Shown here in pieces: positions 1-64,000 of a stretch of DNA of 64,000 nt. The stretch is taken from NCBI RefSeq assembly GCF_009363555.1, contig NZ_CP045377.1, forward strand, positions 1 through 64,000, given 5' to 3'. Origin of the DNA: Sulfitobacter sp. THAF37 (GTDB lineage Bacteria > Pseudomonadota > Alphaproteobacteria > Rhodobacterales > Rhodobacteraceae). The notes below the pieces were generated by a model. That model did no database searches. It was not told where the DNA came from and saw only the letters and a program-made list of their open reading frames with translations. The number at the start of each line of letters is the position of its first letter. Position 1 is the stretch's first letter. Made by a program: the position numbers and the translations under genes.

Positions 1-1
1 C

Positions 2-580
2 ACGCCGGGGCCGACGGTATTGCTGGCGCTGACCAACGGGTCGCGCTTTGGCATGATGCGTGCCGGGGCGGGGATCGTTGGTGCGGGTCTGTCTGACCTC
101 GTGCTGATCACCGCCGCAGCACTTGGGCTGGGCGCGATCCTGGCGACGTCGGCGTTCTGGTTTTCCGTGGTCAAAATGGTTGGCGTCATCTACCTTGCCT
201 GGCTTGGCATCCAGATGCTCAGGTCGACAAACGACCTGGGCGACGCGACCGGGACGGCGGTGCGCGGGCAAAATGCAGGTACCCCGATGCGCCTGTTCCG
301 AAAGAGTTTTCTGGTCGCGGCCACGAATCCCAAGGGGTATATCTTTTTCGCGGCTTTCCTGCCGCAGTTCATCGACCTCGGCGCGCCCTTGTTGGGTCAA
401 TACGTCACGCTGGCGCTTGTCTTTGTCGCCATCGACCTTGCCGTCATGACCGCTTACGCGGCGGTCGGTGTCAATGCGATGCGGTTCCTGCGCGACAGGG
501 GCGCGATGGTGCTTGAGCGTGGATGCGGGTTTGTCATGCTGGCGCTGGCGGGCGGGCTCGCGCTTTACAGGCGGGGCTGA
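2..580 (+). CDS. LysE/RhtB-family amino-acid exporter, 5' truncated by the window edge
   Basis: The reading frame is open from base 2, and its first residues TPGPTVLLALTNG match the conserved N-terminal region of LysE/RhtB exporters (normally (S/T)PGPN about ten residues from the start). The true start is therefore just upstream of the window and the visible 192 residues are nearly the whole protein. Family members are inner-membrane proteins of about 200 residues with six hydrophobic segments that export amino acids or small metabolites. Hydrophobic stretches fill most of the visible sequence, and the AATNPKGYIFFAAFLPQFI segment (a typical family signature) lies in the middle. The gene converges with a DMT-family transporter on the minus strand. 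Substrate cannot be assigned. Confidence 0.85.
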   Translation, partial: TPGPTVLLALTNGSRFGMMRAGAGIVGAGLSDLVLITAAALGLGAILATSAFWFSVVKMVGVIYLAWLGIQMLRSTNDLGDATGTAVRGQNAGTPMRLFRKSFLVAATNPKGYIFFAAFLPQFIDLGAPLLGQYVTLALVFVAIDLAVMTAYAAVGVNAMRFLRDRGAMVLERGCGFVMLALAGGLALYRRG

Positions 581-590
581 CGGAACGGGG

Positions 591-611
591 GGAACCCGGT
601 CATCCGGGTCC
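591..611. terminator. Hairpin between convergent genes
   Basis: An ACCCGG/CCGGGT stem with a TCAT loop, extended by flanking GG/CC with one bulged A, lies in the 46-bp gap between the LysE-type gene and the convergent DMT gene. A short CTTTC follows on the plus strand. It is probably a bidirectional terminator, but there is no long T-run. Confidence 0.45.
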
Positions 612-626
612 TTTCAGATCCGCGTT

Positions 627-1502
627 TCAGGCAGGGCGCGCCGCCGGGGTGGGCGCGTTGCGTTGGGCGTGCTGACCAAGCCAGACACTGGCCAGGACCA
701 GAACCATCCCGGCGGTCTGGAGCACGCTTAACGTCTGGTCCAGGATCACGAGGCCGAGCAATGTCGCGGCGACGGGGCTGAGCAGACCGAGCGGCGCGAC
801 CGTTGCGGGTTCGAGCCGGGCGATGCCCCGGAACCAGAGGAAGTAGGTCATCGCGCCGCCGATCAGGCCGAGCCAGAGAAACCCGAGCACCGCGCTGGGA
901 TAGAGAGGCGGCAGCGCCGGCTCGACCAGAAGCGCAGCGGGAAGCAGGAGCAGGCCACCGGCGGTCAATTGCCAGGCGGTAAAGGTGAGCGCGGGGACCG
1001 GGGGTTGCCATTTCCGCGTCAACACGGTGCCGAATGCCATGGAAATCGCACCGCCGAGTGCCGCGAGGATACCCACCCCGTCGAGCGCCGCGCGCGGGGT
1101 CAGTACAAGCAGCGCCACCCCCAGGATACCGGCGCCGCCCGCGATGACGGCGGCGGGCCGGATCGCGTGGTTCAGCAGGACCTTGGACAGATAGAGCACG
1201 ATCAACGGCTGCATCGCGCCCACGGTTGCGGCAACGCCACCGGGCAAGCTGTAGGCGGCCACGAAAAGCAGCCACCAGAAGATCGAGAAATTGAGCGCAC
1301 CGAGCAGGAAAGACCGGACCAGCCAGATGCCGGTGGGCAGGTTGCGCGTGAAGACGAGCAGCAGAACCCCGGCGGGCAGGGCCCGCAGCATCGCGGCTGT
1401 CATGGGGTATCCGTCGGGCAGAAGTTCGGTCGTGACGATATAGGTACTGCCCCAGATCGCCGGGGCGAGCGCCGTCAGCATCAGGTCGATTACGCGCGGC
1501 AT
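627..1502 (-). CDS. EamA/DMT-superfamily transporter
   Basis: The 291-residue, almost entirely hydrophobic protein has the duplicated EamA architecture: ten predicted membrane segments in two halves, each beginning with a region like APAIWGSTYIVTTEL. Family members export metabolites or take up small organic compounds across the inner membrane. The ATG at 1502 is preferred over the upstream GTG at 1517 because AAGGAG lies just upstream of the ATG, within what the longer form would code. The gene is divergent from a MarR regulator, and two palindromes fill the short space between them, so it is very probably that regulator's target. Substrate unknown; an efflux role for a toxic ligand of the MarR protein is an inference. 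Confidence 0.88.
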   Translation of the reverse strand: MPRVIDLMLTALAPAIWGSTYIVTTELLPDGYPMTAAMLRALPAGVLLLVFTRNLPTGIWLVRSFLLGALNFSIFWWLLFVAAYSLPGGVAATVGAMQPLIVLYLSKVLLNHAIRPAAVIAGGAGILGVALLVLTPRAALDGVGILAALGGAISMAFGTVLTRKWQPPVPALTFTAWQLTAGGLLLLPAALLVEPALPPLYPSAVLGFLWLGLIGGAMTYFLWFRGIARLEPATVAPLGLLSPVAATLLGLVILDQTLSVLQTAGMVLVLASVWLGQHAQRNAPTPAARPA

Positions 1503-1517
1503 CTCGGTCTCCTTCAC

Positions 1518-1563
1518 TTATCTTGACATCAAGATAACGGCGCTTCTCTTGATGTCAAGATAA
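1518..1563. promoter_or_regulatory. Two MarR-type operators between divergent genes
   Basis: TTATCTTGACATCAAGATAA (1518-1537) is an almost perfect 20-bp palindrome, and TCTTGATGTCAAGA (1547-1560) repeats its core with the central dinucleotide on the other strand. Core starts are 26 bp apart, about two and a half helical turns. Both lie in the 81-bp gap between the divergent DMT and MarR genes, where a MarR dimer would repress both promoters. Confidence 0.8.
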
Positions 1564-1583
1564 GTGGTCGCTAGAGTGCCGGG

Positions 1584-2078
1584 ATGGATGCAGTCGACCG
1601 GATACTGGCGCAGTGGCAGCAGGAGCGGCCGGACCTCGATGTTGGGGCCATGGGGCCGGTCGGGCGGCTGTCGCGCCTGTTCCATCATCACGCCCGCCGC
1701 ATGGGACAGACCTTTGCGCGGCATGGGCTGAACGCTGCCGGGTTCGACGTGCTGGCGACGCTGCGCCGGTCGCCGCCGCCACATGCGCTGTCTCCGGGCG
1801 AGCTGATGGAATCAATGATGATCACATCCGGCACAGTGACCAACCGGATCGAGCAATTGGCGAAAGCGGACCTGATCACCCGGACCTCCGACAAAAAGGA
1901 CGCCCGCCGTGCGGTGGTAAAGCTGACACCAAAGGGGTTTGCGCTGATCGACAAGGCCGTTGCGGATCATGTGAAGACTCAGGCGACCCTGCTGAAAGGA
2001 TTATCCCGAGAGGAAATCGCGCAACTGGACGGGTTGCTGCGCAGATTGCTGGCAAACCACGCCGACACTGTCGACTAA
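1584..2078 (+). CDS. MarR-family transcriptional regulator
   Basis: The 164-residue protein has a winged-helix DNA-binding domain at about residues 45-125. The recognition-helix region reads MITSGTVTNRIEQLAKADLI, followed by the wing with the family DxR motif (DKKDARRAVVKLT). Helices at both ends would form the dimer interface. MarR proteins are usually repressors released by small phenolic or other ligands. It is divergent from a DMT transporter, and paired TCTTGA/TCAAGA palindromes lie immediately upstream, so autorepression together with control of the transporter is likely. The ligand cannot be deduced. Confidence 0.92.
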   Translation: MDAVDRILAQWQQERPDLDVGAMGPVGRLSRLFHHHARRMGQTFARHGLNAAGFDVLATLRRSPPPHALSPGELMESMMITSGTVTNRIEQLAKADLITRTSDKKDARRAVVKLTPKGFALIDKAVADHVKTQATLLKGLSREEIAQLDGLLRRLLANHADTVD

Positions 2079-2101
2079 TCGCGGGTCCGGACCGCGGCCC
2101 G

Positions 2102-2635
2102 TCAGGTCCCGGACCCCAATATCGTTTCGCGATGCTCGGCAAGGTAGATGCGCAGCCAGGGGGTGAACCGGGCGGGTGTTTCGGCGATCTCGCCCAGCAG
2201 CGCATCGACAGATATCCAGCGCGTCGACATGACCTCCGCCGGGTTCGGGTCGAGCGGCAGATCAGCCGGGGCCGTGGCGACAAAGACATCGACCAGTTCA
2301 TGCTCGATCAGGCCCCCGCCCACCTCGGCACGGTATTCGACCTGACCGCGATGGTGCAGGTTCAACCCGGTGATGCCCAGTTCCTCGTTCAGGCGGCGGG
2401 TGGCGCAGGCCAGCGCCGGTTCGCCCCAATCGGGGTGGGTGCAACAGGTGTTCGCCCAAAGCCTCGGCGTATGATATTTGCCAAGCGCGCGCTGCTGGAT
2501 CAGGATATCGTCGCCGCAGATGACAAAGACGGACACCGCAAGATGCCGCAGCCCGCGCCGGTGCGCCGCCAGCTTTTCGACCGGGGTGAGTTCGCCGTCG
2601 ATCCACGCGGGGATCATGATGTCGCGGGTCGTCAT
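2102..2635 (-). CDS. idi: Isopentenyl-diphosphate delta-isomerase, type I
   Basis: The 177-residue NUDIX-fold enzyme interconverts isopentenyl and dimethylallyl diphosphate for isoprenoid, quinone and carotenoid synthesis in the cytoplasm. The sequence shows the type I features: WANTCCTHPDWGE with the catalytic cysteine (residues about 60-72), the degenerate NUDIX box with RRLNEELGI, and EHELVDVF with the metal-binding glutamates. The ATG at 2635 is chosen because GGAGGG lies just upstream and length then matches the family. It is divergent from a cytochrome c2 gene. In phototrophic Rhodobacterales idi is often inside the photosynthesis cluster, but no bch, crt or puf gene is seen here. Confidence 0.93.
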   Translation of the reverse strand: MTTRDIMIPAWIDGELTPVEKLAAHRRGLRHLAVSVFVICGDDILIQQRALGKYHTPRLWANTCCTHPDWGEPALACATRRLNEELGITGLNLHHRGQVEYRAEVGGGLIEHELVDVFVATAPADLPLDPNPAEVMSTRWISVDALLGEIAETPARFTPWLRIYLAEHRETILGSGT

Positions 2636-2783
2636 GCAGCCCTCCGTGATGGGGTCTCGGACGCGGTTTACTGCCACCGGACCGAACGGATGTAAAAGGG
2701 TTTTCCTGCGCAGGAACGTCGCATGTGCATCCGGATGAAAACCGGTAGGGTGATGCCGTAACGCACGGGAACAGGAGTTCGTG

Positions 2784-3251
2784 ATGAATATTCTCAAGAC
2801 AGCCGCACTGGGTCTGAGCCTGGCCTTGGCCGCCGGTCCGGTCTTTGCCGACGGCCACGCCACGGGCGATGCCGAAGCAGGCAAAAAGATCTTTGCCAAG
2901 TGCAAGGCCTGCCATGCCATCGTCGACGCCGGGGGGACCCCGATCGTCAAGGGCGGTCGCACAGGTCCGAACCTCTACGGGCTTTACAACCAGGTTGCTG
3001 GCACCGAGACGGAATATGCCGACAAGTACGGCCCGTCCCTCAAGGCGGCGGGAGAGGCCGGACTGGTGTGGAACGAGGAAGACTTCGTGCGCTACGTACA
3101 GGACCCGCGCGCCTTCCTTCAGGAATATCTGGACGACCGCAAGGCACGGTCCAAGATGTCGTTCAAGCTGCGTAAGGAGGAACAGGCCAGGGATGTCTGG
3201 GCCTACCTCGTATCGGTCGGCCCCGAGGTCGACGCCGAAGCGACGCAATAA
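2784..3251 (+). CDS. Soluble class I cytochrome c (cytochrome c2 type)
   Basis: The 155-residue precursor begins with a signal peptide (residues 1-22, ending GPVFA) and is therefore periplasmic. CKACH is the haem c attachment motif, and KMSFKL near the C-terminus supplies the methionine axial ligand in the context typical of cytochrome c2. The insertions before the methionine match the larger alphaproteobacterial c2 proteins. It would carry electrons from the bc1 complex to an oxidase or another acceptor. ATG 2784 is preferred to the adjacent GTG 2781 because AGGAG is six bases upstream. A strong hairpin follows. Divergent from idi; it may also serve the periplasmic PQQ dehydrogenase indirectly through the quinone pool, which is inference. 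Confidence 0.9.
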   Translation: MNILKTAALGLSLALAAGPVFADGHATGDAEAGKKIFAKCKACHAIVDAGGTPIVKGGRTGPNLYGLYNQVAGTETEYADKYGPSLKAAGEAGLVWNEEDFVRYVQDPRAFLQEYLDDRKARSKMSFKLRKEEQARDVWAYLVSVGPEVDAEATQ

Positions 3252-3267
3252 CTCATTTTTGGCAAAG

Positions 3268-3295
3268 GGGCGGTCCTGCGCTGGCAGGGCCGCCC
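3268..3295 (+). terminator. Strong GC hairpin after cytochrome c2
   Basis: GGGCGGTCCTGC and GCAGGGCCGCCC form a 12-bp stem (one G-T wobble) around a GCTG loop, 17 bp after the cytochrome stop codon. No clear T-tract follows, so it may act as a terminator or as a 3' mRNA stabiliser. Confidence 0.6.
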
Positions 3296-3345
3296 GCCCG
3301 TTTCCGATGGCACCTGCCGCAGATCGGTGTTCCGGTGGAGGGCTG

Positions 3346-3405
3346 GAAATTAATTTCAAACTCAAAATATTTTTGCTTGAAGTAAATCTGCCGGCCCCAT
3401 AAATT
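3346..3405 (+). promoter_or_regulatory. Promoter with AT-rich inverted repeat upstream of the ABC operon
   Basis: A candidate sigma-70 promoter has TTGAAG (3377-3382), a 17-bp spacer and TAAATT (3400-3405), about 105 bp before the binding-protein start. A perfect palindrome GAAATTAATTTC (3346-3357) and a looser inverted repeat with TTCAA/TTGAA arms overlap its upstream side. The stretch is sharply AT-rich compared with its surroundings, so a regulator site is likely. Which protein binds is unknown. Confidence 0.5.
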
Positions 3406-3509
3406 GGACCGCATGGCAGGGATTGTTCTCATGGCCGCTTGCGTGCGGCGTGGAACTTTCCCAAGCTTGACCGAGCGCAAAAATGCGCCGTTCCAACCGG
3501 GAGATTACA

Positions 3510-4670
3510 ATGAACAGGAAATTCACAGCAGTCACCGCCGCCTTGCTGGCGATGACGTTCGGGACCGCCGCGCTGTCCGATGCCCACGGCGGCAAGGTCA
3601 AGATCGGTCTGATCACCACGCTGACCGGCGGGGGGGCGTCACTGGGTGTCGACACCCGTGACGGTTTCATGCTGGCCATCGACCAGGCCGGTAATGACAT
3701 GGTCGAGGTGATCGTCGAGGATGACGAACGCGCGCCCGACGTGGCGGTGCAGGTCGCAGACAAGATGATCCAGTCCGACAAGGTCGATATTCTGACCGGC
3801 ATCGTCTGGTCCAACCTGGCGCTGGCCGTCGCCCCGGCGGCGAATGCCCAGGGGAAGTTCTATGTTTCGACCAACGCGGCTCCGGCGCAGCTGGCCGGCA
3901 AGGGCTGCAACCAGGACTATTTCGCGGTGTCCTACCAGAACGACAACCTGCACGAGGCGGCGGGCGCCCATGCCAAGGCGTCGAACTATTCCAAGCCCTT
4001 CATCCTCGCGCCGAACTATCCTGCGGGACAGGATTCACTGACCGGGTTCAAGCGTCTTTATGGCGGCGAACTGGCGGGTGAGCTTTATACCAAGCTGGGC
4101 CAGACCGACTATGCCGCCGAGATCGCGCAGATCCGCGCGTCGGAGGCCGACAGCATCTTCTTCTTCCTGCCGGGCGGCATGGGCATCTCGTTCCTCAAGC
4201 AGCTGGCGGACAGCGGCATCGAGCTGCCGGTGATCGGACCCGCTTTCAGCTTTGACCAGACGATCCTGCCTGCGGTTGGCGATTCCGCTCTGGGCGTGCA
4301 CAACACGTCGCAGTGGAACAAGGACATCGACAACGAAGCCAACAAGAAATTCGTCGAAGGGTTCGAAGACGCCTACGGTCGCCTGCCATCGCTTTATGCG
4401 GCACAGGCCTATGATACCGCGAACCTGATCCTCTCTGCCGTGGAGAAGGCGGGCATCGCGGATCACGACGCCTTCCGCGCGGCACTGAAGGAGGCCGATT
4501 TCGCCTCCGTCCGGGGCAAGTTCAGTTTCGGCAACAACAACCACCCGATTCAGGACATCTACGTGCGCGAAGTGATCAAGGAAGGTGACGTCTATACCAA
4601 CAAGATCATCTCGACCGTGCTGACGGACCACCAGGACGTCTATGCCGCCGAATGCGGCCTGAGCAACTGA
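3510..4670 (+). CDS. ABC transporter periplasmic binding protein, HAAT (Liv-type) family
   Basis: The 386-residue precursor starts with a signal peptide (about residues 1-25) and then KIGLITTLTGGGASLG, the usual opening of type I periplasmic binding proteins for branched-chain amino acids and related acids. The ATG at 3510 follows GGGAG. It heads an operon with two permeases, two ATPases, a thioesterase and a Rid protein. Binding proteins of this class serve leucine-type amino acids but also aromatic acids, and the thioesterase downstream would fit an acid metabolised through a CoA ester. The exact ligand cannot be read from the sequence. Confidence 0.88.
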   Translation: MNRKFTAVTAALLAMTFGTAALSDAHGGKVKIGLITTLTGGGASLGVDTRDGFMLAIDQAGNDMVEVIVEDDERAPDVAVQVADKMIQSDKVDILTGIVWSNLALAVAPAANAQGKFYVSTNAAPAQLAGKGCNQDYFAVSYQNDNLHEAAGAHAKASNYSKPFILAPNYPAGQDSLTGFKRLYGGELAGELYTKLGQTDYAAEIAQIRASEADSIFFFLPGGMGISFLKQLADSGIELPVIGPAFSFDQTILPAVGDSALGVHNTSQWNKDIDNEANKKFVEGFEDAYGRLPSLYAAQAYDTANLILSAVEKAGIADHDAFRAALKEADFASVRGKFSFGNNNHPIQDIYVREVIKEGDVYTNKIISTVLTDHQDVYAAECGLSN

Positions 4671-4722
4671 GCCAAACGCTGGCGGCCCGACCGGGGCCGC
4701 CAGCCCGAAACCGGGGCCGAGC

Positions 4723-5640
4723 ATGTCCACCATCCTGCTGATAGAGCAAATCCTCAACGGGCTGCAGTTCGGTGTCATGCTGTTCCTGATGGCCGCCGGG
4801 CTGACACTGATCTTCGGTGTCATGGGGCTGATCAACCTCGCGCACGGATCGCTCTTCATGATCGGGGCCTTCGTGGCCGCGGCAGGGGCGGCAGCCACCG
4901 GGTCCTTCGTGCTGGGGCTGATCGCCGCGTTGATGGCCGCCGCACTCTTCGGCGCGCTGATCGAACTGACGGTGATCCGCAGGCTTTACGCTCGTGATCA
5001 CCTGGACCAGGTGCTGGCCACCTTTGCCCTGATCCTGATCTTTTCCGAGGCGACACGCTGGGTCTTCGGGTCCTTTCCGCTCTACCTCGACACGCCTGAA
5101 TTCCTGTCCGGCACGGTGACGCTGCCCGGTGGCATCCTGTATTCGAAATACCGTCTGGCGATCATCCTGATCGGGTTGGCGGTGGCGGCGGGGCTGTTTC
5201 TGCTGATTTCGAAGACTCGGGTGGGCATGCGCATCCGCGCGGGCGAGAACGACCGCGAGATGATCGGCGCGCTCGGCGTCGATATTTCGATCCTCTACAC
5301 CATGGTCTTTGCCCTCGGCGCGGCGCTGGCGGGCCTGTCAGGCGCGCTGGTCGGGGCGATCCAGTCGGTCGAAGTCGGCATGGGAGAGCCGGTGCTGATC
5401 CTCGCCTTCGTGGTGATCGTGATCGGCGGAATCGGGTCGATCAAGGGCGCGCTGGCGGGGGCGGTCCTGGTGGGCCTGACCGACACGCTGGGCCGGTCCC
5501 TTCTGCCCCTGCTTTTCGCGCTGTTCATGGACCCGTCGGCGGCCACCTCGGTCGGCTCCGCGCTGGCGTCCATGCTGATCTACATTCTCATGGCGGGGGT
5601 CTTGCTGTTCAAACCCACCGGCCTTTTCGGGAGCGCCTGA
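4723..5640 (+). CDS. HAAT ABC transporter permease, LivH type
   Basis: The 305-residue inner-membrane protein opens with QILNGLQFGVMLFLMAAGL and GVMGLINLAHG, hallmarks of LivH permeases. It has about eight hydrophobic segments, and the cytoplasmic coupling loop RAGENDREMIGALGVDI lies in the middle. It pairs with the following LivM-type permease and the two ATPases to move the ligand delivered by the upstream binding protein. One base separates its stop from the next start, so the genes are translationally coupled. Confidence 0.92.
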   Translation: MSTILLIEQILNGLQFGVMLFLMAAGLTLIFGVMGLINLAHGSLFMIGAFVAAAGAAATGSFVLGLIAALMAAALFGALIELTVIRRLYARDHLDQVLATFALILIFSEATRWVFGSFPLYLDTPEFLSGTVTLPGGILYSKYRLAIILIGLAVAAGLFLLISKTRVGMRIRAGENDREMIGALGVDISILYTMVFALGAALAGLSGALVGAIQSVEVGMGEPVLILAFVVIVIGGIGSIKGALAGAVLVGLTDTLGRSLLPLLFALFMDPSAATSVGSALASMLIYILMAGVLLFKPTGLFGSA

Positions 5641-5641
5641 C

Positions 5642-6628
5642 ATGTTGCCGGAACGCGTTATCAACCTGGCGGTCCTGGGGCTGCTGCTGGCGGTGCCACT
5701 GGCCGCATTCGCGCTGGACGAACCCTTCATCATCACGCTGGCGACAAAGGCCACCGTGCTTGCGCTGGCGGGCGTGGGGCTGAACCTGGCGCTGGGGCAG
5801 GGCGGGCTGGTCAGCTTTGGCCACGCCGCCTACTTCGGGGTCGGCGGCTATGCCATGGGCATCCTGGCCAGCCACGCGCAAAGCTACGCCCCCCTCATGG
5901 AGGTGCCTTTCCTGATCGAAGGCACCAAATCCATGCCGGTCATCTGGCTGGTGGCCATCATCGCCAGCGCGCTTGTCGCGCTGCTGGTCGGCGCGCTGTC
6001 GCTGCGGACCTCGGGGGTCTATTTCATCATGGTCACGCTCGCCTTTGGCCAGATGCTCTATTACTTCGCGATCTCCTGGCCCGCCTACGGCGGCGAAGAC
6101 GGGCTGTCGATCTATGTGCGCAATGGCTTTCCGGGGCTGAACACGCTGGATCCGATACAGTTTTTCGGCCTGTGTTTCGCGGTGCTGCTGATCGTGCTGC
6201 TGCTGGTCCGGACGCTGAACAGGTCGCCTTTCGGTCTGGCGCTGCACGGGGCGCACCAGAACGAGGAGCGCGCCCGCACGGTCGGCATCAACGTCTATCG
6301 GCTGCGGCTCACCGCCTTCGTCATATCGGGGGCGATCACGGGATTGGCCGGGGCGCTGTTCGCCGACCTGAACCGTTTCGTCAGCCCGACGATGTTCAGC
6401 TGGCACACCTCGGGCGAAATCATGGTGTTCATCATTCTGGGCGGGGTCGCGCGCCTGTGCGGCCCGGTGGCGGGGGCGGCGGTCTACATCCTGCTCGAAC
6501 ATATGCTGGGCGGGCTGTCAGATTACTGGCACATCTATCTGGGTGTGATCCTGTTGTTCGTCGTCCTGTTCGCCAAGGGCGGTCTGATCGGCGGTCTGTC
6601 CCGCCGGGAGGTGCGCCATGCCGGGTGA
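5642..6628 (+). CDS. HAAT ABC transporter permease, LivM type
   Basis: The 328-residue membrane protein carries the LivM opening motif GVGLNLALGQGGLVSFGHAA and a C-terminal domain with the coupling loop RARTVGINVYRLRL. It is the second permease of the transporter. Its end overlaps the start of the first ATPase gene by 11 bases. Nothing odd is visible. Confidence 0.92.
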   Translation: MLPERVINLAVLGLLLAVPLAAFALDEPFIITLATKATVLALAGVGLNLALGQGGLVSFGHAAYFGVGGYAMGILASHAQSYAPLMEVPFLIEGTKSMPVIWLVAIIASALVALLVGALSLRTSGVYFIMVTLAFGQMLYYFAISWPAYGGEDGLSIYVRNGFPGLNTLDPIQFFGLCFAVLLIVLLLVRTLNRSPFGLALHGAHQNEERARTVGINVYRLRLTAFVISGAITGLAGALFADLNRFVSPTMFSWHTSGEIMVFIILGGVARLCGPVAGAAVYILLEHMLGGLSDYWHIYLGVILLFVVLFAKGGLIGGLSRREVRHAG

Positions 6629-7376
6629 CGTGATCCTTGACGTGCGCGATCTGCACAAGAGCTTTGGCGCCCTGAGGGCCAGCGACGGCATTTCGCTGGA
6701 CCTGCGCGCGGGTGAAATCCACGCGCTGATCGGCCCGAACGGGGCGGGCAAGTCCACCCTGATCAAGCAGATCGCCGGGGGCCTGAAACCCGACCGGGGC
6801 AGCGTGCATTTCATGGGCCGCGATGTCAGCGGGCTGTCGGTGGCCGGGCGGGCACAGGCCGGGCTGGGCCGCACCTTTCAGATCTCCGCGCTGGCGATGG
6901 ACTATACGGTGATGGAAAACGCCGTGCTGGGCGCCATCGGGCAAAGCGGCCGCACCTTCAGCTTTTTCCGCCCCGCGATGAAGGACCGCGCCCTGCTGGA
7001 CCGGGCCACTGCCGCGCTGGAACGGGTGGGGCTGGCCGATCATGCCAGCACCCTGACCTCTGAACTGTCGCACGGCCAGCGGCGGCAGCTGGAGGTCGCC
7101 GTGGCCCTGACCCTGTCCCCCAAGGCATTCCTGATGGACGAACCGATGGCGGGCATGGGCGCCGAGGGCTCGCAAGAGCTGACGGCGTTCCTGCGCGATC
7201 TGAAACAACAGGCACCGATCCTGCTGGTGGAACACGACATGGACGCGGTCTTTGCGCTGGCGGACCGGATCAGCGTGCTGGTCTACGGCAAGATCATCGC
7301 AACCGGCAACGTCGACGACATTCGTAACAATGCGGATGTCAAAACCGCCTATCTGGGCGAGGAGGGCGCGGCATGA
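6618..7376 (+). CDS. HAAT ABC transporter ATPase, LivG type
   Basis: The 252-residue cytoplasmic ATPase has Walker A GPNGAGKST, a signature region LSHGQRRQLEVA, Walker B LMDEP and an H-loop (LLVEHDMD). The GRTFQ segment after Walker A is typical of LivG. Serine-histidine-glycine in place of LSGGQ is common in this subfamily. The start at 6618 follows GGGAGGTG and overlaps the permease gene. Confidence 0.92.
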   Translation: MPGDVILDVRDLHKSFGALRASDGISLDLRAGEIHALIGPNGAGKSTLIKQIAGGLKPDRGSVHFMGRDVSGLSVAGRAQAGLGRTFQISALAMDYTVMENAVLGAIGQSGRTFSFFRPAMKDRALLDRATAALERVGLADHASTLTSELSHGQRRQLEVAVALTLSPKAFLMDEPMAGMGAEGSQELTAFLRDLKQQAPILLVEHDMDAVFALADRISVLVYGKIIATGNVDDIRNNADVKTAYLGEEGAA

Positions 7377-8062
7377 GCCTGTTGTCGATGGGCGGCATCA
7401 CCGCCAGCTACGGCGCATCGCAAGCCCTGTTCGGGGTGGACCTTGACGTGCGCGAGGGCGAGGTCGTCGCCCTCATGGGCCGCAACGGCATGGGCAAGTC
7501 GACCACCATCAAAGTGATCTGCCGCCTGCTGAAGAACACCCGGGGCGAGGTCCGCTTTGCCGGGCAGGACCTGTCCGGCCTGCCCGCGCACCGGGCGGCC
7601 AAACTGGGCCTTGGGCTGGTGCCCGAGGGGCGGCGGTGCTTTACCAACCTGACCGTGCGCGAGAACCTTTACGCCTCCGCCCGTCCGGGGCACTGGAATT
7701 TCGACCGGGTGCACGCGCTGTTCCCCCGGCTGGAGGAACGCGGCGACCAGATGGCCGGGTCACTGTCAGGGGGCGAACAGCAGATGCTGGCCATCGGCCG
7801 CGCGCTGATGACGAACCCCCGCCTGCTGATCCTGGATGAGGCGACCGAGGGACTGGCCCCCGTGGTGCGGCAGGAAATCTGGGCCGCCATCGCCACGCTC
7901 AAGGGCGATGCGGGCCTGTCGATCCTGGTGGTGGACAAGACCATCAGTGAATTGCGCCGCGTCGCCGACCGGGTAGTGATCCTGGAGCGGGGAGCGTCGG
8001 TCTGGACCGGGGCCATGGACGATCTGTCCGTCGAGGTCCGCGACCGGTATCTGGGGGTCTGA
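7373..8062 (+). CDS. HAAT ABC transporter ATPase, LivF type
   Basis: The 229-residue ATPase has Walker A GRNGMGKST, VPEGRRCF (the LivF-type Q-loop region), signature LSGGEQQML and Walker B LLILDEATEGLAP. The usual H-loop histidine position reads VVDKTIS, so that histidine seems to be absent; LivF proteins normally have VEQN here, so the K is a further variation. It overlaps livG by four bases (ATGA) and completes the ABC transporter. Confidence 0.9.
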   Translation: MSLLSMGGITASYGASQALFGVDLDVREGEVVALMGRNGMGKSTTIKVICRLLKNTRGEVRFAGQDLSGLPAHRAAKLGLGLVPEGRRCFTNLTVRENLYASARPGHWNFDRVHALFPRLEERGDQMAGSLSGGEQQMLAIGRALMTNPRLLILDEATEGLAPVVRQEIWAAIATLKGDAGLSILVVDKTISELRRVADRVVILERGASVWTGAMDDLSVEVRDRYLGV

Positions 8063-8065
8063 GCC

Positions 8066-8485
8066 GTGCCGTTTATCTACCATCAGAAGGTCAGGTTCCG
8101 CCATTGCGACCCGGCGGGCATCGTATTCTACCCGCGCTATTTCGAGATGATGAACGACACGGTCGAGGACTTCTTTGAAAAGGTCGTCTTGCTGCCGTTC
8201 TCCGGTATGCATCAGGATTGTGGTGTCCCCACCGCGGGGATCGAGGCGCAGTTTCAGGCACCCACCCGGTTGGGTGATCAGCTGGAGATCGGTCTGACCA
8301 TCACCCGGCTTGGCCGCAGCAGCCTCGGGTTTGCCTATGACGCGCGCTGCGGCGGGGAACAGCGGTTCACGGCGACCTCCACGGTCGTCTTCATCGACAG
8401 CGGGGGGCGGCCCGCCGCCTGGCCCGGTACGCCGCGCGCGCGGCTGGAAGAACATATGAAAAAGGAGACGTCACATGGCGCATGA
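8066..8485 (+). CDS. 4-hydroxybenzoyl-CoA-thioesterase-family protein (YbgC-like)
   Basis: The 139-residue hotdog-fold protein has FRHCDPAGIVFYPRYFEM near the N-terminus, the active-site motif of 4-hydroxybenzoyl-CoA and YbgC-type thioesterases with the catalytic aspartate. It starts with GTG at 8066, four bases after livF, and overlaps the next gene. Family members hydrolyse aromatic or short acyl-CoA thioesters. Its position at the end of an ABC operon suggests release of the imported acid from an accumulated CoA ester, which is inference. Confidence 0.85.
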   Translation: MPFIYHQKVRFRHCDPAGIVFYPRYFEMMNDTVEDFFEKVVLLPFSGMHQDCGVPTAGIEAQFQAPTRLGDQLEIGLTITRLGRSSLGFAYDARCGGEQRFTATSTVVFIDSGGRPAAWPGTPRARLEEHMKKETSHGA

Positions 8486-8870
8486 GGTGATTCAGCCCGA
8501 CGGATGGGCCAAGGCAAAGGGCTATGCCAACGGCGTGAAGGCCGCCGGGCAGCAGATCTACATCGGGGGGCAGATCGGCTGGACCGCCGACCAGAAATTC
8601 GAGGCTCATGATTTCATCGGCCAGACCGAACAGGCGCTGCGCAACATCCTGGCGGTGCTTGAGGCGGCGGGCGGCAGGCCCGAGGACCTGGTCCGTCTGA
8701 CATGGTACATCACCGACAAACGCGAATACCTGGCCAAGCAGCGCGAGATGGGCGAGGTCTATCGCAAGGTGCTGGGCCGGAATTTCCCCGCCATGGCAAT
8801 GGTCGTCGTCGCGGGCCTGATCGAGGACGAAGCGCTGGTGGAGATCGAGGCGACGGCGGTCCTGCCGTAG
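8475..8870 (+). CDS. Rid-family (YjgF/YER057c/UK114) protein lacking the RidA arginine
   Basis: The 131-residue protein has the Rid fold, with GQIGW, the NILAVLEAAGG helix and a final VEIEATAVLP strand. RidA enzymes deaminate reactive enamines/imines and need an arginine in the PAR(S/T) segment before the final strand. Here that segment reads NFPAMAMVVVAG with no arginine, so deaminase activity of the RidA type is doubtful and the protein belongs to another Rid subfamily. It overlaps the thioesterase gene by 11 bases and is the last gene of the operon. Confidence 0.88.
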   Translation: MAHEVIQPDGWAKAKGYANGVKAAGQQIYIGGQIGWTADQKFEAHDFIGQTEQALRNILAVLEAAGGRPEDLVRLTWYITDKREYLAKQREMGEVYRKVLGRNFPAMAMVVVAGLIEDEALVEIEATAVLP

Positions 8871-9219
8871 GTTCGGTTGTCAGGTAGGACCTGTTCCGCG
8901 TCATGTCGCTGACCCCGACCGCGGGCGCATCACAACGGCAGTCCAGGCCACATTATGTCTGATCCTGGCCTGGCCCCCGCGACAACGCAAAACCGTCAGA
9001 AAATGCCCGCCCAAGGGGCGGTCGGGCTAGTGAAGGTCGGCAGAGCGGACGAAGCCAGCTTTCGCTACGGTTGCGCGAAGGTCAGCTTCTCTGATCAGGG
9101 ATGATCAAAAACGGTCGTTTTCGCTTGTGACAAAAACGCATGAGTTTTGGCCAAAAATCAGGCTTTGGGCGCGTTTAGCTTGCCTCTCACATGCCATAAA
9201 AACGCCGTCAGAGGCATCT
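8871..9219. other. 349-bp gap with a hairpin and no recognisable gene
   Basis: No credible coding frame is seen. A hairpin at 9005-9026 (GCCCGCCC against GGGCGGTCGGGC, with a bulge) could terminate the ABC operon, and CCAGGCCA/TGGCCTGG (from about 8943) form a second, looser inverted repeat. The right half is A/T-richer, like the methyltransferase gene it borders, and may have arrived with it. Confidence 0.4.
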
Positions 9220-10011
9220 CTATTTGTACCCAACCGCCACATGCACAGCGTCTGGGTAAACCAGCCGATCCCCTTGAACGTAGTCTGATAGGGCCTCGGT
9301 AACCTCGTCGATCAGTGCTTTCTGGGCCGCTTCGGCAAGTCCTGCAAACGCGCCTGCAATGGGCATCGACCCAAGATGTAAAGGTACAAACTCCGGCGCG
9401 AGCGGCACGTCAATCATGAGCTTTTGTCGATGAACTGCCACATTGGTGAATCCTTGGGCGCTCAACTGTTCTTTTAGATCATCTTGAGACGGTGTTTGTC
9501 GTTGGGAGCGTTGCTTATTCGCAATCTCAGCTGAAATGTGATGCTCGACCGCAGCACAGATTGCGTTTGTATATGGGCTATGCCCGTCCCAAATTGAGAA
9601 AGCCAAACGTCCGCCCGGAACAAGTAGCCGCAAAAACTCTTTGAGAGCCTGGGGTTTGTCAGGGAAGTAATGGTAGCCGTGTTGCGACAGGATGACATCG
9701 TAAGTTTCCGACGGTAGACCGCTGTCGCAGACATCGCTCTCGATCCAGTTGACGTCGAGGCCATCCGCCAGTTCCTGTGCCGTTGCAAGCATTGGCGCGT
9801 TAATATCGAGGCCGTCTACCCTTCCATTTGGCCCGACTTTCTCCTTTGCCATCCGCGTCGTCACGCCTGTTCCGCATGCAACATCCAAAACACTTTCGGA
9901 CTTTTGAAGTGATACCAGATCAATTAGCGCCTCGGCCCACCGACCAAACCAAAGGGGCACCATGACCTCTTCGTAGATTTGTGGGCCATTGCCCACTAGC
10001 TGGAACGTCAC
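9220..10011 (-). CDS. Class I SAM-dependent methyltransferase
   Basis: The 263-residue protein has the Rossmann methyltransferase motifs VLDVACGTGVTTRMA (motif I, about residues 42-56), a GLDINAPML acidic segment, and LRLLVPGGRLAFSIW (motifs III/post). It resembles the UbiE/COQ5-like group of uncharacterised methyltransferases. I prefer GTG at 10011 as start, because AGGTGA lies five bases upstream and the protein then begins with the family-typical TFQLVGN; a longer form from 10074 is possible. Base composition is visibly lower in GC than in the surrounding genes, and the gene has no functional partner nearby, both signs of horizontal acquisition. Substrate unknown. Confidence 0.85.
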   Translation of the reverse strand: MTFQLVGNGPQIYEEVMVPLWFGRWAEALIDLVSLQKSESVLDVACGTGVTTRMAKEKVGPNGRVDGLDINAPMLATAQELADGLDVNWIESDVCDSGLPSETYDVILSQHGYHYFPDKPQALKEFLRLLVPGGRLAFSIWDGHSPYTNAICAAVEHHISAEIANKQRSQRQTPSQDDLKEQLSAQGFTNVAVHRQKLMIDVPLAPEFVPLHLGSMPIAGAFAGLAEAAQKALIDEVTEALSDYVQGDRLVYPDAVHVAVGYK

Positions 10012-10295
10012 GGCTTTCACCTTTCTCGCTGCACGGATTGGAGCAGGATACACACCAGCAAACTCAGCAGTCAAATTTCTACAGAGCCTGTGACAATAAC
10101 GCCATGACAGAATCTCCTAGTCAAAAATGGTGGCTTCTGTCACTTGTTTCGCAGCATGACGACAGAGCAGGCTTTGGTACGCTTGGCAGCATCCGTCAAA
10201 CTGGGCTCATACCCGCCATTTTCCGCATCGCAGCGGAAAAAGCGACCTTCGCGCAGGATCCCGCCCTTGTCCGCAACCGACCCGGGCACCGCGCC

Positions 10296-11219
10296 TTATT
10301 TTACAGGCGTGCTGTTGATCACCGGATGCCGGATGGAGCCGATGCCCTGCATATGCGCCTCGATCACGTCACCGGGCCAGAGCCACTCTTGCGGATCGCG
10401 GCCCGCGCCCACGCCTTCGGGCGTGCCCGAGGCGATGATGTCCCCCGGCTCAAGCGTGATGCCGGTGCTGAGATCGGCGATCAGCTCGTCCACCTTGAAC
10501 AGCATCTTGGCGGTGTTCGAGCTTTGCTTTTTCACGCCATTGACCGTCAGCCACAGATCCAGCACCTGCGGGTCGGGAATTTCATCCGCCGTGACGATAC
10601 AGGGGCCGAAGGGCGCGTAGCTGTCCATGCCCTTGGAAAAGATCCATTGACCCGCGCGGCGGTTGTCCCGTGCCGAGATGTCGATGATGACCGAATAGCC
10701 GAACACATGCGACAGAGCGGTGTCGCGTGGCACCTGCTGGGCGCGGGTGCCGATGATGACGGCCAGTTCGACCTCCCAATCGAGCTGCTGTGTCATATCG
10801 GCGTTGTGCCGGACCGGGTCGTCCGGGCCGATCACCGCGGTCGGCGGCTTGGAAAAGACGACGGGTTGTTTGGGCAGGTCCGGCTGGGTGTCCAGCGCCT
10901 TGGCGCTTTCGGCGACGTGGTCGAGATAGTTCAGCCCGATGCCGAAGATGTTCTTGCGCGGGCGCGGGATCGGGGCCAGCAGCTTGACGTTGTGCAGGGG
11001 GAGGGCGCTGGCGTTGCCCCAGTCGCCCCGCGCCGCCTGAAGCGCCGCCTGCAGACGGGTCACGGCGGTCGGGCCGAGGTCGATGAAGTCCAGCATCCGA
11101 TGCGGCAGATCCAGCCCTGCACCCGCCCCGAATTCGGCCACATCGACCACGGTGGCATCCTGCAGAACGCCCAGGCGCGGGGCGGCTTCAACATGGGCTT
11201 GGTAGGTAACGAGTTTCAT
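10296..11219 (-). CDS. Fumarylacetoacetate-hydrolase-family protein
   Basis: The 307-residue protein has the FAH fold. An N-terminal domain of about 75 residues is followed by PRPRKNIFGIGLNYLDHVAE, the metal-binding glutamates in DWEVELAVIIG, and the C-terminal IASGTPEGVGAGR. Family members cleave or decarboxylate 2-oxo acids (fumarylpyruvate, acylpyruvates, keto-deoxy sugars) in aromatic or sugar catabolism. A MarR regulator lies upstream in the same direction, 109 bp away. The specific substrate cannot be told. Confidence 0.88.
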   Translation of the reverse strand: MKLVTYQAHVEAAPRLGVLQDATVVDVAEFGAGAGLDLPHRMLDFIDLGPTAVTRLQAALQAARGDWGNASALPLHNVKLLAPIPRPRKNIFGIGLNYLDHVAESAKALDTQPDLPKQPVVFSKPPTAVIGPDDPVRHNADMTQQLDWEVELAVIIGTRAQQVPRDTALSHVFGYSVIIDISARDNRRAGQWIFSKGMDSYAPFGPCIVTADEIPDPQVLDLWLTVNGVKKQSSNTAKMLFKVDELIADLSTGITLEPGDIIASGTPEGVGAGRDPQEWLWPGDVIEAHMQGIGSIRHPVINSTPVK

Positions 11220-11328
11220 GTCTGTCCTCTTGACTGTTGGCAGCAGGTGTCGCCCGGCCCGGCTCCGGGGGCAATGTCGCCGCACCCCGTGCACGACCGG
11301 TCTGCGCCGGGGTAAATCAATGTTCCCG

Positions 11329-11769
11329 TCACACGCCGGCCTCGGCGCGGTGCAGCAGGTCCCGGATCTGGTCCAGATCGTCCGCGTCCAGTCCGGCGAA
11401 CAGGCGGTCCACCAGCGTCGCGTGACCGGCTGCCAGCGTCTCGAACCGGGCGCGGCCCTCTTCGGACAGGCTCACGTGGACCACGCGCCGGTCCTCCTGC
11501 CCCGACATGCGGATGACAAGACCGTCCTTTTCAAGCCGGTCCACCACGGTGGAAGCATTGCCGTTCGAGACCAGCAGCATCTGGCTGAGCGTGCTCATCT
11601 TCACCGGCTTGTCCGACCGATAGAGCGCCGCCATCACGTCAAAGCGCGGCAGCGTGGTATCGTGGCTCACACGCATGTAATCCCGCAGGGTGTTCTCTGT
11701 CTGGCGGGTCAGGCGCATGAGCCTGATCCAGGTGCGCAGACGTCTTTGGGCTAGGCTATCGCCGCGCAT
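11329..11769 (-). CDS. MarR-family transcriptional regulator
   Basis: The 146-residue winged-helix regulator has a recognition region LVSNGNASTVVDRLEKDGL (about residues 64-82) and the DRR-containing wing GQEDRRVVHVSLSEEG. It reads toward the FAH-family gene downstream and probably controls it, as MarR proteins often control aromatic-acid catabolic genes. AGGA lies upstream of the ATG at 11769. No operator palindrome stood out. Ligand unknown. Confidence 0.9.
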   Translation of the reverse strand: MRGDSLAQRRLRTWIRLMRLTRQTENTLRDYMRVSHDTTLPRFDVMAALYRSDKPVKMSTLSQMLLVSNGNASTVVDRLEKDGLVIRMSGQEDRRVVHVSLSEEGRARFETLAAGHATLVDRLFAGLDADDLDQIRDLLHRAEAGV

Positions 11770-11833
11770 CGCGGGGTCCTCCGATTACCCCTGATCGGGC
11801 GTTCTGCAAGGCTACTGCCGACTTGGGCGGCAT

Positions 11834-12526
11834 TCAACCTTGCGCACCGCGCCAGAGCAGCGCCGCCGCATCGCCGATGCCAAAGACCGGCCGCCCTGTG
11901 GCCTGACGGATGCGATCCGCATAGGGCGGCAGGTTGCCGCATTCCAGCAGGAAACAGGCCAGCCGAGGATCCTTTGCCACCATCCCGGCGGCGAGGCTGG
12001 CGCAATAGGTGCCGATCGCCTCGGCGTTCAGGGTATCGGGCTGTTCCGACTTGGGGCGCAGGATGGCCTCGGCAAAGGCGGTGCAGCCCTGCACCCCCGC
12101 CACATGCACGGCGGCGGGGTCAATCCCGGCAGAGGCCAACCCGCCCGCCAGCAGGCTCTGGCGCGACGCGGTCAGGATGCCGACAGGGCGGTTGCCGGAT
12201 GCCAGCCGCAGCGCGGGGTAGAGCGACAGCGCCGACAGCATCACCGGGATCTTCACCGCCGCCGCCAGTTCCTCCTGGATGTGCACCAGAAAGCCGCAGG
12301 TCGAAACCAGGCCGACCGCGCCCTCTGCCTCCAGCGCGCGGGCCGCGTCGATAAAGGCCGCCGTCAGCGCGGGCGGGGGCGCAGTCCCCTGCACGATCTC
12401 GGTCGATCCCGCCCCCGGCACGACACGCAGCCGCACCGGAAAGGGATAGCTGTCGGCATTGCCCGCATCGCCCGGAATCCGGGGGAACGCCGTGTCCAGC
12501 ATCAGGACGCCGACAAAGCCGCTCAT
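11834..12526 (-). CDS. Aspartate/glutamate-racemase-superfamily protein
   Basis: The 230-residue protein has the two-cysteine arrangement of the Asp/Glu/hydantoin racemase superfamily: VSTCGF at about residues 80-85 and LLECGNLPPY near residue 195. These are the usual general acid/base positions. The superfamily includes aspartate and hydantoin racemases, maleate isomerase and arylmalonate decarboxylase, and the sequence does not decide among them. ATG 12526 follows GAGAGG at eight bases, and the upstream GTG at 12535 is less likely. It lies 12 bp after the DeoR-type regulator in the same direction, so both may be on one transcript. Confidence 0.8.
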   Translation of the reverse strand: MSGFVGVLMLDTAFPRIPGDAGNADSYPFPVRLRVVPGAGSTEIVQGTAPPPALTAAFIDAARALEAEGAVGLVSTCGFLVHIQEELAAAVKIPVMLSALSLYPALRLASGNRPVGILTASRQSLLAGGLASAGIDPAAVHVAGVQGCTAFAEAILRPKSEQPDTLNAEAIGTYCASLAAGMVAKDPRLACFLLECGNLPPYADRIRQATGRPVFGIGDAAALLWRGAQG

Positions 12527-12538
12527 GCCGCGCACCTC

Positions 12539-13297
12539 TCAGGCATAATGCACCCTGGTGCCCGCGTTTTCGCAAAAGCGGCGGCATTCGTCGGACAGCG
12601 GGCGGTCCGTGACAAAGCGGTCCACGTCCGCCATGGAGGCGATGCGCGCCGGGGCCTTTCGCCCGAACTTGGAACTGTCCGCGGCCAGGAAAACTTCCTG
12701 CGACTGCTGGATGATGGTCTTGCTGACACCGACCTCCTGCACGTCGAAATCCAGAATATCGCCATCGTGACGCAGGGCGGAACAGCCGATCACGGCATAG
12801 TCAAAGCGGAACTGCCGGATGGTCTGGGTCGCGAGGTCGCCCACCAGCCCGCCGTCGGACCGGCGCAGATGGCCGCCGGTGACGATGACCTCGATGTTGG
12901 GGTTTTCCGACAGGATCACGGCGATGTTGATGTTGTTGGTCACGACCAGAAGACCCTCGTGGCGCAGCAGTTCGATGGCCACCGCCTCTGTCGTCGTGCC
13001 GATGTTCAGAAAGACGGAACAGTCGTTGGGAATGAACTGCGCGCAGGCGCGGCCGATGTCCACCTTGGCCGCCTGGTTCAGCTCGCGCCGTTCACTGTAG
13101 CCGATGTTGGTGGTGGTGGAGGGCAGCACCGCCCCGCCATGCACCCGTTCGAGCCGACCGTCATCGGCCAGCTCCGTCAGGTCGCGGCGGATGGTTTGGG
13201 GGGTGACGCCAAAATGCTCCACCAGCCCCTCGACCGTGACCTTGCCCTCACGGCGGGCGATCTGGATGATCTCCGGTTTGCGCAGGGTTTGGCTCAT
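12539..13297 (-). CDS. glpR: DeoR-family regulator, probable glycerol-3-phosphate repressor
   Basis: The 252-residue protein has an N-terminal DeoR helix-turn-helix (VTVEGLVEHFGVTPQTIRRD, about residues 19-38, then LERVHGGAV) and a C-terminal sugar-phosphate sensing domain with NIGTTTEAVA and VVTNNINIA. It is divergent from glpD, the first gene of a full glycerol-3-phosphate operon, which makes GlpR by far the most likely identity. The ATG at 13297 is the start that leaves the standard DeoR N-terminus. The intergenic space holds a repeated GAACGTA element that may be its operator. Confidence 0.88.
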   Translation of the reverse strand: MSQTLRKPEIIQIARREGKVTVEGLVEHFGVTPQTIRRDLTELADDGRLERVHGGAVLPSTTTNIGYSERRELNQAAKVDIGRACAQFIPNDCSVFLNIGTTTEAVAIELLRHEGLLVVTNNINIAVILSENPNIEVIVTGGHLRRSDGGLVGDLATQTIRQFRFDYAVIGCSALRHDGDILDFDVQEVGVSKTIIQQSQEVFLAADSSKFGRKAPARIASMADVDRFVTDRPLSDECRRFCENAGTRVHYA

Positions 13298-13549
13298 TCC
13301 ACGCCTCGAATCGAAAGAATGGGACCTTGCTACACCCATCCGGCGGCCTGCGTCACCCGATTCAACGCGCATCGGCGCCTCGACAGGCCGCCAAAGCGGC
13401 AAACCCGCACCTGAAACGCGCGAAATTTGCCCGCTGTTTCAGATGGATATCAGAAACCGCGCATAAACGAACGTAAACCTCTTCCTTTTGAACGTATTAT
13501 TTGCGAGTTTCCCGAAAAGCGAAAATTGAATCGCTTGGGGGAGGACGTC
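13298..13549. promoter_or_regulatory. glpR-glpD intergenic control region
   Basis: The 252-bp space contains two direct GAACGTA elements (13469-13475 and 13490-13496), spaced 21 bp or two helical turns, in an AT-rich stretch next to glpD. E. coli GlpR sites contain GTTCG/CGAAC elements, so these are reasonable operator candidates. A Shine-Dalgarno GGGGGAGG (about 13537-13544) precedes the glpD start. Confidence 0.4.
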
Positions 13550-15133
13550 ATGACGCCGGAATACGACCTGCTGGTGATCGGCGGGGGCATCAACGGCTGC
13601 GGCATTGCGCGCGACGCCACGGGTAGGGGTCTTTCCGTCTGCCTGGCCGAGATGAACGACATAGGCTCCGCCACCTCCGCATCGTCCACCAAGCTGTTTC
13701 ACGGCGGATTGCGCTATCTGGAATATTTCGAGGTGCGCCTGGTGCGCGAAGCACTGGTGGAGCGTGAAACGCTGCTGCGCGCCATGCCGCACATCGCCTG
13801 GCCGATGCGTTTCGTCCTGCCCTACCACCCGTCCATGCGGTTCGACACGACCACGCCGACCTCCAAGCTGCTGAACACCGTGATGCCCTGGATGAAGGGG
13901 CGCAGACCCGCCTGGCTGATCCGGCTGGGGCTGTTCATGTATGACAATCTGGGCGGTCGCAAGATCCTGCCCGGCACAACCAGCGTGGACCTGCACAACA
14001 GCCCCGAAGGCGCGCCGCTGAAGCCCAAATTCGAACATGCCTATGAATATTCCGATTGCTGGGTCGAGGATTCGCGTCTGGTGGTGCTGAATGCCCGCGA
14101 TGCGCAGGCCCGCGGCGCGCGCATCCTGTCGCGGCACAAGGTCACTGGCGCGGAACCGTCGGAGGGTGGCTGGACAGTCACCATGCAGGACACCAATACC
14201 GGGCAGACGGTGAAGGCCACCGCGCGGATGATCGTCAACGCGGCGGGGCCCTGGGTGGGTGACGTGCTTCGCGGCACGATCCGCAGCAACCAGACCGGCG
14301 GCGTGCGGCTGGTCCGGGGCAGCCATATCGTGACGAAACGTCTGTTCGAGCATGACAAATGCTATTTCTTTCAGGGCACGGACGGGCGGATCATCTTTGC
14401 CATCCCCTATGAGACGGATTTCACCCTGATCGGCACCACCGATCAGGAACACCACGACCCGGACACCAAGCCCGAATGCACCCCCGAAGAGCAGAGGTAC
14501 CTCGTTGATTTCGTGAACGAATACCTGGCCGATCCGATCTCGACCGACGACATCGTATGGACCTATTCGGGGGTCCGCCCGCTTTATGACGACGGGGCCA
14601 CCAGCGCGACGGCGGCGACCCGCGATTACACCATCCATCTGGATCAAAGCCGGGGCGCGCCCGCCGTCAATGTCTTTGGCGGCAAGATCACGACCTACCG
14701 CCGGCTGGCCGAAAGCGCGCTGGAGAAGGTGGGCGAAGTGCTGCACGTCAAGGGGCCCTGGACGGCGGGCGTGCCGCTGCCGGGCGGCGATTTCCCGGTG
14801 GACGGGGTGCTGACGCTGATCGACGGGCTGGTGCGCGACTACAGCTTCCTGGACCCGGCCTGGGCGCGGCGGCTTGTCCGCGCCTATGGGACGCAGGCCC
14901 GCGCCATACTGGGTGATGCGGCAGAGGCCGCCGATCTGGGCCGCCATTTCGGCGCGACCTTGACGGAGCGTGAAGTCCGCTGGCTGATGGAAAACGAATA
15001 CGTGCAACGCGCCGAGGATGTCGTCTGGCGGCGCAGCAAGCTGGGTCTGCGCATGACGGCAGACGAAATCGCGGCGCTTGACGACTGGATCGCCGACGCG
15101 GCGGATCGCGGATTGTCGGCGGCGGCGGAGTAG
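13550..15133 (+). CDS. glpD: Aerobic glycerol-3-phosphate dehydrogenase
   Basis: The 527-residue flavoprotein oxidises glycerol-3-phosphate to dihydroxyacetone phosphate and passes electrons to the quinone pool at the inner face of the membrane. It opens with YDLLVIGGGINGCGIARDA (FAD-binding GxGxxG), then SSTKLFHGGLRYLE, both diagnostic, and ends with the GlpD C-terminal helical domain (about residues 390-520). It starts the glpD-S-T-P-Q-U-V-K operon, with the order reported for rhizobial glycerol transport operons. The start follows a strong ribosome site. Confidence 0.95.
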   Translation: MTPEYDLLVIGGGINGCGIARDATGRGLSVCLAEMNDIGSATSASSTKLFHGGLRYLEYFEVRLVREALVERETLLRAMPHIAWPMRFVLPYHPSMRFDTTTPTSKLLNTVMPWMKGRRPAWLIRLGLFMYDNLGGRKILPGTTSVDLHNSPEGAPLKPKFEHAYEYSDCWVEDSRLVVLNARDAQARGARILSRHKVTGAEPSEGGWTVTMQDTNTGQTVKATARMIVNAAGPWVGDVLRGTIRSNQTGGVRLVRGSHIVTKRLFEHDKCYFFQGTDGRIIFAIPYETDFTLIGTTDQEHHDPDTKPECTPEEQRYLVDFVNEYLADPISTDDIVWTYSGVRPLYDDGATSATAATRDYTIHLDQSRGAPAVNVFGGKITTYRRLAESALEKVGEVLHVKGPWTAGVPLPGGDFPVDGVLTLIDGLVRDYSFLDPAWARRLVRAYGTQARAILGDAAEAADLGRHFGATLTEREVRWLMENEYVQRAEDVVWRRSKLGLRMTADEIAALDDWIADAADRGLSAAAE

Positions 15134-15143
15134 TGAGGTTAAG

Positions 15144-16232
15144 ATGACGCTGGAATTCAAAGGCGTGTCCAAGGTGGTGAACGGTGAAACCCATATCCAC
15201 CCGACAGACCTGACACTGGAGGCGGGCACGATGAACGTGCTCCTTGGCCCTACGTCTTCGGGCAAGACATCACTGATGCGCCTGATGGCCGGGCTGGACA
15301 TGCCGACCGGCGGCCAGGTCTGGTGGGAGGGCAAGGACGTCACCGGGATGCGGGTGCAGGACCGCAGGATCGCCATGGTCTACCAGCAGTTCATCAACTA
15401 CCCGTCGATGACGGTCTACGACAACATCGCCTCGCCCCTGCGGCTGATGGGCAAGTCGAAGGCCGAGATCGACACGGCCGTGAAACAGGCCGCCGCGCTG
15501 ATGCAGCTTGAGCCGATGCTTGACCGCAAACCGCTGGAGCTGTCGGGCGGGCAACAGCAGCGGTGCGCGCTGGCCCGCGCGCTGGTCAAGAACGCCGGGC
15601 TTGTCCTGCTGGACGAACCCCTGGCCAACCTCGACTACAAGCTGCGCGAGGAACTGCGCGTCGAGATCCCCAAGATCTTCGAACAATCCGGCGCCGTGTT
15701 CGTCTATGCCACCACCGAACCGGAGGAGGCGCTGCTGCTGGGCGGCAACACCGCGACCCTTTGGGAGGGTCGGGTGACGCAATTCGGCCCGACGCCCACG
15801 GTCTACCGCCAGCCGGTGGATGCAACCACGGCGCGGGTCTTCAGCGATCCGCCCATGAATTTCCTCGACGTGACCAAGCGGGGCGGCGAACTGACCTTCG
15901 GCAAGGGACAGACCGCGGTGGCCGAAGGGCCGCTGGCGGACCTTGCCGACGGCAGCTACATCGCCGGTTTCCGCCCCAACCACGTCGAACTGTCCCAGCC
16001 CGCGACCGGCGGCATCATGTTCGACACCCGGCTCAACGTGACCGAGCTGACCGGATCGGAAACCTTTGTCCACCTCGATTACGCGGGGCGCAGGTGGGTC
16101 GGGCTGATCCACGGCGTCCACGACCTGAAACTGGGCAGCACGCTGCCGGTCTATCTGGAGCCGCGTCATATCTACATCTTCAGCGAAACGGGCGAGCTGG
16201 TGGCACCGGCGTCCTACGCGCTGGCAGCCTGA
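15144..16232 (+). CDS. glpS: Glycerol ABC transporter ATPase GlpS
   Basis: The 362-residue cytoplasmic ATPase has Walker A GPTSSGKTS (about residues 35-43), a canonical signature LSGGQQQRCALARAL and Walker B LVLLDEPLANLD. A C-terminal TOBE-like domain follows from about residue 235. The position of the H-loop histidine (VTHD in MalK-type ATPases) reads ATTE, so the switch histidine is missing. Its partner GlpT has the complementary defect. Ten bases separate it from glpD. Confidence 0.9.
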   Translation: MTLEFKGVSKVVNGETHIHPTDLTLEAGTMNVLLGPTSSGKTSLMRLMAGLDMPTGGQVWWEGKDVTGMRVQDRRIAMVYQQFINYPSMTVYDNIASPLRLMGKSKAEIDTAVKQAAALMQLEPMLDRKPLELSGGQQQRCALARALVKNAGLVLLDEPLANLDYKLREELRVEIPKIFEQSGAVFVYATTEPEEALLLGGNTATLWEGRVTQFGPTPTVYRQPVDATTARVFSDPPMNFLDVTKRGGELTFGKGQTAVAEGPLADLADGSYIAGFRPNHVELSQPATGGIMFDTRLNVTELTGSETFVHLDYAGRRWVGLIHGVHDLKLGSTLPVYLEPRHIYIFSETGELVAPASYALAA

Positions 16233-16242
16233 GGAACGGGAC

Positions 16243-17319
16243 ATGGCAAAAATCACCCTCGACAACCTCGCCCATTCCTACCTGCCCAACCCGAAGGGCG
16301 AGGATGACTTTGCATTGAAGGAACTGAACCACGTCTGGACGGACGGCGAGGCCTATGCGCTGCTGGGGTCTTCGGGCTGCGGCAAGTCCACGCTGCTCAA
16401 CATCATCTCGGGCCTGCTGCATCCCAGCCAGGGCCGTATCCTGTTCGATGACAAGGACGTCACGGATGCCACCACCGCTGCGCGCAACATCGCGCAGGTG
16501 TTCCAGTTTCCGGTGGTCTACGACACGATGACGGTCCGGGACAATCTGGCCTTTCCCCTGCGCAACCGCGGGGAGCAGCCGGCCTATATCGCCGAGCGGG
16601 TGCAGAAGATCGCGCAGATGATCGGGATGGAGGACGAGCTGAACCGCCGGGCGCGGGGGCTGACGGCGGACGCCAAGCAGAAGATCAGCCTGGGCCGCGG
16701 GATGGTGCGCGAGGACGTGAATGCGCTGCTCTTTGACGAGCCGCTGACGGTGATCGACCCGCATATGAAGTGGGAACTGCGCACGCAGCTCAAATCGCTG
16801 CACCATGAATTCGGGCACACGATGATCTATGTCACCCACGACCAGACCGAGGCGCTGACCTTTGCCGACAAGGTGGTGGTGATGTACGATGGTCGCGTGG
16901 TGCAGATCGGCACCCCGCAAGAACTGTTCGAGCGGCCCGAACATACATTCGTCGGCTATTTCATCGGCTCGCCGGGGATGAACGTGATCCCCGCCGACGT
17001 CTCCGGCACGCAGGCGGTGGTCAATGGGACCCCGCTGGCCCTGCAGCAGAACTACGGCACGTTGACGGGTGATGTCGCCCTGGGTGTGCGGCCCGAGTTC
17101 GTGACCCTGACCCGGGGCGATGGCCTGCCGGTCAGGGTGCGCCGGGTCGAAGACGTGGGGCGGCACAAGATCGTCCGCGCCGATCTCTTTGGCAGGGAAA
17201 TCAGCATTGTCGCCGCCGAGGGGCAGGAGATTTCGGCCGATATGAATCATATCACCTTCGCGCCGGATCATGTGAACGTCTATGTCGACGACTGGCGCAA
17301 GGAAGGGGTGGCGGCATGA
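16243..17319 (+). CDS. glpT: Glycerol ABC transporter ATPase GlpT
   Basis: The 358-residue ATPase has an intact Walker A (GSSGCGKST, about residues 41-49), Walker B NALLFDEP and H-loop VTHDQTEAL. Its signature is degenerate: LTADAKQKISLGRG replaces LSGGQ, and the D-loop reads LTVIDPHMKW. Together with GlpS it should form a heterodimer with one consensus and one degenerate ATP site. Not to be confused with the E. coli GlpT antiporter. It overlaps glpP by four bases (ATGA). Confidence 0.9.
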   Translation: MAKITLDNLAHSYLPNPKGEDDFALKELNHVWTDGEAYALLGSSGCGKSTLLNIISGLLHPSQGRILFDDKDVTDATTAARNIAQVFQFPVVYDTMTVRDNLAFPLRNRGEQPAYIAERVQKIAQMIGMEDELNRRARGLTADAKQKISLGRGMVREDVNALLFDEPLTVIDPHMKWELRTQLKSLHHEFGHTMIYVTHDQTEALTFADKVVVMYDGRVVQIGTPQELFERPEHTFVGYFIGSPGMNVIPADVSGTQAVVNGTPLALQQNYGTLTGDVALGVRPEFVTLTRGDGLPVRVRRVEDVGRHKIVRADLFGREISIVAAEGQEISADMNHITFAPDHVNVYVDDWRKEGVAA

Positions 17320-18185
17320 ACAAGACAGTCAATCAAAAAGCCTGGTTTCTCGTCCTGCCGGTGCTGATCCTGGTGGCCTTCTCTGCCGTGATCCCGCTGA
17401 TGACGGTGGTCAACTATTCGGTTCAGGACACCTTCGGGCAGAACGAATTCTTCTGGGCGGGCCTTGAGTGGTTCGAGGAAATGCTCGACAGCGACCGCAT
17501 GTGGTCCGCCCTCAGCCGGCAACTGATCTTTTCCGGCGTGATCCTGGCGATCGAGATTCCGCTGGGTATCTTTGTGGCGCTGAACATGCCGAAAAGCGGC
17601 TTCTGGTCCAGTTTCTGCCTGGTGCTGATGTCGTTGCCGCTGCTGATCCCGTGGAACGTCGTCGGCACGATCTGGCAGATCTTCGGCCGGGTGGACATCG
17701 GTCTGCTGGGGTACACGCTGGACGCTTTGGGCATTTCCTACAACTACACCCAGGACACCATTGCCGCATGGGCCACCATCGTCGTGATGGACGTCTGGCA
17801 CTGGACATCGCTGGTGGCGCTGCTGGCGTTTGCCGGGCTGAAGTCGATCCCCGATGCCTATTATCAGGCGGCCAAGATCGACCAGGCCAGCCGCTGGGCC
17901 GTGTTCCGCTTTATCGAACTGCCCAAGATGGCAGGCGTTCTGATGATCGCGATCCTGCTGCGCTTCATGGACAGTTTCATGATCTATACGGAGCCGTTCG
18001 TCGTCACCGGCGGCGGGCCGGGCAACGCCACAACCCTGCTGTCCATCGACCTGGTGAAAATGGCGCTGGGGCAGTTCGACCTCGGCCCTGCCGCCGCGTT
18101 CTCGCTGATGTATTTCCTCGTGATCCTGCTGATCTCGTGGGTGTTCTACACGGTGATGACCACCCTCGACGCGAAGGAGAGCTGA
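17316..18185 (+). CDS. glpP: Glycerol ABC transporter permease GlpP
   Basis: The 289-residue MalF-type permease has six hydrophobic segments and an EAA-like loop YYQAAKIDQASRWAVFRFI (about residues 185-203) that contacts the ATPases. It pairs with GlpQ in the membrane to import glycerol or glycerol-3-phosphate delivered by GlpV. Translation is coupled to glpT by a four-base overlap. Confidence 0.9.
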   Translation: MNKTVNQKAWFLVLPVLILVAFSAVIPLMTVVNYSVQDTFGQNEFFWAGLEWFEEMLDSDRMWSALSRQLIFSGVILAIEIPLGIFVALNMPKSGFWSSFCLVLMSLPLLIPWNVVGTIWQIFGRVDIGLLGYTLDALGISYNYTQDTIAAWATIVVMDVWHWTSLVALLAFAGLKSIPDAYYQAAKIDQASRWAVFRFIELPKMAGVLMIAILLRFMDSFMIYTEPFVVTGGGPGNATTLLSIDLVKMALGQFDLGPAAAFSLMYFLVILLISWVFYTVMTTLDAKES

Positions 18186-18233
18186 CCAGATGCGCAAGCT
18201 AAGCCTCACCGCCGCCACCAAGGGAGCGTGCAC

Positions 18234-19123
<890 letters not shown>

Positions 19124-19124
<1 letters not shown>

Positions 19125-19450
19125 TGCAGAAAACACTGATATCGCTGGCTGTTCTGGGGGCGCTGGCGTCCACCGCATCGGCTCAGAACATCGTCGTACC
19201 GGGCAACCGCGGCCCGACCGACACCGGCTGTCTGATCAAGGGGCTGGACCCCAATGGCGACGGTTTTCTGGCGCTGCGCACGGGTCCCGGCAGCAAGTAC
19301 CAGCAGATCGGCAGCCTCTATAACGGCGATGCTGCATTCGTCTACGGCGGCCAGGGCAACTGGCTTTACGTCGAGAACGGCGCCAGGAACGGCAAGGCGG
19401 TGAAGTTCCGCGGCTGGATCTACGACGCATGGTGCGAGTTCTACCCGTGA
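19124..19450 (+). CDS. Secreted small SH3-domain protein inside the glp operon
   Basis: The 108-residue precursor has a clear signal peptide (residues 1-21, ending ASTASA) and a mature domain of about 87 residues. The segment FLALRTGPGSKYQQIGSLYNG is typical of bacterial SH3b domains, followed by VYGGQGNWLYV. Two cysteines (in GCLIKG and AWCEFYP) could form a disulfide in the periplasm. The start overlaps the glpQ stop (TGATG) and the end overlaps a micro-ORF (GTGA), so it is truly part of the operon. SH3b domains often bind peptidoglycan. Its role in glycerol uptake is unknown, and it is not a standard member of the operon. Confidence 0.8.
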
Positions 19451-19566
19451 CCCCGCGCAAACTGACATATACGGCCCCTGCGCTGATCCTTTCGCCTGCC
19501 ATCCCGGCGTCGGCGCAGGGCGGAATGGCGCGCGGTCGCATCGACGTCTCGAATGGAGGGACCTGA
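19447..19566 (+). CDS. 39-codon micro-ORF with signal-peptide-like N-terminus
   Basis: A GTG overlapping the previous stop (GTGA) opens a 39-codon frame ending two bases before the glpU start. Its N-terminal half is a basic start plus a hydrophobic stretch ending IPASAQG, much like a signal peptide with an ASA cleavage site, leaving a mature tail of only about 17 residues. The ribosome site for glpU (GGAGGG) lies in its last codons. It may be a real secreted micropeptide, a coupling device or the remnant of a larger gene. No homology is recognised. Confidence 0.35.
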   Translation: MTPRKLTYTAPALILSPAIPASAQGGMARGRIDVSNGGT

Positions 19567-19568
19567 AC

Positions 19569-19841
19569 ATGGACTGGATGGCTTGGACATGGCCGACCGC
19601 GATCTTCTTCATCATCATCGCGTCGCTGCTGATCACCTTCACCTTTCTCGCTATCAAGTTTCCCGAAACGCCGCGCCGTGGCGTTCTGGGCATGGAGACG
19701 ACGCGCGGCGATCGTCTTTTCATCACACTTCTGGGCAGCGCCTTTATCAATCTGGCATGGCTCGGAATTGTCGGGGCAAACCAGCCGTATGCCCTGATTG
19801 TCTGCCTTGTCTATGCAGCGGCGGTGTTTCGCTGGGTCTAG
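19569..19841 (+). CDS. glpU: GlpU-like small membrane protein (DUF2160)
   Basis: The 90-residue protein has an N-terminal hydrophobic segment, a polar loop with KFPETPRRGVLGMETTRGDRLF, and two further hydrophobic segments, matching the DUF2160/GlpU proteins found between permease and binding-protein genes in alphaproteobacterial glycerol operons. Location and size agree with glpU; its function is undefined, perhaps in transporter assembly. GGAGGG lies upstream of the ATG. Confidence 0.85.
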   Translation: MDWMAWTWPTAIFFIIIASLLITFTFLAIKFPETPRRGVLGMETTRGDRLFITLLGSAFINLAWLGIVGANQPYALIVCLVYAAAVFRWV

Positions 19842-19919
19842 ACAATGTGGTTCGACCGCCGCCGGGCTGTCGTCCGGCTGCATAAGATCAAGCGTAGTTT
19901 CGAAAACTGGGAGGAAAAG

Positions 19920-21641
19920 ATGAAACTCAATCTGAAATCAAGTACCGCCGTTGTGCTGGCACTTGGCATGTTCAGTGGTCCGGCTTTTGCCGACATGGAC
20001 GCGGCCAAGGCATTCCTGGACGAGGAAATCGGCGATATGTCGGCGCTCAGCCGTGCAGATCAGGAAGCGGAGATGCAATGGTTCATCGACGCGGCAGAGC
20101 CTTATCAGGGCATGTCGATCAACGTCGTGTCGGAAACCATCACCACCCATACCTACGAAAGCCAGGTGCTGGCACCCGCCTTTACCGCGATCACCGGGAT
20201 CCAGGTCACGCACGACCTGATCGGCGAAGGCGACGTGGTCGAAAAGCTTCAGACGCAGATGCAGTCGGGCGAAAACGTCTATGATGCCTATATCAACGAC
20301 TCCGACCTGATCGGCACGCATTGGCGCTATCAGCAGGTGCGCAACCTGACCGACTGGATGGCGGGCGAAGGCGCGGACGTGACCAACCCCGGCCTGGACC
20401 TGGCCGACTTCATCGGCACCGATTTCACCACGGCGCCGGATGGCAAGCTGTACCAGCTGCCAGACCAGCAGTTCGCGAACCTCTACTGGTTCCGCTACGA
20501 CTGGTTCAACGACGACAAGAACAAGGCCGACTTCCAGGAGGCTTACGGCTATGAACTGGGCGTTCCGGTCAACTGGTCGGCCTACGAGGACATCGCCGAA
20601 TTCTTCACCGGGCGCGACCTGAGCCACATGGGTGTCGACGGCGAAGTCTTTGGCAACATGGACTACGGCAAGAAGGACCCGTCGCTGGGCTGGCGCTATA
20701 CCGACGCCTGGCTGTCGATGGCCGGTGCCGGATCCAAGGGCGAGCCGAACGGCCTGCCGGTGGACGAATGGGGCATCCGGGTGAACGACCAGTCGCAGCC
20801 CGTCGGGTCCTGCGTGGCCCGTGGCGGCGCGACCAACGGCCCCGCGGCGGTCTATGCCGTGACCAAGGCCATCGAGTGGCTGGAAAAGTACACGCCCCCG
20901 GCAGCCGCGGGCATGACCTTCTCCGAAGCCGGCCCGATCCCGGCGCAGGGTAACGTCGCCCAGCAGATGTTCTGGTACACGGCTTTCACCGCCGATACCG
21001 TCAAGGAAGGTCTGCCCGTGATGAACGAGGACGGCACGCCCAAATGGCGCATGGCCCCCTCGCCGCACGGCGTATACTGGGAAGAGGGCACCAAGATCGG
21101 GTATCAGGACGTGGGGTCGTGGACGTTGATGAAATCGACGCCCGTGGACCGCGCGCAGGCGGCATGGCTCTATGCGCAGTTCGTCACCTCCAAGACCGTG
21201 GACGTGAAGAAGTCCCATGTCGGCCTGACCTTCATCCGTGAATCCACCATCCAGCACGAAAGCTTCACCGAACGTGCGGACAAGCTGGGCGGTCTGGTCG
21301 AGTTCTACCGCTCGCCCGCCCGTGTGGCATGGTCGCCCACCGGCACCAACGTCCCGGACTACCCCAAGCTGGCGCAGCTTTGGTGGCAGAACATCGGTGA
21401 CGCCATGTCCGGTGCCAAGACCCCGCAAGAGGCGCTTGATGCCCTTTGCGCGGATCAGGAGCGGGTGATGGAGCGTCTGGAACGCGCAGGCGTGCAGGGC
21501 GACATCGGACCGAAGCTGAACGAGGAAAGGGACCCGCAGGAGTGGCTGTCGATGGAAGGCTCGCCCAAGGCGAAGCTGGAAAACGAGGACGAAGAGCCCA
21601 AGACCATCTCCTACGATGAGCTGATCAAGTCCTGGGAATAA
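19920..21641 (+). CDS. glpV: Glycerol ABC transporter periplasmic binding protein GlpV
   Basis: The 573-residue precursor has a signal peptide (residues 1-23, ending GPAFA) and a long extracytoplasmic solute-binding domain, larger than the usual 400-450 residues of sugar-binding proteins but normal for GlpV. It would capture glycerol or glycerol-3-phosphate in the periplasm for GlpPQ-ST. The ATG follows GGGAGG. A near-perfect hairpin lies between it and glpK, consistent with separate control of the abundance of this protein. Confidence 0.9.
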   Translation: MKLNLKSSTAVVLALGMFSGPAFADMDAAKAFLDEEIGDMSALSRADQEAEMQWFIDAAEPYQGMSINVVSETITTHTYESQVLAPAFTAITGIQVTHDLIGEGDVVEKLQTQMQSGENVYDAYINDSDLIGTHWRYQQVRNLTDWMAGEGADVTNPGLDLADFIGTDFTTAPDGKLYQLPDQQFANLYWFRYDWFNDDKNKADFQEAYGYELGVPVNWSAYEDIAEFFTGRDLSHMGVDGEVFGNMDYGKKDPSLGWRYTDAWLSMAGAGSKGEPNGLPVDEWGIRVNDQSQPVGSCVARGGATNGPAAVYAVTKAIEWLEKYTPPAAAGMTFSEAGPIPAQGNVAQQMFWYTAFTADTVKEGLPVMNEDGTPKWRMAPSPHGVYWEEGTKIGYQDVGSWTLMKSTPVDRAQAAWLYAQFVTSKTVDVKKSHVGLTFIRESTIQHESFTERADKLGGLVEFYRSPARVAWSPTGTNVPDYPKLAQLWWQNIGDAMSGAKTPQEALDALCADQERVMERLERAGVQGDIGPKLNEERDPQEWLSMEGSPKAKLENEDEEPKTISYDELIKSWE

Positions 21642-21661
21642 GTCCCCATCATGATACCTGT

Positions 21662-21683
21662 ATGGGGGGCGCAGGCCCCCCAT
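21662..21683 (+). terminator. Perfect hairpin between glpV and glpK
   Basis: ATGGGGGGC and GCCCCCCAT form a perfect 9-bp stem around a GCAG loop, 20 bp after the glpV stop. No T-run follows. It probably stabilises the 3' end of the glpV message or causes partial termination, so that the binding protein exceeds GlpK. Confidence 0.6.
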
Positions 21684-21719
21684 GCCATTTCAAAGACTTT
21701 CCAATCTGCCGGACACGAT

Positions 21720-23207
21720 ATGAAATACGTTCTTTCCATCGACCAGGGCACCACATCCTCCCGCGCGATCCTGTTTGACGAAGGCCTGAACCTCCACGCC
21801 ACCGCGCAAGAGGAGTTTCCCCAGATCTTTCCGCAATCGGGCTGGGTCGAACATGACCCCCGCGACCTCTGGGCGTCGACCGCCGGAACCTGCCGTCAGG
21901 TCATCGAACGGGCCGGGATCGACGCAAAGGATATCGTCTCCATCGGCATCACCAATCAGCGTGAAACCACTGTCGTCTGGAACCGCAGGACCGGCGAACC
22001 GGTGCATAATGCCATCGTCTGGCAGGACCGCCGCACCGGCGACTTCTGCCGCACCCTGCGCGAGGCAGGCCATGCCGAGATGTTCGCGGACCGCACCGGA
22101 CTGCTGCTGGACCCCTATTTTTCGGCGACCAAGCTGAAATGGATCCTCGACAACGCCGAGGGCGCGCGCGACGCCGCCGCAAGGGGCGAGCTGCTGTTCG
22201 GCACGGTCGATACCTATCTGATCTGGAAGCTGACCGGTGGTGCTGCGCATGTGACAGACGCCACCAACGCGGCGCGCACCATGCTCTATGACATTCGCAA
22301 AGGCCGGTGGAGCCAGACGATCTGCGACCTGTTCGACATCCCCATGAACATGCTGCCCGAGGTGCGTGACAGCGCCGCCACCTTTGGCGAGACGCGCAGC
22401 GACCTTTTCGGGCGGCCCATTCCGATCCTGGGCGTCGCGGGCGATCAGCAGGCCGCGACCATCGGTCAGGCCTGTTTTGAGCCGGGGATGCTGAAATCCA
22501 CCTATGGCACCGGATGTTTCGCCCTGCTGAACACCGGCGATACCCCGGTGCGGTCGCAAAACCGGCTGCTGACCACCATCGCCTACCAGCTCGACGGCAA
22601 GCCGACCTATGCGCTGGAGGGGTCGATCTTTGTGGCCGGGGCGGTCGTGCAATGGCTGCGCGACGGGCTGAAGATCATTCGCGAAGCCTCCGAGACGCAA
22701 CCGATGGCCGAGACCGCCGACCCTGCGCAGGACGTTGTGCTGGTTCCGGCCTTCACCGGTCTCGGCGCGCCCTATTGGAACCCGGACTGCCGTGGCGCGG
22801 TCTTTGGCCTGTCGCGCAATTCCGGGCCAAAGGAACTGGCCAAGGCGGCGCTGGAAAGCGTGGGCTATCAGACCCGCGATCTGCTCGAAGCGATGCACGC
22901 CGACTGGACCGGGCAGGGGGCCGATCCGGTCCTGCGTGTCGACGGCGGGATGAGCGCCTCGGACTGGGCGATGCAGTTCCTGTCCGACATCATCGACGCC
23001 CCCGTCGACCGTCCGCAGGTGCTGGAGACCACGGCGCTTGGCGTTGCCTGGCTGGCGGGGATGAAAGCGGGCGTGCTGCCCGACCGCGATGCCTTTGCCA
23101 AGGGTTGGGCGCTGGACCGGCAGTTCGAGCCGTCGATGGACCCGGCGACCCGGGACCGCAAGTACGCCAACTGGAAGCGTGCGATCAATGCGACGCTGGC
23201 CTATTGA
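21720..23207 (+). CDS. glpK: Glycerol kinase
   Basis: The 495-residue FGGY-family kinase phosphorylates glycerol with ATP to glycerol-3-phosphate in the cytoplasm. It opens with [16 protein letters not shown] (phosphate-binding loop) and contains [16 protein letters not shown] and the second nucleotide-binding region GVAGDQQAA. Full-length compared with E. coli GlpK. It lies after glpV in the same direction, so the operon covers glycerol as well as glycerol-3-phosphate. Confidence 0.96.
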
Positions 23208-23209
23208 AG

Positions 23210-24361
23210 GTGACGTCAGCGGCACGGCACTTCGCCATTTCCTGCCCGACGGCGGTGCATTTCGGCACCGGGCGTTCGGCGGATCTGCCCGACCTGCTGG
23301 GGCCGGGGTCCGCGCGGATCCTGTTCGTTCAGGGCGGCAGCGGTCGGGCGGCGGCACCGGTTCTGGCCACGCTGCGCCGCGCGGGTTATGACATCACCGT
23401 GATCTCCTGCGGGGGCGAGCCGGGGATCGGCGACGTCAATGCGGCGCTGGCTGGGCTCGACCCGCCGACCCATGTCATCGCATGCGGCGGCGGCGCGGTC
23501 CTGGACATGGGCAAGGCGCTGGCGGCACTGGCCGAACACGGCCTGACCCTGCCAGAGGATTTCGCCGATCTGCCGCCGCTGCCCGCGCGGCGCGACATCT
23601 CCCTGATCGCGCTGCCCACCACCGCCGGGACCGGGGCGGAGGTGACAGCCAACGCCGTGATCGACGTGCCCGCGAAAGGCGCCAAGATCAGTCTTCGGGG
23701 GGCGGCGCTGATCCCCGACATCGCCGTGGTCGATCCTGCGCTTGCGCAATCGGCCCCTGCGTCCGTCACGCTCGCCTCCGGTCTCGACGCCGTGACCCAG
23801 GTCATCGAAAGCTACACCTCCAACGCCGCAACCCCGTTCACCACGGCACTGTGCGGCCCGGCGATCCCGCTGGGCCTGCGGGCGTTGCGCGGGGTCGTCG
23901 ATGCGGCGGACGACCCCACCGCGTGGGAGGACATGTGCTGGACCAGCCTGTCCAGCGGCCTCGCGCTGGCAAACTCCGGGCTGGGCGCGGCGCATGGTCT
24001 GGCCTCTGTCCTCGGGGCGCGACTGGGTGCCCCGCACGGTGCGCTTTGCGGCAGGCTTCTGGTGCCGACCCTTCGGACGAACCTTGCACACGCCGACGCG
24101 GTGCCCGAGGTACGGGACCGGATCAGGTATTGCATCGCGGCAATCGACGCGGCGTTTCCTCCTGCGGCAGGCATGGGTCCGCTGTCCGGGTTCGAGCAGT
24201 GGATGAACGACCGGGGGCTGCCCCGGTTGTCGGCGCATGGGCTGGCGCTCGGTCACATCGAAGATCTGGCCGCACAGGGCAGCGCCGCGTCCTCAAGCCG
24301 CAAGAACGCTGTGCCACTGCCCGCCGAAGGCTACGTCGCAATCCTGTCGGACGCCTTTTAG
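23210..24361 (+). CDS. Iron-containing alcohol dehydrogenase family protein
   Basis: The 383-residue protein has the group III (iron-activated) alcohol dehydrogenase fold: an N-terminal NAD(P)-binding domain with CGGGAVLDMGKALA (about residues 89-102) and LPTTAGTGAEVTANAV, and a C-terminal helical domain with candidate metal ligands (SGLDAVTQVIESY; NSGLGAAHGLA; PHGALCG). Start is GTG 23210, two bases after the glpK stop, hence probably translationally coupled. The family includes glycerol, butanol and maleylacetate reductases, and the context suggests a C3 polyol or related alcohol. This is inference. Confidence 0.82.
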   Translation: MTSAARHFAISCPTAVHFGTGRSADLPDLLGPGSARILFVQGGSGRAAAPVLATLRRAGYDITVISCGGEPGIGDVNAALAGLDPPTHVIACGGGAVLDMGKALAALAEHGLTLPEDFADLPPLPARRDISLIALPTTAGTGAEVTANAVIDVPAKGAKISLRGAALIPDIAVVDPALAQSAPASVTLASGLDAVTQVIESYTSNAATPFTTALCGPAIPLGLRALRGVVDAADDPTAWEDMCWTSLSSGLALANSGLGAAHGLASVLGARLGAPHGALCGRLLVPTLRTNLAHADAVPEVRDRIRYCIAAIDAAFPPAAGMGPLSGFEQWMNDRGLPRLSAHGLALGHIEDLAAQGSAASSSRKNAVPLPAEGYVAILSDAF

Positions 24362-24394
24362 GTCGGCCGCGCGGCGCCAGACGGCGGGCGCGGG

Positions 24395-26470
24395 TCACTG
24401 CTTGGGCAGGGCCCAGGCGATCACCTCGTCGCCCACAGGGGTTTCCATGAAATGGTGGCCCATGGCCGTCACCATGACATACTGGCGCCCGTCCACCTCG
24501 TAGGTGATGGGGTTGGCCTGACCACCGGCGGGCAGCACGGTGGACCACAGGGTCTCTCCCGTTTCGATGTCGATGGCGCGGAACAGGTTATCCGTCGCGG
24601 CGGCGATGAACACCAGACCACCCGCCGTCACCACCGAGCCGCCGTTGTTCGGCGTGCCGATGTCGAAGGGCAGCATCGACGGAATGCCGAACGGTCCGTT
24701 GCGGCGCGCGGTGCCCAGCGGGCGGTCCCACAAGGTCTTTCCGGTCGCAAGGTCGATGGCCCGTATCCCGCCATATGGCGGACGGGTGCAGGGCACGCCG
24801 GTCACGTCGTTGCGCCAGCCCGCATTCACATTGATGCCATAGGGCGATCCGGCCTGCGGATCGGCGGCGCCTTCCGCTTTCGCGCCGGTCTTGCCCCCGG
24901 CCTGCTGTTCGTTGATCGGCTGCGAGGTGACTTCGTCCCGCGGCACAAGCCGGTTGTAGTTGGGCACATCGTTGTAATTGGCCACGATGATCCCGCGATC
25001 GGTGTCCACCGCGACCGACCCCCAGTCGGACCCGCCATTGTAGCCCGGATACTGGATCCAGGGTCGTTCAGTCGAAGGCGGGGTGAAAAAGCCATCGTAG
25101 TTGGCCCGCTGGTACTGAATGCGGCACCACAGCTGGTCGATGGGGGTGAAACCCCACATGTCCTTTTCCTCCAGCCGGGGCTTTCGCAATGTGTGCCATT
25201 CGCTGACCGGTTGCGTATCCGAAATGAAGTCTGGTTCGACCTCGCCTTTCGGAAGATCGGTCAGTTCCCCCACCGGGGTCAGTGGCGCGCCCGTCTCGCG
25301 GTTAAGGATGTAGATGTCGCCCTGCTTGGACGGCAGCAGCACCGCAGGCGTCCCCTCGTAGTCCAGCAATGTCGCCTGTGAGCCGAGGTCGTAATCCCAG
25401 ACATCGTGCCGCACGGTCTGGAAATGCCAGACAGGCTCGCCCGTGGTGGCATCGAGCGCCACCAGCGACGACGCATATTCGCTCTCTGCGTCGGACCGGT
25501 TGGAGCCGTAATAGTCGACCGAGGAATTGCCCATCGGCAGGTAGACATATCCAAGCTCCTCGTCGGCGACAGCCGTGGTCCACATGTTCGGCGTGCCGCG
25601 GGTATACACCTCGCCCTCGGGCGGGCCGTTGCGGTTCTGCTCCGGCGCGGCAAGGTCCCATGCCCAGGCCAGTTCGCCTGTCACCGCGTCGTAGCCCCGG
25701 ATCACGCCCGAAGGCGCGTCTTCGGCCTGGCCGTCCTTGACCTGCGCCCCGGTCACGATGACCCCGCGCACGATGGCCGGGGGGGCGGTGACGGCATACC
25801 AGCCCGGAACGCGTTCGCCGATACCCTGCCAAAGATCGACGGTGCCATTCTCGCCGAAGCCCTCGCAGGGGCTGCCGGTGGCAAGGTCCACCGCGATCAG
25901 CTTGGCATCCAGCGTCCCCTGGATCACGCGGGTTGCGCAGGGATCGTCGTCGCCGGCGTCGGGATCGGTGTAGACCGACACGCCCCGGCAGGTGGCGCCA
26001 TAGGGGATCGCCTCGTTCGGGACGCCGGGGTCGTAACGCCAGTTTTCTTCTCCGGTGGCCGCATCGACCGATATGAGGATGTTCATCGCGGAACACATCA
26101 CCAGATCGTCGCCGATCTTCAGCGGTGTGACCTCGGGCGAATATTTTCCTTCCGCCGTGCCCTCCGGCAGGTCGCCGGTGTGAAAGGTAAAGACTTCTTC
26201 CAGTTGCGCGACGTTTTCAGGGGTGATCTGGTTCAGCGGGGAATACCGCGTGGCCTGCGCGTCTCCGCCCCAGAAGGGCCAGTCCGCGCCGACCTCCCGC
26301 TGTGGCCGCGCGGCCCTGTCGTCGTCTGCTGCCCCCGAGGGTGGCAGCTGGTCCGACTGTTCGACTGTCGCGGGTGGCGTGGCGGGATCGGGCGACTGAG
26401 CCTGCTGCGCATGCAGCGAAAGCGCGCCGACCAGCAAGGCGATAAGGGCGGAAGAGATAAGACGCATCAT
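24395..26470 (-). CDS. PQQ-dependent polyol/glucose-type dehydrogenase, large subunit
   Basis: The 691-residue protein starts with a signal sequence (about residues 1-23) and an acidic, proline-rich stretch. The eight-bladed quinoprotein propeller follows, beginning WPFWGGDAQATRYSPLNQI (about residue 67) and containing repeated DATTGE/DLATGK blade motifs. It resembles membrane glucose/quinate dehydrogenases but lacks their five N-terminal membrane helices. A small separate membrane protein is encoded immediately upstream, as in sorbitol/glycerol dehydrogenase SldBA. It would oxidise a polyol in the periplasm and reduce ubiquinone. The start overlaps the anchor-subunit stop. No PQQ-synthesis genes are in the window. 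Confidence 0.88.
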   Translation of the reverse strand: MMRLISSALIALLVGALSLHAQQAQSPDPATPPATVEQSDQLPPSGAADDDRAARPQREVGADWPFWGGDAQATRYSPLNQITPENVAQLEEVFTFHTGDLPEGTAEGKYSPEVTPLKIGDDLVMCSAMNILISVDAATGEENWRYDPGVPNEAIPYGATCRGVSVYTDPDAGDDDPCATRVIQGTLDAKLIAVDLATGSPCEGFGENGTVDLWQGIGERVPGWYAVTAPPAIVRGVIVTGAQVKDGQAEDAPSGVIRGYDAVTGELAWAWDLAAPEQNRNGPPEGEVYTRGTPNMWTTAVADEELGYVYLPMGNSSVDYYGSNRSDAESEYASSLVALDATTGEPVWHFQTVRHDVWDYDLGSQATLLDYEGTPAVLLPSKQGDIYILNRETGAPLTPVGELTDLPKGEVEPDFISDTQPVSEWHTLRKPRLEEKDMWGFTPIDQLWCRIQYQRANYDGFFTPPSTERPWIQYPGYNGGSDWGSVAVDTDRGIIVANYNDVPNYNRLVPRDEVTSQPINEQQAGGKTGAKAEGAADPQAGSPYGINVNAGWRNDVTGVPCTRPPYGGIRAIDLATGKTLWDRPLGTARRNGPFGIPSMLPFDIGTPNNGGSVVTAGGLVFIAAATDNLFRAIDIETGETLWSTVLPAGGQANPITYEVDGRQYVMVTAMGHHFMETPVGDEVIAWALPKQ

Positions 26471-26865
26471 GTGGAACCTGCCGATGTGAATGTCTTGGAA
26501 GCGTGGCGCGACAGCGCGGGAATGCACAGCAGTACGAAGATGAGGATCAATGTGGGTGCCACGAGGCGCGGCACCTGCGCCCACCAGTCGGTCCCGACCT
26601 CCCACCACGCCCAGATCACGGTGCCGATCCAGACCGCGAGATAGACCCAGACCGCCCCCATCATGTACCGGTTAAGCAGGACACCGGTCACAAACAGACC
26701 CAGGCCAGCCAACCCGTAATACCAGCTTCCACCGAGCAGGATGAGCCACGTCCCCAGGCAAAAGATCAGCGCCCCGAGCAGGATGCTGATCCAACCTAAT
26801 ATCTTGACCCCCCAGACGGTCCTGTGACGGTCCGGATGATTGGGCAAAGCTGTCGTGTCTGGCAT
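26467..26865 (-). CDS. Small membrane-anchor subunit of the PQQ dehydrogenase
   Basis: The 132-residue protein has about five hydrophobic segments (from VWGVKILGWISILLGALIF to LVAPTLILIFVLLCIPAL). It corresponds to the N-terminal membrane domain of membrane glucose dehydrogenase, encoded here as a separate gene in the manner of SldB. It would anchor the large subunit and provide the quinone site. GGAGG lies four bases before ATG 26865. The stop overlaps the large-subunit start. Wide divergence from thiC across a 449-bp space. Confidence 0.8.
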   Translation of the reverse strand: MPDTTALPNHPDRHRTVWGVKILGWISILLGALIFCLGTWLILLGGSWYYGLAGLGLFVTGVLLNRYMMGAVWVYLAVWIGTVIWAWWEVGTDWWAQVPRLVAPTLILIFVLLCIPALSRHASKTFTSAGST

Positions 26866-27100
26866 GAAACCTCCAATGACATGGAAGAGGTTGGGGCGGG
26901 GATTCAATTATCCTCGTGAGCAGAACGATCTCTCATCGGCATCCGTTCCATGCCGAACAGGTTTTTTCCACTTCCGGCATCAGCGCATTGTCGCTCAGGC
27001 CGACATCGGCCCGCCGAAAGAAGCAGCGGGAAGGCAAGGCGCACAAGCCTCCCGTCCGGCTGCCGTTGACAAACCCGGTGTCCCCGGCGCAGTCTGGCCC

Positions 27101-29913
<2,813 letters not shown>

Positions 29914-29917
<4 letters not shown>

Positions 29918-30552
29918 GGCGATGTCCTGACCTCTCGCTCTACCTCGTGCTCGATCCCGGCCTTTGCGCCGGGGTCGGCATGGTGGAAACCGCCCGCGCC
30001 GCCGTGGCGGGCGGGGCGACAGCGGTGCAACTGCGGGACAAGACGGCAGACACCGCGCAGATGATCGAGACGGGTCGCGCGCTGAAGACCGCGCTGGCGG
30101 GGACCGGCGCGGTGCTGATCGTGAACGATGATGTAGAGACCGCCGTCGCCATCGGGGCTGACGGGCTGCACATCGGGCAGGGCGACATGGCGGTGGCCGA
30201 GGCGCGCGCGCGGATCGGCGCGGCGATGCTGCTGGGGCTGTCGGTCGAGACACCCGCGCTGGCCGCCGCCGCCAATCCGGCGCTGGTCGATTACATCGGC
30301 GCGGGGCCGGTCTTTGCCACGCGGTCGAAGCTCGATCACAAAACGCCAGTGGGCTTTGACGGGTTGGCGGCGCAGGTCGCGGCCAGCCCCGTGCCCGCCG
30401 TGGCCATCGGCGGGCTGAAGGCCCACCATGTGGCGCAGGCCTTCAGCGCAGGCGCTCAGGGCGTCGCCGTGGTGTCCGCGATCTGCGGCCAGCCCGACCC
30501 CGAAGCCGCCGCGCGTACCCTGAGGCAGAGGATCGACCGCCAACCGGCGTGA
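29914..30552 (+). CDS. thiE: Thiamine-phosphate synthase
   Basis: The 212-residue TIM-barrel enzyme joins HMP diphosphate and thiazole phosphate to thiamine phosphate. Motifs: AVQLRDKTADT (pyrophosphate-binding arginine and lysine), LIVNDDVETAVAIGADGLHIGQGD and the C-terminal GVAVVSAI. Start is GTG 29914, overlapping the thiM stop. The segment usually GP(I/V)FPTxTK reads GPVFATRSK. Last gene of the first TPP-controlled operon; a hairpin follows. Confidence 0.94.
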
Positions 30553-30566
30553 ACAGGGCGTAGAGG

Positions 30567-30586
30567 CGGGCGGCGAAAGCCGCCCG
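30567..30586. terminator. Bidirectional hairpin between thiE and the GNAT gene
   Basis: CGGGCGGC and GCCGCCCG form a perfect 8-bp stem with a GAAA tetraloop in the 44-bp gap between two convergent genes. Very stable and well placed to terminate both, although no T-run follows on either strand. Confidence 0.7.
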
Positions 30587-30596
30587 ACCGTGCGGG

Positions 30597-31049
30597 TCAA
30601 CCGGCCCAGACCATATGCGCATTCTCATGCGGCAGGCCTTGGTCGTCGTGACCCCGGCGCGAGACTTCGCCGAACCCCTGCGCGGCATAGAACCGCATCG
30701 CGGCCTCGTTGGCGGTATAGACCTCCAACGATAATTCCGCCTTGCGCGACTTGGTCCGCGCGATCAGCGCGCACCCGATGCCCTGACCCTGACGGGCCGG
30801 GGCAACGAAAAGACCGCCGATGAAGCTGTCGAGCAGGCTGATGAAACCGACGGGACGGTCGAAAAGGCAGGCCACCGTGGTGTCTGCCAGGGGTAGGTAT
30901 CGGTCCTCGATCAGCCTGCGCTGCTCGGTCAGGCGCGCCCGCCCTAGAAAGGGGTGCGCCCGCAGGGAGGCGTCGAACCAGACGTCCGACAGGGGTTTGA
31001 GATCCGTCGCTTTGTCGAACGGTCGGATCACGAGGTCTGAGGTGTGCAT
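30597..31049 (-). CDS. GNAT-family N-acetyltransferase
   Basis: The 150-residue protein has the GNAT acetyl-CoA-binding motif GGLFVAPARQGQGIGCALIARTK (only the RQGQGIG core is quoted here as the Q/RxxGxG/A signature) at about residues 79-101, followed by EVYTANEAAMRFYAAQGF. The ATG at 31049 begins a normal GNAT N-terminus (LVIRPFDKATDLK). A 15-bp palindrome at 31089-31103 (CGGCAGAATCTGCCG) lies 40 bp upstream and could be a regulator site. It lies between the two thiamine operons but has no evident link to thiamine. Substrate unknown. Confidence 0.88.
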   Translation of the reverse strand: MHTSDLVIRPFDKATDLKPLSDVWFDASLRAHPFLGRARLTEQRRLIEDRYLPLADTTVACLFDRPVGFISLLDSFIGGLFVAPARQGQGIGCALIARTKSRKAELSLEVYTANEAAMRFYAAQGFGEVSRRGHDDQGLPHENAHMVWAG

Positions 31050-31213
31050 CTGTGCTCCTCTCAAAAGAAATGACAAACAAAAGCCGTCGGCAGAATCTGC
31101 CGGTTGAGGCCCAGGGGGCGGTTCAGCTTGGGCTTCTGTGCATCAATCTCCTTCTGAGGGTGCCAGCATGTTGGACATTGTTGCGCCGAATGGCAAGACG
31201 GGGCGCCCTCGGT

Positions 31214-32020
31214 TCAGCGCGGCGGCCAGAGCGCGTGGAAGTGATGCACCGGGCCGCGCCCCCGGCCCACGCCCAGCCGGTCAGCCGCGGCAAGCGCCCC
31301 GTGAAGATAGGCCTTGGCCTCTCCGACAGCTTCCGGGACGGCCATCCGGGGCAACAGCGCCGCAATGGCGGACGACAGCGTGCAGCCCGTGCCGTGGTCG
31401 TTGGTGGTGGCGATGCGCGGCGCGGGAAAGGCGGTGACGCCCCCGGGTCCCGCCAGAAAGTCGGTGCTGTCGGCGCTGCCCTCCAGATGCCCACCTTTCA
31501 GCAGCACCCAGTCCGGCCCCATCGCCAGTAGATCGGGCAACGCCGCCTGCATGGCATTTGCTGTCCAGTGATCCTCACGACCCAGCAGGACCGCGGCCTC
31601 GGGCAGGTTGGGTGTGATCACCGTCGCCATCGGCACCAGCAGCGCGCGCACCGCCGCCACGGCCTCCGGGTCGAGCAGGGCATGGCCGCTCTTGGCCACC
31701 ATTACCGGATCCAGCACGATCTGGCGCACCCCGTGATGACGCAACCGGTCCGCCACCACCTCGGCAATTGCGGCATTGGCCATCATCCCGATCTTGACCG
31801 CGTCGATGCGCAGATCCTCCAGCACCGCATCCATCTGATCCGCCACAAAGGCGGGGTCCAGCGCCACGAAGGACCGCACACCTTGCGTGTTCTGCGCCAC
31901 GACAGCCGTGATCGCGGAACCGGCATAGGCGCCAAGCGCGGACATGGCCTTGATATCCGCCTGTATCCCCGCGCCGCCGGAAGGGTCGGTGCCCGCAACG
32001 GTCAGAACATTGGCAATCAT
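31214..32020 (-). CDS. thiD: Hydroxymethylpyrimidine / phosphomethylpyrimidine kinase
   Basis: The 268-residue ribokinase-family enzyme phosphorylates HMP and HMP-phosphate to HMP diphosphate for ThiE. It opens with [20 protein letters not shown], has [15 protein letters not shown] and the C-terminal catalytic [12 protein letters not shown]. Start ATG 32020 overlaps the end of the upstream NUDIX gene by four bases, so the two are coupled and share a TPP riboswitch. Confidence 0.95.
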
Positions 32021-32466
32021 GATCCACCGCCCGACACCAGCGCGGCTGCCTCCGCCGCGACCTCTGCGACATCACGGCTCAGCGCCAGCCCGCCCTCCTC
32101 AAGCGTGCCGAGGTCGAACCAGCGGGCCTCCAGCGCATCGTCTGCCGCGACCGGCTGTCCTGCCGTCCAGCGGCACAGGACCGCGATCAGGACGAAATGC
32201 CGGTTCAGCCCGCCGTCGGCTGCGCGGTCGAAGACATCCAGCGTCCCGAACGCCCGAAGCGGTTCGGCGGATATGCCGGTTTCCTCGGACAGCTCCCGCA
32301 GGGCGGCGGCATGCACCGTCTCGCCCAGCTCGATCTTGCCGCCCGGAAATCCCCATTTCCCCGCGTCCGGCGGATGAGCGCGTCGCACAAGAAGGACCTG
32401 GCCGCGCCTGACGACGACGGCAATGACCGCAGCGATCGGTCGATGGGGAGAAGGAGTAGATGACAT
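32017..32466 (-). CDS. NUDIX hydrolase in the thiD riboswitch operon
   Basis: The 149-residue MutT-like protein has a complete NUDIX box, G FPGGKIELGE ... A.LRELSEETGI (about residues 43-65), with the catalytic REL.EE core. Family members hydrolyse nucleoside or other diphosphates linked to a moiety X. The ATG at 32466 has GAGG five bases upstream, inside a small hairpin. It is the first gene after a TPP riboswitch and overlaps thiD, so the likely substrates are thiamine-related diphosphates: HMP diphosphate, TPP, or damaged forms such as oxo-TPP (inference). A general 8-oxo-dGTPase role cannot be excluded. Confidence 0.88.
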   Translation of the reverse strand: MSSTPSPHRPIAAVIAVVVRRGQVLLVRRAHPPDAGKWGFPGGKIELGETVHAAALRELSEETGISAEPLRAFGTLDVFDRAADGGLNRHFVLIAVLCRWTAGQPVAADDALEARWFDLGTLEEGGLALSRDVAEVAAEAAALVSGGGS

Positions 32467-32468
32467 AA

Positions 32469-32489
32469 CGGCCTCTGTTGCTGAGGCCG
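32469..32489 (-). promoter_or_regulatory. Hairpin enclosing the NUDIX ribosome-binding site
   Basis: CGGCCTC and GAGGCCG form a perfect 7-bp stem with a 7-nt loop directly before the NUDIX start. The GAGG Shine-Dalgarno (minus strand 32475-32472) is the 3' arm, so ribosome access is blocked when the stem forms. This is a plausible expression platform for the riboswitch just upstream. Confidence 0.6.
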
Positions 32490-32511
32490 GCAAGGGCAAG
32501 AAAACGCAGCG

Positions 32512-32617
32512 GTCCTGTCCCTTCGCCGGCATGATCCGGATCAGGTTCAAAGGGTCATCGCGCTGCTCAAAGGTGCCAGCGATATCTCAGCCCCTTGTCG
32601 GGACCCCCCTCGGTTCA
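32512..32617 (-). ncRNA. TPP riboswitch upstream of NUDIX-thiD
   Basis: Read on the minus strand, the element shows GGGGCTGAGATA, then TTTGAACCTGATCCGG and CCGGCGAAGGGAC, the TPP aptamer in correct order. The first 27 bases of the core are identical to those of the thiC riboswitch, so both copies are under strong constraint or share recent ancestry. It controls NUDIX and thiD. Confidence 0.95.
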
Positions 32618-32621
32618 GCGA

Positions 32622-32649
32622 ACTGTATCACGCCACCGCGCAGGTTCAA
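32622..32649 (-). promoter_or_regulatory. Promoter of the NUDIX-thiD operon
   Basis: On the minus strand TTGAAC (32649-32644), a 16-bp spacer and TACAGT (32627-32622) form a sigma-70-like promoter. Transcription would start at about 32615, exactly where the TPP aptamer begins. Confidence 0.6.
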
Positions 32650-32660
32650 CGCATCTGCTG

Positions 32661-32690
32661 AAAGAGCCAGACAGCGCCGGACGGCTCTTC
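32661..32690 (-). terminator. Possible terminator after the GST gene
   Basis: AAGAGCC and GGCTCTT form a 7-bp stem around a 14-base GC-rich loop in the 302-bp space (32467-32768) between GST and the NUDIX gene. Only a short CTTTC follows on the minus strand. The remaining part of this space holds the promoter and riboswitch listed separately. Confidence 0.4.
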
Positions 32691-32768
32691 CTTCAGGCGC
32701 GAACCTGGCTTTGTGGTGCATTTTTTACATAATGTTGATTACCGGGCCAATAACCGCCAGCGTCGCCA

Positions 32769-33404
32769 TCAGCACGTAGGCCGGACAGAGTTGCGGACCA
32801 GTCCCGGTTTGGTGGCGGTATAGGATGGCCGGGCGCGCAGGCGTTGCAGGCAGGCGGCCAGGTTCGGCGGCAGGGTCAATGTCTCTTCTTCCGCCCAGTG
32901 CAACACAAAGAACAGCGCCGCATCCGCCGCCGAGAAGTCCCCCAGAAGATAGTCCTTGTCGCCCAACATGTCTGACAGCAGGATCAGGCACCGCTCCACC
33001 TCCGACCTGCCATACGCCTGAATGGCCTTCTGCGCGTCGGCGTCGGTGTGGAATTTTCCGGGCATCTTCAGGAAGGTGAAACCGCGCATATGGACGGACC
33101 CGACGATGAAATCCAGCGCCTCCATCATCCGCGCCTGCCCCAGTTGGCCGCGCGGCAACACCCCGGCCTGGGGATAGGCGCTGGCCAGCCAAAGGGCGAT
33201 AGCCTGGAATTCGGTCAGGACCTCACCCTCCGGCAGGCGCAGCGCCGGAACTTTGCCCTTGGGATTCAGCGCGCGGTAACGCAGCTGCCGTTGGTCCCCC
33301 AGACGCAGATCAATGCGCTCGCATTCGAATTCGGCCCCGACCTCGTTCAGCAGAAAAAGAATTCCGTTCGAGCAGCTGCCCGGAGCGTGAAAAAATGTCA
33401 GCAT
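32769..33404 (-). CDS. Glutathione S-transferase family protein
   Basis: The 211-residue protein has an N-terminal thioredoxin-like domain (LTFFHAPGSCSNGILFLLNE, with the glutathione-contacting serine/cysteine; ALNPKGKVPALRL with the cis-proline; TEFQAIALWL) and a C-terminal all-helical domain with the N-capping box DFSAADAALFF. GSTs conjugate or reduce electrophiles with glutathione in the cytoplasm. ATG 33404 is used; a TTG nine bases earlier is possible. No pathway context. Confidence 0.9.
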   Translation of the reverse strand: MLTFFHAPGSCSNGILFLLNEVGAEFECERIDLRLGDQRQLRYRALNPKGKVPALRLPEGEVLTEFQAIALWLASAYPQAGVLPRGQLGQARMMEALDFIVGSVHMRGFTFLKMPGKFHTDADAQKAIQAYGRSEVERCLILLSDMLGDKDYLLGDFSAADAALFFVLHWAEEETLTLPPNLAACLQRLRARPSYTATKPGLVRNSVRPTC

Positions 33405-33602
33405 CTGGCGCAAGCCCCCCGGCCCCGATGGCGGCGTTCCGCGACCGCGTGGTCCCGAAAGTGGCGGTCAGCGCCCCCGGTTCGTCCCGGGTTTCGTGTA
33501 TCCAGCATCGTGTCTCCTCCGCCGAAACCGTGGCGCGAAAGCATCCGACCGGGAAAGAGGCGATGTCATTTTGTTCACCTGTTGAACGCGCCTCTCGGGC
33601 CG

Positions 33603-35066
33603 TCACTTCGGACGTGGGTCTTCCGTCAGGGGCCAATAGTTACCGTCACGGTGTTTGAAAGGGTTCTCCGGCCCCCCGAACCGGATGGCGGTGCTGGACT
33701 GGCAGTACAGGATGTCGGCCGCGACCGGGGCAAAGCCCGCGTGGAAATGCTGCGTCGACTTCACGACCACAATGTCCAGATCTTTCACATCCAGACCGAG
33801 ACCGGCAAAGGCGTCGGGGTGAAAGGTCTGCATCCGGCGGTCGATCATGGCAATGCGGATACCGCCCTCTGTCTCCACCAGGGCGGCGCGCCCGCAGGAC
33901 ATCCGCTGCCCCGCCACGGTGGTCTGTTGCAGATCGTCGACAACCGCCCTTACCGTGACTTCAAGGTCGATCGGCGGCCCCGAGCGCGGGCTGAATTTGC
34001 CACCGATCCGCAGGTGCAGGGCGGCGCCCTCGCCCGCCCCCACGCAGATCGCAACCGCCATCGGATCGTAGAGCAGACCCAGAACCGAACCAGTTGCGCC
34101 CGCGTCGATCAGCGCGCTGAGCAGATAGGTACTGTCCGCGCCAACCCCGGCACCGGGATTGTCCGCGACATCCGCGATGACGACCGGACCGCGTGGCGCG
34201 GCCAGCGCCGCCGCGACCGCCTCGGCCTCGTTCATCGTTTCAATCCAGGTGTCGTTGCGCAAATCCCAGATCTCGTCCGCCAGCCGGTCGGCCAGGCTCT
34301 GGGCCGCCTCCGGGTCGCCGTCGGTATAGACCAGCATCCGCGATCCCAGATCGGGCGTGTCACCCAGCTCGAAACCGTGACAAAAGCTGACCGAGAGCGC
34401 CGCGCCCTCATCCTCCAGCGCCGTCATCCCGGCGACGAAATCGCTCATCGGGGGGCTGGTCGTGTGCCAGACGGACAACATGTAGCATTCGGCGGTGGCG
34501 CCCGTTGGCCGCAGCTCTCCGCGCCGGGTGCGCAGCGCCAAAGACCACAGGTCCTCTGCCCGCGGGACGATATCGGTATGCGGATATTCCTTGTAGGGAA
34601 CGATCAGGTCGGCGGCCTGCATCATGCGCTGTGTCAGGTGACAGTGAAGGTCAAGCTCGCACCCGATCACGGCGTCGGGACAGATCTCCCGGACCGCCTC
34701 CAGCAGCGCGCCTTCGCAGTCGAATTCATCCGCCGCGATCATCGCCCCGTGAAGGTTCAAGAGCATCATATCCAGTGGCCCCGCTTCGCGCAGATCGGCA
34801 AGCAGCCGATCCCGCAACTCGTGCCAGACGGGGGCGAGGGTTGTACCGCCGGGCTGTGCCGCGGCCATCAGACCCTCGATTACCTCGATCCCCTCCGCTT
34901 CGGCATTGGCGCGCCAGACATGCAGCGGCGCGGTGAAATGCTGCGGCGGGCGCTGCGTGGCCGTGCCCGCGTAGATGCCAACGGTTTCAAAATCCGACAT
35001 GGTGGTGGGTACGGGACTGAACGTGTTCGTTTCCGTCGCGATTCCGCCAATGAACAACCGGGTCAT
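33603..35066 (-). CDS. M81-family metallopeptidase (MlrC-like), copy 1
   Basis: The 487-residue protein begins GGIATETNTFSPVPT, the M81 signature, and contains LNLHGAMIADEFDCEG, DLHCHLT and VPYKEYPHTD with the likely zinc ligands, and ADNPGAGVGADSTYLLSAL in the second half. M81 proteins include MlrC, the zinc peptidase of microcystin degradation, but most are uncharacterised hydrolases. No transporter is adjacent; a LysR gene lies 174 bp upstream in the same direction. A second family member occurs at 53.4 kb. AGGTGA precedes the ATG. Confidence 0.88.
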   Translation of the reverse strand: MTRLFIGGIATETNTFSPVPTTMSDFETVGIYAGTATQRPPQHFTAPLHVWRANAEAEGIEVIEGLMAAAQPGGTTLAPVWHELRDRLLADLREAGPLDMMLLNLHGAMIAADEFDCEGALLEAVREICPDAVIGCELDLHCHLTQRMMQAADLIVPYKEYPHTDIVPRAEDLWSLALRTRRGELRPTGATAECYMLSVWHTTSPPMSDFVAGMTALEDEGAALSVSFCHGFELGDTPDLGSRMLVYTDGDPEAAQSLADRLADEIWDLRNDTWIETMNEAEAVAAALAAPRGPVVIADVADNPGAGVGADSTYLLSALIDAGATGSVLGLLYDPMAVAICVGAGEGAALHLRIGGKFSPRSGPPIDLEVTVRAVVDDLQQTTVAGQRMSCGRAALVETEGGIRIAMIDRRMQTFHPDAFAGLGLDVKDLDIVVVKSTQHFHAGFAPVAADILYCQSSTAIRFGGPENPFKHRDGNYWPLTEDPRPK

Positions 35067-35240
35067 GTGTCACCTTTCCATGGTTTCGGCAAAAAGCGCC
35101 AAGGCTTTGCCAAGGGCGGCCAGCACCCTATTCTCCAGCTCCGCCGCCGCCGGGAACACGCCCGCATCCGGCCCGACGGATCACTCAGGCAAAGGTTAAT
35201 GGCAGTCGCGGCACAGGAACAATTCCAATCCCGCCCCTGC

Positions 35241-36143
35241 TTATTCCGCCGGGTTATCTGGCCCGCTCTCGTCCAGCAGCGCCAGGAAGGGCTGCAGCAC
35301 CGGCAGCGCCGCACTCTCCGACCAGATCATGCAGACCTCGATCTCCGGCACGTCGCCATCGAGCGCGAGATAGCGCACCCCTGCCCGCTCCATCCCCAAC
35401 ATGGAACGCGGCACCAGCGAAATGCCCAGACCCGCCGCCACCATTCCCAGAATGGTGGGCATCTGGATCGCCTCCTGGAAAATCCGCATGGGTCGGCCCT
35501 GCGCCGCGTAGCAATCCGCAACTTTGTCGTAATAGGCGGGGGCGAAGTGGCGCGGGAACAGGATCAGCGGCGCATCCGCAAGGCTGCCGAAATCCACCCG
35601 GTCCCTGCCCTGCGCCGCCCAGGCCGCCGGCACCGCCGCCACCAGCGGCTCGCACAGAAGCCGGCGATGCGCCAGCGGCGGGCGGAATGCCCCGGCGGGG
35701 CGGATCACGATACCGGCGTCGATCTCGCCTTTCTCCAGCGCCTCGACCTGCACATCGCTGGTCGCCTCGCGCAGCTCCACCCGCACATCGGGCCGGGCGC
35801 GGCGATACCGGCAGACGAGGTCGGGCAACAGCGTGAAGCTGGCGATGCTGACAAAGGACAGGCGCAGGACACCGGTTTCGCCCCGCGCCGCGCGCCGGGC
35901 GATCTGCGGCAGCGCCTCGGCATCCGCCAGCAACCGGCGGGCATGGCCCAGCCAGACCTGTCCGGCGGGCGTCAGCGCGACCCGCTTGCCGCCCCGGTCG
36001 AACAGCACCGCGCCGATGCTCTGTTCCAGACTGCGGATCGACATGCTCAGCGGGGGCTGGGTCATGTTCAGCCGCGCCGCGGCACGGGCGAAATGCAGCT
36101 CTTCGGCAACCGCGACGAAATGTTTGAGCTGGCGCAGGTTCAA
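35241..36143 (-). CDS. LysR-family transcriptional regulator
   Basis: The 300-residue protein has the LysR helix-turn-helix at the N-terminus (LRQLKHFVAVAEELHFARAA, about residues 3-22, then QPPLSMSIRSLE) and a periplasmic-binding-like effector domain from about residue 90. The start codon is TTG at 36143 (the only one giving the full HTH), without a strong ribosome site. It is divergent from a DMT transporter 83 bp away and upstream of the M81 gene; either or both may be targets. Confidence 0.9.
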   Translation of the reverse strand: MNLRQLKHFVAVAEELHFARAAARLNMTQPPLSMSIRSLEQSIGAVLFDRGGKRVALTPAGQVWLGHARRLLADAEALPQIARRAARGETGVLRLSFVSIASFTLLPDLVCRYRRARPDVRVELREATSDVQVEALEKGEIDAGIVIRPAGAFRPPLAHRRLLCEPLVAAVPAAWAAQGRDRVDFGSLADAPLILFPRHFAPAYYDKVADCYAAQGRPMRIFQEAIQMPTILGMVAAGLGISLVPRSMLGMERAGVRYLALDGDVPEIEVCMIWSESAALPVLQPFLALLDESGPDNPAE

Positions 36144-36226
36144 GCCGGTATCCGATATGTTTTCTGTATTGGTTCAGCCTGTACAATATTATTCCCATTG
36201 CTTCCGGCCAACCCTAACCTGCCCCC

Positions 36227-37132
36227 ATGAACAAGCCCGCCCAGACCACCGCCGCGGAGACGCCCGAACGCACCAGCGCCGGGATCATCCTGATGTGCGC
36301 CGGTGTCGCCTGCCTCAGCGCGAACGATGCGCTGGCGAAATTCCTGGTCGCGGATCATGCGCCGCTGCAAATCCTGTTCCTGCGCAACGTGATCGCCCTG
36401 CCCTTTGCCTTGGCCCTGGTCCTCGTGCTTGGCGGGCGGGGCGCGTTGCGCTCGCACAAACCGGCGGCGCATCTGGTGCGCGGCGTTCTGTGGATCGCCG
36501 CCACGATCCTTTTCTTCACCAGTTTCCGACACCTCGAACTGGCCGAAGCGACCGCGCTCATCTTTGTCGCGCCGCTGTTCATCACCGCGCTGTCCGCCCT
36601 GTTCCTGGGCGAGATCGTGGGCAGGCGGCGCTGGCAGGCGGTCATCGTCGGCTTCATCGGCGTGCTGATCGTGATCCGGCCCGGCAGCGCGGCATTCCAG
36701 CCGGTGTCGCTGCTGCCGGTCCTGACCGCGCTGATCTATGCGGTGCTGATGCTCAGCGCACGCTGGGTCGACAGCCGGGAAAGCGTCTGGACCATGCTGC
36801 TGTATCTCACGGGCACAAGCGCGGTGCTGAGCGCGCTGATCGTGCCGTTCTTCTGGACCCCGGTCCGGCCGGAGACCCTGTGGCTCTTCGTCGCCATCGC
36901 CTTGTCCGGCACCGCAGGCATGACGATGATGACACAGGCCTTTCGCCTCGCCCCCGCAGGGATCGTCGCGCCGCTGGATTACACCGGCATCGTCTGGGCC
37001 ACCGCCTTTGGCTGGCTGATCTGGCGCGAAGTACCGGATGCGCCCGCTTTCATCGGCGCGGGCGTCATCATCTGCAGCGGCTTGTTCGTCATCTGGCGCG
37101 AACACCGCCCGGCCAAACCGCCGGGCCCCTGA
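36227..37132 (+). CDS. EamA/DMT-superfamily transporter
   Basis: The 301-residue protein has ten hydrophobic segments in two EamA repeats, with the second repeat opening SLLPVLTALIYAVLMLSARW. It is divergent from a LysR regulator, the usual arrangement for a regulated metabolite exporter. It converges with the acyl-CoA ligase gene 12 bp away. Substrate unknown. Confidence 0.88.
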   Translation: MNKPAQTTAAETPERTSAGIILMCAGVACLSANDALAKFLVADHAPLQILFLRNVIALPFALALVLVLGGRGALRSHKPAAHLVRGVLWIAATILFFTSFRHLELAEATALIFVAPLFITALSALFLGEIVGRRRWQAVIVGFIGVLIVIRPGSAAFQPVSLLPVLTALIYAVLMLSARWVDSRESVWTMLLYLTGTSAVLSALIVPFFWTPVRPETLWLFVAIALSGTAGMTMMTQAFRLAPAGIVAPLDYTGIVWATAFGWLIWREVPDAPAFIGAGVIICSGLFVIWREHRPAKPPGP

Positions 37133-37144
37133 CCCGGCACGCGG

Positions 37145-38908
37145 TCAGCCGCCCTGCAGGCCCAGCTCTTCGACCATACGGTCGCGCATGACGAACTTCT
37201 GCGGCTTGCCGGTGATGGTCATCGGCAGCTCTTGGACGATCCGCACATGACGGGGCACCTTGAAATGGGCGATGTTGCCCTGGCAATGGGCCACCACCGC
37301 CTCGGGCGTCAGGGTGCTGTTGCGCCGGGGGATCACCCAGGCGCAGACCTCTTCGCCCAGCCTGTCGTCCGGAATGCCGAAAACCTGCACGTCGCTGATG
37401 TCGGGATGGCTGTACAAAAACTCCTCGATCTCGCGCGGATAGATGTTCTCGCCGCCCCGGATGATCATGTCCTTGACCCTGCCGGTGATCGCACAGAACC
37501 CGTCGTCATCCAGCACCGCCAGGTCCCCGGTGTGCATCCAGCCGTCGCGGATCGCCTCGGCGGTGCGGGCGTCGTCCTCCCAATAGCCCTTCATCACCGA
37601 ATACCCCCGCGTGCACAGCTCGCCCTGGGTGCCCGCCGGCACGATCTGTCCGTCCTCGTCCACAATCTTGACCTCAAGATGCGGATGCACCCGACCCACG
37701 GTCTCGCACCGCTGGCGCACGGTATCATCCACGAAGCTCTGGAACGACACCGGCGAGGTTTCGGTCATGCCGTAGCAGATCGTCACCTCCTTCATGTTCA
37801 TCCGGTCGTTCACCCGTTTCATCACATCCACCGGACAGGGCGCGCCCGCCATGATACCGGTGCGCATCGACGACAGATCGCGCGGCACCTCGTCCAGTTT
37901 CTGCAGCATCGCCACGAACATGGTCGGCACCGCATAAAGCGCGGTGCACCGTTCCGCGGCCAGCGCGTCCAGCGTCTGGTCCGGGTCGAAGGCTTCACCC
38001 GGAAAGACCATGGCCGCGCCCTTGCTGACCGCGCCCAGCACGCCCATCACCATGCCAAAGCAATGATACAGCGGCACCGGGATCGCCAGCCGGTCGTTCT
38101 CGGTCAGCCGGATGCGGTCGGTGACAAAGCGCCCGTTGTTGAGGATGTTGTAATGTGACAGGGTCGCCCCCTTAGGCTGCCCCGTGGTGCCCGAGGTGAA
38201 CTGGATATTGATCGCATCGTCCGGCTGCAACGTCCGGTCGATCTCGGCCAGGCGCAGCTGCTGCGCCGGACCGCCCAGGGTCGAAACCTCGTCAAAGCTC
38301 CAGACCCCCTTGTCGCCCGCCTGATCGCCCATCACCACCACATGCCGCAACTGCGGCAGGCGCGCCGCGTGCAGGCGGCCCTTTTCGCAGCTGTCGAGTT
38401 CCGGTGCGAGGCTGCGCAGCATCTCGACGTAGTTCGACGTCTTGAAGGACCGCGCCAGAACAAGCGCGGTGCAGCCGACCTTGTTCAGCGCATATTCCAG
38501 TTCGGACAGGCGATAGGCCGGGTTGATGTTCACCAGGATCACGCCGATCCGCGCCGTGGCGAACTGGGTCAGCACCCACTCCACCCGGTTCGGAGACCAG
38601 ATGCCCAGCCGGTCGCCCTTGGCCAGCCCCATCGCCAGCAGGCCCGAGGCCAGCGCATCCACCGCCCGGTCGAGGTCATAATAGCTGAGCCGCGCGTCGG
38701 GAAAGACCAGCGCGTCGCGCGGACCGTACCGCGACACCGCGTCGCGCAGAAGCTGCGGAATCGTTGCATAGGCGAGCGGCGGTTTGCTGCCCCCCCGTAC
38801 ATAGGATTTGCCGTCCTGCGGCGCCAGGTCGGCAGCGGTCTCCGCCGCCCCCTCGTCCAGACCAAAGTTCTGGATGCGACCGGCGATGCTCTCATTCAGA
38901 ATGGTCAT
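37145..38908 (-). CDS. Fatty-acyl-CoA synthetase / AMP-forming ligase
   Basis: The 587-residue ANL-superfamily enzyme activates a carboxylate to acyl-AMP and then acyl-CoA. Motifs: IQFTSGTTGQPKGATLSHYN (A3 P-loop), YGMTETSPVS (A5), GWMHTGDLAVLDDDGF (A7), GRVKDMIIRGGENIYPREIEE (A8) and the C-terminal catalytic lysine in MTITGKPQKF (A10). ATG 38908 follows AGGAGA. It is the last gene of the amide operon, 11 bp after the amidase part, so its substrate is plausibly the acid released by that amidase. Confidence 0.9.
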   Translation of the reverse strand: MTILNESIAGRIQNFGLDEGAAETAADLAPQDGKSYVRGGSKPPLAYATIPQLLRDAVSRYGPRDALVFPDARLSYYDLDRAVDALASGLLAMGLAKGDRLGIWSPNRVEWVLTQFATARIGVILVNINPAYRLSELEYALNKVGCTALVLARSFKTSNYVEMLRSLAPELDSCEKGRLHAARLPQLRHVVVMGDQAGDKGVWSFDEVSTLGGPAQQLRLAEIDRTLQPDDAINIQFTSGTTGQPKGATLSHYNILNNGRFVTDRIRLTENDRLAIPVPLYHCFGMVMGVLGAVSKGAAMVFPGEAFDPDQTLDALAAERCTALYAVPTMFVAMLQKLDEVPRDLSSMRTGIMAGAPCPVDVMKRVNDRMNMKEVTICYGMTETSPVSFQSFVDDTVRQRCETVGRVHPHLEVKIVDEDGQIVPAGTQGELCTRGYSVMKGYWEDDARTAEAIRDGWMHTGDLAVLDDDGFCAITGRVKDMIIRGGENIYPREIEEFLYSHPDISDVQVFGIPDDRLGEEVCAWVIPRRNSTLTPEAVVAHCQGNIAHFKVPRHVRIVQELPMTITGKPQKFVMRDRMVEELGLQGG

Positions 38909-38919
38909 CCGAAGTCTCC

Positions 38920-41301
38920 TCACATGCTGCGCCAGTCGCCCGATTGTTCAAAGGCATGGGCGGCCTGGTAGATCTTCATCTCGCCGTAGTGCGGGCCGAC
39001 CAGCATCATCCCGATGGGCAACCCCTCGCAAAAACCGCAGGGCAGGCTCATCGCCGGAAGGCCGCCGTTGAACGGCGCAGTATTCGCCACCATCTCAAAC
39101 GCCCGCTGAACATACAAGCTCAACGAACAGTCGGCGGGCGGATGCGGCTGCGGTTTGATCGGCAGGGTCGGCATCAGCAACAGGTCGTACTGCTTCAAGG
39201 CAGCAAGATAGCGGTCATTGCAGCGTCGCATGATGTTCTGGGCCTTGCCGTAGAATCGTCCCCGGTACTGGCGTTGGAAATGTTCACCCACGAACATGCA
39301 GGTCTTCAGCGAATGGCTCAACTCATCGGCCCGACCGCGCCACTGGGCCATGTGGTCCGTCATCGACGGCAGGAACAGCCCGCGATAGTTGGTCCCGGTG
39401 GAATTCCCCCACATCATCCCGTCCTGAAGCCCCTCCAGGGTGATTGCGGTCCAGGCGTCCATCGCCACATGATGCTCGGGCACTGACACCTCTTCGACCC
39501 GCGCGCCCAGGTCGCGGAACCGCTCTGCCGCCCGCATCACCTTCTGGTCCACGTCCGGTTCCGAATTGGGATGCCCGAAGCCTTCCTTCAGGATGCCGAT
39601 GCGCATGCCCTGCGCCCCGCGCCCCAGCGCCTCTGTATAGCTGAATACCTTTGGCTTGTACTGGCGCGGGTCCAGACCATCCTCGCCCGCCAGCACCTCC
39701 AGCAACAGCGCGTTGTCGGCGACCGTGTTCGTCACCGGACCAAGGTGGTCGATGGTCTGTTCGATCGGCATCGCCCCGGTATAGGGCACCAGTCCATGCG
39801 TGGGTTTCATCCCATAGCAGCCGCAGTTGGAAGCGGGGATGCGGATCGACCCGCCCTGATCGCCGGCGATGGCCATGTCCACCTCTCCCGCCGCCACCAA
39901 CGCCGCCGACCCGGACGATGACCCGCCTGCCATGTAGCCGCGCTTCCAGGGGTTGTGCACCGGCCCCTTTGCATTGGTATGCGACCCGCCCGACAGGCAG
40001 AAGTTCTCGCAATGCGCCTTGCCCGCGATCACCGCGCCCTCGTCCAGCATCCGGGTGACAATGGTGGCGTCGATCTCGGGGGTGTAGCCCTCCATGATGG
40101 ATGAGCCATTCATCATCGGCACCCCGGCCAGGCAGATCGTGTCCTTCAGCGCGATCCGCTTGCCGCGCAGCCGCCCGTCGGGCGCCCCGCGCACCTCCGT
40201 CTTGACGTACCAGGCGTTCAGCGGATTGTCGGACGGGGCCGGAAAATGCCCCGGACTGCGCGGATAGCGGACCTCCGGCAGGTTGTCGGGCATGGCGTCC
40301 AACCGGTCATAGGCCTGCATGTAGGGCTCTATGATTTCGGTATATTCCTGCAGGTCAGCGTCCGACAGCGACATGCCAAAGCGGTCGGCCATGCTGCGCA
40401 TCTGGACCAGAGTGGGGCGTCTGATGGTCATTGAAGTCACCGTTGATGCAAATGTTGAGGGAGGCTCAGGCGCTGCACGCGGCTGGCGCATGTCCGGGGG
40501 CGGCGGCACAGCGGGCGTGCCCGCGTGCCGCGCGGGGCCGGGTGCGGGACCATGACCGCCGCGCGTGCCACGGGCCGCACCGAAGCCGAGGAAGCTGTCC
40601 ACCTTCGCCCGGTCCGACAAGTCCGCCCGGCTCAGGGTTCCGGTGATCCGCCCCCGTTCCAGCACCAGCACGCGGTCCGACAAGTCCGCGATAAAGTCGA
40701 AATTCTGCTCGACCATCAGGATCGACAGCCCGCGCTTGTCGCGCAGCTTCAACAGGGTCTCGGACATCTCTTCGATGATCGACGGCTGGATGCCCTCGGT
40801 CGGCTCGTCCAGCAACAGGAACGCCGGGTCGCCCATCAGGCAGCGCGCCAGCGACAAAAGCTGCTGTTCGCCCCCGGACAGCGCCCCGCCGTCGCGGTCC
40901 AGCAACCGGGTCAGGCGCGGAAAATCGGCCAACACGTTTTCCATCACCTCAGCCTCGGTTCCCGCGCCATAGTCATGCCAGGCAAAGCGCAGGTTGTCGC
41001 GCACCGACAGCTGCGGGAAAATCCCCCGCCCCTGCGGGACATAGCCCAGCCCCAGCCGCCCACGTTCGTTCGGCGGCAGGCGGGTGATGTCGGTCTGGCC
41101 GAACCGGATGCGCCCGGCGGTTGGCGGCAGGAACCCCATCAGCGTCTTCAGCAGCGTTGTCTTGCCCATGCCGTTGTGCCCCAGCACGCCGACAACCTCG
41201 TTCGCCGCGACATCCAGGTCGATGCCATGCAGGATCGGCACCCGGCCATACCCGCCCGAAAGACCACGGGCCGACAGCAGTGTCTCTTCGTCTTGATCCA
41301 T
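38920..41301 (-). CDS. LivF/UrtE-type ABC ATPase continuous in frame with an amidase
   Basis: One 793-codon frame holds two complete proteins. Residues 1-243 are a LivF/UrtE ATPase (Walker A GHNGMGKTT, signature LSGGEQQLL, Walker B FLLLDEPTEGIQP, VEQN). Residues about 291-793 are an amidase-signature hydrolase with the catalytic triad visible: RIALKD (lysine), GGSSSGSAA (cis-serine), GDQGGSIRIPAS (nucleophile). The amidase part resembles amidases linked to nitrile hydratases in Rhodococcus (GVPMMNGS, TIDHLGP). A Pro/Gly/Ala-rich linker of about 48 residues joins them. The amidase could also start separately at ATG 40431, preceded by a weak GGTGA; the linker would then be a spacer lacking any in-frame stop. 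Either way ATPase and amidase are encoded without a stop between them. Confidence 0.85.
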   Translation of the reverse strand: MDQDEETLLSARGLSGGYGRVPILHGIDLDVAANEVVGVLGHNGMGKTTLLKTLMGFLPPTAGRIRFGQTDITRLPPNERGRLGLGYVPQGRGIFPQLSVRDNLRFAWHDYGAGTEAEVMENVLADFPRLTRLLDRDGGALSGGEQQLLSLARCLMGDPAFLLLDEPTEGIQPSIIEEMSETLLKLRDKRGLSILMVEQNFDFIADLSDRVLVLERGRITGTLSRADLSDRAKVDSFLGFGAARGTRGGHGPAPGPARHAGTPAVPPPPDMRQPRAAPEPPSTFASTVTSMTIRRPTLVQMRSMADRFGMSLSDADLQEYTEIIEPYMQAYDRLDAMPDNLPEVRYPRSPGHFPAPSDNPLNAWYVKTEVRGAPDGRLRGKRIALKDTICLAGVPMMNGSSIMEGYTPEIDATIVTRMLDEGAVIAGKAHCENFCLSGGSHTNAKGPVHNPWKRGYMAGGSSSGSAALVAAGEVDMAIAGDQGGSIRIPASNCGCYGMKPTHGLVPYTGAMPIEQTIDHLGPVTNTVADNALLLEVLAGEDGLDPRQYKPKVFSYTEALGRGAQGMRIGILKEGFGHPNSEPDVDQKVMRAAERFRDLGARVEEVSVPEHHVAMDAWTAITLEGLQDGMMWGNSTGTNYRGLFLPSMTDHMAQWRGRADELSHSLKTCMFVGEHFQRQYRGRFYGKAQNIMRRCNDRYLAALKQYDLLLMPTLPIKPQPHPPADCSLSLYVQRAFEMVANTAPFNGGLPAMSLPCGFCEGLPIGMMLVGPHYGEMKIYQAAHAFEQSGDWRSM

Positions 41302-42017
41302 CAGCTCTTCTTCCCGAGGTAGACGGCCCGCACCCGGGCGTCGGACATCACACGGTCCACGTGGTCCTCCATCAGGACCGCGCCTTGATGAAACACCGTC
41401 ACTTGGTTCGCGATGGCGCGGATGAACTGCATGTCATGCTCAACGATCACCACCGCCGCCGTCCGGGTCAGATCGTGGATGATCGCCGTCATCCGTTCCA
41501 CGTCCTGCGCGCTCATCCCCGCCGCGGGTTCGTCGAGCAGCACCAGCCAGGGGTCTGAGACCGCGACCAGCCCCAGCTCCACCCGCTGCCGTTCGCCGTG
41601 GGCCAGCTGCCCCAGAGGGGTGCGGGCGATGTGTCCCAGCGCCAGCCGCGCGATCATCTCGTCGGTGCGCGCGCCCGCTTCCGCCACCGCATGAAACCGC
41701 CTTGCGGCGAGCCAGATGTTTTCGTGTACGCTCAGCGCGTCCAGCACATTGGGCTTCTGGGTCTTGATCCCGACCCCCAGCGCCGCGATCTGGTGCGGCT
41801 GCCAGCCGGTCACATCCTGCCCCCTCATGAAGACATGGCCCTCTGTCGGGGTCAGCAACCCTGTCACGCATTTGAAAAAGGTCGATTTGCCCGCACCGTT
41901 CGGCCCGATCAGGCAGCGCAGTTCGCGGGATTTCAGCTTGAAGTTCACATTGTCGCTGGCGGTCACGCCGCCGAACCGCATGGTCAGCCCGTGGGTTTCC
42001 AGCACCGTCTCAGCCAT
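41301..42017 (-). CDS. ABC transporter ATPase, LivG/UrtD type
   Basis: The 238-residue ATPase has Walker A GPNGAGKST, the UrtD-type KTQKPNVLDALSVHEN segment, signature LAHGERQRVELG, Walker B LVLLDEPAAGMS and H-loop VEHDMQFI. These are features of the urea/short-amide branch of the HAAT family. It overlaps the permease gene upstream and the fused ATPase-amidase downstream. Confidence 0.92.
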   Translation of the reverse strand: MAETVLETHGLTMRFGGVTASDNVNFKLKSRELRCLIGPNGAGKSTFFKCVTGLLTPTEGHVFMRGQDVTGWQPHQIAALGVGIKTQKPNVLDALSVHENIWLAARRFHAVAEAGARTDEMIARLALGHIARTPLGQLAHGERQRVELGLVAVSDPWLVLLDEPAAGMSAQDVERMTAIIHDLTRTAAVVIVEHDMQFIRAIANQVTVFHQGAVLMEDHVDRVMSDARVRAVYLGKKS

Positions 42018-43035
42018 GCCGCACCCTCCGCATCCGGCGGGCATCCGGCTTGCGCCTTGCGCGGCCCGAAACCGCCTGGATCAGCGCCGCCGCCGCAGGG
42101 GCCAGCCCGCGGGGCAGGAACAGCACGAACAGCACCAGGATCAGCCCGGTAATCAGTGTGTTGTCGATCACGCTCTGCTGGCCCAGCAGGAACTTGAGAT
42201 AGGCAAGCCCCGCCGCGCCCAGGATCGGCCCGATCCGGGTGCCCAGTCCACCGACGATGCACCAGATGATAATCTCGGCAGATTGCCCCAGCGAGAACAG
42301 GTTCGGCGTGACGATTTCGGCCCAGTTGGCGAACAACGCCCCGGCCAGCCCCGCGATGGCGGCACCGATGGCGAACAGCACCGTCTTGCGCGCCGCCACG
42401 TCGTATCCCATCAGCCCCATCCTGGTCTCGTTCTCGCGGATACCAAGCGCAATGCGCCCAAAGGACGACCGGAGCAGCCAGCTGACCAGCAAAAACACGA
42501 TCACCAGCAATACGGCACAGACGTAGAAATAGGGATCGCCCCAAATGTACGCTCCCGGATCGCCCGGCACGTTGAGGGTCTGGAAACCGGGGATGCCGTT
42601 GAACCCACCCAGCCGGGCGCTGCCGATGGTGTATTGCGGCCCGGCGGTGGAGTTGACGAACTTGAACAGGATCAGCGTCACCACCAGCGTGATCACACCC
42701 AGGTAGACATCCCCCAACCGCCCGTAGAACATCATCGCGCCCAGCAGCGCGGCAAAAATGGCGGGCACCGCGACGGCCAGCAGCATCGGCAGGGTGCTTT
42801 CGCCGATGTTGATCGCCGCTATGGCGTAGGTATAGGCGCCGAGGCCAAAGAACGCCGCCTGCCCGAAACACAGGATCCCGCCAAAGCCCCAGATCAACCC
42901 CAGGCTGAGGCCCAGCATCCCGTAGATCACCAGCACCGTCAGCGTATAGGTGCCGATCAGCATCGGCAGGGTCCAGATCATCAGGGCCGAGACCACCAGC
43001 GTCAGCAGAACCTCCCGCGCGACTGTCCGCGTCAT
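42010..43035 (-). CDS. ABC transporter permease, LivM/UrtC type
   Basis: The 341-residue membrane protein has the LivM signature GLIWGFGGILCFGQAAFFGLG and a coupling loop with GIRENETRMGLMGYDV. It forms the transmembrane pore with the LivH/UrtB-type permease. ATG 43035 overlaps the stop of that gene. Longer in-frame extension upstream is not credible. Confidence 0.92.
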   Translation of the reverse strand: MTRTVAREVLLTLVVSALMIWTLPMLIGTYTLTVLVIYGMLGLSLGLIWGFGGILCFGQAAFFGLGAYTYAIAAINIGESTLPMLLAVAVPAIFAALLGAMMFYGRLGDVYLGVITLVVTLILFKFVNSTAGPQYTIGSARLGGFNGIPGFQTLNVPGDPGAYIWGDPYFYVCAVLLVIVFLLVSWLLRSSFGRIALGIRENETRMGLMGYDVAARKTVLFAIGAAIAGLAGALFANWAEIVTPNLFSLGQSAEIIIWCIVGGLGTRIGPILGAAGLAYLKFLLGQQSVIDNTLITGLILVLFVLFLPRGLAPAAAALIQAVSGRARRKPDARRMRRVRHG

Positions 43036-43901
43036 CACAGCTTCCCCTTGAACAGCCGCGCGGTGATGCCCTGCGGCATGGCCCGCAGCAGGATCACGGC
43101 CGCCACCAGCAGGGCGACTTCGCCGATCACAGGCGATACGGCAAAGCTGAAGACCTGGCTGACGACGCCAAAGCTGGCGGCGGAGCTGACCAGCCCGGCG
43201 ATCAGCGCCGGACCGCCCGCGATCACCGTGATGAACGCCTTGGCGATGTAGGCCCCGCCCGAGGTGGGCACCAGCCCCACCAGCGGCGCCAGCACCGCCC
43301 CCGCCAGCCCCGACAACGCCGAGCCGCAAAAGAACGTGGCCATGTAGATGCGGTCGGGGCTGTAGCCCAGGGCGGCAGCCATGTCGGCCCGCTGCATCGC
43401 ACCGCGCGCGATCAGCCCCGCGCGCGTGCCCCGCAGCACCGCGTACATGCCCGCCACCAGCAGCACCGAGACCACGATAATGAAAAAGTTGTAGCCGTTG
43501 ATCTGGTAGGCCCCGACGGCGAAACCGGGAATCGGGGTTGAAATGCCGGTGGTGGTATTGCCGAAGATCATCGTCGCCAGCCCGATGAACACCAGGCTCA
43601 GTCCCCATGTCGCCAGCATCGTGTCCACCAGCCGCCCGTACAGGTGCCGGATCACCAGACGTTCGACCACAAGCCCGATAAGCCCCACGATCAGCGGCGC
43701 GATCACCAGCATGGCGACAAAGACGTTCACGCCCAGTCCGACAGCGGTGATGGTCACGTAGCCGCCCATCATCATGAACTCGCCATGCGCGAGGTTGATC
43801 ACCTTCATCATGCCGAAAACCACGGCAAGGCCCGCGCTGATCAGAACCAGCGACGCCACCGCGTAAAGGATCTCGACAAGGATAACGAAACTCAGGTCCA
43901 T
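43035..43901 (-). CDS. ABC transporter permease, LivH/UrtB type
   Basis: The 288-residue membrane protein has the LivH/UrtB opening ISAGLAVVFGMMKVINLAHG, a cytoplasmic loop RGTRAGLIARGAMQRADMA and a conserved C-terminal FITVIAGGPALIAG. It lies 63 bp after the binding-protein gene and is coupled to the next permease. Confidence 0.92.
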   Translation of the reverse strand: MDLSFVILVEILYAVASLVLISAGLAVVFGMMKVINLAHGEFMMMGGYVTITAVGLGVNVFVAMLVIAPLIVGLIGLVVERLVIRHLYGRLVDTMLATWGLSLVFIGLATMIFGNTTTGISTPIPGFAVGAYQINGYNFFIIVVSVLLVAGMYAVLRGTRAGLIARGAMQRADMAAALGYSPDRIYMATFFCGSALSGLAGAVLAPLVGLVPTSGGAYIAKAFITVIAGGPALIAGLVSSAASFGVVSQVFSFAVSPVIGEVALLVAAVILLRAMPQGITARLFKGKL

Positions 43902-43964
43902 GATGACCGCCTGGAAATGGGGACCGGGGCAGGCTGAACCGCCCCGGCCCGTGGGAGGGACGGA

Positions 43965-45185
43965 TCAGATCTCGATCTCGTACTGCGTATTGTCGTCGGG
44001 GTTGGCCCCCAGGTCGCAGACGGCCTGCGTGTCGATCGGCGCGCGCTGGGGCAGCGTTTCCATCACCGCCATCTTCTGGTCTCGCATCTCCATCAGGTGG
44101 ACATCCAGAATGGCGTGGTGGGTCTGCGGATCGACCGTCACTTTGCCGCCCGGTCCGGTAATCGAGATCCCCGTCTCCAGCGCCTCGACCACCGCGTCAT
44201 GGGCGATGCTGTCGGCCTGACGCACGCCTTCGGCCCAGGTGTGCAGCCCGTGATAGTGCGACACCGCGATTTCATGCATCGACTGGTCGCCGTCGAACAT
44301 CTCCGCCCACCGCGTCTTGAAGGCGGCGTTCTCTGGCGTGTCCAGTTCCTGACTGTAGTTGTAAGCACACATGATCCCGTTGCCTTCTTCCGGGGTCAGC
44401 ACCTTGTGCTCGTTGCCTACCCCCAGCGTCGTGGACGCCAGCGCGATCTTATCCTTCATGCCCGCGGCGGCCCACTGGCGGAAGAACGACAGGTGCGGCC
44501 CGCCCACCAGCGGCGCGATGACCAGATCGGGCGCCGCCGTCTGAACCTTGGCGATGGTCGATCCGAAATCGCTCACGTCCAGCGGAAAGAAATCGGTGCC
44601 CACCACGTCGCCGCCGTTGTCGCGCACGAATTTCTCGATCCAGCGGGCGGTGATCTGGCCATAGTTGTAATCGGCTGCAAGGATATAGACCTTCTTGCCC
44701 GAGTTCTTCATCGCGTAGGGCACCAGTGCCTCGACCTGCTGGGCGGGGGTCACCCCGTTGATAAAGATGTTGCGGTCGCAGACTCCGCCCTCGTAGAGCA
44801 CGTTGTAAAAATAGAGCGTGCCGGACTTGCGCATGGTCTGGCGGATCGCCTCGCGCGAGGCGGACAAGATGCCGCCGTGTACCACATCGACGCGGTCCTG
44901 CCGGGTCAGTTGCTGCGCGTACTGCGAATAAAGCGCCATGTCGGATTGGGTGTCATACTCCACCACCTCGACCTCGCGGCCCAGCAGGCCGCCGGCCTCG
45001 TTGATTTCGGCCACGGCCAGCTGCGTCGCCATCGCCATCGGCTTGCCGTAGGCGTCAAAGGGGCCGGACTGGTCCAGGATGGACCCCAGCCGGATCGTAT
45101 CAGCGGCCAGCGCCACCCGTGGTAGCAGGCCCGCCGTGGTCAGGGCGGCGGCACCGCCAAGCAGTTCTCTTCTGTTCAGAGACAT
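43965..45185 (-). CDS. Periplasmic binding protein, urea/amide type (UrtA/FmdD-like)
   Basis: The 406-residue precursor begins SLNRRELLGGAAALTTAGLL, a twin-arginine-like signal ending VALA, then TIRLGSILDQSGPFDAYGKP. The fold is the type I periplasmic binding protein of the urea/short-chain amide group. Its neighbours (amidase, AmiC-like sensor) point to an amide ligand. It lies 43 bp after the flotillin-like gene in the same operon. Confidence 0.88.
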   Translation of the reverse strand: MSLNRRELLGGAAALTTAGLLPRVALAADTIRLGSILDQSGPFDAYGKPMAMATQLAVAEINEAGGLLGREVEVVEYDTQSDMALYSQYAQQLTRQDRVDVVHGGILSASREAIRQTMRKSGTLYFYNVLYEGGVCDRNIFINGVTPAQQVEALVPYAMKNSGKKVYILAADYNYGQITARWIEKFVRDNGGDVVGTDFFPLDVSDFGSTIAKVQTAAPDLVIAPLVGGPHLSFFRQWAAAGMKDKIALASTTLGVGNEHKVLTPEEGNGIMCAYNYSQELDTPENAAFKTRWAEMFDGDQSMHEIAVSHYHGLHTWAEGVRQADSIAHDAVVEALETGISITGPGGKVTVDPQTHHAILDVHLMEMRDQKMAVMETLPQRAPIDTQAVCDLGANPDDNTQYEIEI

Positions 45186-45228
45186 CGTATGTCCTCCGTT
45201 GGTCAGTTTCAGTGTTGGTGACCAGGGA

Positions 45229-46836
45229 TCACTCCTTGGCGGTCTCGGGGTCGTCCTTGGCCTTGATGCGGTTGGCGTAATCGGCGGTGCGCCCCGCGTT
45301 GGCGATGTCGAAATCCAGTCCGATCTCTTCGCCCATCTGCTTCATCGCGGGCAGGCGCACGGCCATGCCCAGGATCTGGTCCATCGCGGCGCCAAAGGCG
45401 CTGTCGATGCCGCCGCCCTCACCCTGCGACCCGCCGATGCCGCTACCGATCTGGTTGATGCGGATCGAGTCGATCTTTTCCACAGGCTTCATCATCTGGG
45501 TCATGATCTCGGGCATCCGGTCCAGCTTGCGCTCTTCCAGCCGCATCCGGATCACCGCGTCGCTCAGGGTGTTCTCGGCCTGGTTCAACGCCGCGCGCCC
45601 GGCCGCCTCGGCCTCCATCGCAGCCTTCTCGGCGTTGGCGGTCGCGGTCCGGGCCGATGCATCCGCCTGCGCCCGCGCCAACAGCGTGCTGACGTCGCTC
45701 TTGACCCGCGCGTCCTCCAGTTCCAGGTCGCGGGCCTGCTTGAGGCTGGCGATCTCGCGCTCGCGTTCGGTCACCGCACGCTCCTTGCGGGCCTGCACGC
45801 TCTCTGCGGCGAGGATCACCTGCGCCCGTGCCTCCTCTTCCTCGGCCTGGGCCTTGGCTTCCTTGGCACGGGACTGGGCCAGCCGAATGGCGTTGGCGAT
45901 CTTGGCCTCCTCCAGTTCCAGCAGCGCCTTCATCTCGGCCTTGCGCAGCGCCTCGTCCGCCGACACCTGCGCCGCCTTGGCCTCCTGTTCCTCGCGGATG
46001 CGAATGGTCTCGGACGCGCGGTGCTGCTCGGCGCGGGACCGGGCGGACCGGCTTTCAGCTTCCGCCTCCAGCCGCGCAAGGTGCTCGTGCTGCGCGATCT
46101 CCGCTTCCCGCTCGGCGCGCTGCAGCTCGATCTGGCGCTGGTGTTGGGCCAGACGATGCTCGCGCACCGCGATCTCGGTACTGGTCTCGACCGCGATCCG
46201 GGCCTTGCGTTCTTCGGCGACCAGTTCGGCCAGCCGCCGCATCCCCCTCGCGTTGAAGCTGTTGTTCTCGTCGCGCTGCGCGAAATCGCTCTGATCCACC
46301 GACACCAGCGCCGCCGTGACCAGCTCCAGCCCCAGCCGCTCCGCGTGCTCGGCCACCATCGCCGCCACCTCGCGGGTATAGGCCGCGCGGTCGATATGAA
46401 TGTCGTTGATCCCCCGCGCCGCCGCTGCAGTCTGAACGGCATTGGCCAACGGCCCTGCCATCACCTCTTCGAAAGCCTCGCCGCCCCGCGCCACCCGATG
46501 GCCAAAGGCCTGCGCGGCGGTCGCGATGCTGGTCGCATCCGACCCCACCCGCAGCTCGAACTCCATGACCAGATCGGCGCGCAGCGCGTCTGCGGTCAAC
46601 ACCGCATCGCGCCCTGTGCGCGCCAGTGTCACTGCCGCCGTCTGCATCGACACCCGCTGGATCCGATGCACGATCGGCAAGGCCAGACAGCCCCCGTCGG
46701 TCAGCACCCGCCGCCCGCCCATCCCGGTGCGGACCAGCGCCGTCTCAAGCGTCGCCTTGGCGTAGAACCGTTGCAGGAACCAAATCCCGATCAGCAGGAC
46801 CGCGATGATAACGACGAATGCCAGCAGCCAGTACAA
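45229..46836 (-). CDS. Flotillin/SPFH (band 7) membrane protein
   Basis: The 535-residue protein has one N-terminal membrane segment (about residues 2-20), an SPFH/band-7 domain (about 25-215) and a very long charged coiled coil rich in A, E, R and Q (about 215-440), then a glycine-rich patch GSGIGGSQGEGGG near residue 470. This is the flotillin/YqiK layout; flotillins scaffold membrane microdomains. The start is TTG at 46836 with GGAGGG six bases upstream. It lies at the head of an ABC-transporter/amidase operon, which is unusual and suggests a role in placing or assembling the transporter (inference). Confidence 0.88.
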   Translation of the reverse strand: MYWLLAFVVIIAVLLIGIWFLQRFYAKATLETALVRTGMGGRRVLTDGGCLALPIVHRIQRVSMQTAAVTLARTGRDAVLTADALRADLVMEFELRVGSDATSIATAAQAFGHRVARGGEAFEEVMAGPLANAVQTAAAARGINDIHIDRAAYTREVAAMVAEHAERLGLELVTAALVSVDQSDFAQRDENNSFNARGMRRLAELVAEERKARIAVETSTEIAVREHRLAQHQRQIELQRAEREAEIAQHEHLARLEAEAESRSARSRAEQHRASETIRIREEQEAKAAQVSADEALRKAEMKALLELEEAKIANAIRLAQSRAKEAKAQAEEEEARAQVILAAESVQARKERAVTEREREIASLKQARDLELEDARVKSDVSTLLARAQADASARTATANAEKAAMEAEAAGRAALNQAENTLSDAVIRMRLEERKLDRMPEIMTQMMKPVEKIDSIRINQIGSGIGGSQGEGGGIDSAFGAAMDQILGMAVRLPAMKQMGEEIGLDFDIANAGRTADYANRIKAKDDPETAKE

Positions 46837-46902
46837 TGTAATCCCTCCGGTCGCGCCCTGCCCCGCCCCACGGGGTCATGGCCTGTAGCACCGACGGTGG
46901 GC

Positions 46903-46950
46903 GATTTTAATTTCCATTTCAAGTTTTTATTTGAATTGGAAATAAAAATC
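46903..46950. repeat. 48-bp AT-rich inverted repeat
   Basis: Two 20-base arms match at 18 of 20 positions around an 8-base loop, with core ATTTCCA-TTCAA / TTGAA-TGGAAAT. It lies between the AmiC-like gene and the flotillin operon. It could be a terminator after the sensor gene, an antitermination target or a large operator. Its strong A/T richness in GC-rich DNA is striking. Confidence 0.75.
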
Positions 46951-46966
46951 TTCTGTTCTGATTGAA

Positions 46967-48130
46967 TTACAATAACTTGAAGTCGCTGAATTGGACACCG
47001 TCAGCCCGCGCGAGGTAGACGTCGGGCCTTTTCAGTCCGGCATCGCGTGCATAGGACCGGCCGCTGGGATGGATCACCGGCAGGATGTCGCGGCTTGACC
47101 GCAGGTGCCAGACCGCCGGATAGTCGCGCAGCAGCGCGGCGAGATAATGCAGCCCCTCGTACGTGGATTGCCCGATCGCGTTGAGCGCCGGAGCGGCATC
47201 GCCATGCAGCCCGAAATACCGCTCCTTGAAACCGGCATTCGCGTCTGTCGTGATCGACCCGAAATAGGACGAGACGGAAAACATCCGTTCCAGATTGCCC
47301 CTCCCGCAAGCCATCAGCCCGTTTTCCTCCAGCGCGCAGGACAGACGCACCGCCTTGCGGTGCAGCCCGCGCCTGCCGAACTGACGATTGAAATTCACGG
47401 CATCCTGCCCCACCAGCGACACCAGCACCGCCTCCGCGCCCGAGGCTTCGACCCGGTCCACCAGACCCGACAGGCTGGGCAAACCGAAAGGGACGTAACA
47501 CTCCATCGCCAGGTCGACACCTGCCGACTTGAGAAAGCTCTTGGCCAGCGAATGCGAACTGCGTGGCCAGACATAATCGTTGCCCACCATCGCCCAGCTG
47601 CGCGGCCGGTACTTGGCCTGCAGCGCCGCCATTGCCGGGGCCAGCTGTACCGCCGGCGTCTCGCCGATGGCGAACAGGCCCGGCGTCGTCTCTCCGCCCT
47701 CGTAAAGCGGTGTGTAGATATAGGGGATGCGCTGGCGCACCACCTTGGACAGCCGTTGGCGCACCGCGCTCAGGTGCATGCCCACGATGGCGTCGATGGC
47801 GTTCAACTCGATCAGGTCGTTCACCGTCTCTTCGATCGGCTCATCCGCCTCGACGGCGGCGTCTATCATGATCAACTGAACCCGCCGCCCGCCGATCCCG
47901 TCTTTGCGGTTCAGCTCCGCCGCCGCGACCTGTGCGCTGGAAATGCAGGACGGCGCCCAGATCCCCGCCGAGCCGCACATGGGGATCAAGAGCGCCACGC
48001 GAAAGCTGCCGGAGGCGGCCAGAAGACCGCTTGCGCGGAAATCCGCCAGCTCGATGGGCAGTGCAGCGTCTTCTTTCTTGTGTCCCAGCGCCCGTCTCCC
48101 CGGATCAGGATGACAACCCTCACATTCCAA
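46967..48130 (-). CDS. AmiC/NhhC-like cytoplasmic amide sensor
   Basis: The 387-codon frame encodes a type I periplasmic-binding-protein fold (VALLIPMCGSAGIWAPSCI; IVGMHLSAVR; VGNDYVWPRS; GQSTYEGLHYLAALL) without a signal peptide. This is the form of AmiC, the amide sensor of Pseudomonas, and of NhhC, a regulator of nitrile hydratase in Rhodococcus. The start is uncertain: TTG at 48130 opens the frame but lacks a ribosome site, and the first 40 residues do not match the family, so a start nearer 48010 is possible. No AmiR-type antiterminator is seen; a MarR gene lies divergent. Confidence 0.8.
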   Translation of the reverse strand: MECEGCHPDPGRRALGHKKEDAALPIELADFRASGLLAASGSFRVALLIPMCGSAGIWAPSCISSAQVAAAELNRKDGIGGRRVQLIMIDAAVEADEPIEETVNDLIELNAIDAIVGMHLSAVRQRLSKVVRQRIPYIYTPLYEGGETTPGLFAIGETPAVQLAPAMAALQAKYRPRSWAMVGNDYVWPRSSHSLAKSFLKSAGVDLAMECYVPFGLPSLSGLVDRVEASGAEAVLVSLVGQDAVNFNRQFGRRGLHRKAVRLSCALEENGLMACGRGNLERMFSVSSYFGSITTDANAGFKERYFGLHGDAAPALNAIGQSTYEGLHYLAALLRDYPAVWHLRSSRDILPVIHPSGRSYARDAGLKRPDVYLARADGVQFSDFKLL

Positions 48131-48184
48131 TTGAAGCCAGTTTCCAAGTCAACTATTTTAAGAGCCGAGCAACCAGGCGGACCG

Positions 48185-48607
48185 ATGACCAAAGAGCCGA
48201 TGACTTTCGAAAGACATTTGTCCTACGCGCTCGAAGCGGCGCATCGCACGGTCAGCACTTCGCTGGCGGCACGGCTCAAGGCGCATGGCCTTCAGATCCC
48301 CGCCTGGCGCGTGATGGAATGCCTGGACAGCGACGAGCGTCTGACCATGGGGGAACTGGCCCGGCGGGCCCTGCTCAACCCCCCCGCATTGAGCAAACTG
48401 GTGGACCGCATGGTATCCGAAGGGCTGGTGCATCGTCAGATTTCTGCCGTGGATCAGCGTCAGGTCAACCTGCTGTTGACCAACCTGGGCCGCCGCAGGA
48501 TGCTGCAGATCCGCGAGGACGCCGAGGACCAGAACCGCGCCCTGGTCGAACTGCTCGACTCCAAAAACGGCGAGACGTTGCGCAAATTGCTGTCGAAACT
48601 CGCCTGA
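48185..48607 (+). CDS. MarR-family regulator beside the AmiC-like sensor
   Basis: The 140-residue winged-helix protein has NPPALSKLVDRMVSEGLV as recognition region and wing AVDQRQVNLLLTNLG, where the usual DRR reads DQR. It is divergent from the AmiC-like gene, an arrangement recalling the NhhC/NhhD regulator pair of Rhodococcus nitrile-hydratase clusters (AmiC-like plus MarR-like). It likely controls the amide island. The spacer between them is A/T-rich and contains TTCCAATTGAA (48125-48135). Confidence 0.88.
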   Translation: MTKEPMTFERHLSYALEAAHRTVSTSLAARLKAHGLQIPAWRVMECLDSDERLTMGELARRALLNPPALSKLVDRMVSEGLVHRQISAVDQRQVNLLLTNLGRRRMLQIREDAEDQNRALVELLDSKNGETLRKLLSKLA

Positions 48608-48670
48608 CGCTCGCTGAACCGAGGCGCGGCATCCTGACAGTCACGCGTTGCCGACCGTCCGGTACCGACC

Positions 48671-49267
48671 CTAGCCTGCTGACGGCAGCCGCTGCGGATC
48701 GGTACAGACACAGATAACTTCCGCTTCTTCCGCACCGGTGCTCAGATAGGCGTGACCCATCGTACTGTCGAGGTAGATGCATTCCCCGCTCTGCAGGGTC
48801 ACGGGCGCGTAGAATTCGGTGTGCACTTCGACCACGCCTTTCAGCACGATCAGAAACTCTTCGCCGCCATGCTCTTCAAGACCGCCGAACCTGTGAATGT
48901 CGGACGTCTTGATCCGCGCGCGAATGGGCACCATGCGCTTGTTCTTCAGTTCCGAACACAGGTACTTGTATTCGTAGTTGTCGGTATCAATGACGATCCC
49001 GTCATCCTGCCGCGAAGGCGCCATACGGCTGTTGGGTGCCGGCTTGTCATAGTCGCTTTGTTCATCCCCGATCAATTGCCCGATGGACATTTCCAGCCCG
49101 TCGGCAAGTCGCAGCACCTTGTCCAGCGTGGGTGACAGCGTTCCGTTTTCGATCTTGGAAATCGTCGACAGCGATACACCGGACAGCGCCCCCAGGGTGC
49201 TGAGCGTCATCTGCCTGGACTTGCGCAAGTGCCTGAGCCGCGCGCCGAGCGCCTGAGCTGTGGTCAT
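48671..49267 (-). CDS. XRE-family regulator with C-terminal cupin domain
   Basis: The 198-residue protein has an N-terminal helix-turn-helix (LGARLRHLRKSRQMTLSTLG; VSLSTISKIENGTLSPTLDK, about residues 7-50) and a cupin sensor domain (EEHGGEEFLIVLKG and a Y-L-D-S-T-M-G-H motif, about residues 130-175). Such regulators often control amino-acid, polyamine or taurine catabolism. It is divergent from a flavoprotein-TRAP-peptidase operon, and a palindrome lies between them, so it probably regulates that operon in response to its substrate. Confidence 0.92.
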   Translation of the reverse strand: MTTAQALGARLRHLRKSRQMTLSTLGALSGVSLSTISKIENGTLSPTLDKVLRLADGLEMSIGQLIGDEQSDYDKPAPNSRMAPSRQDDGIVIDTDNYEYKYLCSELKNKRMVPIRARIKTSDIHRFGGLEEHGGEEFLIVLKGVVEVHTEFYAPVTLQSGECIYLDSTMGHAYLSTGAEEAEVICVCTDPQRLPSAG

Positions 49268-49329
49268 GAAAGCTGGGTCTCCGGTTTTGGTGGAAGTGAT
49301 CTAAACCGGATTCAGAGAAAAGGAAATTA

Positions 49330-49345
49330 TTTTCGTATACGAGAA
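49330..49345. promoter_or_regulatory. Candidate operator of the XRE-cupin regulator
   Basis: TTTTCGTATACGAGAA is an imperfect 16-bp palindrome with a perfect TCGTATACGA core, lying in the 144-bp space between the divergent regulator and the FAD oxidoreductase genes. Confidence 0.55.
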
Positions 49346-49411
49346 ATTTTTCTTGCATCGGGCAGGTACTTCCCTAGCCTGCAGGAAAGGGAATCGACCG
49401 AAGGGGCCGCA

Positions 49412-50557
49412 ATGCCGGGTCAGCGACAGTCAGTGGATGCAATCGTCATCGGGGCGGGAATCGCGGGCGCCTCGGTCGCGGCGCATCTGGCGGCCTCCCT
49501 GCGGGTTTTCGTGCTCGAAATGGAGAACCAGCCGGGATACCACACCACGGGCAGGTCCGCGGCGGTCTTCGCACCAAGCTACGGTCCCGATGGCGTACGC
49601 GCCCTCACGCGGGCCTCCCGGCCATTCTTTGACAATACCCCGGCGGACTTTGCCACGGCGTCGCTGTTTTCCCCTCGCGACATCCTGATGATCGCGCGCG
49701 AAGATCAACTTGACGCGCTGGATGCTTTGATCGCTTCGGTCTCTGACGGCACGCTCGTCGAGAAGCTGGCAGCGCCCAGGTTGCAGGACCACCAGCCCCT
49801 TCTGCGCAGCGGATATGCAGCGGCAGGGATGCTGGACCGGGGCGGCCAGGACATCGACGTCGCCGCGCTGCATCAGGGATATCTGCGGTTGCTTCGCGCG
49901 CGGGGTGGCCGCGTGATAACCAACGCCGCGGTCGAGGGGCTGAGCCGTCAGGGCGGCGATTGGGTGATCGAGACCCGCACGTCGGGCACCCTGACCGCAG
50001 GCATCGTGGTGAACGCGGCAGGGGCCTGGGCCGACAGGATCGGTCGGCTGGCCGGGGCCGAAGATATCGGTCTGGTCCCCAAGCGTCGAACCGCGATGGT
50101 GGTTGCGGAACCCGCGAATTTCACGCGGCGGGATGCGCCGATCACCGTCGACGTCGAGGAGGATTTCTATCTCAAACCCGATGCGGGCCGCTTGCTGATT
50201 TCCCCGGCGGATGAAACGCCGACGGTGCCATGTGATGCCCAGCCCGACGAAATGGATGTGGCAATCTGTGCAGACAGGATCATGACCGCCTTCAATCTCG
50301 ATATCAGGCGGATCGAAAACAAATGGGCGGGGTTGCGCAGTTTCGTGGCCGACAAGGAGCCCGTTATCGGATATTCCGGGGTCGCCGACGGCTTCTTCTG
50401 GATGGCGGGCCAAGGCGGCTATGGCATTCAGTCAGCCCCTGCCGCAGCGGAAGTCGCCGCCTCTATGATCCTGGGCAAACCCTTGCCCTCCGGAACGGTC
50501 GATGCAGGCTTCGATCCGTCGCGGGTTGCGCCCGGACGCCTGGCGGTAGCCGCGTGA
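49412..50557 (+). CDS. D-amino-acid oxidase/dehydrogenase-family FAD oxidoreductase
   Basis: The 381-residue protein begins with the FAD-binding motif VDAIVIGAGIAGASVAAHLA and has GYHTTGRSAAVFAPSYG, seen in D-arginine-dehydrogenase-like members of the DAO family, and a C-terminal GLRSFVADKEPVIGYSG ... GQGGYGIQ. Such enzymes oxidise the C-N bond of (often D-) amino acids to 2-oxo acids. First gene of the operon with the TRAP transporter; AAGGGG precedes ATG 49412. Confidence 0.85.
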   Translation: MPGQRQSVDAIVIGAGIAGASVAAHLAASLRVFVLEMENQPGYHTTGRSAAVFAPSYGPDGVRALTRASRPFFDNTPADFATASLFSPRDILMIAREDQLDALDALIASVSDGTLVEKLAAPRLQDHQPLLRSGYAAAGMLDRGGQDIDVAALHQGYLRLLRARGGRVITNAAVEGLSRQGGDWVIETRTSGTLTAGIVVNAAGAWADRIGRLAGAEDIGLVPKRRTAMVVAEPANFTRRDAPITVDVEEDFYLKPDAGRLLISPADETPTVPCDAQPDEMDVAICADRIMTAFNLDIRRIENKWAGLRSFVADKEPVIGYSGVADGFFWMAGQGGYGIQSAPAAAEVAASMILGKPLPSGTVDAGFDPSRVAPGRLAVAA

Positions 50558-51837
50558 TCTGGATCGTGCCTCTGGTCGCGGCGGCGTTTCTCGCCTGCGG
50601 TCTCGCCCTGGCCTATGTCATCGGCGGGGCGGCGGTGCTCAGCTTTGTGATTTCCGACAATACCCGGTATCTGGCGGTCCTGCCGCAAAAGGTCTTCTCG
50701 CAGATCAGCGTGTTTTCACTGCTCGCCATGCCGCTGTTCATCCTTGCAGGCGAGTTGATGAACCGGGGCGGCGTGACCAAATCGCTGATTGACCTGTCAA
50801 TGGCCCTGATCGGACGTCTGCGCGGCGGGTTGGGACATGTGAACATCATGACGAGCGTGTTCTTCGCCGGTATCTCCGGCTCTGCCGTGGCGGATGCGGC
50901 GGCCTTGTCGAATACGCTTGTGCCCGCCATGCGCGAACGGGGCTATACTGCGGAATACGCCGGTGCGATCACCGCGGCGTCCTCCATTATCGGGCCGATC
51001 GTTCCGCCTTCCATCATTCTGATCTTCTATGGCGCGCTGATGCAAACCTCGGTCGCCGCACTCTTTGTCGCCGGGATCATGCCCGGTCTGCTGCTCGCCG
51101 CCGCACTGTTCGTCGTGAATGGGTTCTATGCTTGGCGCGACGACCATCCCCGCGTGGAAAAGGGCGACGCCCCCAATCTGTTCAAGGCGGTCTTTGCCGC
51201 CCTGCCCGCCCTGTGTCTGCCTATCATCATCGTGGGCGGCATCGTGCTGGGCTGGATGACCCCGACCGAAGCGGCGTCGGTCGCGGTATTCACGGCAATC
51301 GTGGCGGCGTTCTTCTATTCGCCGCTGACCCCTTCCGACCTGTGGGAAAGCTTTTCCCGCACAGCGATTCTGACCGGGTCGATCTTCATGATCCTCTGTG
51401 CAGTGGCGGCCTTCGGCCATCTTGCCGCGCTGGAACGCATCCCGCAGGCCATCGCCGGACTGGTCGATCAATTGGGCCTTGGCCCGGTCGGTTTCCTTCT
51501 GGTGATGAACCTGCTGTTCATCATTGCGGGCATGGTGATGGACGTGCCCGTGGCTTTGGCGCTGCTGGTGCCGCTGTTGGCCCCCGTCGCATTGGCGAAC
51601 GGCGCAGACCCCGTGCATCTGGGCATCGTGATCTGTTTCAACCTCTGCATCGGCCTTGTCTCGCCCCCGCTGGGGGGCTGCCTGCTGATCGTTTCTACCG
51701 TCACAGGCGTGAACTACTGGAAACTTGCCCGCGCGGTGATGCCCTTTGTCTGTGCCGAAATCATCGTTCTGGGCGTGCTGGTTTTCACGCCCGAGATCAG
51801 CCTGTGGCTGCCGCGAACGCTGGGGCTTTGGAGATAA
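50554..51837 (+). CDS. dctM: TRAP transporter large permease DctM
   Basis: The 427-residue protein with about twelve hydrophobic segments carries the DctM signatures AMPLFILAGELMNRGG and FFAGISGSAVADAAAL, plus IGPIVPPSIILIFYG. It forms the sodium-driven membrane channel of a TRAP transporter together with the DctQ subunit. The GTG start overlaps the previous stop (GTGA). Confidence 0.93.
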   Translation: MIWIVPLVAAAFLACGLALAYVIGGAAVLSFVISDNTRYLAVLPQKVFSQISVFSLLAMPLFILAGELMNRGGVTKSLIDLSMALIGRLRGGLGHVNIMTSVFFAGISGSAVADAAALSNTLVPAMRERGYTAEYAGAITAASSIIGPIVPPSIILIFYGALMQTSVAALFVAGIMPGLLLAAALFVVNGFYAWRDDHPRVEKGDAPNLFKAVFAALPALCLPIIIVGGIVLGWMTPTEAASVAVFTAIVAAFFYSPLTPSDLWESFSRTAILTGSIFMILCAVAAFGHLAALERIPQAIAGLVDQLGLGPVGFLLVMNLLFIIAGMVMDVPVALALLVPLLAPVALANGADPVHLGIVICFNLCIGLVSPPLGGCLLIVSTVTGVNYWKLARAVMPFVCAEIIVLGVLVFTPEISLWLPRTLGLWR

Positions 51838-51870
51838 CTCAAGACCAAACCAACATGGGAAGGAAACAAA

Positions 51871-52842
51871 ATGGAAATGCCGAAAATTCTATCTGCCACT
51901 CTCGTTGCCGCGGCCTTGGCACTGCCCGCAACGGCCGAGGTCAAGATCGCGCTCGACAGCCCGCCGGATCTGGAAAAATCCGGGACATACATGTGGGCGC
52001 ATACCTTCGGCGAATACCTGAATGCCAACGGCATGGAAGCGGTGGAATACGAGCGCAACTCGCTGGGCGAAGAAGCGGAACGACTGGACCAGGTCAGCCA
52101 GGGGCTTCTTGAAGTTTCGATGTCCGATGCAAAGTCTGCGGGAACGCTCGACGCCACGATCAACGGGGCGATGATGCCCTACTTCTTCGACGGGATGGAG
52201 CAGCTCGATGCCGCCCTCGATGAAGGGGGCATGCTGGAACAGATCAACGCCGGAACCACGCCAAAAGGCGTTCGCGTGCTTGATATTGTCTATACCGGCA
52301 CCCCTACCGGCATCTTTACCACTGAAACGCCGATCCGCACATTCGACGACCTGGCCGGCGTTCGGATGCGGGCGCTAGACGAGGTGCAGATCAACACCTT
52401 CGAAAACTGGGGGGCCAAGGGCACCATCGTATCCTGGTCCGAAGTGCCCAACGCGCTGCAAACCGGGGTTGCGGGCGGCTACATCAACCCGGCTTTCGTA
52501 CCGCTGACCTACGGGCATACGTCCTTCATCAACTACTTTACCAACGCCAGGATGAGCCCCTCTGTCCGCGTCGCGATCGCGTCCGAGGATTGGTATCAGG
52601 GCCTCTCCGACGAGGAGCGTACAACCGTGCAGGAGGCGGTCGATGCAGCACATGCCGCCAACCGAAAGCTGGTCTCGGACGACACCGAGGTCCTCAAGCA
52701 GTTGCAGGACGCGGGAATCGAGGTGATCGAACTGAGCCCCGAGGAACGCCAGAAATTCCGCGAGGCGAGCCAGTCGATCTACGAGTCGACGGACATGCCC
52801 GAAGGCGCGCTTGACGCCTGGAACGCAGCGGTCGGGCGCTGA
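51871..52842 (+). CDS. dctP: TRAP transporter periplasmic binding protein DctP
   Basis: The 323-residue precursor has a signal peptide (residues 1-22, ending PATA) and a DctP domain with RMRALDEVQINTFENWGAK, where the conserved arginine that contacts substrate carboxylates is expected. It delivers an organic acid or amino-acid derivative to DctMQ. GGAAGG is seven bases before the ATG. In this operon the order is M-P-Q, different from the common P-Q-M. Confidence 0.92.
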   Translation: MEMPKILSATLVAAALALPATAEVKIALDSPPDLEKSGTYMWAHTFGEYLNANGMEAVEYERNSLGEEAERLDQVSQGLLEVSMSDAKSAGTLDATINGAMMPYFFDGMEQLDAALDEGGMLEQINAGTTPKGVRVLDIVYTGTPTGIFTTETPIRTFDDLAGVRMRALDEVQINTFENWGAKGTIVSWSEVPNALQTGVAGGYINPAFVPLTYGHTSFINYFTNARMSPSVRVAIASEDWYQGLSDEERTTVQEAVDAAHAANRKLVSDDTEVLKQLQDAGIEVIELSPEERQKFREASQSIYESTDMPEGALDAWNAAVGR

Positions 52843-52846
52843 TCGA

Positions 52847-53371
52847 ATGCGGGCGATGGCACAGATGCTGGACCGGCTGTCCGCGGGGCTGAACCGTGCA
52901 GCACTGCTTGGTGCCGCCATCGCGGTCGCGGTCATGCTCTTTGCCGCCGGCTGGCAGGTCATCGCCCGCTATCTTCTGAACCAGCCACCCGTCTGGACCG
53001 AGGAACTTGCCCGTTTCTCGATGGTCTGGGGCGGATTGCTGGGCGCGACCTGTGCCTTTCGCTTCCGCAGCGATCCGACGCTGTTTCCCGAGGCCCTGAA
53101 TACCACGGGCACACGCGGGCTGATCGCCACTCTGATACGGGCACTTGGGGTGCTTTGCTTTATCCTGCCGATCCTGTGGTTCAGTTTTCTTGGCCCGGGG
53201 GCCAATCCCGCGCGGGGATATCTTGCACGGTTGGCCGGGCGGCAGACCGAAACGATGGATCTGCCAATGGTGGTTTTCGGGATCGCGATCCCCCTCGCCT
53301 TTATCCTCATCCTTGTGCATGTGCTGGCTGAAATCGCCCGCGCCCTTGCCGAACTGAAAGACACCCGATGA
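52847..53371 (+). CDS. dctQ: TRAP transporter small permease DctQ
   Basis: The 174-residue protein has four hydrophobic segments and the DctQ motif VWTEELARFSMVWGGLLGA. It pairs with DctM. ATG 52847 lies four bases after dctP, and the end overlaps the M81 gene by four bases. Confidence 0.9.
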   Translation: MRAMAQMLDRLSAGLNRAALLGAAIAVAVMLFAAGWQVIARYLLNQPPVWTEELARFSMVWGGLLGATCAFRFRSDPTLFPEALNTTGTRGLIATLIRALGVLCFILPILWFSFLGPGANPARGYLARLAGRQTETMDLPMVVFGIAIPLAFILILVHVLAEIARALAELKDTR

Positions 53372-54816
53372 AACTCTTCATGGCGTCGCTGGCGACCGAA
53401 ACCAATTCCTTTTCTCCCATCCCCACAGGCTGGAGCGGGTTCAGGGAACATCTGCACACCAAGGAGGCCTCACGCGGCGGTGCGGGTCTTTATGCCGCCG
53501 CCGTCACGGTCTGGCGGCAACGTGCCGAGGCGCTGGAATGGGAGGTTGTCGAAAGCCTGTCCACCTACGCACAGCCCGCAGGACCCACGGTGCGCCACGT
53601 CTATGAGGACATGCGCGACGACATCCTGAACGATCTGAAAGCCGCCATGCCGGTGGATGTGGTTTTGCTGTCGATGCACGGCGCCATGATCGCGCAAGGT
53701 TACGACGATTGCGAAGGCGATATGCTGGGCCGGGTGCGCGCCATCGTCGGGCGTGACGCCAAGGTGGGGCTGGAAATCGACCCGCATTGTCACCTGACCG
53801 ACGCGATGATGGAGAACGCGACGGCCATCATCTGCTACAAGGAATATCCCCACATCGACGTGACCGAACGCGCCGAAGAGCTGTTCACCATCTGCGCCGA
53901 TGCGGCGGCTGGCAAGACCGATCCGGTCATGCGGGACCATGACTGCCGTATGATGGCCATGTACCACACTCCGTTCGAACCCATGCGCGGCTACGTCGAC
54001 CGGATGAGCGCGATGGAGGGCAAGGACGGCGTTCTGTCGGTTTCGCTGGCGCATGGCTTTCCCTGGGGCGACAGCCCGCGCTGCGGCACGCGGACGCTCG
54101 TCATTACCGACGGCGATGCCGCGCTTGCCGCAGACCGCGCAAAGGCGCTGGGTCAGGAGCTTTGGGATATGCGCGATGATCTGCGCCGGTTCCCCGCAAT
54201 GGACGAAGGGCTGGACCGCGCCGTTGCATCAGACGCGGCACCCATCGTGCTGGCCGATTTCGCGGACAACGCGGGCGGCGGGGCGCCATCGGATTCCACA
54301 TTCGTGCTGAAGGCGGTTCTGGACCGGGGCCTGCGCGACGTGGCCATCGGCACGTTCTGGGATCCGGTGCTTGTGGGCATGTGTATCGACGCAGGTGTCG
54401 GGGCCGTCATGGATGTGCGCGTGGGCGGAAAGATCGGGCCGATGTCCGGGGACCCCGTGGATCTGACAGTCACCGTGCGCGGCATCGTCCATGATGCCCT
54501 GCAACATCTGGGGAAGGCCGCGATGAACATGGGCGATTGCGTCTGGCTCGAAACCGAGGGGGTGCATCTGGTGCTGAACACCCGCCGCACGCAGACTTTT
54601 CATCCAGAGGCGTTCGAGAACCTCGGGATTGACCTGTCGGCGATGAAATACGTGATCGTGAAATCTTCGCAGCACTTCTATGACGGGTTCGCACCCATCG
54701 CGGCCGAGGTCATCCACCTTGGCACCCCGGGTGCGATCACCCCCGATTTCGCCAACCTGCCGCTGACCAGGCGGGACGGGAACTATTGGCCCAGGGTGGA
54801 CAACCCCTTCGCATGA
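53368..54816 (+). CDS. M81-family metallopeptidase (MlrC-like), copy 2
   Basis: The 482-residue protein has the M81 signatures ATETNSFSPIPT, MHGAMIAQGYDDCEG, EIDPHCHLT and CYKEYPHID (likely zinc ligands) and ADNAGGGAPSDSTFVL. MlrC hydrolyses the linear peptide products of microcystin, which contain D-amino acids. Translationally coupled to dctQ and followed by an N-acyl-D-amino-acid-deacylase-like gene, it probably hydrolyses the compound taken up by the TRAP system. It is a paralogue of the gene at 33.6 kb, but in a different context. Confidence 0.88.
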   Translation: MKLFMASLATETNSFSPIPTGWSGFREHLHTKEASRGGAGLYAAAVTVWRQRAEALEWEVVESLSTYAQPAGPTVRHVYEDMRDDILNDLKAAMPVDVVLLSMHGAMIAQGYDDCEGDMLGRVRAIVGRDAKVGLEIDPHCHLTDAMMENATAIICYKEYPHIDVTERAEELFTICADAAAGKTDPVMRDHDCRMMAMYHTPFEPMRGYVDRMSAMEGKDGVLSVSLAHGFPWGDSPRCGTRTLVITDGDAALAADRAKALGQELWDMRDDLRRFPAMDEGLDRAVASDAAPIVLADFADNAGGGAPSDSTFVLKAVLDRGLRDVAIGTFWDPVLVGMCIDAGVGAVMDVRVGGKIGPMSGDPVDLTVTVRGIVHDALQHLGKAAMNMGDCVWLETEGVHLVLNTRRTQTFHPEAFENLGIDLSAMKYVIVKSSQHFYDGFAPIAAEVIHLGTPGAITPDFANLPLTRRDGNYWPRVDNPFA

Positions 54817-54829
54817 ACAGGAGACCGGA

Positions 54830-56332
54830 ATGCCAGATACCCCGGACATCGTGATCCGTCAGGGCCGCGTCATGGACCCCGAAACTGGTTTCGATCAGAT
54901 CTGTGACGTGGCGATCAAGGGAACGCGGATCATCCAGGTCGGCGAGGTTTCGCAAACCGGTGCGCGCGAAATCGACGCGACGGGTCTGATCGTGGCACCC
55001 GGTTTTGTCGATATTCACGCCCATGGCCAATCGGTCGCCGCAGACCGGATGCAAGCCTTCGACGGCGTGACGACCTCGCTTGAGCTCGAGGTCGGCGCGC
55101 TCCCCGTCTCGGGATGGTACGAAAGGCAAGCGGGCATCCCCCGTGCGCTGAACTACGGCACCGCAGCTGCGTGGATTTTCGGGCGCAAGGCGGCGATGGG
55201 GGCGATTGATCTGAATGCAGACCTTCACCCCATCGACCAGATGGGTGCCGGTGCCGACGATATGCGCTGGTCGCTCGATGCGGCGGATGCAGATCAGACG
55301 GCCGCCATCGTCGCGCATGTCCGGCAAGGACTGGAAGAAGGCGCCATCGGCATCGGCATCCCCAATGGCTACGCCCCCGGCGCAGGGGTCAAGGAAATGA
55401 CCGAAATCTGTGACCTGGCATTCGAATACGGCACGCCAACCTTCACCCATATCGCCTATCTCAGCAATATCGACCCGCAAAGCTCGGTCGACAGTTACGT
55501 GCGGCTGATCGGGCTTGCAGGGGCCACCGGCGCGCATATGCATATCTGTCACCTAAATTCGACGTCCCTGATGGACATCGAAAGGGTGACGCAACTGGTG
55601 GCAAAAGCGCAGGAACAGGGTCTGCCCGTCACGACCGAGGCCTATCCCTACGGCACAGGCTCTACCGTGGTCAGCGCCGGGTTCTTTCGCGACCCCGACT
55701 TCACCAAACGGACCGGCAGCGATTATTCCGCCGTCGAACTGGTGCACAACCACCACCGCTTTACCGGCCGCGAGGATATCGAAAGGGCACGCGAGAAAGC
55801 GCCCGCCGATCTCGTGATGTGGCATTTTCTGGATGTCGAGGTGAACGAGGAACACCGCCGACTGCTCGACCTCTCGGTCACCTATCCGGGCGGGTCAATC
55901 GCATCCGACGCCATGCCCTGGATCGAGGAAGACGGCCGCATCTACGAAGGGCTCGACTGGCCGCTGCCAGACCGGCTTTCGGCGCATCCGCGTTCCTCCG
56001 CGACCTTCACCCGCTTTCTGGCCAGCTATGTCCGGGACCGCGGGATCGTGCCGCTGATGGAAGGGCTGGCGAAATGCACCATCCTGCCCGCGCGGGTGAT
56101 CGAAGAATGCGCACCCCAGATGAAACGCAAGGCGCGCCTGCAGGAAGGATGTGACGCGGACATCACGATCTTCGATTTCGACACGCTGCAGGACCGCGCC
56201 ACCTTCACACAGATGAACCGCGCGTCCGAAGGCGTTCGCCATCTTCTGGTCAACGGAACGGCTGTGATCTCGGACGGCAACCTGCTGACCGGCGCGGCCC
56301 CCGGCCAACCGATCCGCCGCGCCCCCGCATGA
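54830..56332 (+). CDS. Amidohydrolase, N-acyl-D-amino-acid deacylase-like
   Basis: The 500-residue metal-dependent hydrolase of the D-aminoacylase group begins DIVIRQGRVMDPETG and has the metal-binding APGFVDIHAHGQ (HxH), then GAHMHICHLNST and the C-terminal KCTILPARVIEE ... GCDADITIFD. D-aminoacylases carry a metal-bridging cysteine after the first strand; here that region reads SLELEVGA, with glutamate instead, so the metal site may differ. It removes an acyl or similar group from an amino acid (inference). Overlaps the CobW gene by four bases. Confidence 0.85.
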   Translation: MPDTPDIVIRQGRVMDPETGFDQICDVAIKGTRIIQVGEVSQTGAREIDATGLIVAPGFVDIHAHGQSVAADRMQAFDGVTTSLELEVGALPVSGWYERQAGIPRALNYGTAAAWIFGRKAAMGAIDLNADLHPIDQMGAGADDMRWSLDAADADQTAAIVAHVRQGLEEGAIGIGIPNGYAPGAGVKEMTEICDLAFEYGTPTFTHIAYLSNIDPQSSVDSYVRLIGLAGATGAHMHICHLNSTSLMDIERVTQLVAKAQEQGLPVTTEAYPYGTGSTVVSAGFFRDPDFTKRTGSDYSAVELVHNHHRFTGREDIERAREKAPADLVMWHFLDVEVNEEHRRLLDLSVTYPGGSIASDAMPWIEEDGRIYEGLDWPLPDRLSAHPRSSATFTRFLASYVRDRGIVPLMEGLAKCTILPARVIEECAPQMKRKARLQEGCDADITIFDFDTLQDRATFTQMNRASEGVRHLLVNGTAVISDGNLLTGAAPGQPIRRAPA

Positions 56333-57237
56333 GCGTTCCGGTACTGGTGATCACCGGCTTTCTCGGCGCGGGAAAGACATCATTGATCAACGCGCTTCTG
56401 CAGTCCGATCACGGGCTGCGCATCGCCGCCATCGTCAACGACTTTGGCGCCATCAACATCGACGCGGCGTTGATTGGCCCATCCGTCGATGGCGTGGTCG
56501 GCCTCAGGAACGGTTGCATCTGTTGTTCATTGCAAGGCGATCTGCTGCGCACGCTCAGGATCGTGCTGCGTCAATCCCCCCCGCCCCAGCTGATCACCGT
56601 CGAAGCCAGCGGCGTCGCCGACCCCTCTGGCATCATTCAGTCCCTGACCGATCCGGCGATCTGGCAGTCCGCACAGCTGCAGACCGTGGTGTGCGTGGTC
56701 GACGCCACCGATGCCCCGCACCGTCAGGACGATCCTCTCTGGCAGGCCCAACTCGGCGGCTCTGACGTGCTCATGCTCGCCAAGACAGACATCGCGGAGG
56801 CAAAGACGCTCCCTGCCCTGCGGTCGAAGCTGGCCGCCAGCTTCAAGCAACCGCTTCTGGATATCTCCGACGGGCTGCCCCTCTCGGCCCTGCTCGGTCT
56901 GCCAGTCGCATCGCGCCGGACGCGTGCCGCGCGCCCGATTTCCGACGATCGCTTTGTCCATGTGGAATGGGAACACGACGCCCCCCTGGCGCTTGACGCC
57001 TTCCAGTCCGTGATGGGAACGCTCGCCCCGTCGCTTTTGCGGGCCAAAGGTTTCGTAAGGTTTCGCGGGCAGACGGATCCGATGCTCTTTCAACTCTCCG
57101 GCACCCGCGCAACGCTTTCGCGCGCCGACAGTGCCCCGGTCTCCGGATGCCAGCTGGTCCTGATCGGACTGCGAGACACGTTCGACCCTGACAAGGCGGT
57201 TTCAGTACTCGACATGCTCAGGGTCCGGGCGGATTGA
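56329..57237 (+). CDS. CobW/G3E-family GTPase metallochaperone
   Basis: The 302-residue protein has Walker A GFLGAGKTSL at residues 9-18, the G3E metal motif GCICCSL (about residues 61-67), Walker B-like ITVEASGVADP and the base-recognition AKTD. C-terminal CobW domain from about residue 205. G3E GTPases load metal into specific enzymes. As the last gene of the operon, overlapping the deacylase, it probably supplies zinc (or another metal) to the M81 peptidase or the amidohydrolase. Metal identity is not visible from sequence. Confidence 0.9.
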   Translation: MSVPVLVITGFLGAGKTSLINALLQSDHGLRIAAIVNDFGAINIDAALIGPSVDGVVGLRNGCICCSLQGDLLRTLRIVLRQSPPPQLITVEASGVADPSGIIQSLTDPAIWQSAQLQTVVCVVDATDAPHRQDDPLWQAQLGGSDVLMLAKTDIAEAKTLPALRSKLAASFKQPLLDISDGLPLSALLGLPVASRRTRAARPISDDRFVHVEWEHDAPLALDAFQSVMGTLAPSLLRAKGFVRFRGQTDPMLFQLSGTRATLSRADSAPVSGCQLVLIGLRDTFDPDKAVSVLDMLRVRAD

Positions 57238-57303
57238 GCGTCGCAAATACGGCACGGTGCGACCGCTGCATTGTTCCCGCACGGTCAACGCGACGGCTGC
57301 GCC

Positions 57304-58254
57304 CTACCCGCGCCAGTCGAAGAATCCCGCGCCGGCGCGCTCCAGCAACCTGCGCGCCATGTCGTGACCCGCTTGGGCGCCGTCCTCGACCGGGCAGCTT
57401 GTGGCGTCGTCCAACGCCTCTGACCCGTCAGGGCGCAGCACCTCACCGCGAAGGTGCAGGGTCCCGCCCTCCAGCATCGCAAGTCCCGCGATGGGCGTCT
57501 CGCAAGAGCCGTCGAGTTCCAGCAGAAACGCACGCTCCGCCGCCAGCCGCTGGCCGGTCGTGGCGTCATGCACCGCCTCCAGCATCTCGGCCACGCGGCT
57601 ATCGTCGATCCGCCGCTCGATCCCGATGGCACCCTGCGCCACGGCGGGCAGCATCGTTTCCGCGTCGATCGCGGTGGCGGGCACGTCGTCCATCATCCGC
57701 AACCGGTTCAGCCCCGCCATGGCCAGGAAGGTCGCCGCCGCCACCCCCTGCTCCAGCTTCATCAGCCGGGTCTGCAGGTTGCCGCGAAACTCCACCACCT
57801 CCAGATCGGGCCGCCGCAGTTTCAGCTGCGCACGCCGCCGCAGGCTGGAGGTGCCGACAACCGTGCCCTCGGGCAGGTCCGCCAATCCCCTGGCGTTGGG
57901 CGAGATGAAGGCGTCGCGCACATCCTCGCGCGGCAGGTAGGTGTCCAGCACCAGCCCGTCGGGCTGAATCGTCGGCATGTCCTTCATCGAATGCACGGCG
58001 ATGTCGATGCCGCCTGACAGCAGTTCCGCCTCGATCTCGCGGGTGAACAGCCCCTTGCCGCCGATCTCCTTCAACGGGCGGTCGATGATCCGGTCGCCGG
58101 TGGTCTTGATCACCACGATGGTAAAGGCCTCAAGCGGCAATTCGAACGCACGCGCCAGCCTTTCGCGGGTCTCCTCCGCCTGCGCGAGCGCCAGCGGCGA
58201 CCCACGGGTTCCGATCTTCAGAGGGTTCAGCGGGGTGGGCAAGGTCTGGGTCAT
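57304..58254 (-). CDS. hemC: Porphobilinogen deaminase (hydroxymethylbilane synthase)
   Basis: The 316-residue enzyme polymerises four porphobilinogens to hydroxymethylbilane in haem synthesis. Visible motifs: [24 protein letters not shown] with the catalytic aspartate, [11 protein letters not shown], and the dipyrromethane-cofactor cysteine in [11 protein letters not shown]. Complete length. It is divergent from hemE with 96 bp between them, the shared haem promoter region. This is an essential gene next to a plasmid-type replication module. Confidence 0.96.
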
Positions 58255-58350
58255 GCTCACTGGTACCGCTGTGGACCCGGACTGACAACTCCTGTATTCG
58301 CACCCCTGAACAGCATGATACCTCAAACATTTCCAGCAAAGAGCACCCCC

Positions 58351-59391
58351 ATGAGCAACACCAAAACCATCCTGCGCGCATTGGCGGGTGAAACACTGCC
58401 GGTGCCGCCGGTCTGGATGATGCGCCAGGCGGGGCGCTACCTGCCCGAGTACAAGGCGACCCGTGCGCAGGCAGGCGATTTCCTGTCCCTGTGCTACAAT
58501 CCCGACCTCGCGGCAGAGGTCACGTTTCAGCCGATCCGCCGCTACGGGTTCGACGCCGCGATCCTCTTTGCGGACATCCTGCTGGTGCCGCAGGCGCTGG
58601 GGGCCGATCTGTGGTTCGTCACCGGTGAGGGGCCGCGCCTGTCGACCGTCACCACCCGCGCGGAGGTCGAGGCGCTGAAACCGGCAGAGGCCATCCACGA
58701 CAAGCTCAGCCCGATCTACGAGACCGTCAAGATCCTGTCCAAGGGCCTGCCCGAGGAGACTACCCTGATCGGTTTCGCCGGGGCGCCCTGGACGGTTGCC
58801 ACCTATATGATTGCAGGTCGCGGCACGCCGGATCAGGGTCCGGCGCATCAGTTGAAAACCCGCGATCGCCCCGCGTTCGAGACACTTATCGACAAGATCA
58901 CCGAGGCGACGATCCTGTACCTCTCCGAGCAGATCAAGGCGGGGGCAGAGGTGGTCAAGATCTTTGACAGCTGGGCCGGGTCGTTGCAGGGCGACGATTT
59001 CGATGCCTTTTCGCTGACGCCGATGCGCCGGATCACAGAGGCGCTGCACGACATGCACCCCGGCGTGCCCGTCATCGCCTTTCCGCGTGGCGCCGGCACC
59101 CGGTACGATGGCGCGCACAAGGCAATCGGGGCGGAATGCATCGCCATTGACGACGGTGTGACGGCAGAATGGGCCGCCGCCCAGGTACAGCCGGACGGCT
59201 GTGTGCAGGGCAACCTGAAATCGACCCACATGGTCACTGGCGGTGATGCGCTGGTGTCCGAGACGCGGCGCATCGTCAAGGCGTTTTCAGGCGGGCCGCA
59301 TATCTTCAACCTCGGTCACGGGATCACCCCGGACGCAGACCCCGAAAATGTCCAGCTGATGATCGACACGCTGCGCGAAGGTCAGCGTTAG
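58351..59391 (+). CDS. hemE: Uroporphyrinogen decarboxylase
   Basis: The 346-residue enzyme decarboxylates the four acetate side chains of uroporphyrinogen III. It begins [20 protein letters not shown] with the substrate-binding arginines and contains [12 protein letters not shown] and [14 protein letters not shown], all diagnostic. Its stop lies nine bases from the end of the convergent replication gene, with no room for a terminator. Confidence 0.97.
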
Positions 59392-59400
59392 AGCCTGTTT

Positions 59401-60171
59401 TCAGGCGATGACCTCGACGCTGCCGACGCTGTCGTCCACCGACTGACACGCCGTCAGTATGGTTTGCGACAGATGGGTCTGCACATAGGCCGCATGAAAC
59501 CGGCTGGGCGCGCGCAGGGTCAGCCGCCCCCCTGCCCTGCCGACCCGTACCAATGCGCGCAGCCAGGCGCCGAACTGCCCCTTGTCCTGCTGGTACAGCA
59601 CCGCCTGCGCCAGCGCCCATTCGTCGCCCGCCCCCATGTCCGGTGGGGTTGCCGCATCGGCCCTGGGGAATGGCACGACCTTTTCCGCCTCAGGGGCCGC
59701 GCTGCCCGCATCGAGCCGAACTTCGAAATCAGAGCCTATCGCGGGCCAGATGCCACGTGTCGCGGTGAGCATCGCGTCGGCATCCAGACCGTAGGTCGTC
59801 ACCCTGCCCCGCGCGCCCTGCCGTTTGACCCGAAACCAGCCCAGACCGCGCAGCTTGGCCATCTCGCGTTTGACGGTGCGTTCGTTGCACGACCAAAGCT
59901 GGGCAATCTCGCGCTGGCCGATACACAATTCGTCACGCCCCCAGTTGTAGCGGGCCGTCAGCAGCGTGATCAGCCGCAGTATCAGCCGCTGATCATGTTT
60001 GTCCAAAGACAGCGCGTGCGCCCCAAGCGCGGTGATCAGGTCATATTTGCGCGTGGCCGCACCGGGCCCCGCCAAGCGTTTCTGGAGCATCCTGCTGCCC
60101 TGCCTCTGTACCGGGATGTAGCCATCCCTTGCCGCCTCGAATCTTCGGGGTCTGTTGCCCCTTTGGGTCAT
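59401..60171 (-). CDS. DnaA-like plasmid replication initiator (Rhodobacterales type)
   Basis: The protein (256 residues from 60171) has a central winged helix-turn-helix (GQREIAQLWSCNERTVKREM, then LRGLGWFRVKRQGARGRVTTYGLD, about residues 85-130) and, after a linker, a C-terminal DnaA domain-I-like module (KGQFGAWLRALVRVG ... LTLRAPSRFHAAYVQ, about 190-235). This is the layout of the DnaA-like initiators that define a Rhodobacterales plasmid type. The start may instead be ATG 60090, which gives the conserved core with a CAGGG seven bases upstream. Divergent from parAB across a 442-bp space that should contain the origin. Confidence 0.85.
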   Translation of the reverse strand: MTQRGNRPRRFEAARDGYIPVQRQGSRMLQKRLAGPGAATRKYDLITALGAHALSLDKHDQRLILRLITLLTARYNWGRDELCIGQREIAQLWSCNERTVKREMAKLRGLGWFRVKRQGARGRVTTYGLDADAMLTATRGIWPAIGSDFEVRLDAGSAAPEAEKVVPFPRADAATPPDMGAGDEWALAQAVLYQQDKGQFGAWLRALVRVGRAGGRLTLRAPSRFHAAYVQTHLSQTILTACQSVDDSVGSVEVIA

Positions 60172-60613
60172 TGATAAAGCGCCAGGTGAAGAAACTCAAC
60201 GCTTTTCCGATCCGTCCTTTGATTTGCGTCCAAAGCGTCGATTCTGTCAAGACCTCCGGTCCGACCTCGGGAATTTCAAACCTGATGAAAAAGAATATCC
60301 TGGTATTAAAGGTATTGGGGGACAGCCAGGGCGTCACTTAATCAGGCGGTTTTGTCCCCTATTCGGCTCTGATCCTGGAAAGCATGTCCCGCAATCCGGC
60401 GGCAGATCGGCTTGCCGGGGCATGCGCCCCTCCGAATCATGAAAACCCAAGGCTTTCTGATTGGGGCGCATATTATTGTAATTTACTTCTTTCGCCAATT
60501 CGGCGTAAATCGGAAAAACATGGGAATTTGCGTCCGGTCGAGGGGAAGATCTGCGGGCACAAAACTGTCCCCGCGGGGACAACAGGCAAAAAAGAACGGA
60601 AAAAGAGGCACTT
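60172..60613. other. Intergenic region with probable replication origin and par control
   Basis: This 442-bp space separates the divergent initiator and parA genes. It is A/T-richer than its surroundings (notably 60280-60320 and 60465-60530), as expected for an origin. Visible elements: ATTAAAGGTATT repeats at about 60305-60316; GGGGAC (60318-60323) and GTCCCC (60354-60359), two inverted half-sites of the par palindrome; an imperfect CGCC-AATTC-GGCG palindrome; and one full palindrome at 60566-60581. No consensus DnaA boxes (TTATCCACA) or regular iterons were found. Confidence 0.5.
60566..60581. other. Candidate partition site (parS-like palindrome), copy 1
   Basis: TGTCCCCGCGGGGACA is a perfect 16-bp palindrome 32 bp before the parA start, suitable both as a centromere site and as an operator for autoregulation of parAB. 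Confidence 0.7.
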
Positions 60614-61918
60614 ATGTTCACACACCATGATCTGGCCCGGTTGCAGGCGCAATCGCTCAAGATGCAGGGTTTCATCCGTCAGCAGACCTTCTCGCCGGAA
60701 AACGAAAAGACGCTGCGCCGGTTTTCCAGCTGGGAGGTCGCGGAGCTGATCTTCAAGGTCAACCAGTCCACCCTGCGCGGACGGCTGGCCGCGGACCCGT
60801 CGCTGCCGCAGGGCACCACCGAAGAAGAAGGTCGCCAGCACTGGTATACGCTGGCAGAAATCAACGAACTGCGGCGCAGGCTGAAGGTGAACCGCAAATC
60901 GCTGATGCCGAAAAGACCGGCGGGCAAGCGCGCCATCCGCGCGGCCATCGCGAACTTCAAGGGCGGTGCGGGCAAATCCACCGTGGCGCTGCACTTTGCC
61001 CATGCCGCGGCGCTGGACGGCTACCGCGTGCTGGTCGTGGACTTTGACCCGCAGGCCACGCTGAGCCATTCCATGGGCCTTAATGACGTGAGCGAGGAAT
61101 TCACCGTCTGGGGCGTCATGGCGCGCGACCTGATCCGCGAGACCGAGCGGATGAATGCCGCCACCCAGGGGGCGGAGACAGGCACCGCCCTGCCCCGCCG
61201 CAAACTGCCCGCCGCGATCACCGACATGGGCCTGGCCGAGCTGCGCGTCACCGACTTCATCAAGCCGACGAACTGGCCGACGATCGACGCCCTGCCCTCC
61301 TGCGCGAATGCGGCGTTCGTTGAATTCGCCAGCGCGCAATACCGGCATCTCAATCCCGAATGGTCGTTCTTTGCCGCGGTGTCACGTTACCTCGACAGCC
61401 TTCCGAACGACGCCTACGATCTGATCCTTTTCGACTGCCCGCCCGCCATCGGCTATCAGTCCATGAACGCGGTCTTTGCCGCCGACGTGCTCTATATCCC
61501 CTCCGGCCCGGGGTATTGGGAATACGATTCCACCACGTCCTTTATCGGGCAGCTGGCCGAGGCGCTGGAAGACCTGGAGCGGTTCGGCAGCTCTGTCCCC
61601 GCGGGGACGCTGTCCTTGCCCAAGGTGTTCTCCGATGTCCGCTTCCTGCTGACCCGGTTCGAAAGCAACAACGAATTGCACCGCGCGATGCAGCAGGCAT
61701 TCGGCAAGGTTTTTGGCGACAGACTGGCCCAACATCCAATCGAGATGACCCGCGCGGTCGAGCAATCCGGCCGTTTCCTGTCATCCATCTACGAGACGGA
61801 TTATCGCGACATGACACGCGAAACCTGGCGTCGGGCGCGAACATCGTTCGACCAGGCCTATGACGAATTCAAGGGCCACCTGATTGCCGCCTGGGACCAA
61901 CTGGAGGATGAGGCATGA
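60614..61918 (+). CDS. parA: ParA/RepA-type partition ATPase
   Basis: The 434-residue protein has an N-terminal extension of about 105 residues with a MerR/HTH-like segment (RFSSWEVAELIFKVNQSTLRG), as in type Ia plasmid ParA proteins that repress their own operon. The deviant Walker ATPase follows: ANFKGGAGKSTVALHFA (about residues 113-129), VVDFDPQATLS and DLILFDCPP. It segregates the replicon with ParB. ParB starts within its stop (ATGA). One copy of the par palindrome is embedded in the gene, encoding VPAGT at residues 328-332. Confidence 0.94.
   Translation: MFTHHDLARLQAQSLKMQGFIRQQTFSPENEKTLRRFSSWEVAELIFKVNQSTLRGRLAADPSLPQGTTEEEGRQHWYTLAEINELRRRLKVNRKSLMPKRPAGKRAIRAAIANFKGGAGKSTVALHFAHAAALDGYRVLVVDFDPQATLSHSMGLNDVSEEFTVWGVMARDLIRETERMNAATQGAETGTALPRRKLPAAITDMGLAELRVTDFIKPTNWPTIDALPSCANAAFVEFASAQYRHLNPEWSFFAAVSRYLDSLPNDAYDLILFDCPPAIGYQSMNAVFAADVLYIPSGPGYWEYDSTTSFIGQLAEALEDLERFGSSVPAGTLSLPKVFSDVRFLLTRFESNNELHRAMQQAFGKVFGDRLAQHPIEMTRAVEQSGRFLSSIYETDYRDMTRETWRRARTSFDQAYDEFKGHLIAAWDQLEDEA
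61595..61608. other. Candidate partition site, copy 2 (inside parA)
   Basis: GTCCCCGCGGGGAC, identical to the core of copy 1, lies within parA and is read as Val-Pro-Ala-Gly-Thr. Confidence 0.65.
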
Positions 61919-62991
61919 GCAAGAAGAAACGCGTATTCGACATCAACTTTGACGACGTGGAAATCGACCCGCCCGCCGATGTCCCCGCGGGGACGGAAGC
62001 GCGGCGCGGGCCGATGGCCTCCGCGATTTCCGAGAATGCGGAGGCGCTGGCCAGCCGGCAGTCGGCAGAGGCCGCGATCCGGGCGGAGAACGATGCGCTG
62101 GCGCATGAACATGTCCGGCTCAAACGGGCAGGGCTGATCACCGACATGATCCCGCTGGAGAGGGTCCTGACCGGCAAGCTGACCCGGGACCGCGTGCCGG
62201 GCCGCGACCCCGAGATCGAGGAGTTGAAGAATTCGATCCGCGAGATCGGCCTATCGAATCCGATCCGGGTGGAGCCGGTGGGCGATGACTACGAGCTGAT
62301 CCAGGGGTTCCGGCGGGTCACGGCCTATCGCGAATTGTTCGAGGAAACCGGCGATGACCGCTTTGCCCGTATCCCCGCGGGGATCAACGCGCGGGGCGAG
62401 GATATGCTGCGTCTCTACCGGCGGATGGTGGACGAAAACATGGTCCGGCGGGGGGTGTCCTTTGGCGAGATGGCGCAGCTTGCGCTGAACTATCATCTGC
62501 AGGACCCCAATGTGCAAACCTATGACGAAGCGGTCGAGCTGCTCTATGCATCCGCCGCGCGGCAGAAGCGGAACTACATCAAGCATTTCGTCCGCCTGTT
62601 GGTGGCCGCCGATGGGGCGCTGAAATTCATCGACGCGATCCCGCGGGCGACCGGCCTGTCGGTGGTCAAGAAGCTGGACGAGCATCCCGGCGGGGCCAAG
62701 CTGCTGCGGGAGATGCTGGCAGAAGAGGAAGGCCGCACCGCCGAGGATGAGCAGGCGGTTCTGTCCGCCTTTCTGGCGCGCGTTGTGCGCACCGCCAAGG
62801 GCAAGGTCCGCCGTCCGCCCGCGCGGCAGGCCAAGACCACCTTTCGCCTCAACCGGCCCGAGGGCGAGGCGAAGTGCACGGTGGCCGACGGACGCGTGGA
62901 GCTCAAGCTGGAGCGTGACTTCAGCGGCGTCGAGCGCAAGCGTCTGGAAGCTGCGGTCGATGCATTCCTGACCGCGCTGGACGAGGGCTGA
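61915..62991 (+). CDS. parB: ParB/RepB-type partition protein
   Basis: The 358-residue centromere-binding protein has a ParB/Srx N-terminal domain (REIGLSNPIRVEPVG; GFRRVTAYREL, the GxRR CTP/phosphate motif; about residues 95-145), a central helix-turn-helix (RRGVSFGEMAQLALNYHLQD, about 180-200, and SAARQKRNYIKHFVRLL) and a C-terminal dimerisation domain. It should bind the local palindromes. Two of these lie within its own gene, encoding VPAGT at residues 23-27 and IPAGI at 153-157. Overlaps parA by four bases. Confidence 0.94.
   Translation: MSKKKRVFDINFDDVEIDPPADVPAGTEARRGPMASAISENAEALASRQSAEAAIRAENDALAHEHVRLKRAGLITDMIPLERVLTGKLTRDRVPGRDPEIEELKNSIREIGLSNPIRVEPVGDDYELIQGFRRVTAYRELFEETGDDRFARIPAGINARGEDMLRLYRRMVDENMVRRGVSFGEMAQLALNYHLQDPNVQTYDEAVELLYASAARQKRNYIKHFVRLLVAADGALKFIDAIPRATGLSVVKKLDEHPGGAKLLREMLAEEEGRTAEDEQAVLSAFLARVVRTAKGKVRRPPARQAKTTFRLNRPEGEAKCTVADGRVELKLERDFSGVERKRLEAAVDAFLTALDEG
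61981..61994. other. Candidate partition site, copy 3 (inside parB)
   Basis: GTCCCCGCGGGGAC lies near the start of parB and is read in the same frame as copy 2 (Val-Pro-Ala-Gly-Thr). Confidence 0.65.
62371..62384. other. Candidate partition site, symmetric variant (inside parB)
   Basis: ATCCCCGCGGGGAT differs from the other copies at both outer arms in a compensating way (G to A at one end region, C to T at the other), so the dyad symmetry is kept. It is read as Ile-Pro-Ala-Gly-Ile. Confidence 0.5.
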
Positions 62992-63006
62992 AGGTCGTCC
63001 TGGCCT

Positions 63007-63024
63007 CTGTCCCCGCGGGGACAG
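63007..63024. other. Candidate partition site, copy 5 (after parB)
   Basis: CTGTCCCCGCGGGGACAG is the longest copy, a perfect 18-bp palindrome starting 16 bp after the parB stop. It could also form a terminator-like hairpin, but no T-run follows at once. Confidence 0.7.
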
Positions 63025-63197
63025 GGGCGTTAATCTATAGATATTTCAAATGGTTATACGAAATTCTCATTTTTTGCGCTGATCGGGCTGCAAAAACCCT
63101 CGCAGAATGCATCTTCGACGTCCATCAGGGCAGGCGTGGTCGGGCGCCCTTGCGGCGCAGTCTCTAATCCGCAGGTTAGGGCAGGGTGGCGCGCCGG

Positions 63198-63902
63198 TCA
63201 GATGTCGGCGCGGTATCGGGCGCGGTCGGCATTCATCTGATCCCGCCAGTCCCTGCGCAGGCGATCCACCGACTGCGGAAAGGTCTGGGTCAGGATCTCG
63301 GCTGTCAGCATCCGCTCGGTCCGAAAGTACCGGAAGGCACCGCGCAGCTCGCACCAGGCGGCCAGAATGCGGCCCGCATCGCGATAGCCCAGCAGGATCG
63401 GCCAGACAGTGCGGCGGGTTTCGCGCCCCTGTTCGTCGCGATAGGTCATGGCGATCTTGGCCCGGCCCCGGATGGCATCGCGGATCGCGGTGGCATCCAG
63501 CGTCTCGGCGGGCGGCGGCACCGGGGCCACATCGGTCGCGGGCTGATAGAAGAAGGTCCGCGTTTCCGGTGGCGCGACCGCTTCGAGCCGGGCCAGCAAC
63601 GCCTCTGCAGCGCGGGCCAGGCCAGGGTCCCCGCGGGTCCGGACCCATTGCGCGCCCAGCACCGCCGCCTCGATCTCCTCGGCCTTGAGCATCAGCGGGG
63701 GCATGTGAAAACCGCCCTCCAGCACATAGCCCACACCGGCCTCCCCGGTGATCGGCACCCGTTGCGCCATCAGCGCGGCGATGTCGCGGTAGACGGTCCG
63801 GCGCGACACTTCAAGCTCGGCGGCGATGCGGCTGGCGGCGATCGGCCCGCGGGCGCGTCGCAGGATTTCGATGATTTCGAACAGACGGTCGGCGCGGCGC
63901 AT
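63198..63902 (-). CDS. WYL-domain DeoR/YafY-type transcriptional regulator
   Basis: The 234-residue protein has an N-terminal helix-turn-helix (MRRADRLFEIIEILRR; ASRIAAELEVSRRTVYRDIA, about residues 1-45) and a C-terminal WYL-like domain with ILAAWCELRGAFRYFRTERM, the ligand-binding arginine region. ATG 63902 has GGAG five bases upstream. Regulators of this type usually repress a divergent neighbour; the start of that gene lies beyond the right edge. A palindrome at 63925-63949 is the likely operator. Confidence 0.9.
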   Translation of the reverse strand: MRRADRLFEIIEILRRARGPIAASRIAAELEVSRRTVYRDIAALMAQRVPITGEAGVGYVLEGGFHMPPLMLKAEEIEAAVLGAQWVRTRGDPGLARAAEALLARLEAVAPPETRTFFYQPATDVAPVPPPAETLDATAIRDAIRGRAKIAMTYRDEQGRETRRTVWPILLGYRDAGRILAAWCELRGAFRYFRTERMLTAEILTQTFPQSVDRLRRDWRDQMNADRARYRADI

Positions 63903-63924
63903 TGGGGCTCCTTTTAACGGCAGG

Positions 63925-63949
63925 GGCAGCATAGTGACAGGATGCTGCC
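63925..63949. promoter_or_regulatory. Inverted repeat upstream of the WYL regulator
   Basis: GGCAGCAT and ATGCTGCC form perfect 8-bp arms with a 9-bp spacer, 22 bp before the regulator start, facing an unseen divergent gene. A TGTCAGCATGGTGCC segment just to the right repeats part of the motif. Confidence 0.55.
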
Positions 63950-64000
63950 ACCACGCTGTCAGCATGGTGCCGCTAGACTGGCTTTGTACTCAACAGGAAA

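Follow-up and report, generated by a model that had tools for sequence, protein, structure and literature searches.

Type Ia ParABS partition systems pair a long ParA bearing an N-terminal extension with a ParB in which a GxRR domain precedes a helix-turn-helix, and KorB, too, has a role in partition. Two papers on RepABC plasmids of Rhodobacterales describe their parS sites as short, GC-centred palindromes with a sequence code for each compatibility group, located within the rep/par operon or close by, in some cases inside coding genes (PMC9040568, PMC5613091). KorB is presented in another paper as a CTPase clamp of the ParB type, which loads at plasmid operators and acts at a distance (PMC11790492). 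Noc of Bacillus subtilis, according to PMC4331003, has ∼70 palindromic sites spread over the chromosome, and the choice of site is attributed to four interface residues (PMC7383237). For the DnaA-like plasmids, we came across no published centromere sequence, and the 14-mer described below did not turn up as one word in the main text of the papers searched; Petersen 2011 (doi 10.1093/molbev/msq310), the founding paper, may print it. The passages found on DnaA-like plasmids and palindromes concerned RepABC sites only.

The window (i.e., the whole 64,000-nucleotide stretch of DNA that was analyzed) belongs to a plasmid of 98.8 kb, on which a parAB operon accompanies a DnaA-like replication gene. 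Its relevant features are as follows:

59401..60171, minus strand: DnaA-like replication initiator, divergent from parAB (DnaA_N match 1.7e-4, under the Pfam cut-off)
60566..60581, no strand: probable parS site 1, TGTCCCCGCGGGGACA, 5' of parA, a position occupied in 51 of the 73 distinct loci of code A (GT..AC)
60614..61918, plus strand: parA, 434-aa ATPase with ∼110 residues ahead of the ATPase domain
61595..61608, no strand: probable parS site 2, within parA, coding VPAGT; its centre is 313 nt 5' of the parB start
61915..62991, plus strand: parB, 358 aa, with a helix-turn-helix after a ParB N-terminal domain
61981..61994, no strand: probable parS site 3, at the parB 5' end, coding VPAGT in a weakly conserved N-terminal part where the structural model has pLDDT under 50 (residues 20-27)
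62371..62384, no strand: variant palindrome ATCCCCGCGGGGAT over the IPAG codons of ParB, judged a by-product and not a parS
63007..63024, no strand: probable parS site 4, CTGTCCCCGCGGGGACAG, immediately 3' of parB

ParA matches AAA_31 (1.3e-24) and CbiA, both from residue 111, and matches the RepA family TIGR03453 at 4.5e-60, yet under the family cut-off. The ParB_N match of ParB (2.5e-5) reaches 24.7 bits, short of the cut-off (26.3), and residues G131, R133, and R134 of its GxRR, which we take to be the CTP-binding motif of ParB, are invariant in the alignment of relatives. The extended ParA, the GxRR and helix-turn-helix of ParB, and an operon palindrome that covaries with ParB are features of a type Ia system, in which ParB also binds its site and deletion of the site makes the plasmid unstable. 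The original prediction of a DnaA-like Rhodobacterales plasmid agrees with the layout and with the annotation of relatives, in which the gene at the same spot beside parAB is called a DnaA N-terminal domain protein. The divergent arrangement of Rep and parAB is shared with pDSM14862_b, typed as DnaA-like-I in Table 1 of PMC9025767. The layout supports assignment to the DnaA-like plasmids, of group I or group II.

Exact copies of the 14-mer GTCCCCGCGGGGAC were recovered at 60567, 61595, 61981, and 63009, and the near-copy ATCCCCGCGGGGAT at 62371, all where they had been reported; the outermost palindromes do extend, as claimed, to 16 bp (60566-60581) and 18 bp (63007-63024). Likewise, the rest of the 64-kb window contains no further copy with zero or one mismatch, and one match with two mismatches, at 63627, is not palindromic. 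Because only 0.0009 (Markov-2) or 0.0006 (Markov-5) exact 14-mers are expected in the window, a chance origin of the cluster was dropped on the former figure; of 100 shuffles, one attained the observed number of matches with at most two mismatches (six). An Rfam search of 57000-64000 returned no RNA match.

We compared 121 related par loci, some of them duplicated between sources (the 80 named loci are the best-scoring of 427). The main palindrome was GTCCCCGCGGGGAC in 86, TTCCCCGCGGGGAA in 28, another in 1, and absent from 6, and the same kind of palindrome occupied stereotyped places in 114, often within parA and parB. The six loci lacking it carry CTTCCCCGCGGGGAAG sites with one mismatch (e.g., at −313 and +64 to +76), and the odd single locus has TGTCCC-type sites with one or two mismatches. 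A site lies at −340 to −280 from the parB start in 64 of the 73 distinct code-A loci, at the parB 5' end in 36 of the 73 and in 23 of 27 code-B loci, and within 400 nt 3' of parB in 35 of the 73. Of 626 half-sites at par loci, 559 retain a T at position 8, which lies beyond the searched 14-mer. The peptide encoded over intragenic sites shifts with the code, from VPAGT to FPAG[KN] (the parB 5'-end site of six aligned code-B proteins) or FPTGK (encoded by TTCCCCACGGGGAA at the −313 offset in 15 code-B loci); it is therefore the DNA and not the peptide that is kept. At 62371, the DNA over IPAG is palindromic in just 10 of the 75 relatives found to have this peptide and comprises 44 different sequences overall, so this variant is probably a by-product of the IPAG codons and stands outside the site set.

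ParB residue 216 goes with the outer bases of the palindrome (R, K, Y, and P with TGT, GTT, CTT, and TTT, respectively) and residue 217 with the fourth base (Q with C, S or T with A). R216 was found in 73 of 73 code-A proteins, K216 in 10 of 10 GTT proteins, and Y216 in 17 of 17 CTT proteins. When 135 distinct ParBs were scored for outer five bases present at least twice per locus, the result was TGTCC in 63 of 80 RQ loci, CTTCC in 26 of 26 YQ, GTTCC in 11 of 11 KQ, CTTAC in 6 of 6 YT, CTTAT in 3 of 6 YS, and TTTCC in 5 of 5 PQ loci; the remaining 17 RQ and 3 YS loci and the single PV locus fell below two copies. Apart from a masked stretch of N, none of the residue classes among these 135 had a second key. 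On the tree, P216 arises in two distinct places, one with TTTCC and the other with a single perfect TTTACCCATGGGTAAA. Each residue class comes close to forming a single clade (six changes on a quick tree, the minimum possible), so about six events underlie the covariation. For two RepABC RepB proteins, the alignment of the recognition helix was too poor to extend the code. In a structural model of ParB, helices span residues 183-196, 203-210, and 216-232, and R216 and Q217 would begin the last of these, the presumed recognition helix; this placement is only a model because the pTM is 0.48 and the Foldseek matches, the best being ParB and Noc chains at E values of 1e-7 to 1e-4, have TM-scores of ∼0.2 when normalised to the query. 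The two residues may constitute a recognition code that sets plasmid compatibility.

Because the sites are conserved at stereotyped places, covary with ParB, and are kept as DNA under changing peptides, the four palindromes are very probably the cognate parS of a type Ia ParABS system, forming a distributed centromere over 2.46 kb. The original proposal of a distributed parS is thereby strengthened, less its fifth palindrome. ParB dimers would read both half-sites, with R216 setting the outer TGT and Q217 the fourth base, C; the expected preferences would be TGTCCCCGCGGGGACA for R216, GTTCCCCGCGGGGAAC for K216, CTTCCCCGCGGGGAAG for Y216, and TTTCCCCGCGGGGAAA for P216, possibly with a need for other residues. 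On the model of ParB, KorB, and Noc, we infer ParB binding, clamp loading, partition, and autorepression: once bound, ParB would become a loaded CTP clamp, spread, and be moved by ParA, and the site ahead of parA would additionally repress the operon.

The palindrome had been thought confined to parAB, with many copies elsewhere in the genome named as the finding that would count against a centromere. A genome-wide search found 11 exact 14-mers, four at parAB as anticipated and seven more on the 3.45-Mb contig C1, so confinement is refuted and the adverse outcome has come about in part. C1 also carries TGTTTCACGTGAAACA twice, and the palindrome is unlike this chromosomal parS, as had been stated. 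Other hosts have up to ∼100 chromosomal copies (102 in G259 versus none in its congeners G169 and G230). Copies off the par contig match the ParB residue in 14 of the 15 genomes in which residue 216 was read (G161 and G177 being left out): R216 accompanies GT..AC copies in G000, G031, G039, G066, G112, G117, G174, G181, G203, G259, and G285, K216 accompanies GTT copies in G209, and Y216 accompanies CTT copies in G272 and G132. Of the 36 code-A genomes that have a close ParB, at least 11 have off-contig copies, versus 2 of 198 genomes that lack one (p = 1.7e-8 with kinship ignored; the tally was made by hand, and 11 is a lower bound). This is a cleaner comparison than Fisher tests on hand-transcribed genome counts, which also ignore kinship and in part only repeat the fact that sites are found at par loci. 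The dispersed copies have the same extended consensus as the par loci, the T at position 8 being kept in 78 of 88 dispersed half-sites. Several copies are intragenic, and 11 of 15 sampled in G259 are intergenic by a small gene finder. Coding status of the seven copies in the host of the window was judged from frames, and for one also from orthologues, because this gene finder was unreliable there (antisense frames were chosen). When C1 was treated as circular, with its origin at the chromosomal parS, 15 of 16 C1 sites in G181 and 11 of 11 in G285 fell in the origin-proximal two thirds. Avoidance of the terminus was rejected as a general rule, being absent in G259 and in the host of the window, where one C1 copy lies at 0.97 of the distance to the terminus.

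We consider the plasmid ParB the likeliest reader of these chromosomal copies, with somewhat more confidence than doubt. The larger proposal, which we advance tentatively and would not ourselves expect to hold in full, is that the plasmid ParB, alongside its two-residue code (216, 217), acquired a second, chromosome-wide parS set, as host chromosomes evolved up to tens of code-matched copies by point substitution, both intragenic and intergenic; ParB would thus serve the host as a nucleoid factor, a tether, or a regulator, and sites could outlast the plasmid. The best surviving alternative, unlikely in our estimate yet deserving of some weight, is that the copies are not for ParB and act as intrinsic terminators or are read by a different regulator, with a coincident sequence. 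T runs follow some intergenic copies in G259 and G237; moreover, G237, the one exception to the code match, has 58 CTT-type copies while its sole identified close ParB carries K216, with GTT sites, and G286 has five CTT-type copies and no ParB match. This alternative fits poorly with the code match in the other 14 genomes, with the several intragenic copies, with the extended consensus shared with the par loci, and with the window, where the par region has 3 terminator-like matches (2.5 expected) and none overlaps a site.

Sharp differences between congeners such as that of G259, and close doublets in G259 and G237, could also come from a mobile palindrome that spread by insertion and was later taken up by the plasmid. 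We rejected this improbable explanation on alignments and on a single-base difference: in congeners the palindrome aligns gap-free at four of four sites (two of them intergenic and weakly similar there; one own-genome site was compared with orthologues, five in number, of which L189 was left out), and one site differs by a single base between G181 and G285. In addition, the copies share no flank past ∼18 bp. The alignments indicate that the chromosomal sites at the four tested positions arose by substitution and not by insertion.

At the par locus itself, the palindromes could be operators only, i.e., repressor or co-repressor sites for the par operon and its neighbours, read by ParB or ParA and forming no centromere. 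The frequent site ahead of parA would suit this, as would the ability of KorB, a ParB relative, to repress promoters up to 1.5 kb away (PMC11790492). The many copies within parA, within parB, and downstream make an unfit simple promoter operator, and some relatives have whole arrays around parAB (16 copies in L017, 15 in L143), so we give the operator-only reading very little credence. The original wording, a centromere rather than an operator, is too strong: the site at 60567 ends 33 bp ahead of the parA start and may do both. Least credible of all, at a bare trace of probability, is that a favoured VPAG peptide plus codon preference yields the palindrome: VPAGT, CPRGD, or SPRGQ can be read from many copies in par genes and chromosomes, but the 12-mer TCCCCGCGGGGA occurs once in total in 11 congeners without a close ParB, whereas 14 genomes that have one contain 9-103 copies apiece, on which count this was rejected, and the change of peptide between codes, the kept T at position 8, and the mostly intergenic G259 sample also oppose it.

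A likely centromere can now be assigned to the DnaA-like plasmids of marine Rhodobacterales, photosynthesis plasmids included (loci L013, L014, and L019 have sites beside bch genes). The two-residue code, if right, would make partition specificity predictable from sequence. The code-matched copies on host chromosomes are new, and they raise the question of whether a plasmid partition protein can recruit the host chromosome, with plasmid and host bound together by it.

Compared with RepABC parS as described above, the par palindromes of the window are also short, GC-centred, coded, and in or near the operon, and the GTT code of K216 relatives, GTTCCCCGCGGGGAAC, fits the RepABC consensus GTTNNNNGCNNNNAAC as printed in PMC9040568. 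In contrast, the sites of the window begin with TGT and fail that consensus, there is no repA-repB-repC operon (Rep is divergent, with its weak DnaA_N match), ParB is only weakly related to RepB (TIGR03454 1.6e-7, far under the cut-off), and sites within parA and parB are usual in this family. KorB and OB of RK2 likewise combine a ParB-type protein with plasmid sites; here, however, the sites lie within par genes, and host chromosomes have matching ones. Noc and its NBS sites offer the likeness of a ParB relative with many chromosomal palindromes. Noc sites avoid the terminus, whereas here such avoidance was found only in G181 and G285, and the ParB of the window is borne by a plasmid.

The genome comprises eight contigs, the window covers the first 64,000 bases of one of 98,806 bp, and the surroundings of the palindromes are a plasmid maintenance module with the following genes:

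59401-60171, minus strand, DnaA-like gene (weak match to the DnaA N-terminal domain), divergent from parAB
60614-61918, parA, its ATPase domain preceded by about 110 residues
61915-62991, parB, its ParB N-terminal domain match (2.5e-5) slightly under the Pfam cut-off

The predicted ParB structure (mean pLDDT 81, pTM 0.48) contains a helix-turn-helix, and its top Foldseek matches were ParB and Noc chains, with low whole-query TM-scores. Adjoining the replication module, in the 57304-59391 region, are hemE (URO-D, 8e-114) and, on the strand opposite to it, a frame that we take to be hemC-like; a Pfam scan of ten other frames of the window found no photosynthesis gene. The gene layout is the same as that of Sulfitobacter indolifex pDSM14862_b, a plasmid typed as DnaA-like-I in a passage of PMC9025767.

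The original prediction was that five palindromes across this locus form a distributed parS (the centromere site of ParB). Sequence search returned all five, exact GTCCCCGCGGGGAC starting at 60567, 61595, 61981 and 63009 and ATCCCCGCGGGGAT at 62371; the outer two (60567 and 63009) lengthen to 16 and 18 bp, and Markov models give an expectation of ∼0.001 exact GTCCCCGCGGGGAC copies in the window. The palindrome at 62371 is probably not a site and was left out of the set because it sits on the peptide IPAG, and of 75 relatives with this peptide just 10 have palindromic DNA there. The four exact sites (60567-63022) are spaced 1028, 386 and 1028 bp apart, a mirror symmetry that was not general among the compared relatives' par loci.

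The identity of the palindromes was decided by comparison with par loci of the same ParB family, 121 in all: 11 from plasmid records (of the 587 with a ParB match), the best 30 from one genome set and, for named assemblies, the best-scoring 80 of 427, with some duplicates between sets and, as best-scoring rows were taken, a sampling that favours close relatives. A main palindrome around CCCCGCGGGG was found in most: 86 of 121 carried code A (GT..AC, outer bases TGT) and 28 carried code B (TT..AA, outer bases GTT or CTT). One had GG..CC. In the six without an exact palindrome, CTTCCCCGCGGGGAAG sites with one mismatch occurred, some of them at the offsets usual for the exact sites. Site places are stereotyped among the 100 loci with distinct ParBs and either main code (73 code A): code-A sites occurred upstream of parA in 51 of 73, within parA ∼313 nt upstream of parB in 64, at the parB 5′ end in 36, and no more than 400 nt downstream of parB in 35. 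Four loci (L017 and L143, from Alloyangia pacifica; L019; L020) had 9 to 16 copies around parAB, and in Thalassococcus, Roseobacter and Tateyamaria plasmids (L013 and L014 among them) copies extend into the adjoining bchO and magnesium chelatase subunit D genes. The four palindromes are very probably the cognate parS of this plasmid's ParB.

The intragenic sites are conserved as DNA rather than as protein. At the parB 5′ end, a stretch otherwise poorly conserved around the site, the peptide is VPAGT in site-bearing code-A proteins and FPAG[KN] in six code-B proteins; at the −313 place in parA, 51 of up to 73 code-A loci encode VPAGT, and 15 of up to 27 code-B loci encode FPTGK, from TTCCCCACGGGGAA.

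Across the 100 distinct main-code ParBs, the alignment column most informative on the code was residue 216: all 73 code-A proteins have R there, all 10 GTT-type proteins K and all 17 CTT-type proteins Y. We also searched de novo for near-palindromes, at least two per locus and with no preset sequence, using 135 distinct ParBs; extra loci came from 20 of the 27 genomes with a close ParB but none of the three exact sequences. Each class of residues 216-217 that yielded a key yielded one key:

RQ, TGTCC, 63 of 80 loci
YQ, CTTCC, 26 of 26 loci
KQ, GTTCC, 11 of 11 loci
YT, CTTAC, 6 of 6 loci
YS, CTTAT, 3 of 6 loci
PQ, TTTCC, 5 of 5 loci

The single PV locus gave no key at the two-copy criterion but held one TTTACCCATGGGTAAA. 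Residue 216 therefore tracks the outer three bases, and residue 217 the fourth. A quick ParB tree accommodates the seven classes with six changes, the minimum, so the covariation rests on few events; P216 occurs at two separate places in the tree, with TTT in both. Residue 216 is the first of the presumed recognition helix in the structure model, and passages of PMC7383237 describe residues at this interface of ParB and Noc as determining site choice. Residues 216-217 probably constitute a recognition code. In Sulfitobacter indolifex pDSM14862_d (L296, DnaA-like-II), ParB has K-M at these positions, and a lone 18-bp palindrome around GTAACCCATGGGTTAC directly follows parB; this is possibly the code of the second DnaA-like group.

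The idea that copies are confined to parAB failed on a whole-genome exact search, which gave 11 14-mers, seven of them on the 3.45-Mb chromosomal contig C1 between 167 kb and 3.31 Mb, some within reading frames and some directly after stop codons:

167405, L001
255812, L002
435184, L003
1937060, L004
2097591, L005
2756652, L006
3306161, L007

In an order-wide survey of 292 genomes, drawn evenly from a larger group, the exact 14-mer occurred in 38. A close ParB (E 1e-60 or better) was present in 94 genomes, which include 36 of the 38; the 198 without one held two copies altogether. At least 11 of these 36 carried copies off the par contig, versus 2 of the 198 (p = 1.7e-8, kinship ignored), and in 12 of the 36 every copy was on the par contig. 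Including par-locus copies, the compared genomes G259, G174, G181 and G285 held 102, 89, 28 and 23. The G259 ParB is close to that of a bch-bearing Tateyamaria omphalii plasmid, and those of G181 and G285 are nearest in the tree to Leisingera aquaemixtae. Close doublets numbered five in G259, with starts 22-30 bp apart (L236 and L269-L272), and one in another genome, G237 (L268); T runs follow some copies, and one lies directly before a likely start codon.

The 12-mer TCCCCGCGGGGA had 430 copies, par-locus ones included, in 14 ParB-bearing genomes, and in 407 of these copies the outer bases were those of the genome's commonest code (in G237, not its ParB's code). It had one copy altogether in 11 congeneric genomes without a close ParB, and none in G002, G107, G166 and G270, congeners of the host that were sampled and gave no ParB match. 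Position 8, outside the searched 14-mer, was T in 78 of the 88 half-sites from a sample of 44 dispersed copies (sites common to G181 and G285 counted separately). At par loci it was T in 559 of 626 half-sites, and in both sets all or nearly all of the remainder were C. G209, whose ParB has K216, held dispersed GTT copies, and the Y216 genomes G272 and G132 held CTT ones; off-par-contig copies fit residue 216 in 14 of the 15 genomes where it was read, G237 excepted. The chromosomal copies thus look like sites of this ParB, which is somewhat more likely than not to be their reader. Against this, dispersal was seen in only 11 of the 36 genomes, and some copies have a mismatched code or no ParB; such copies may be remnants of plasmids since lost, or point to another reader: G237 has 58 CTTCCCCGCGGGGAAG (CTT) copies, and its sole close ParB found is K216 with GTT sites, alongside a distant, interrupted homologue; G286 has five CTT copies and no ParB match in our search; and G050, G277, G219 and G248 have one copy each without a close ParB. 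Some intergenic chromosomal copies look like terminators. A host-side function is a tentative suggestion; avoidance of the terminus, a pattern that would point to Noc-like action, was seen in G181 and G285 but was absent in the window's host and G259.

The simplest account of the chromosomal copies is point substitution followed by selection or drift; between G181 and G285, four locus pairs were 92-95% identical, with 4 of 5 palindromes common and the fifth differing by one base. Tiny-tract conversion may have produced them instead. Insertion was rejected, as palindrome-free congeners align gap-free at one host site and at three G259 sites, two of them intergenic with weak similarity, one of which was compared with a single congener. 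In one such alignment VPAGTIG stands opposite VPAGEIG and VPAAEIG.

We found no printed account of the palindrome, the two-residue code or the matching chromosomal sites in our searches, which covered passages of PMC4572655, PMC3832669, PMC4148982, PMC9426580, PMC9044938, PMC3910702, PMC13386836, PMC6052148 and PMC6739100 and of the other papers cited here; the founding paper on DnaA-like plasmids (doi 10.1093/molbev/msq310) may print the palindrome. RepABC plasmids of the same order, according to passages of PMC9040568, have multiple parS in or near the rep/par operon, including parS inside genes, for which its authors propose selection, and the GTT code of the window's ParB family fits the RepABC parS consensus in that source. 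Given this precedent, the centromere itself is a fresh case of a known type.
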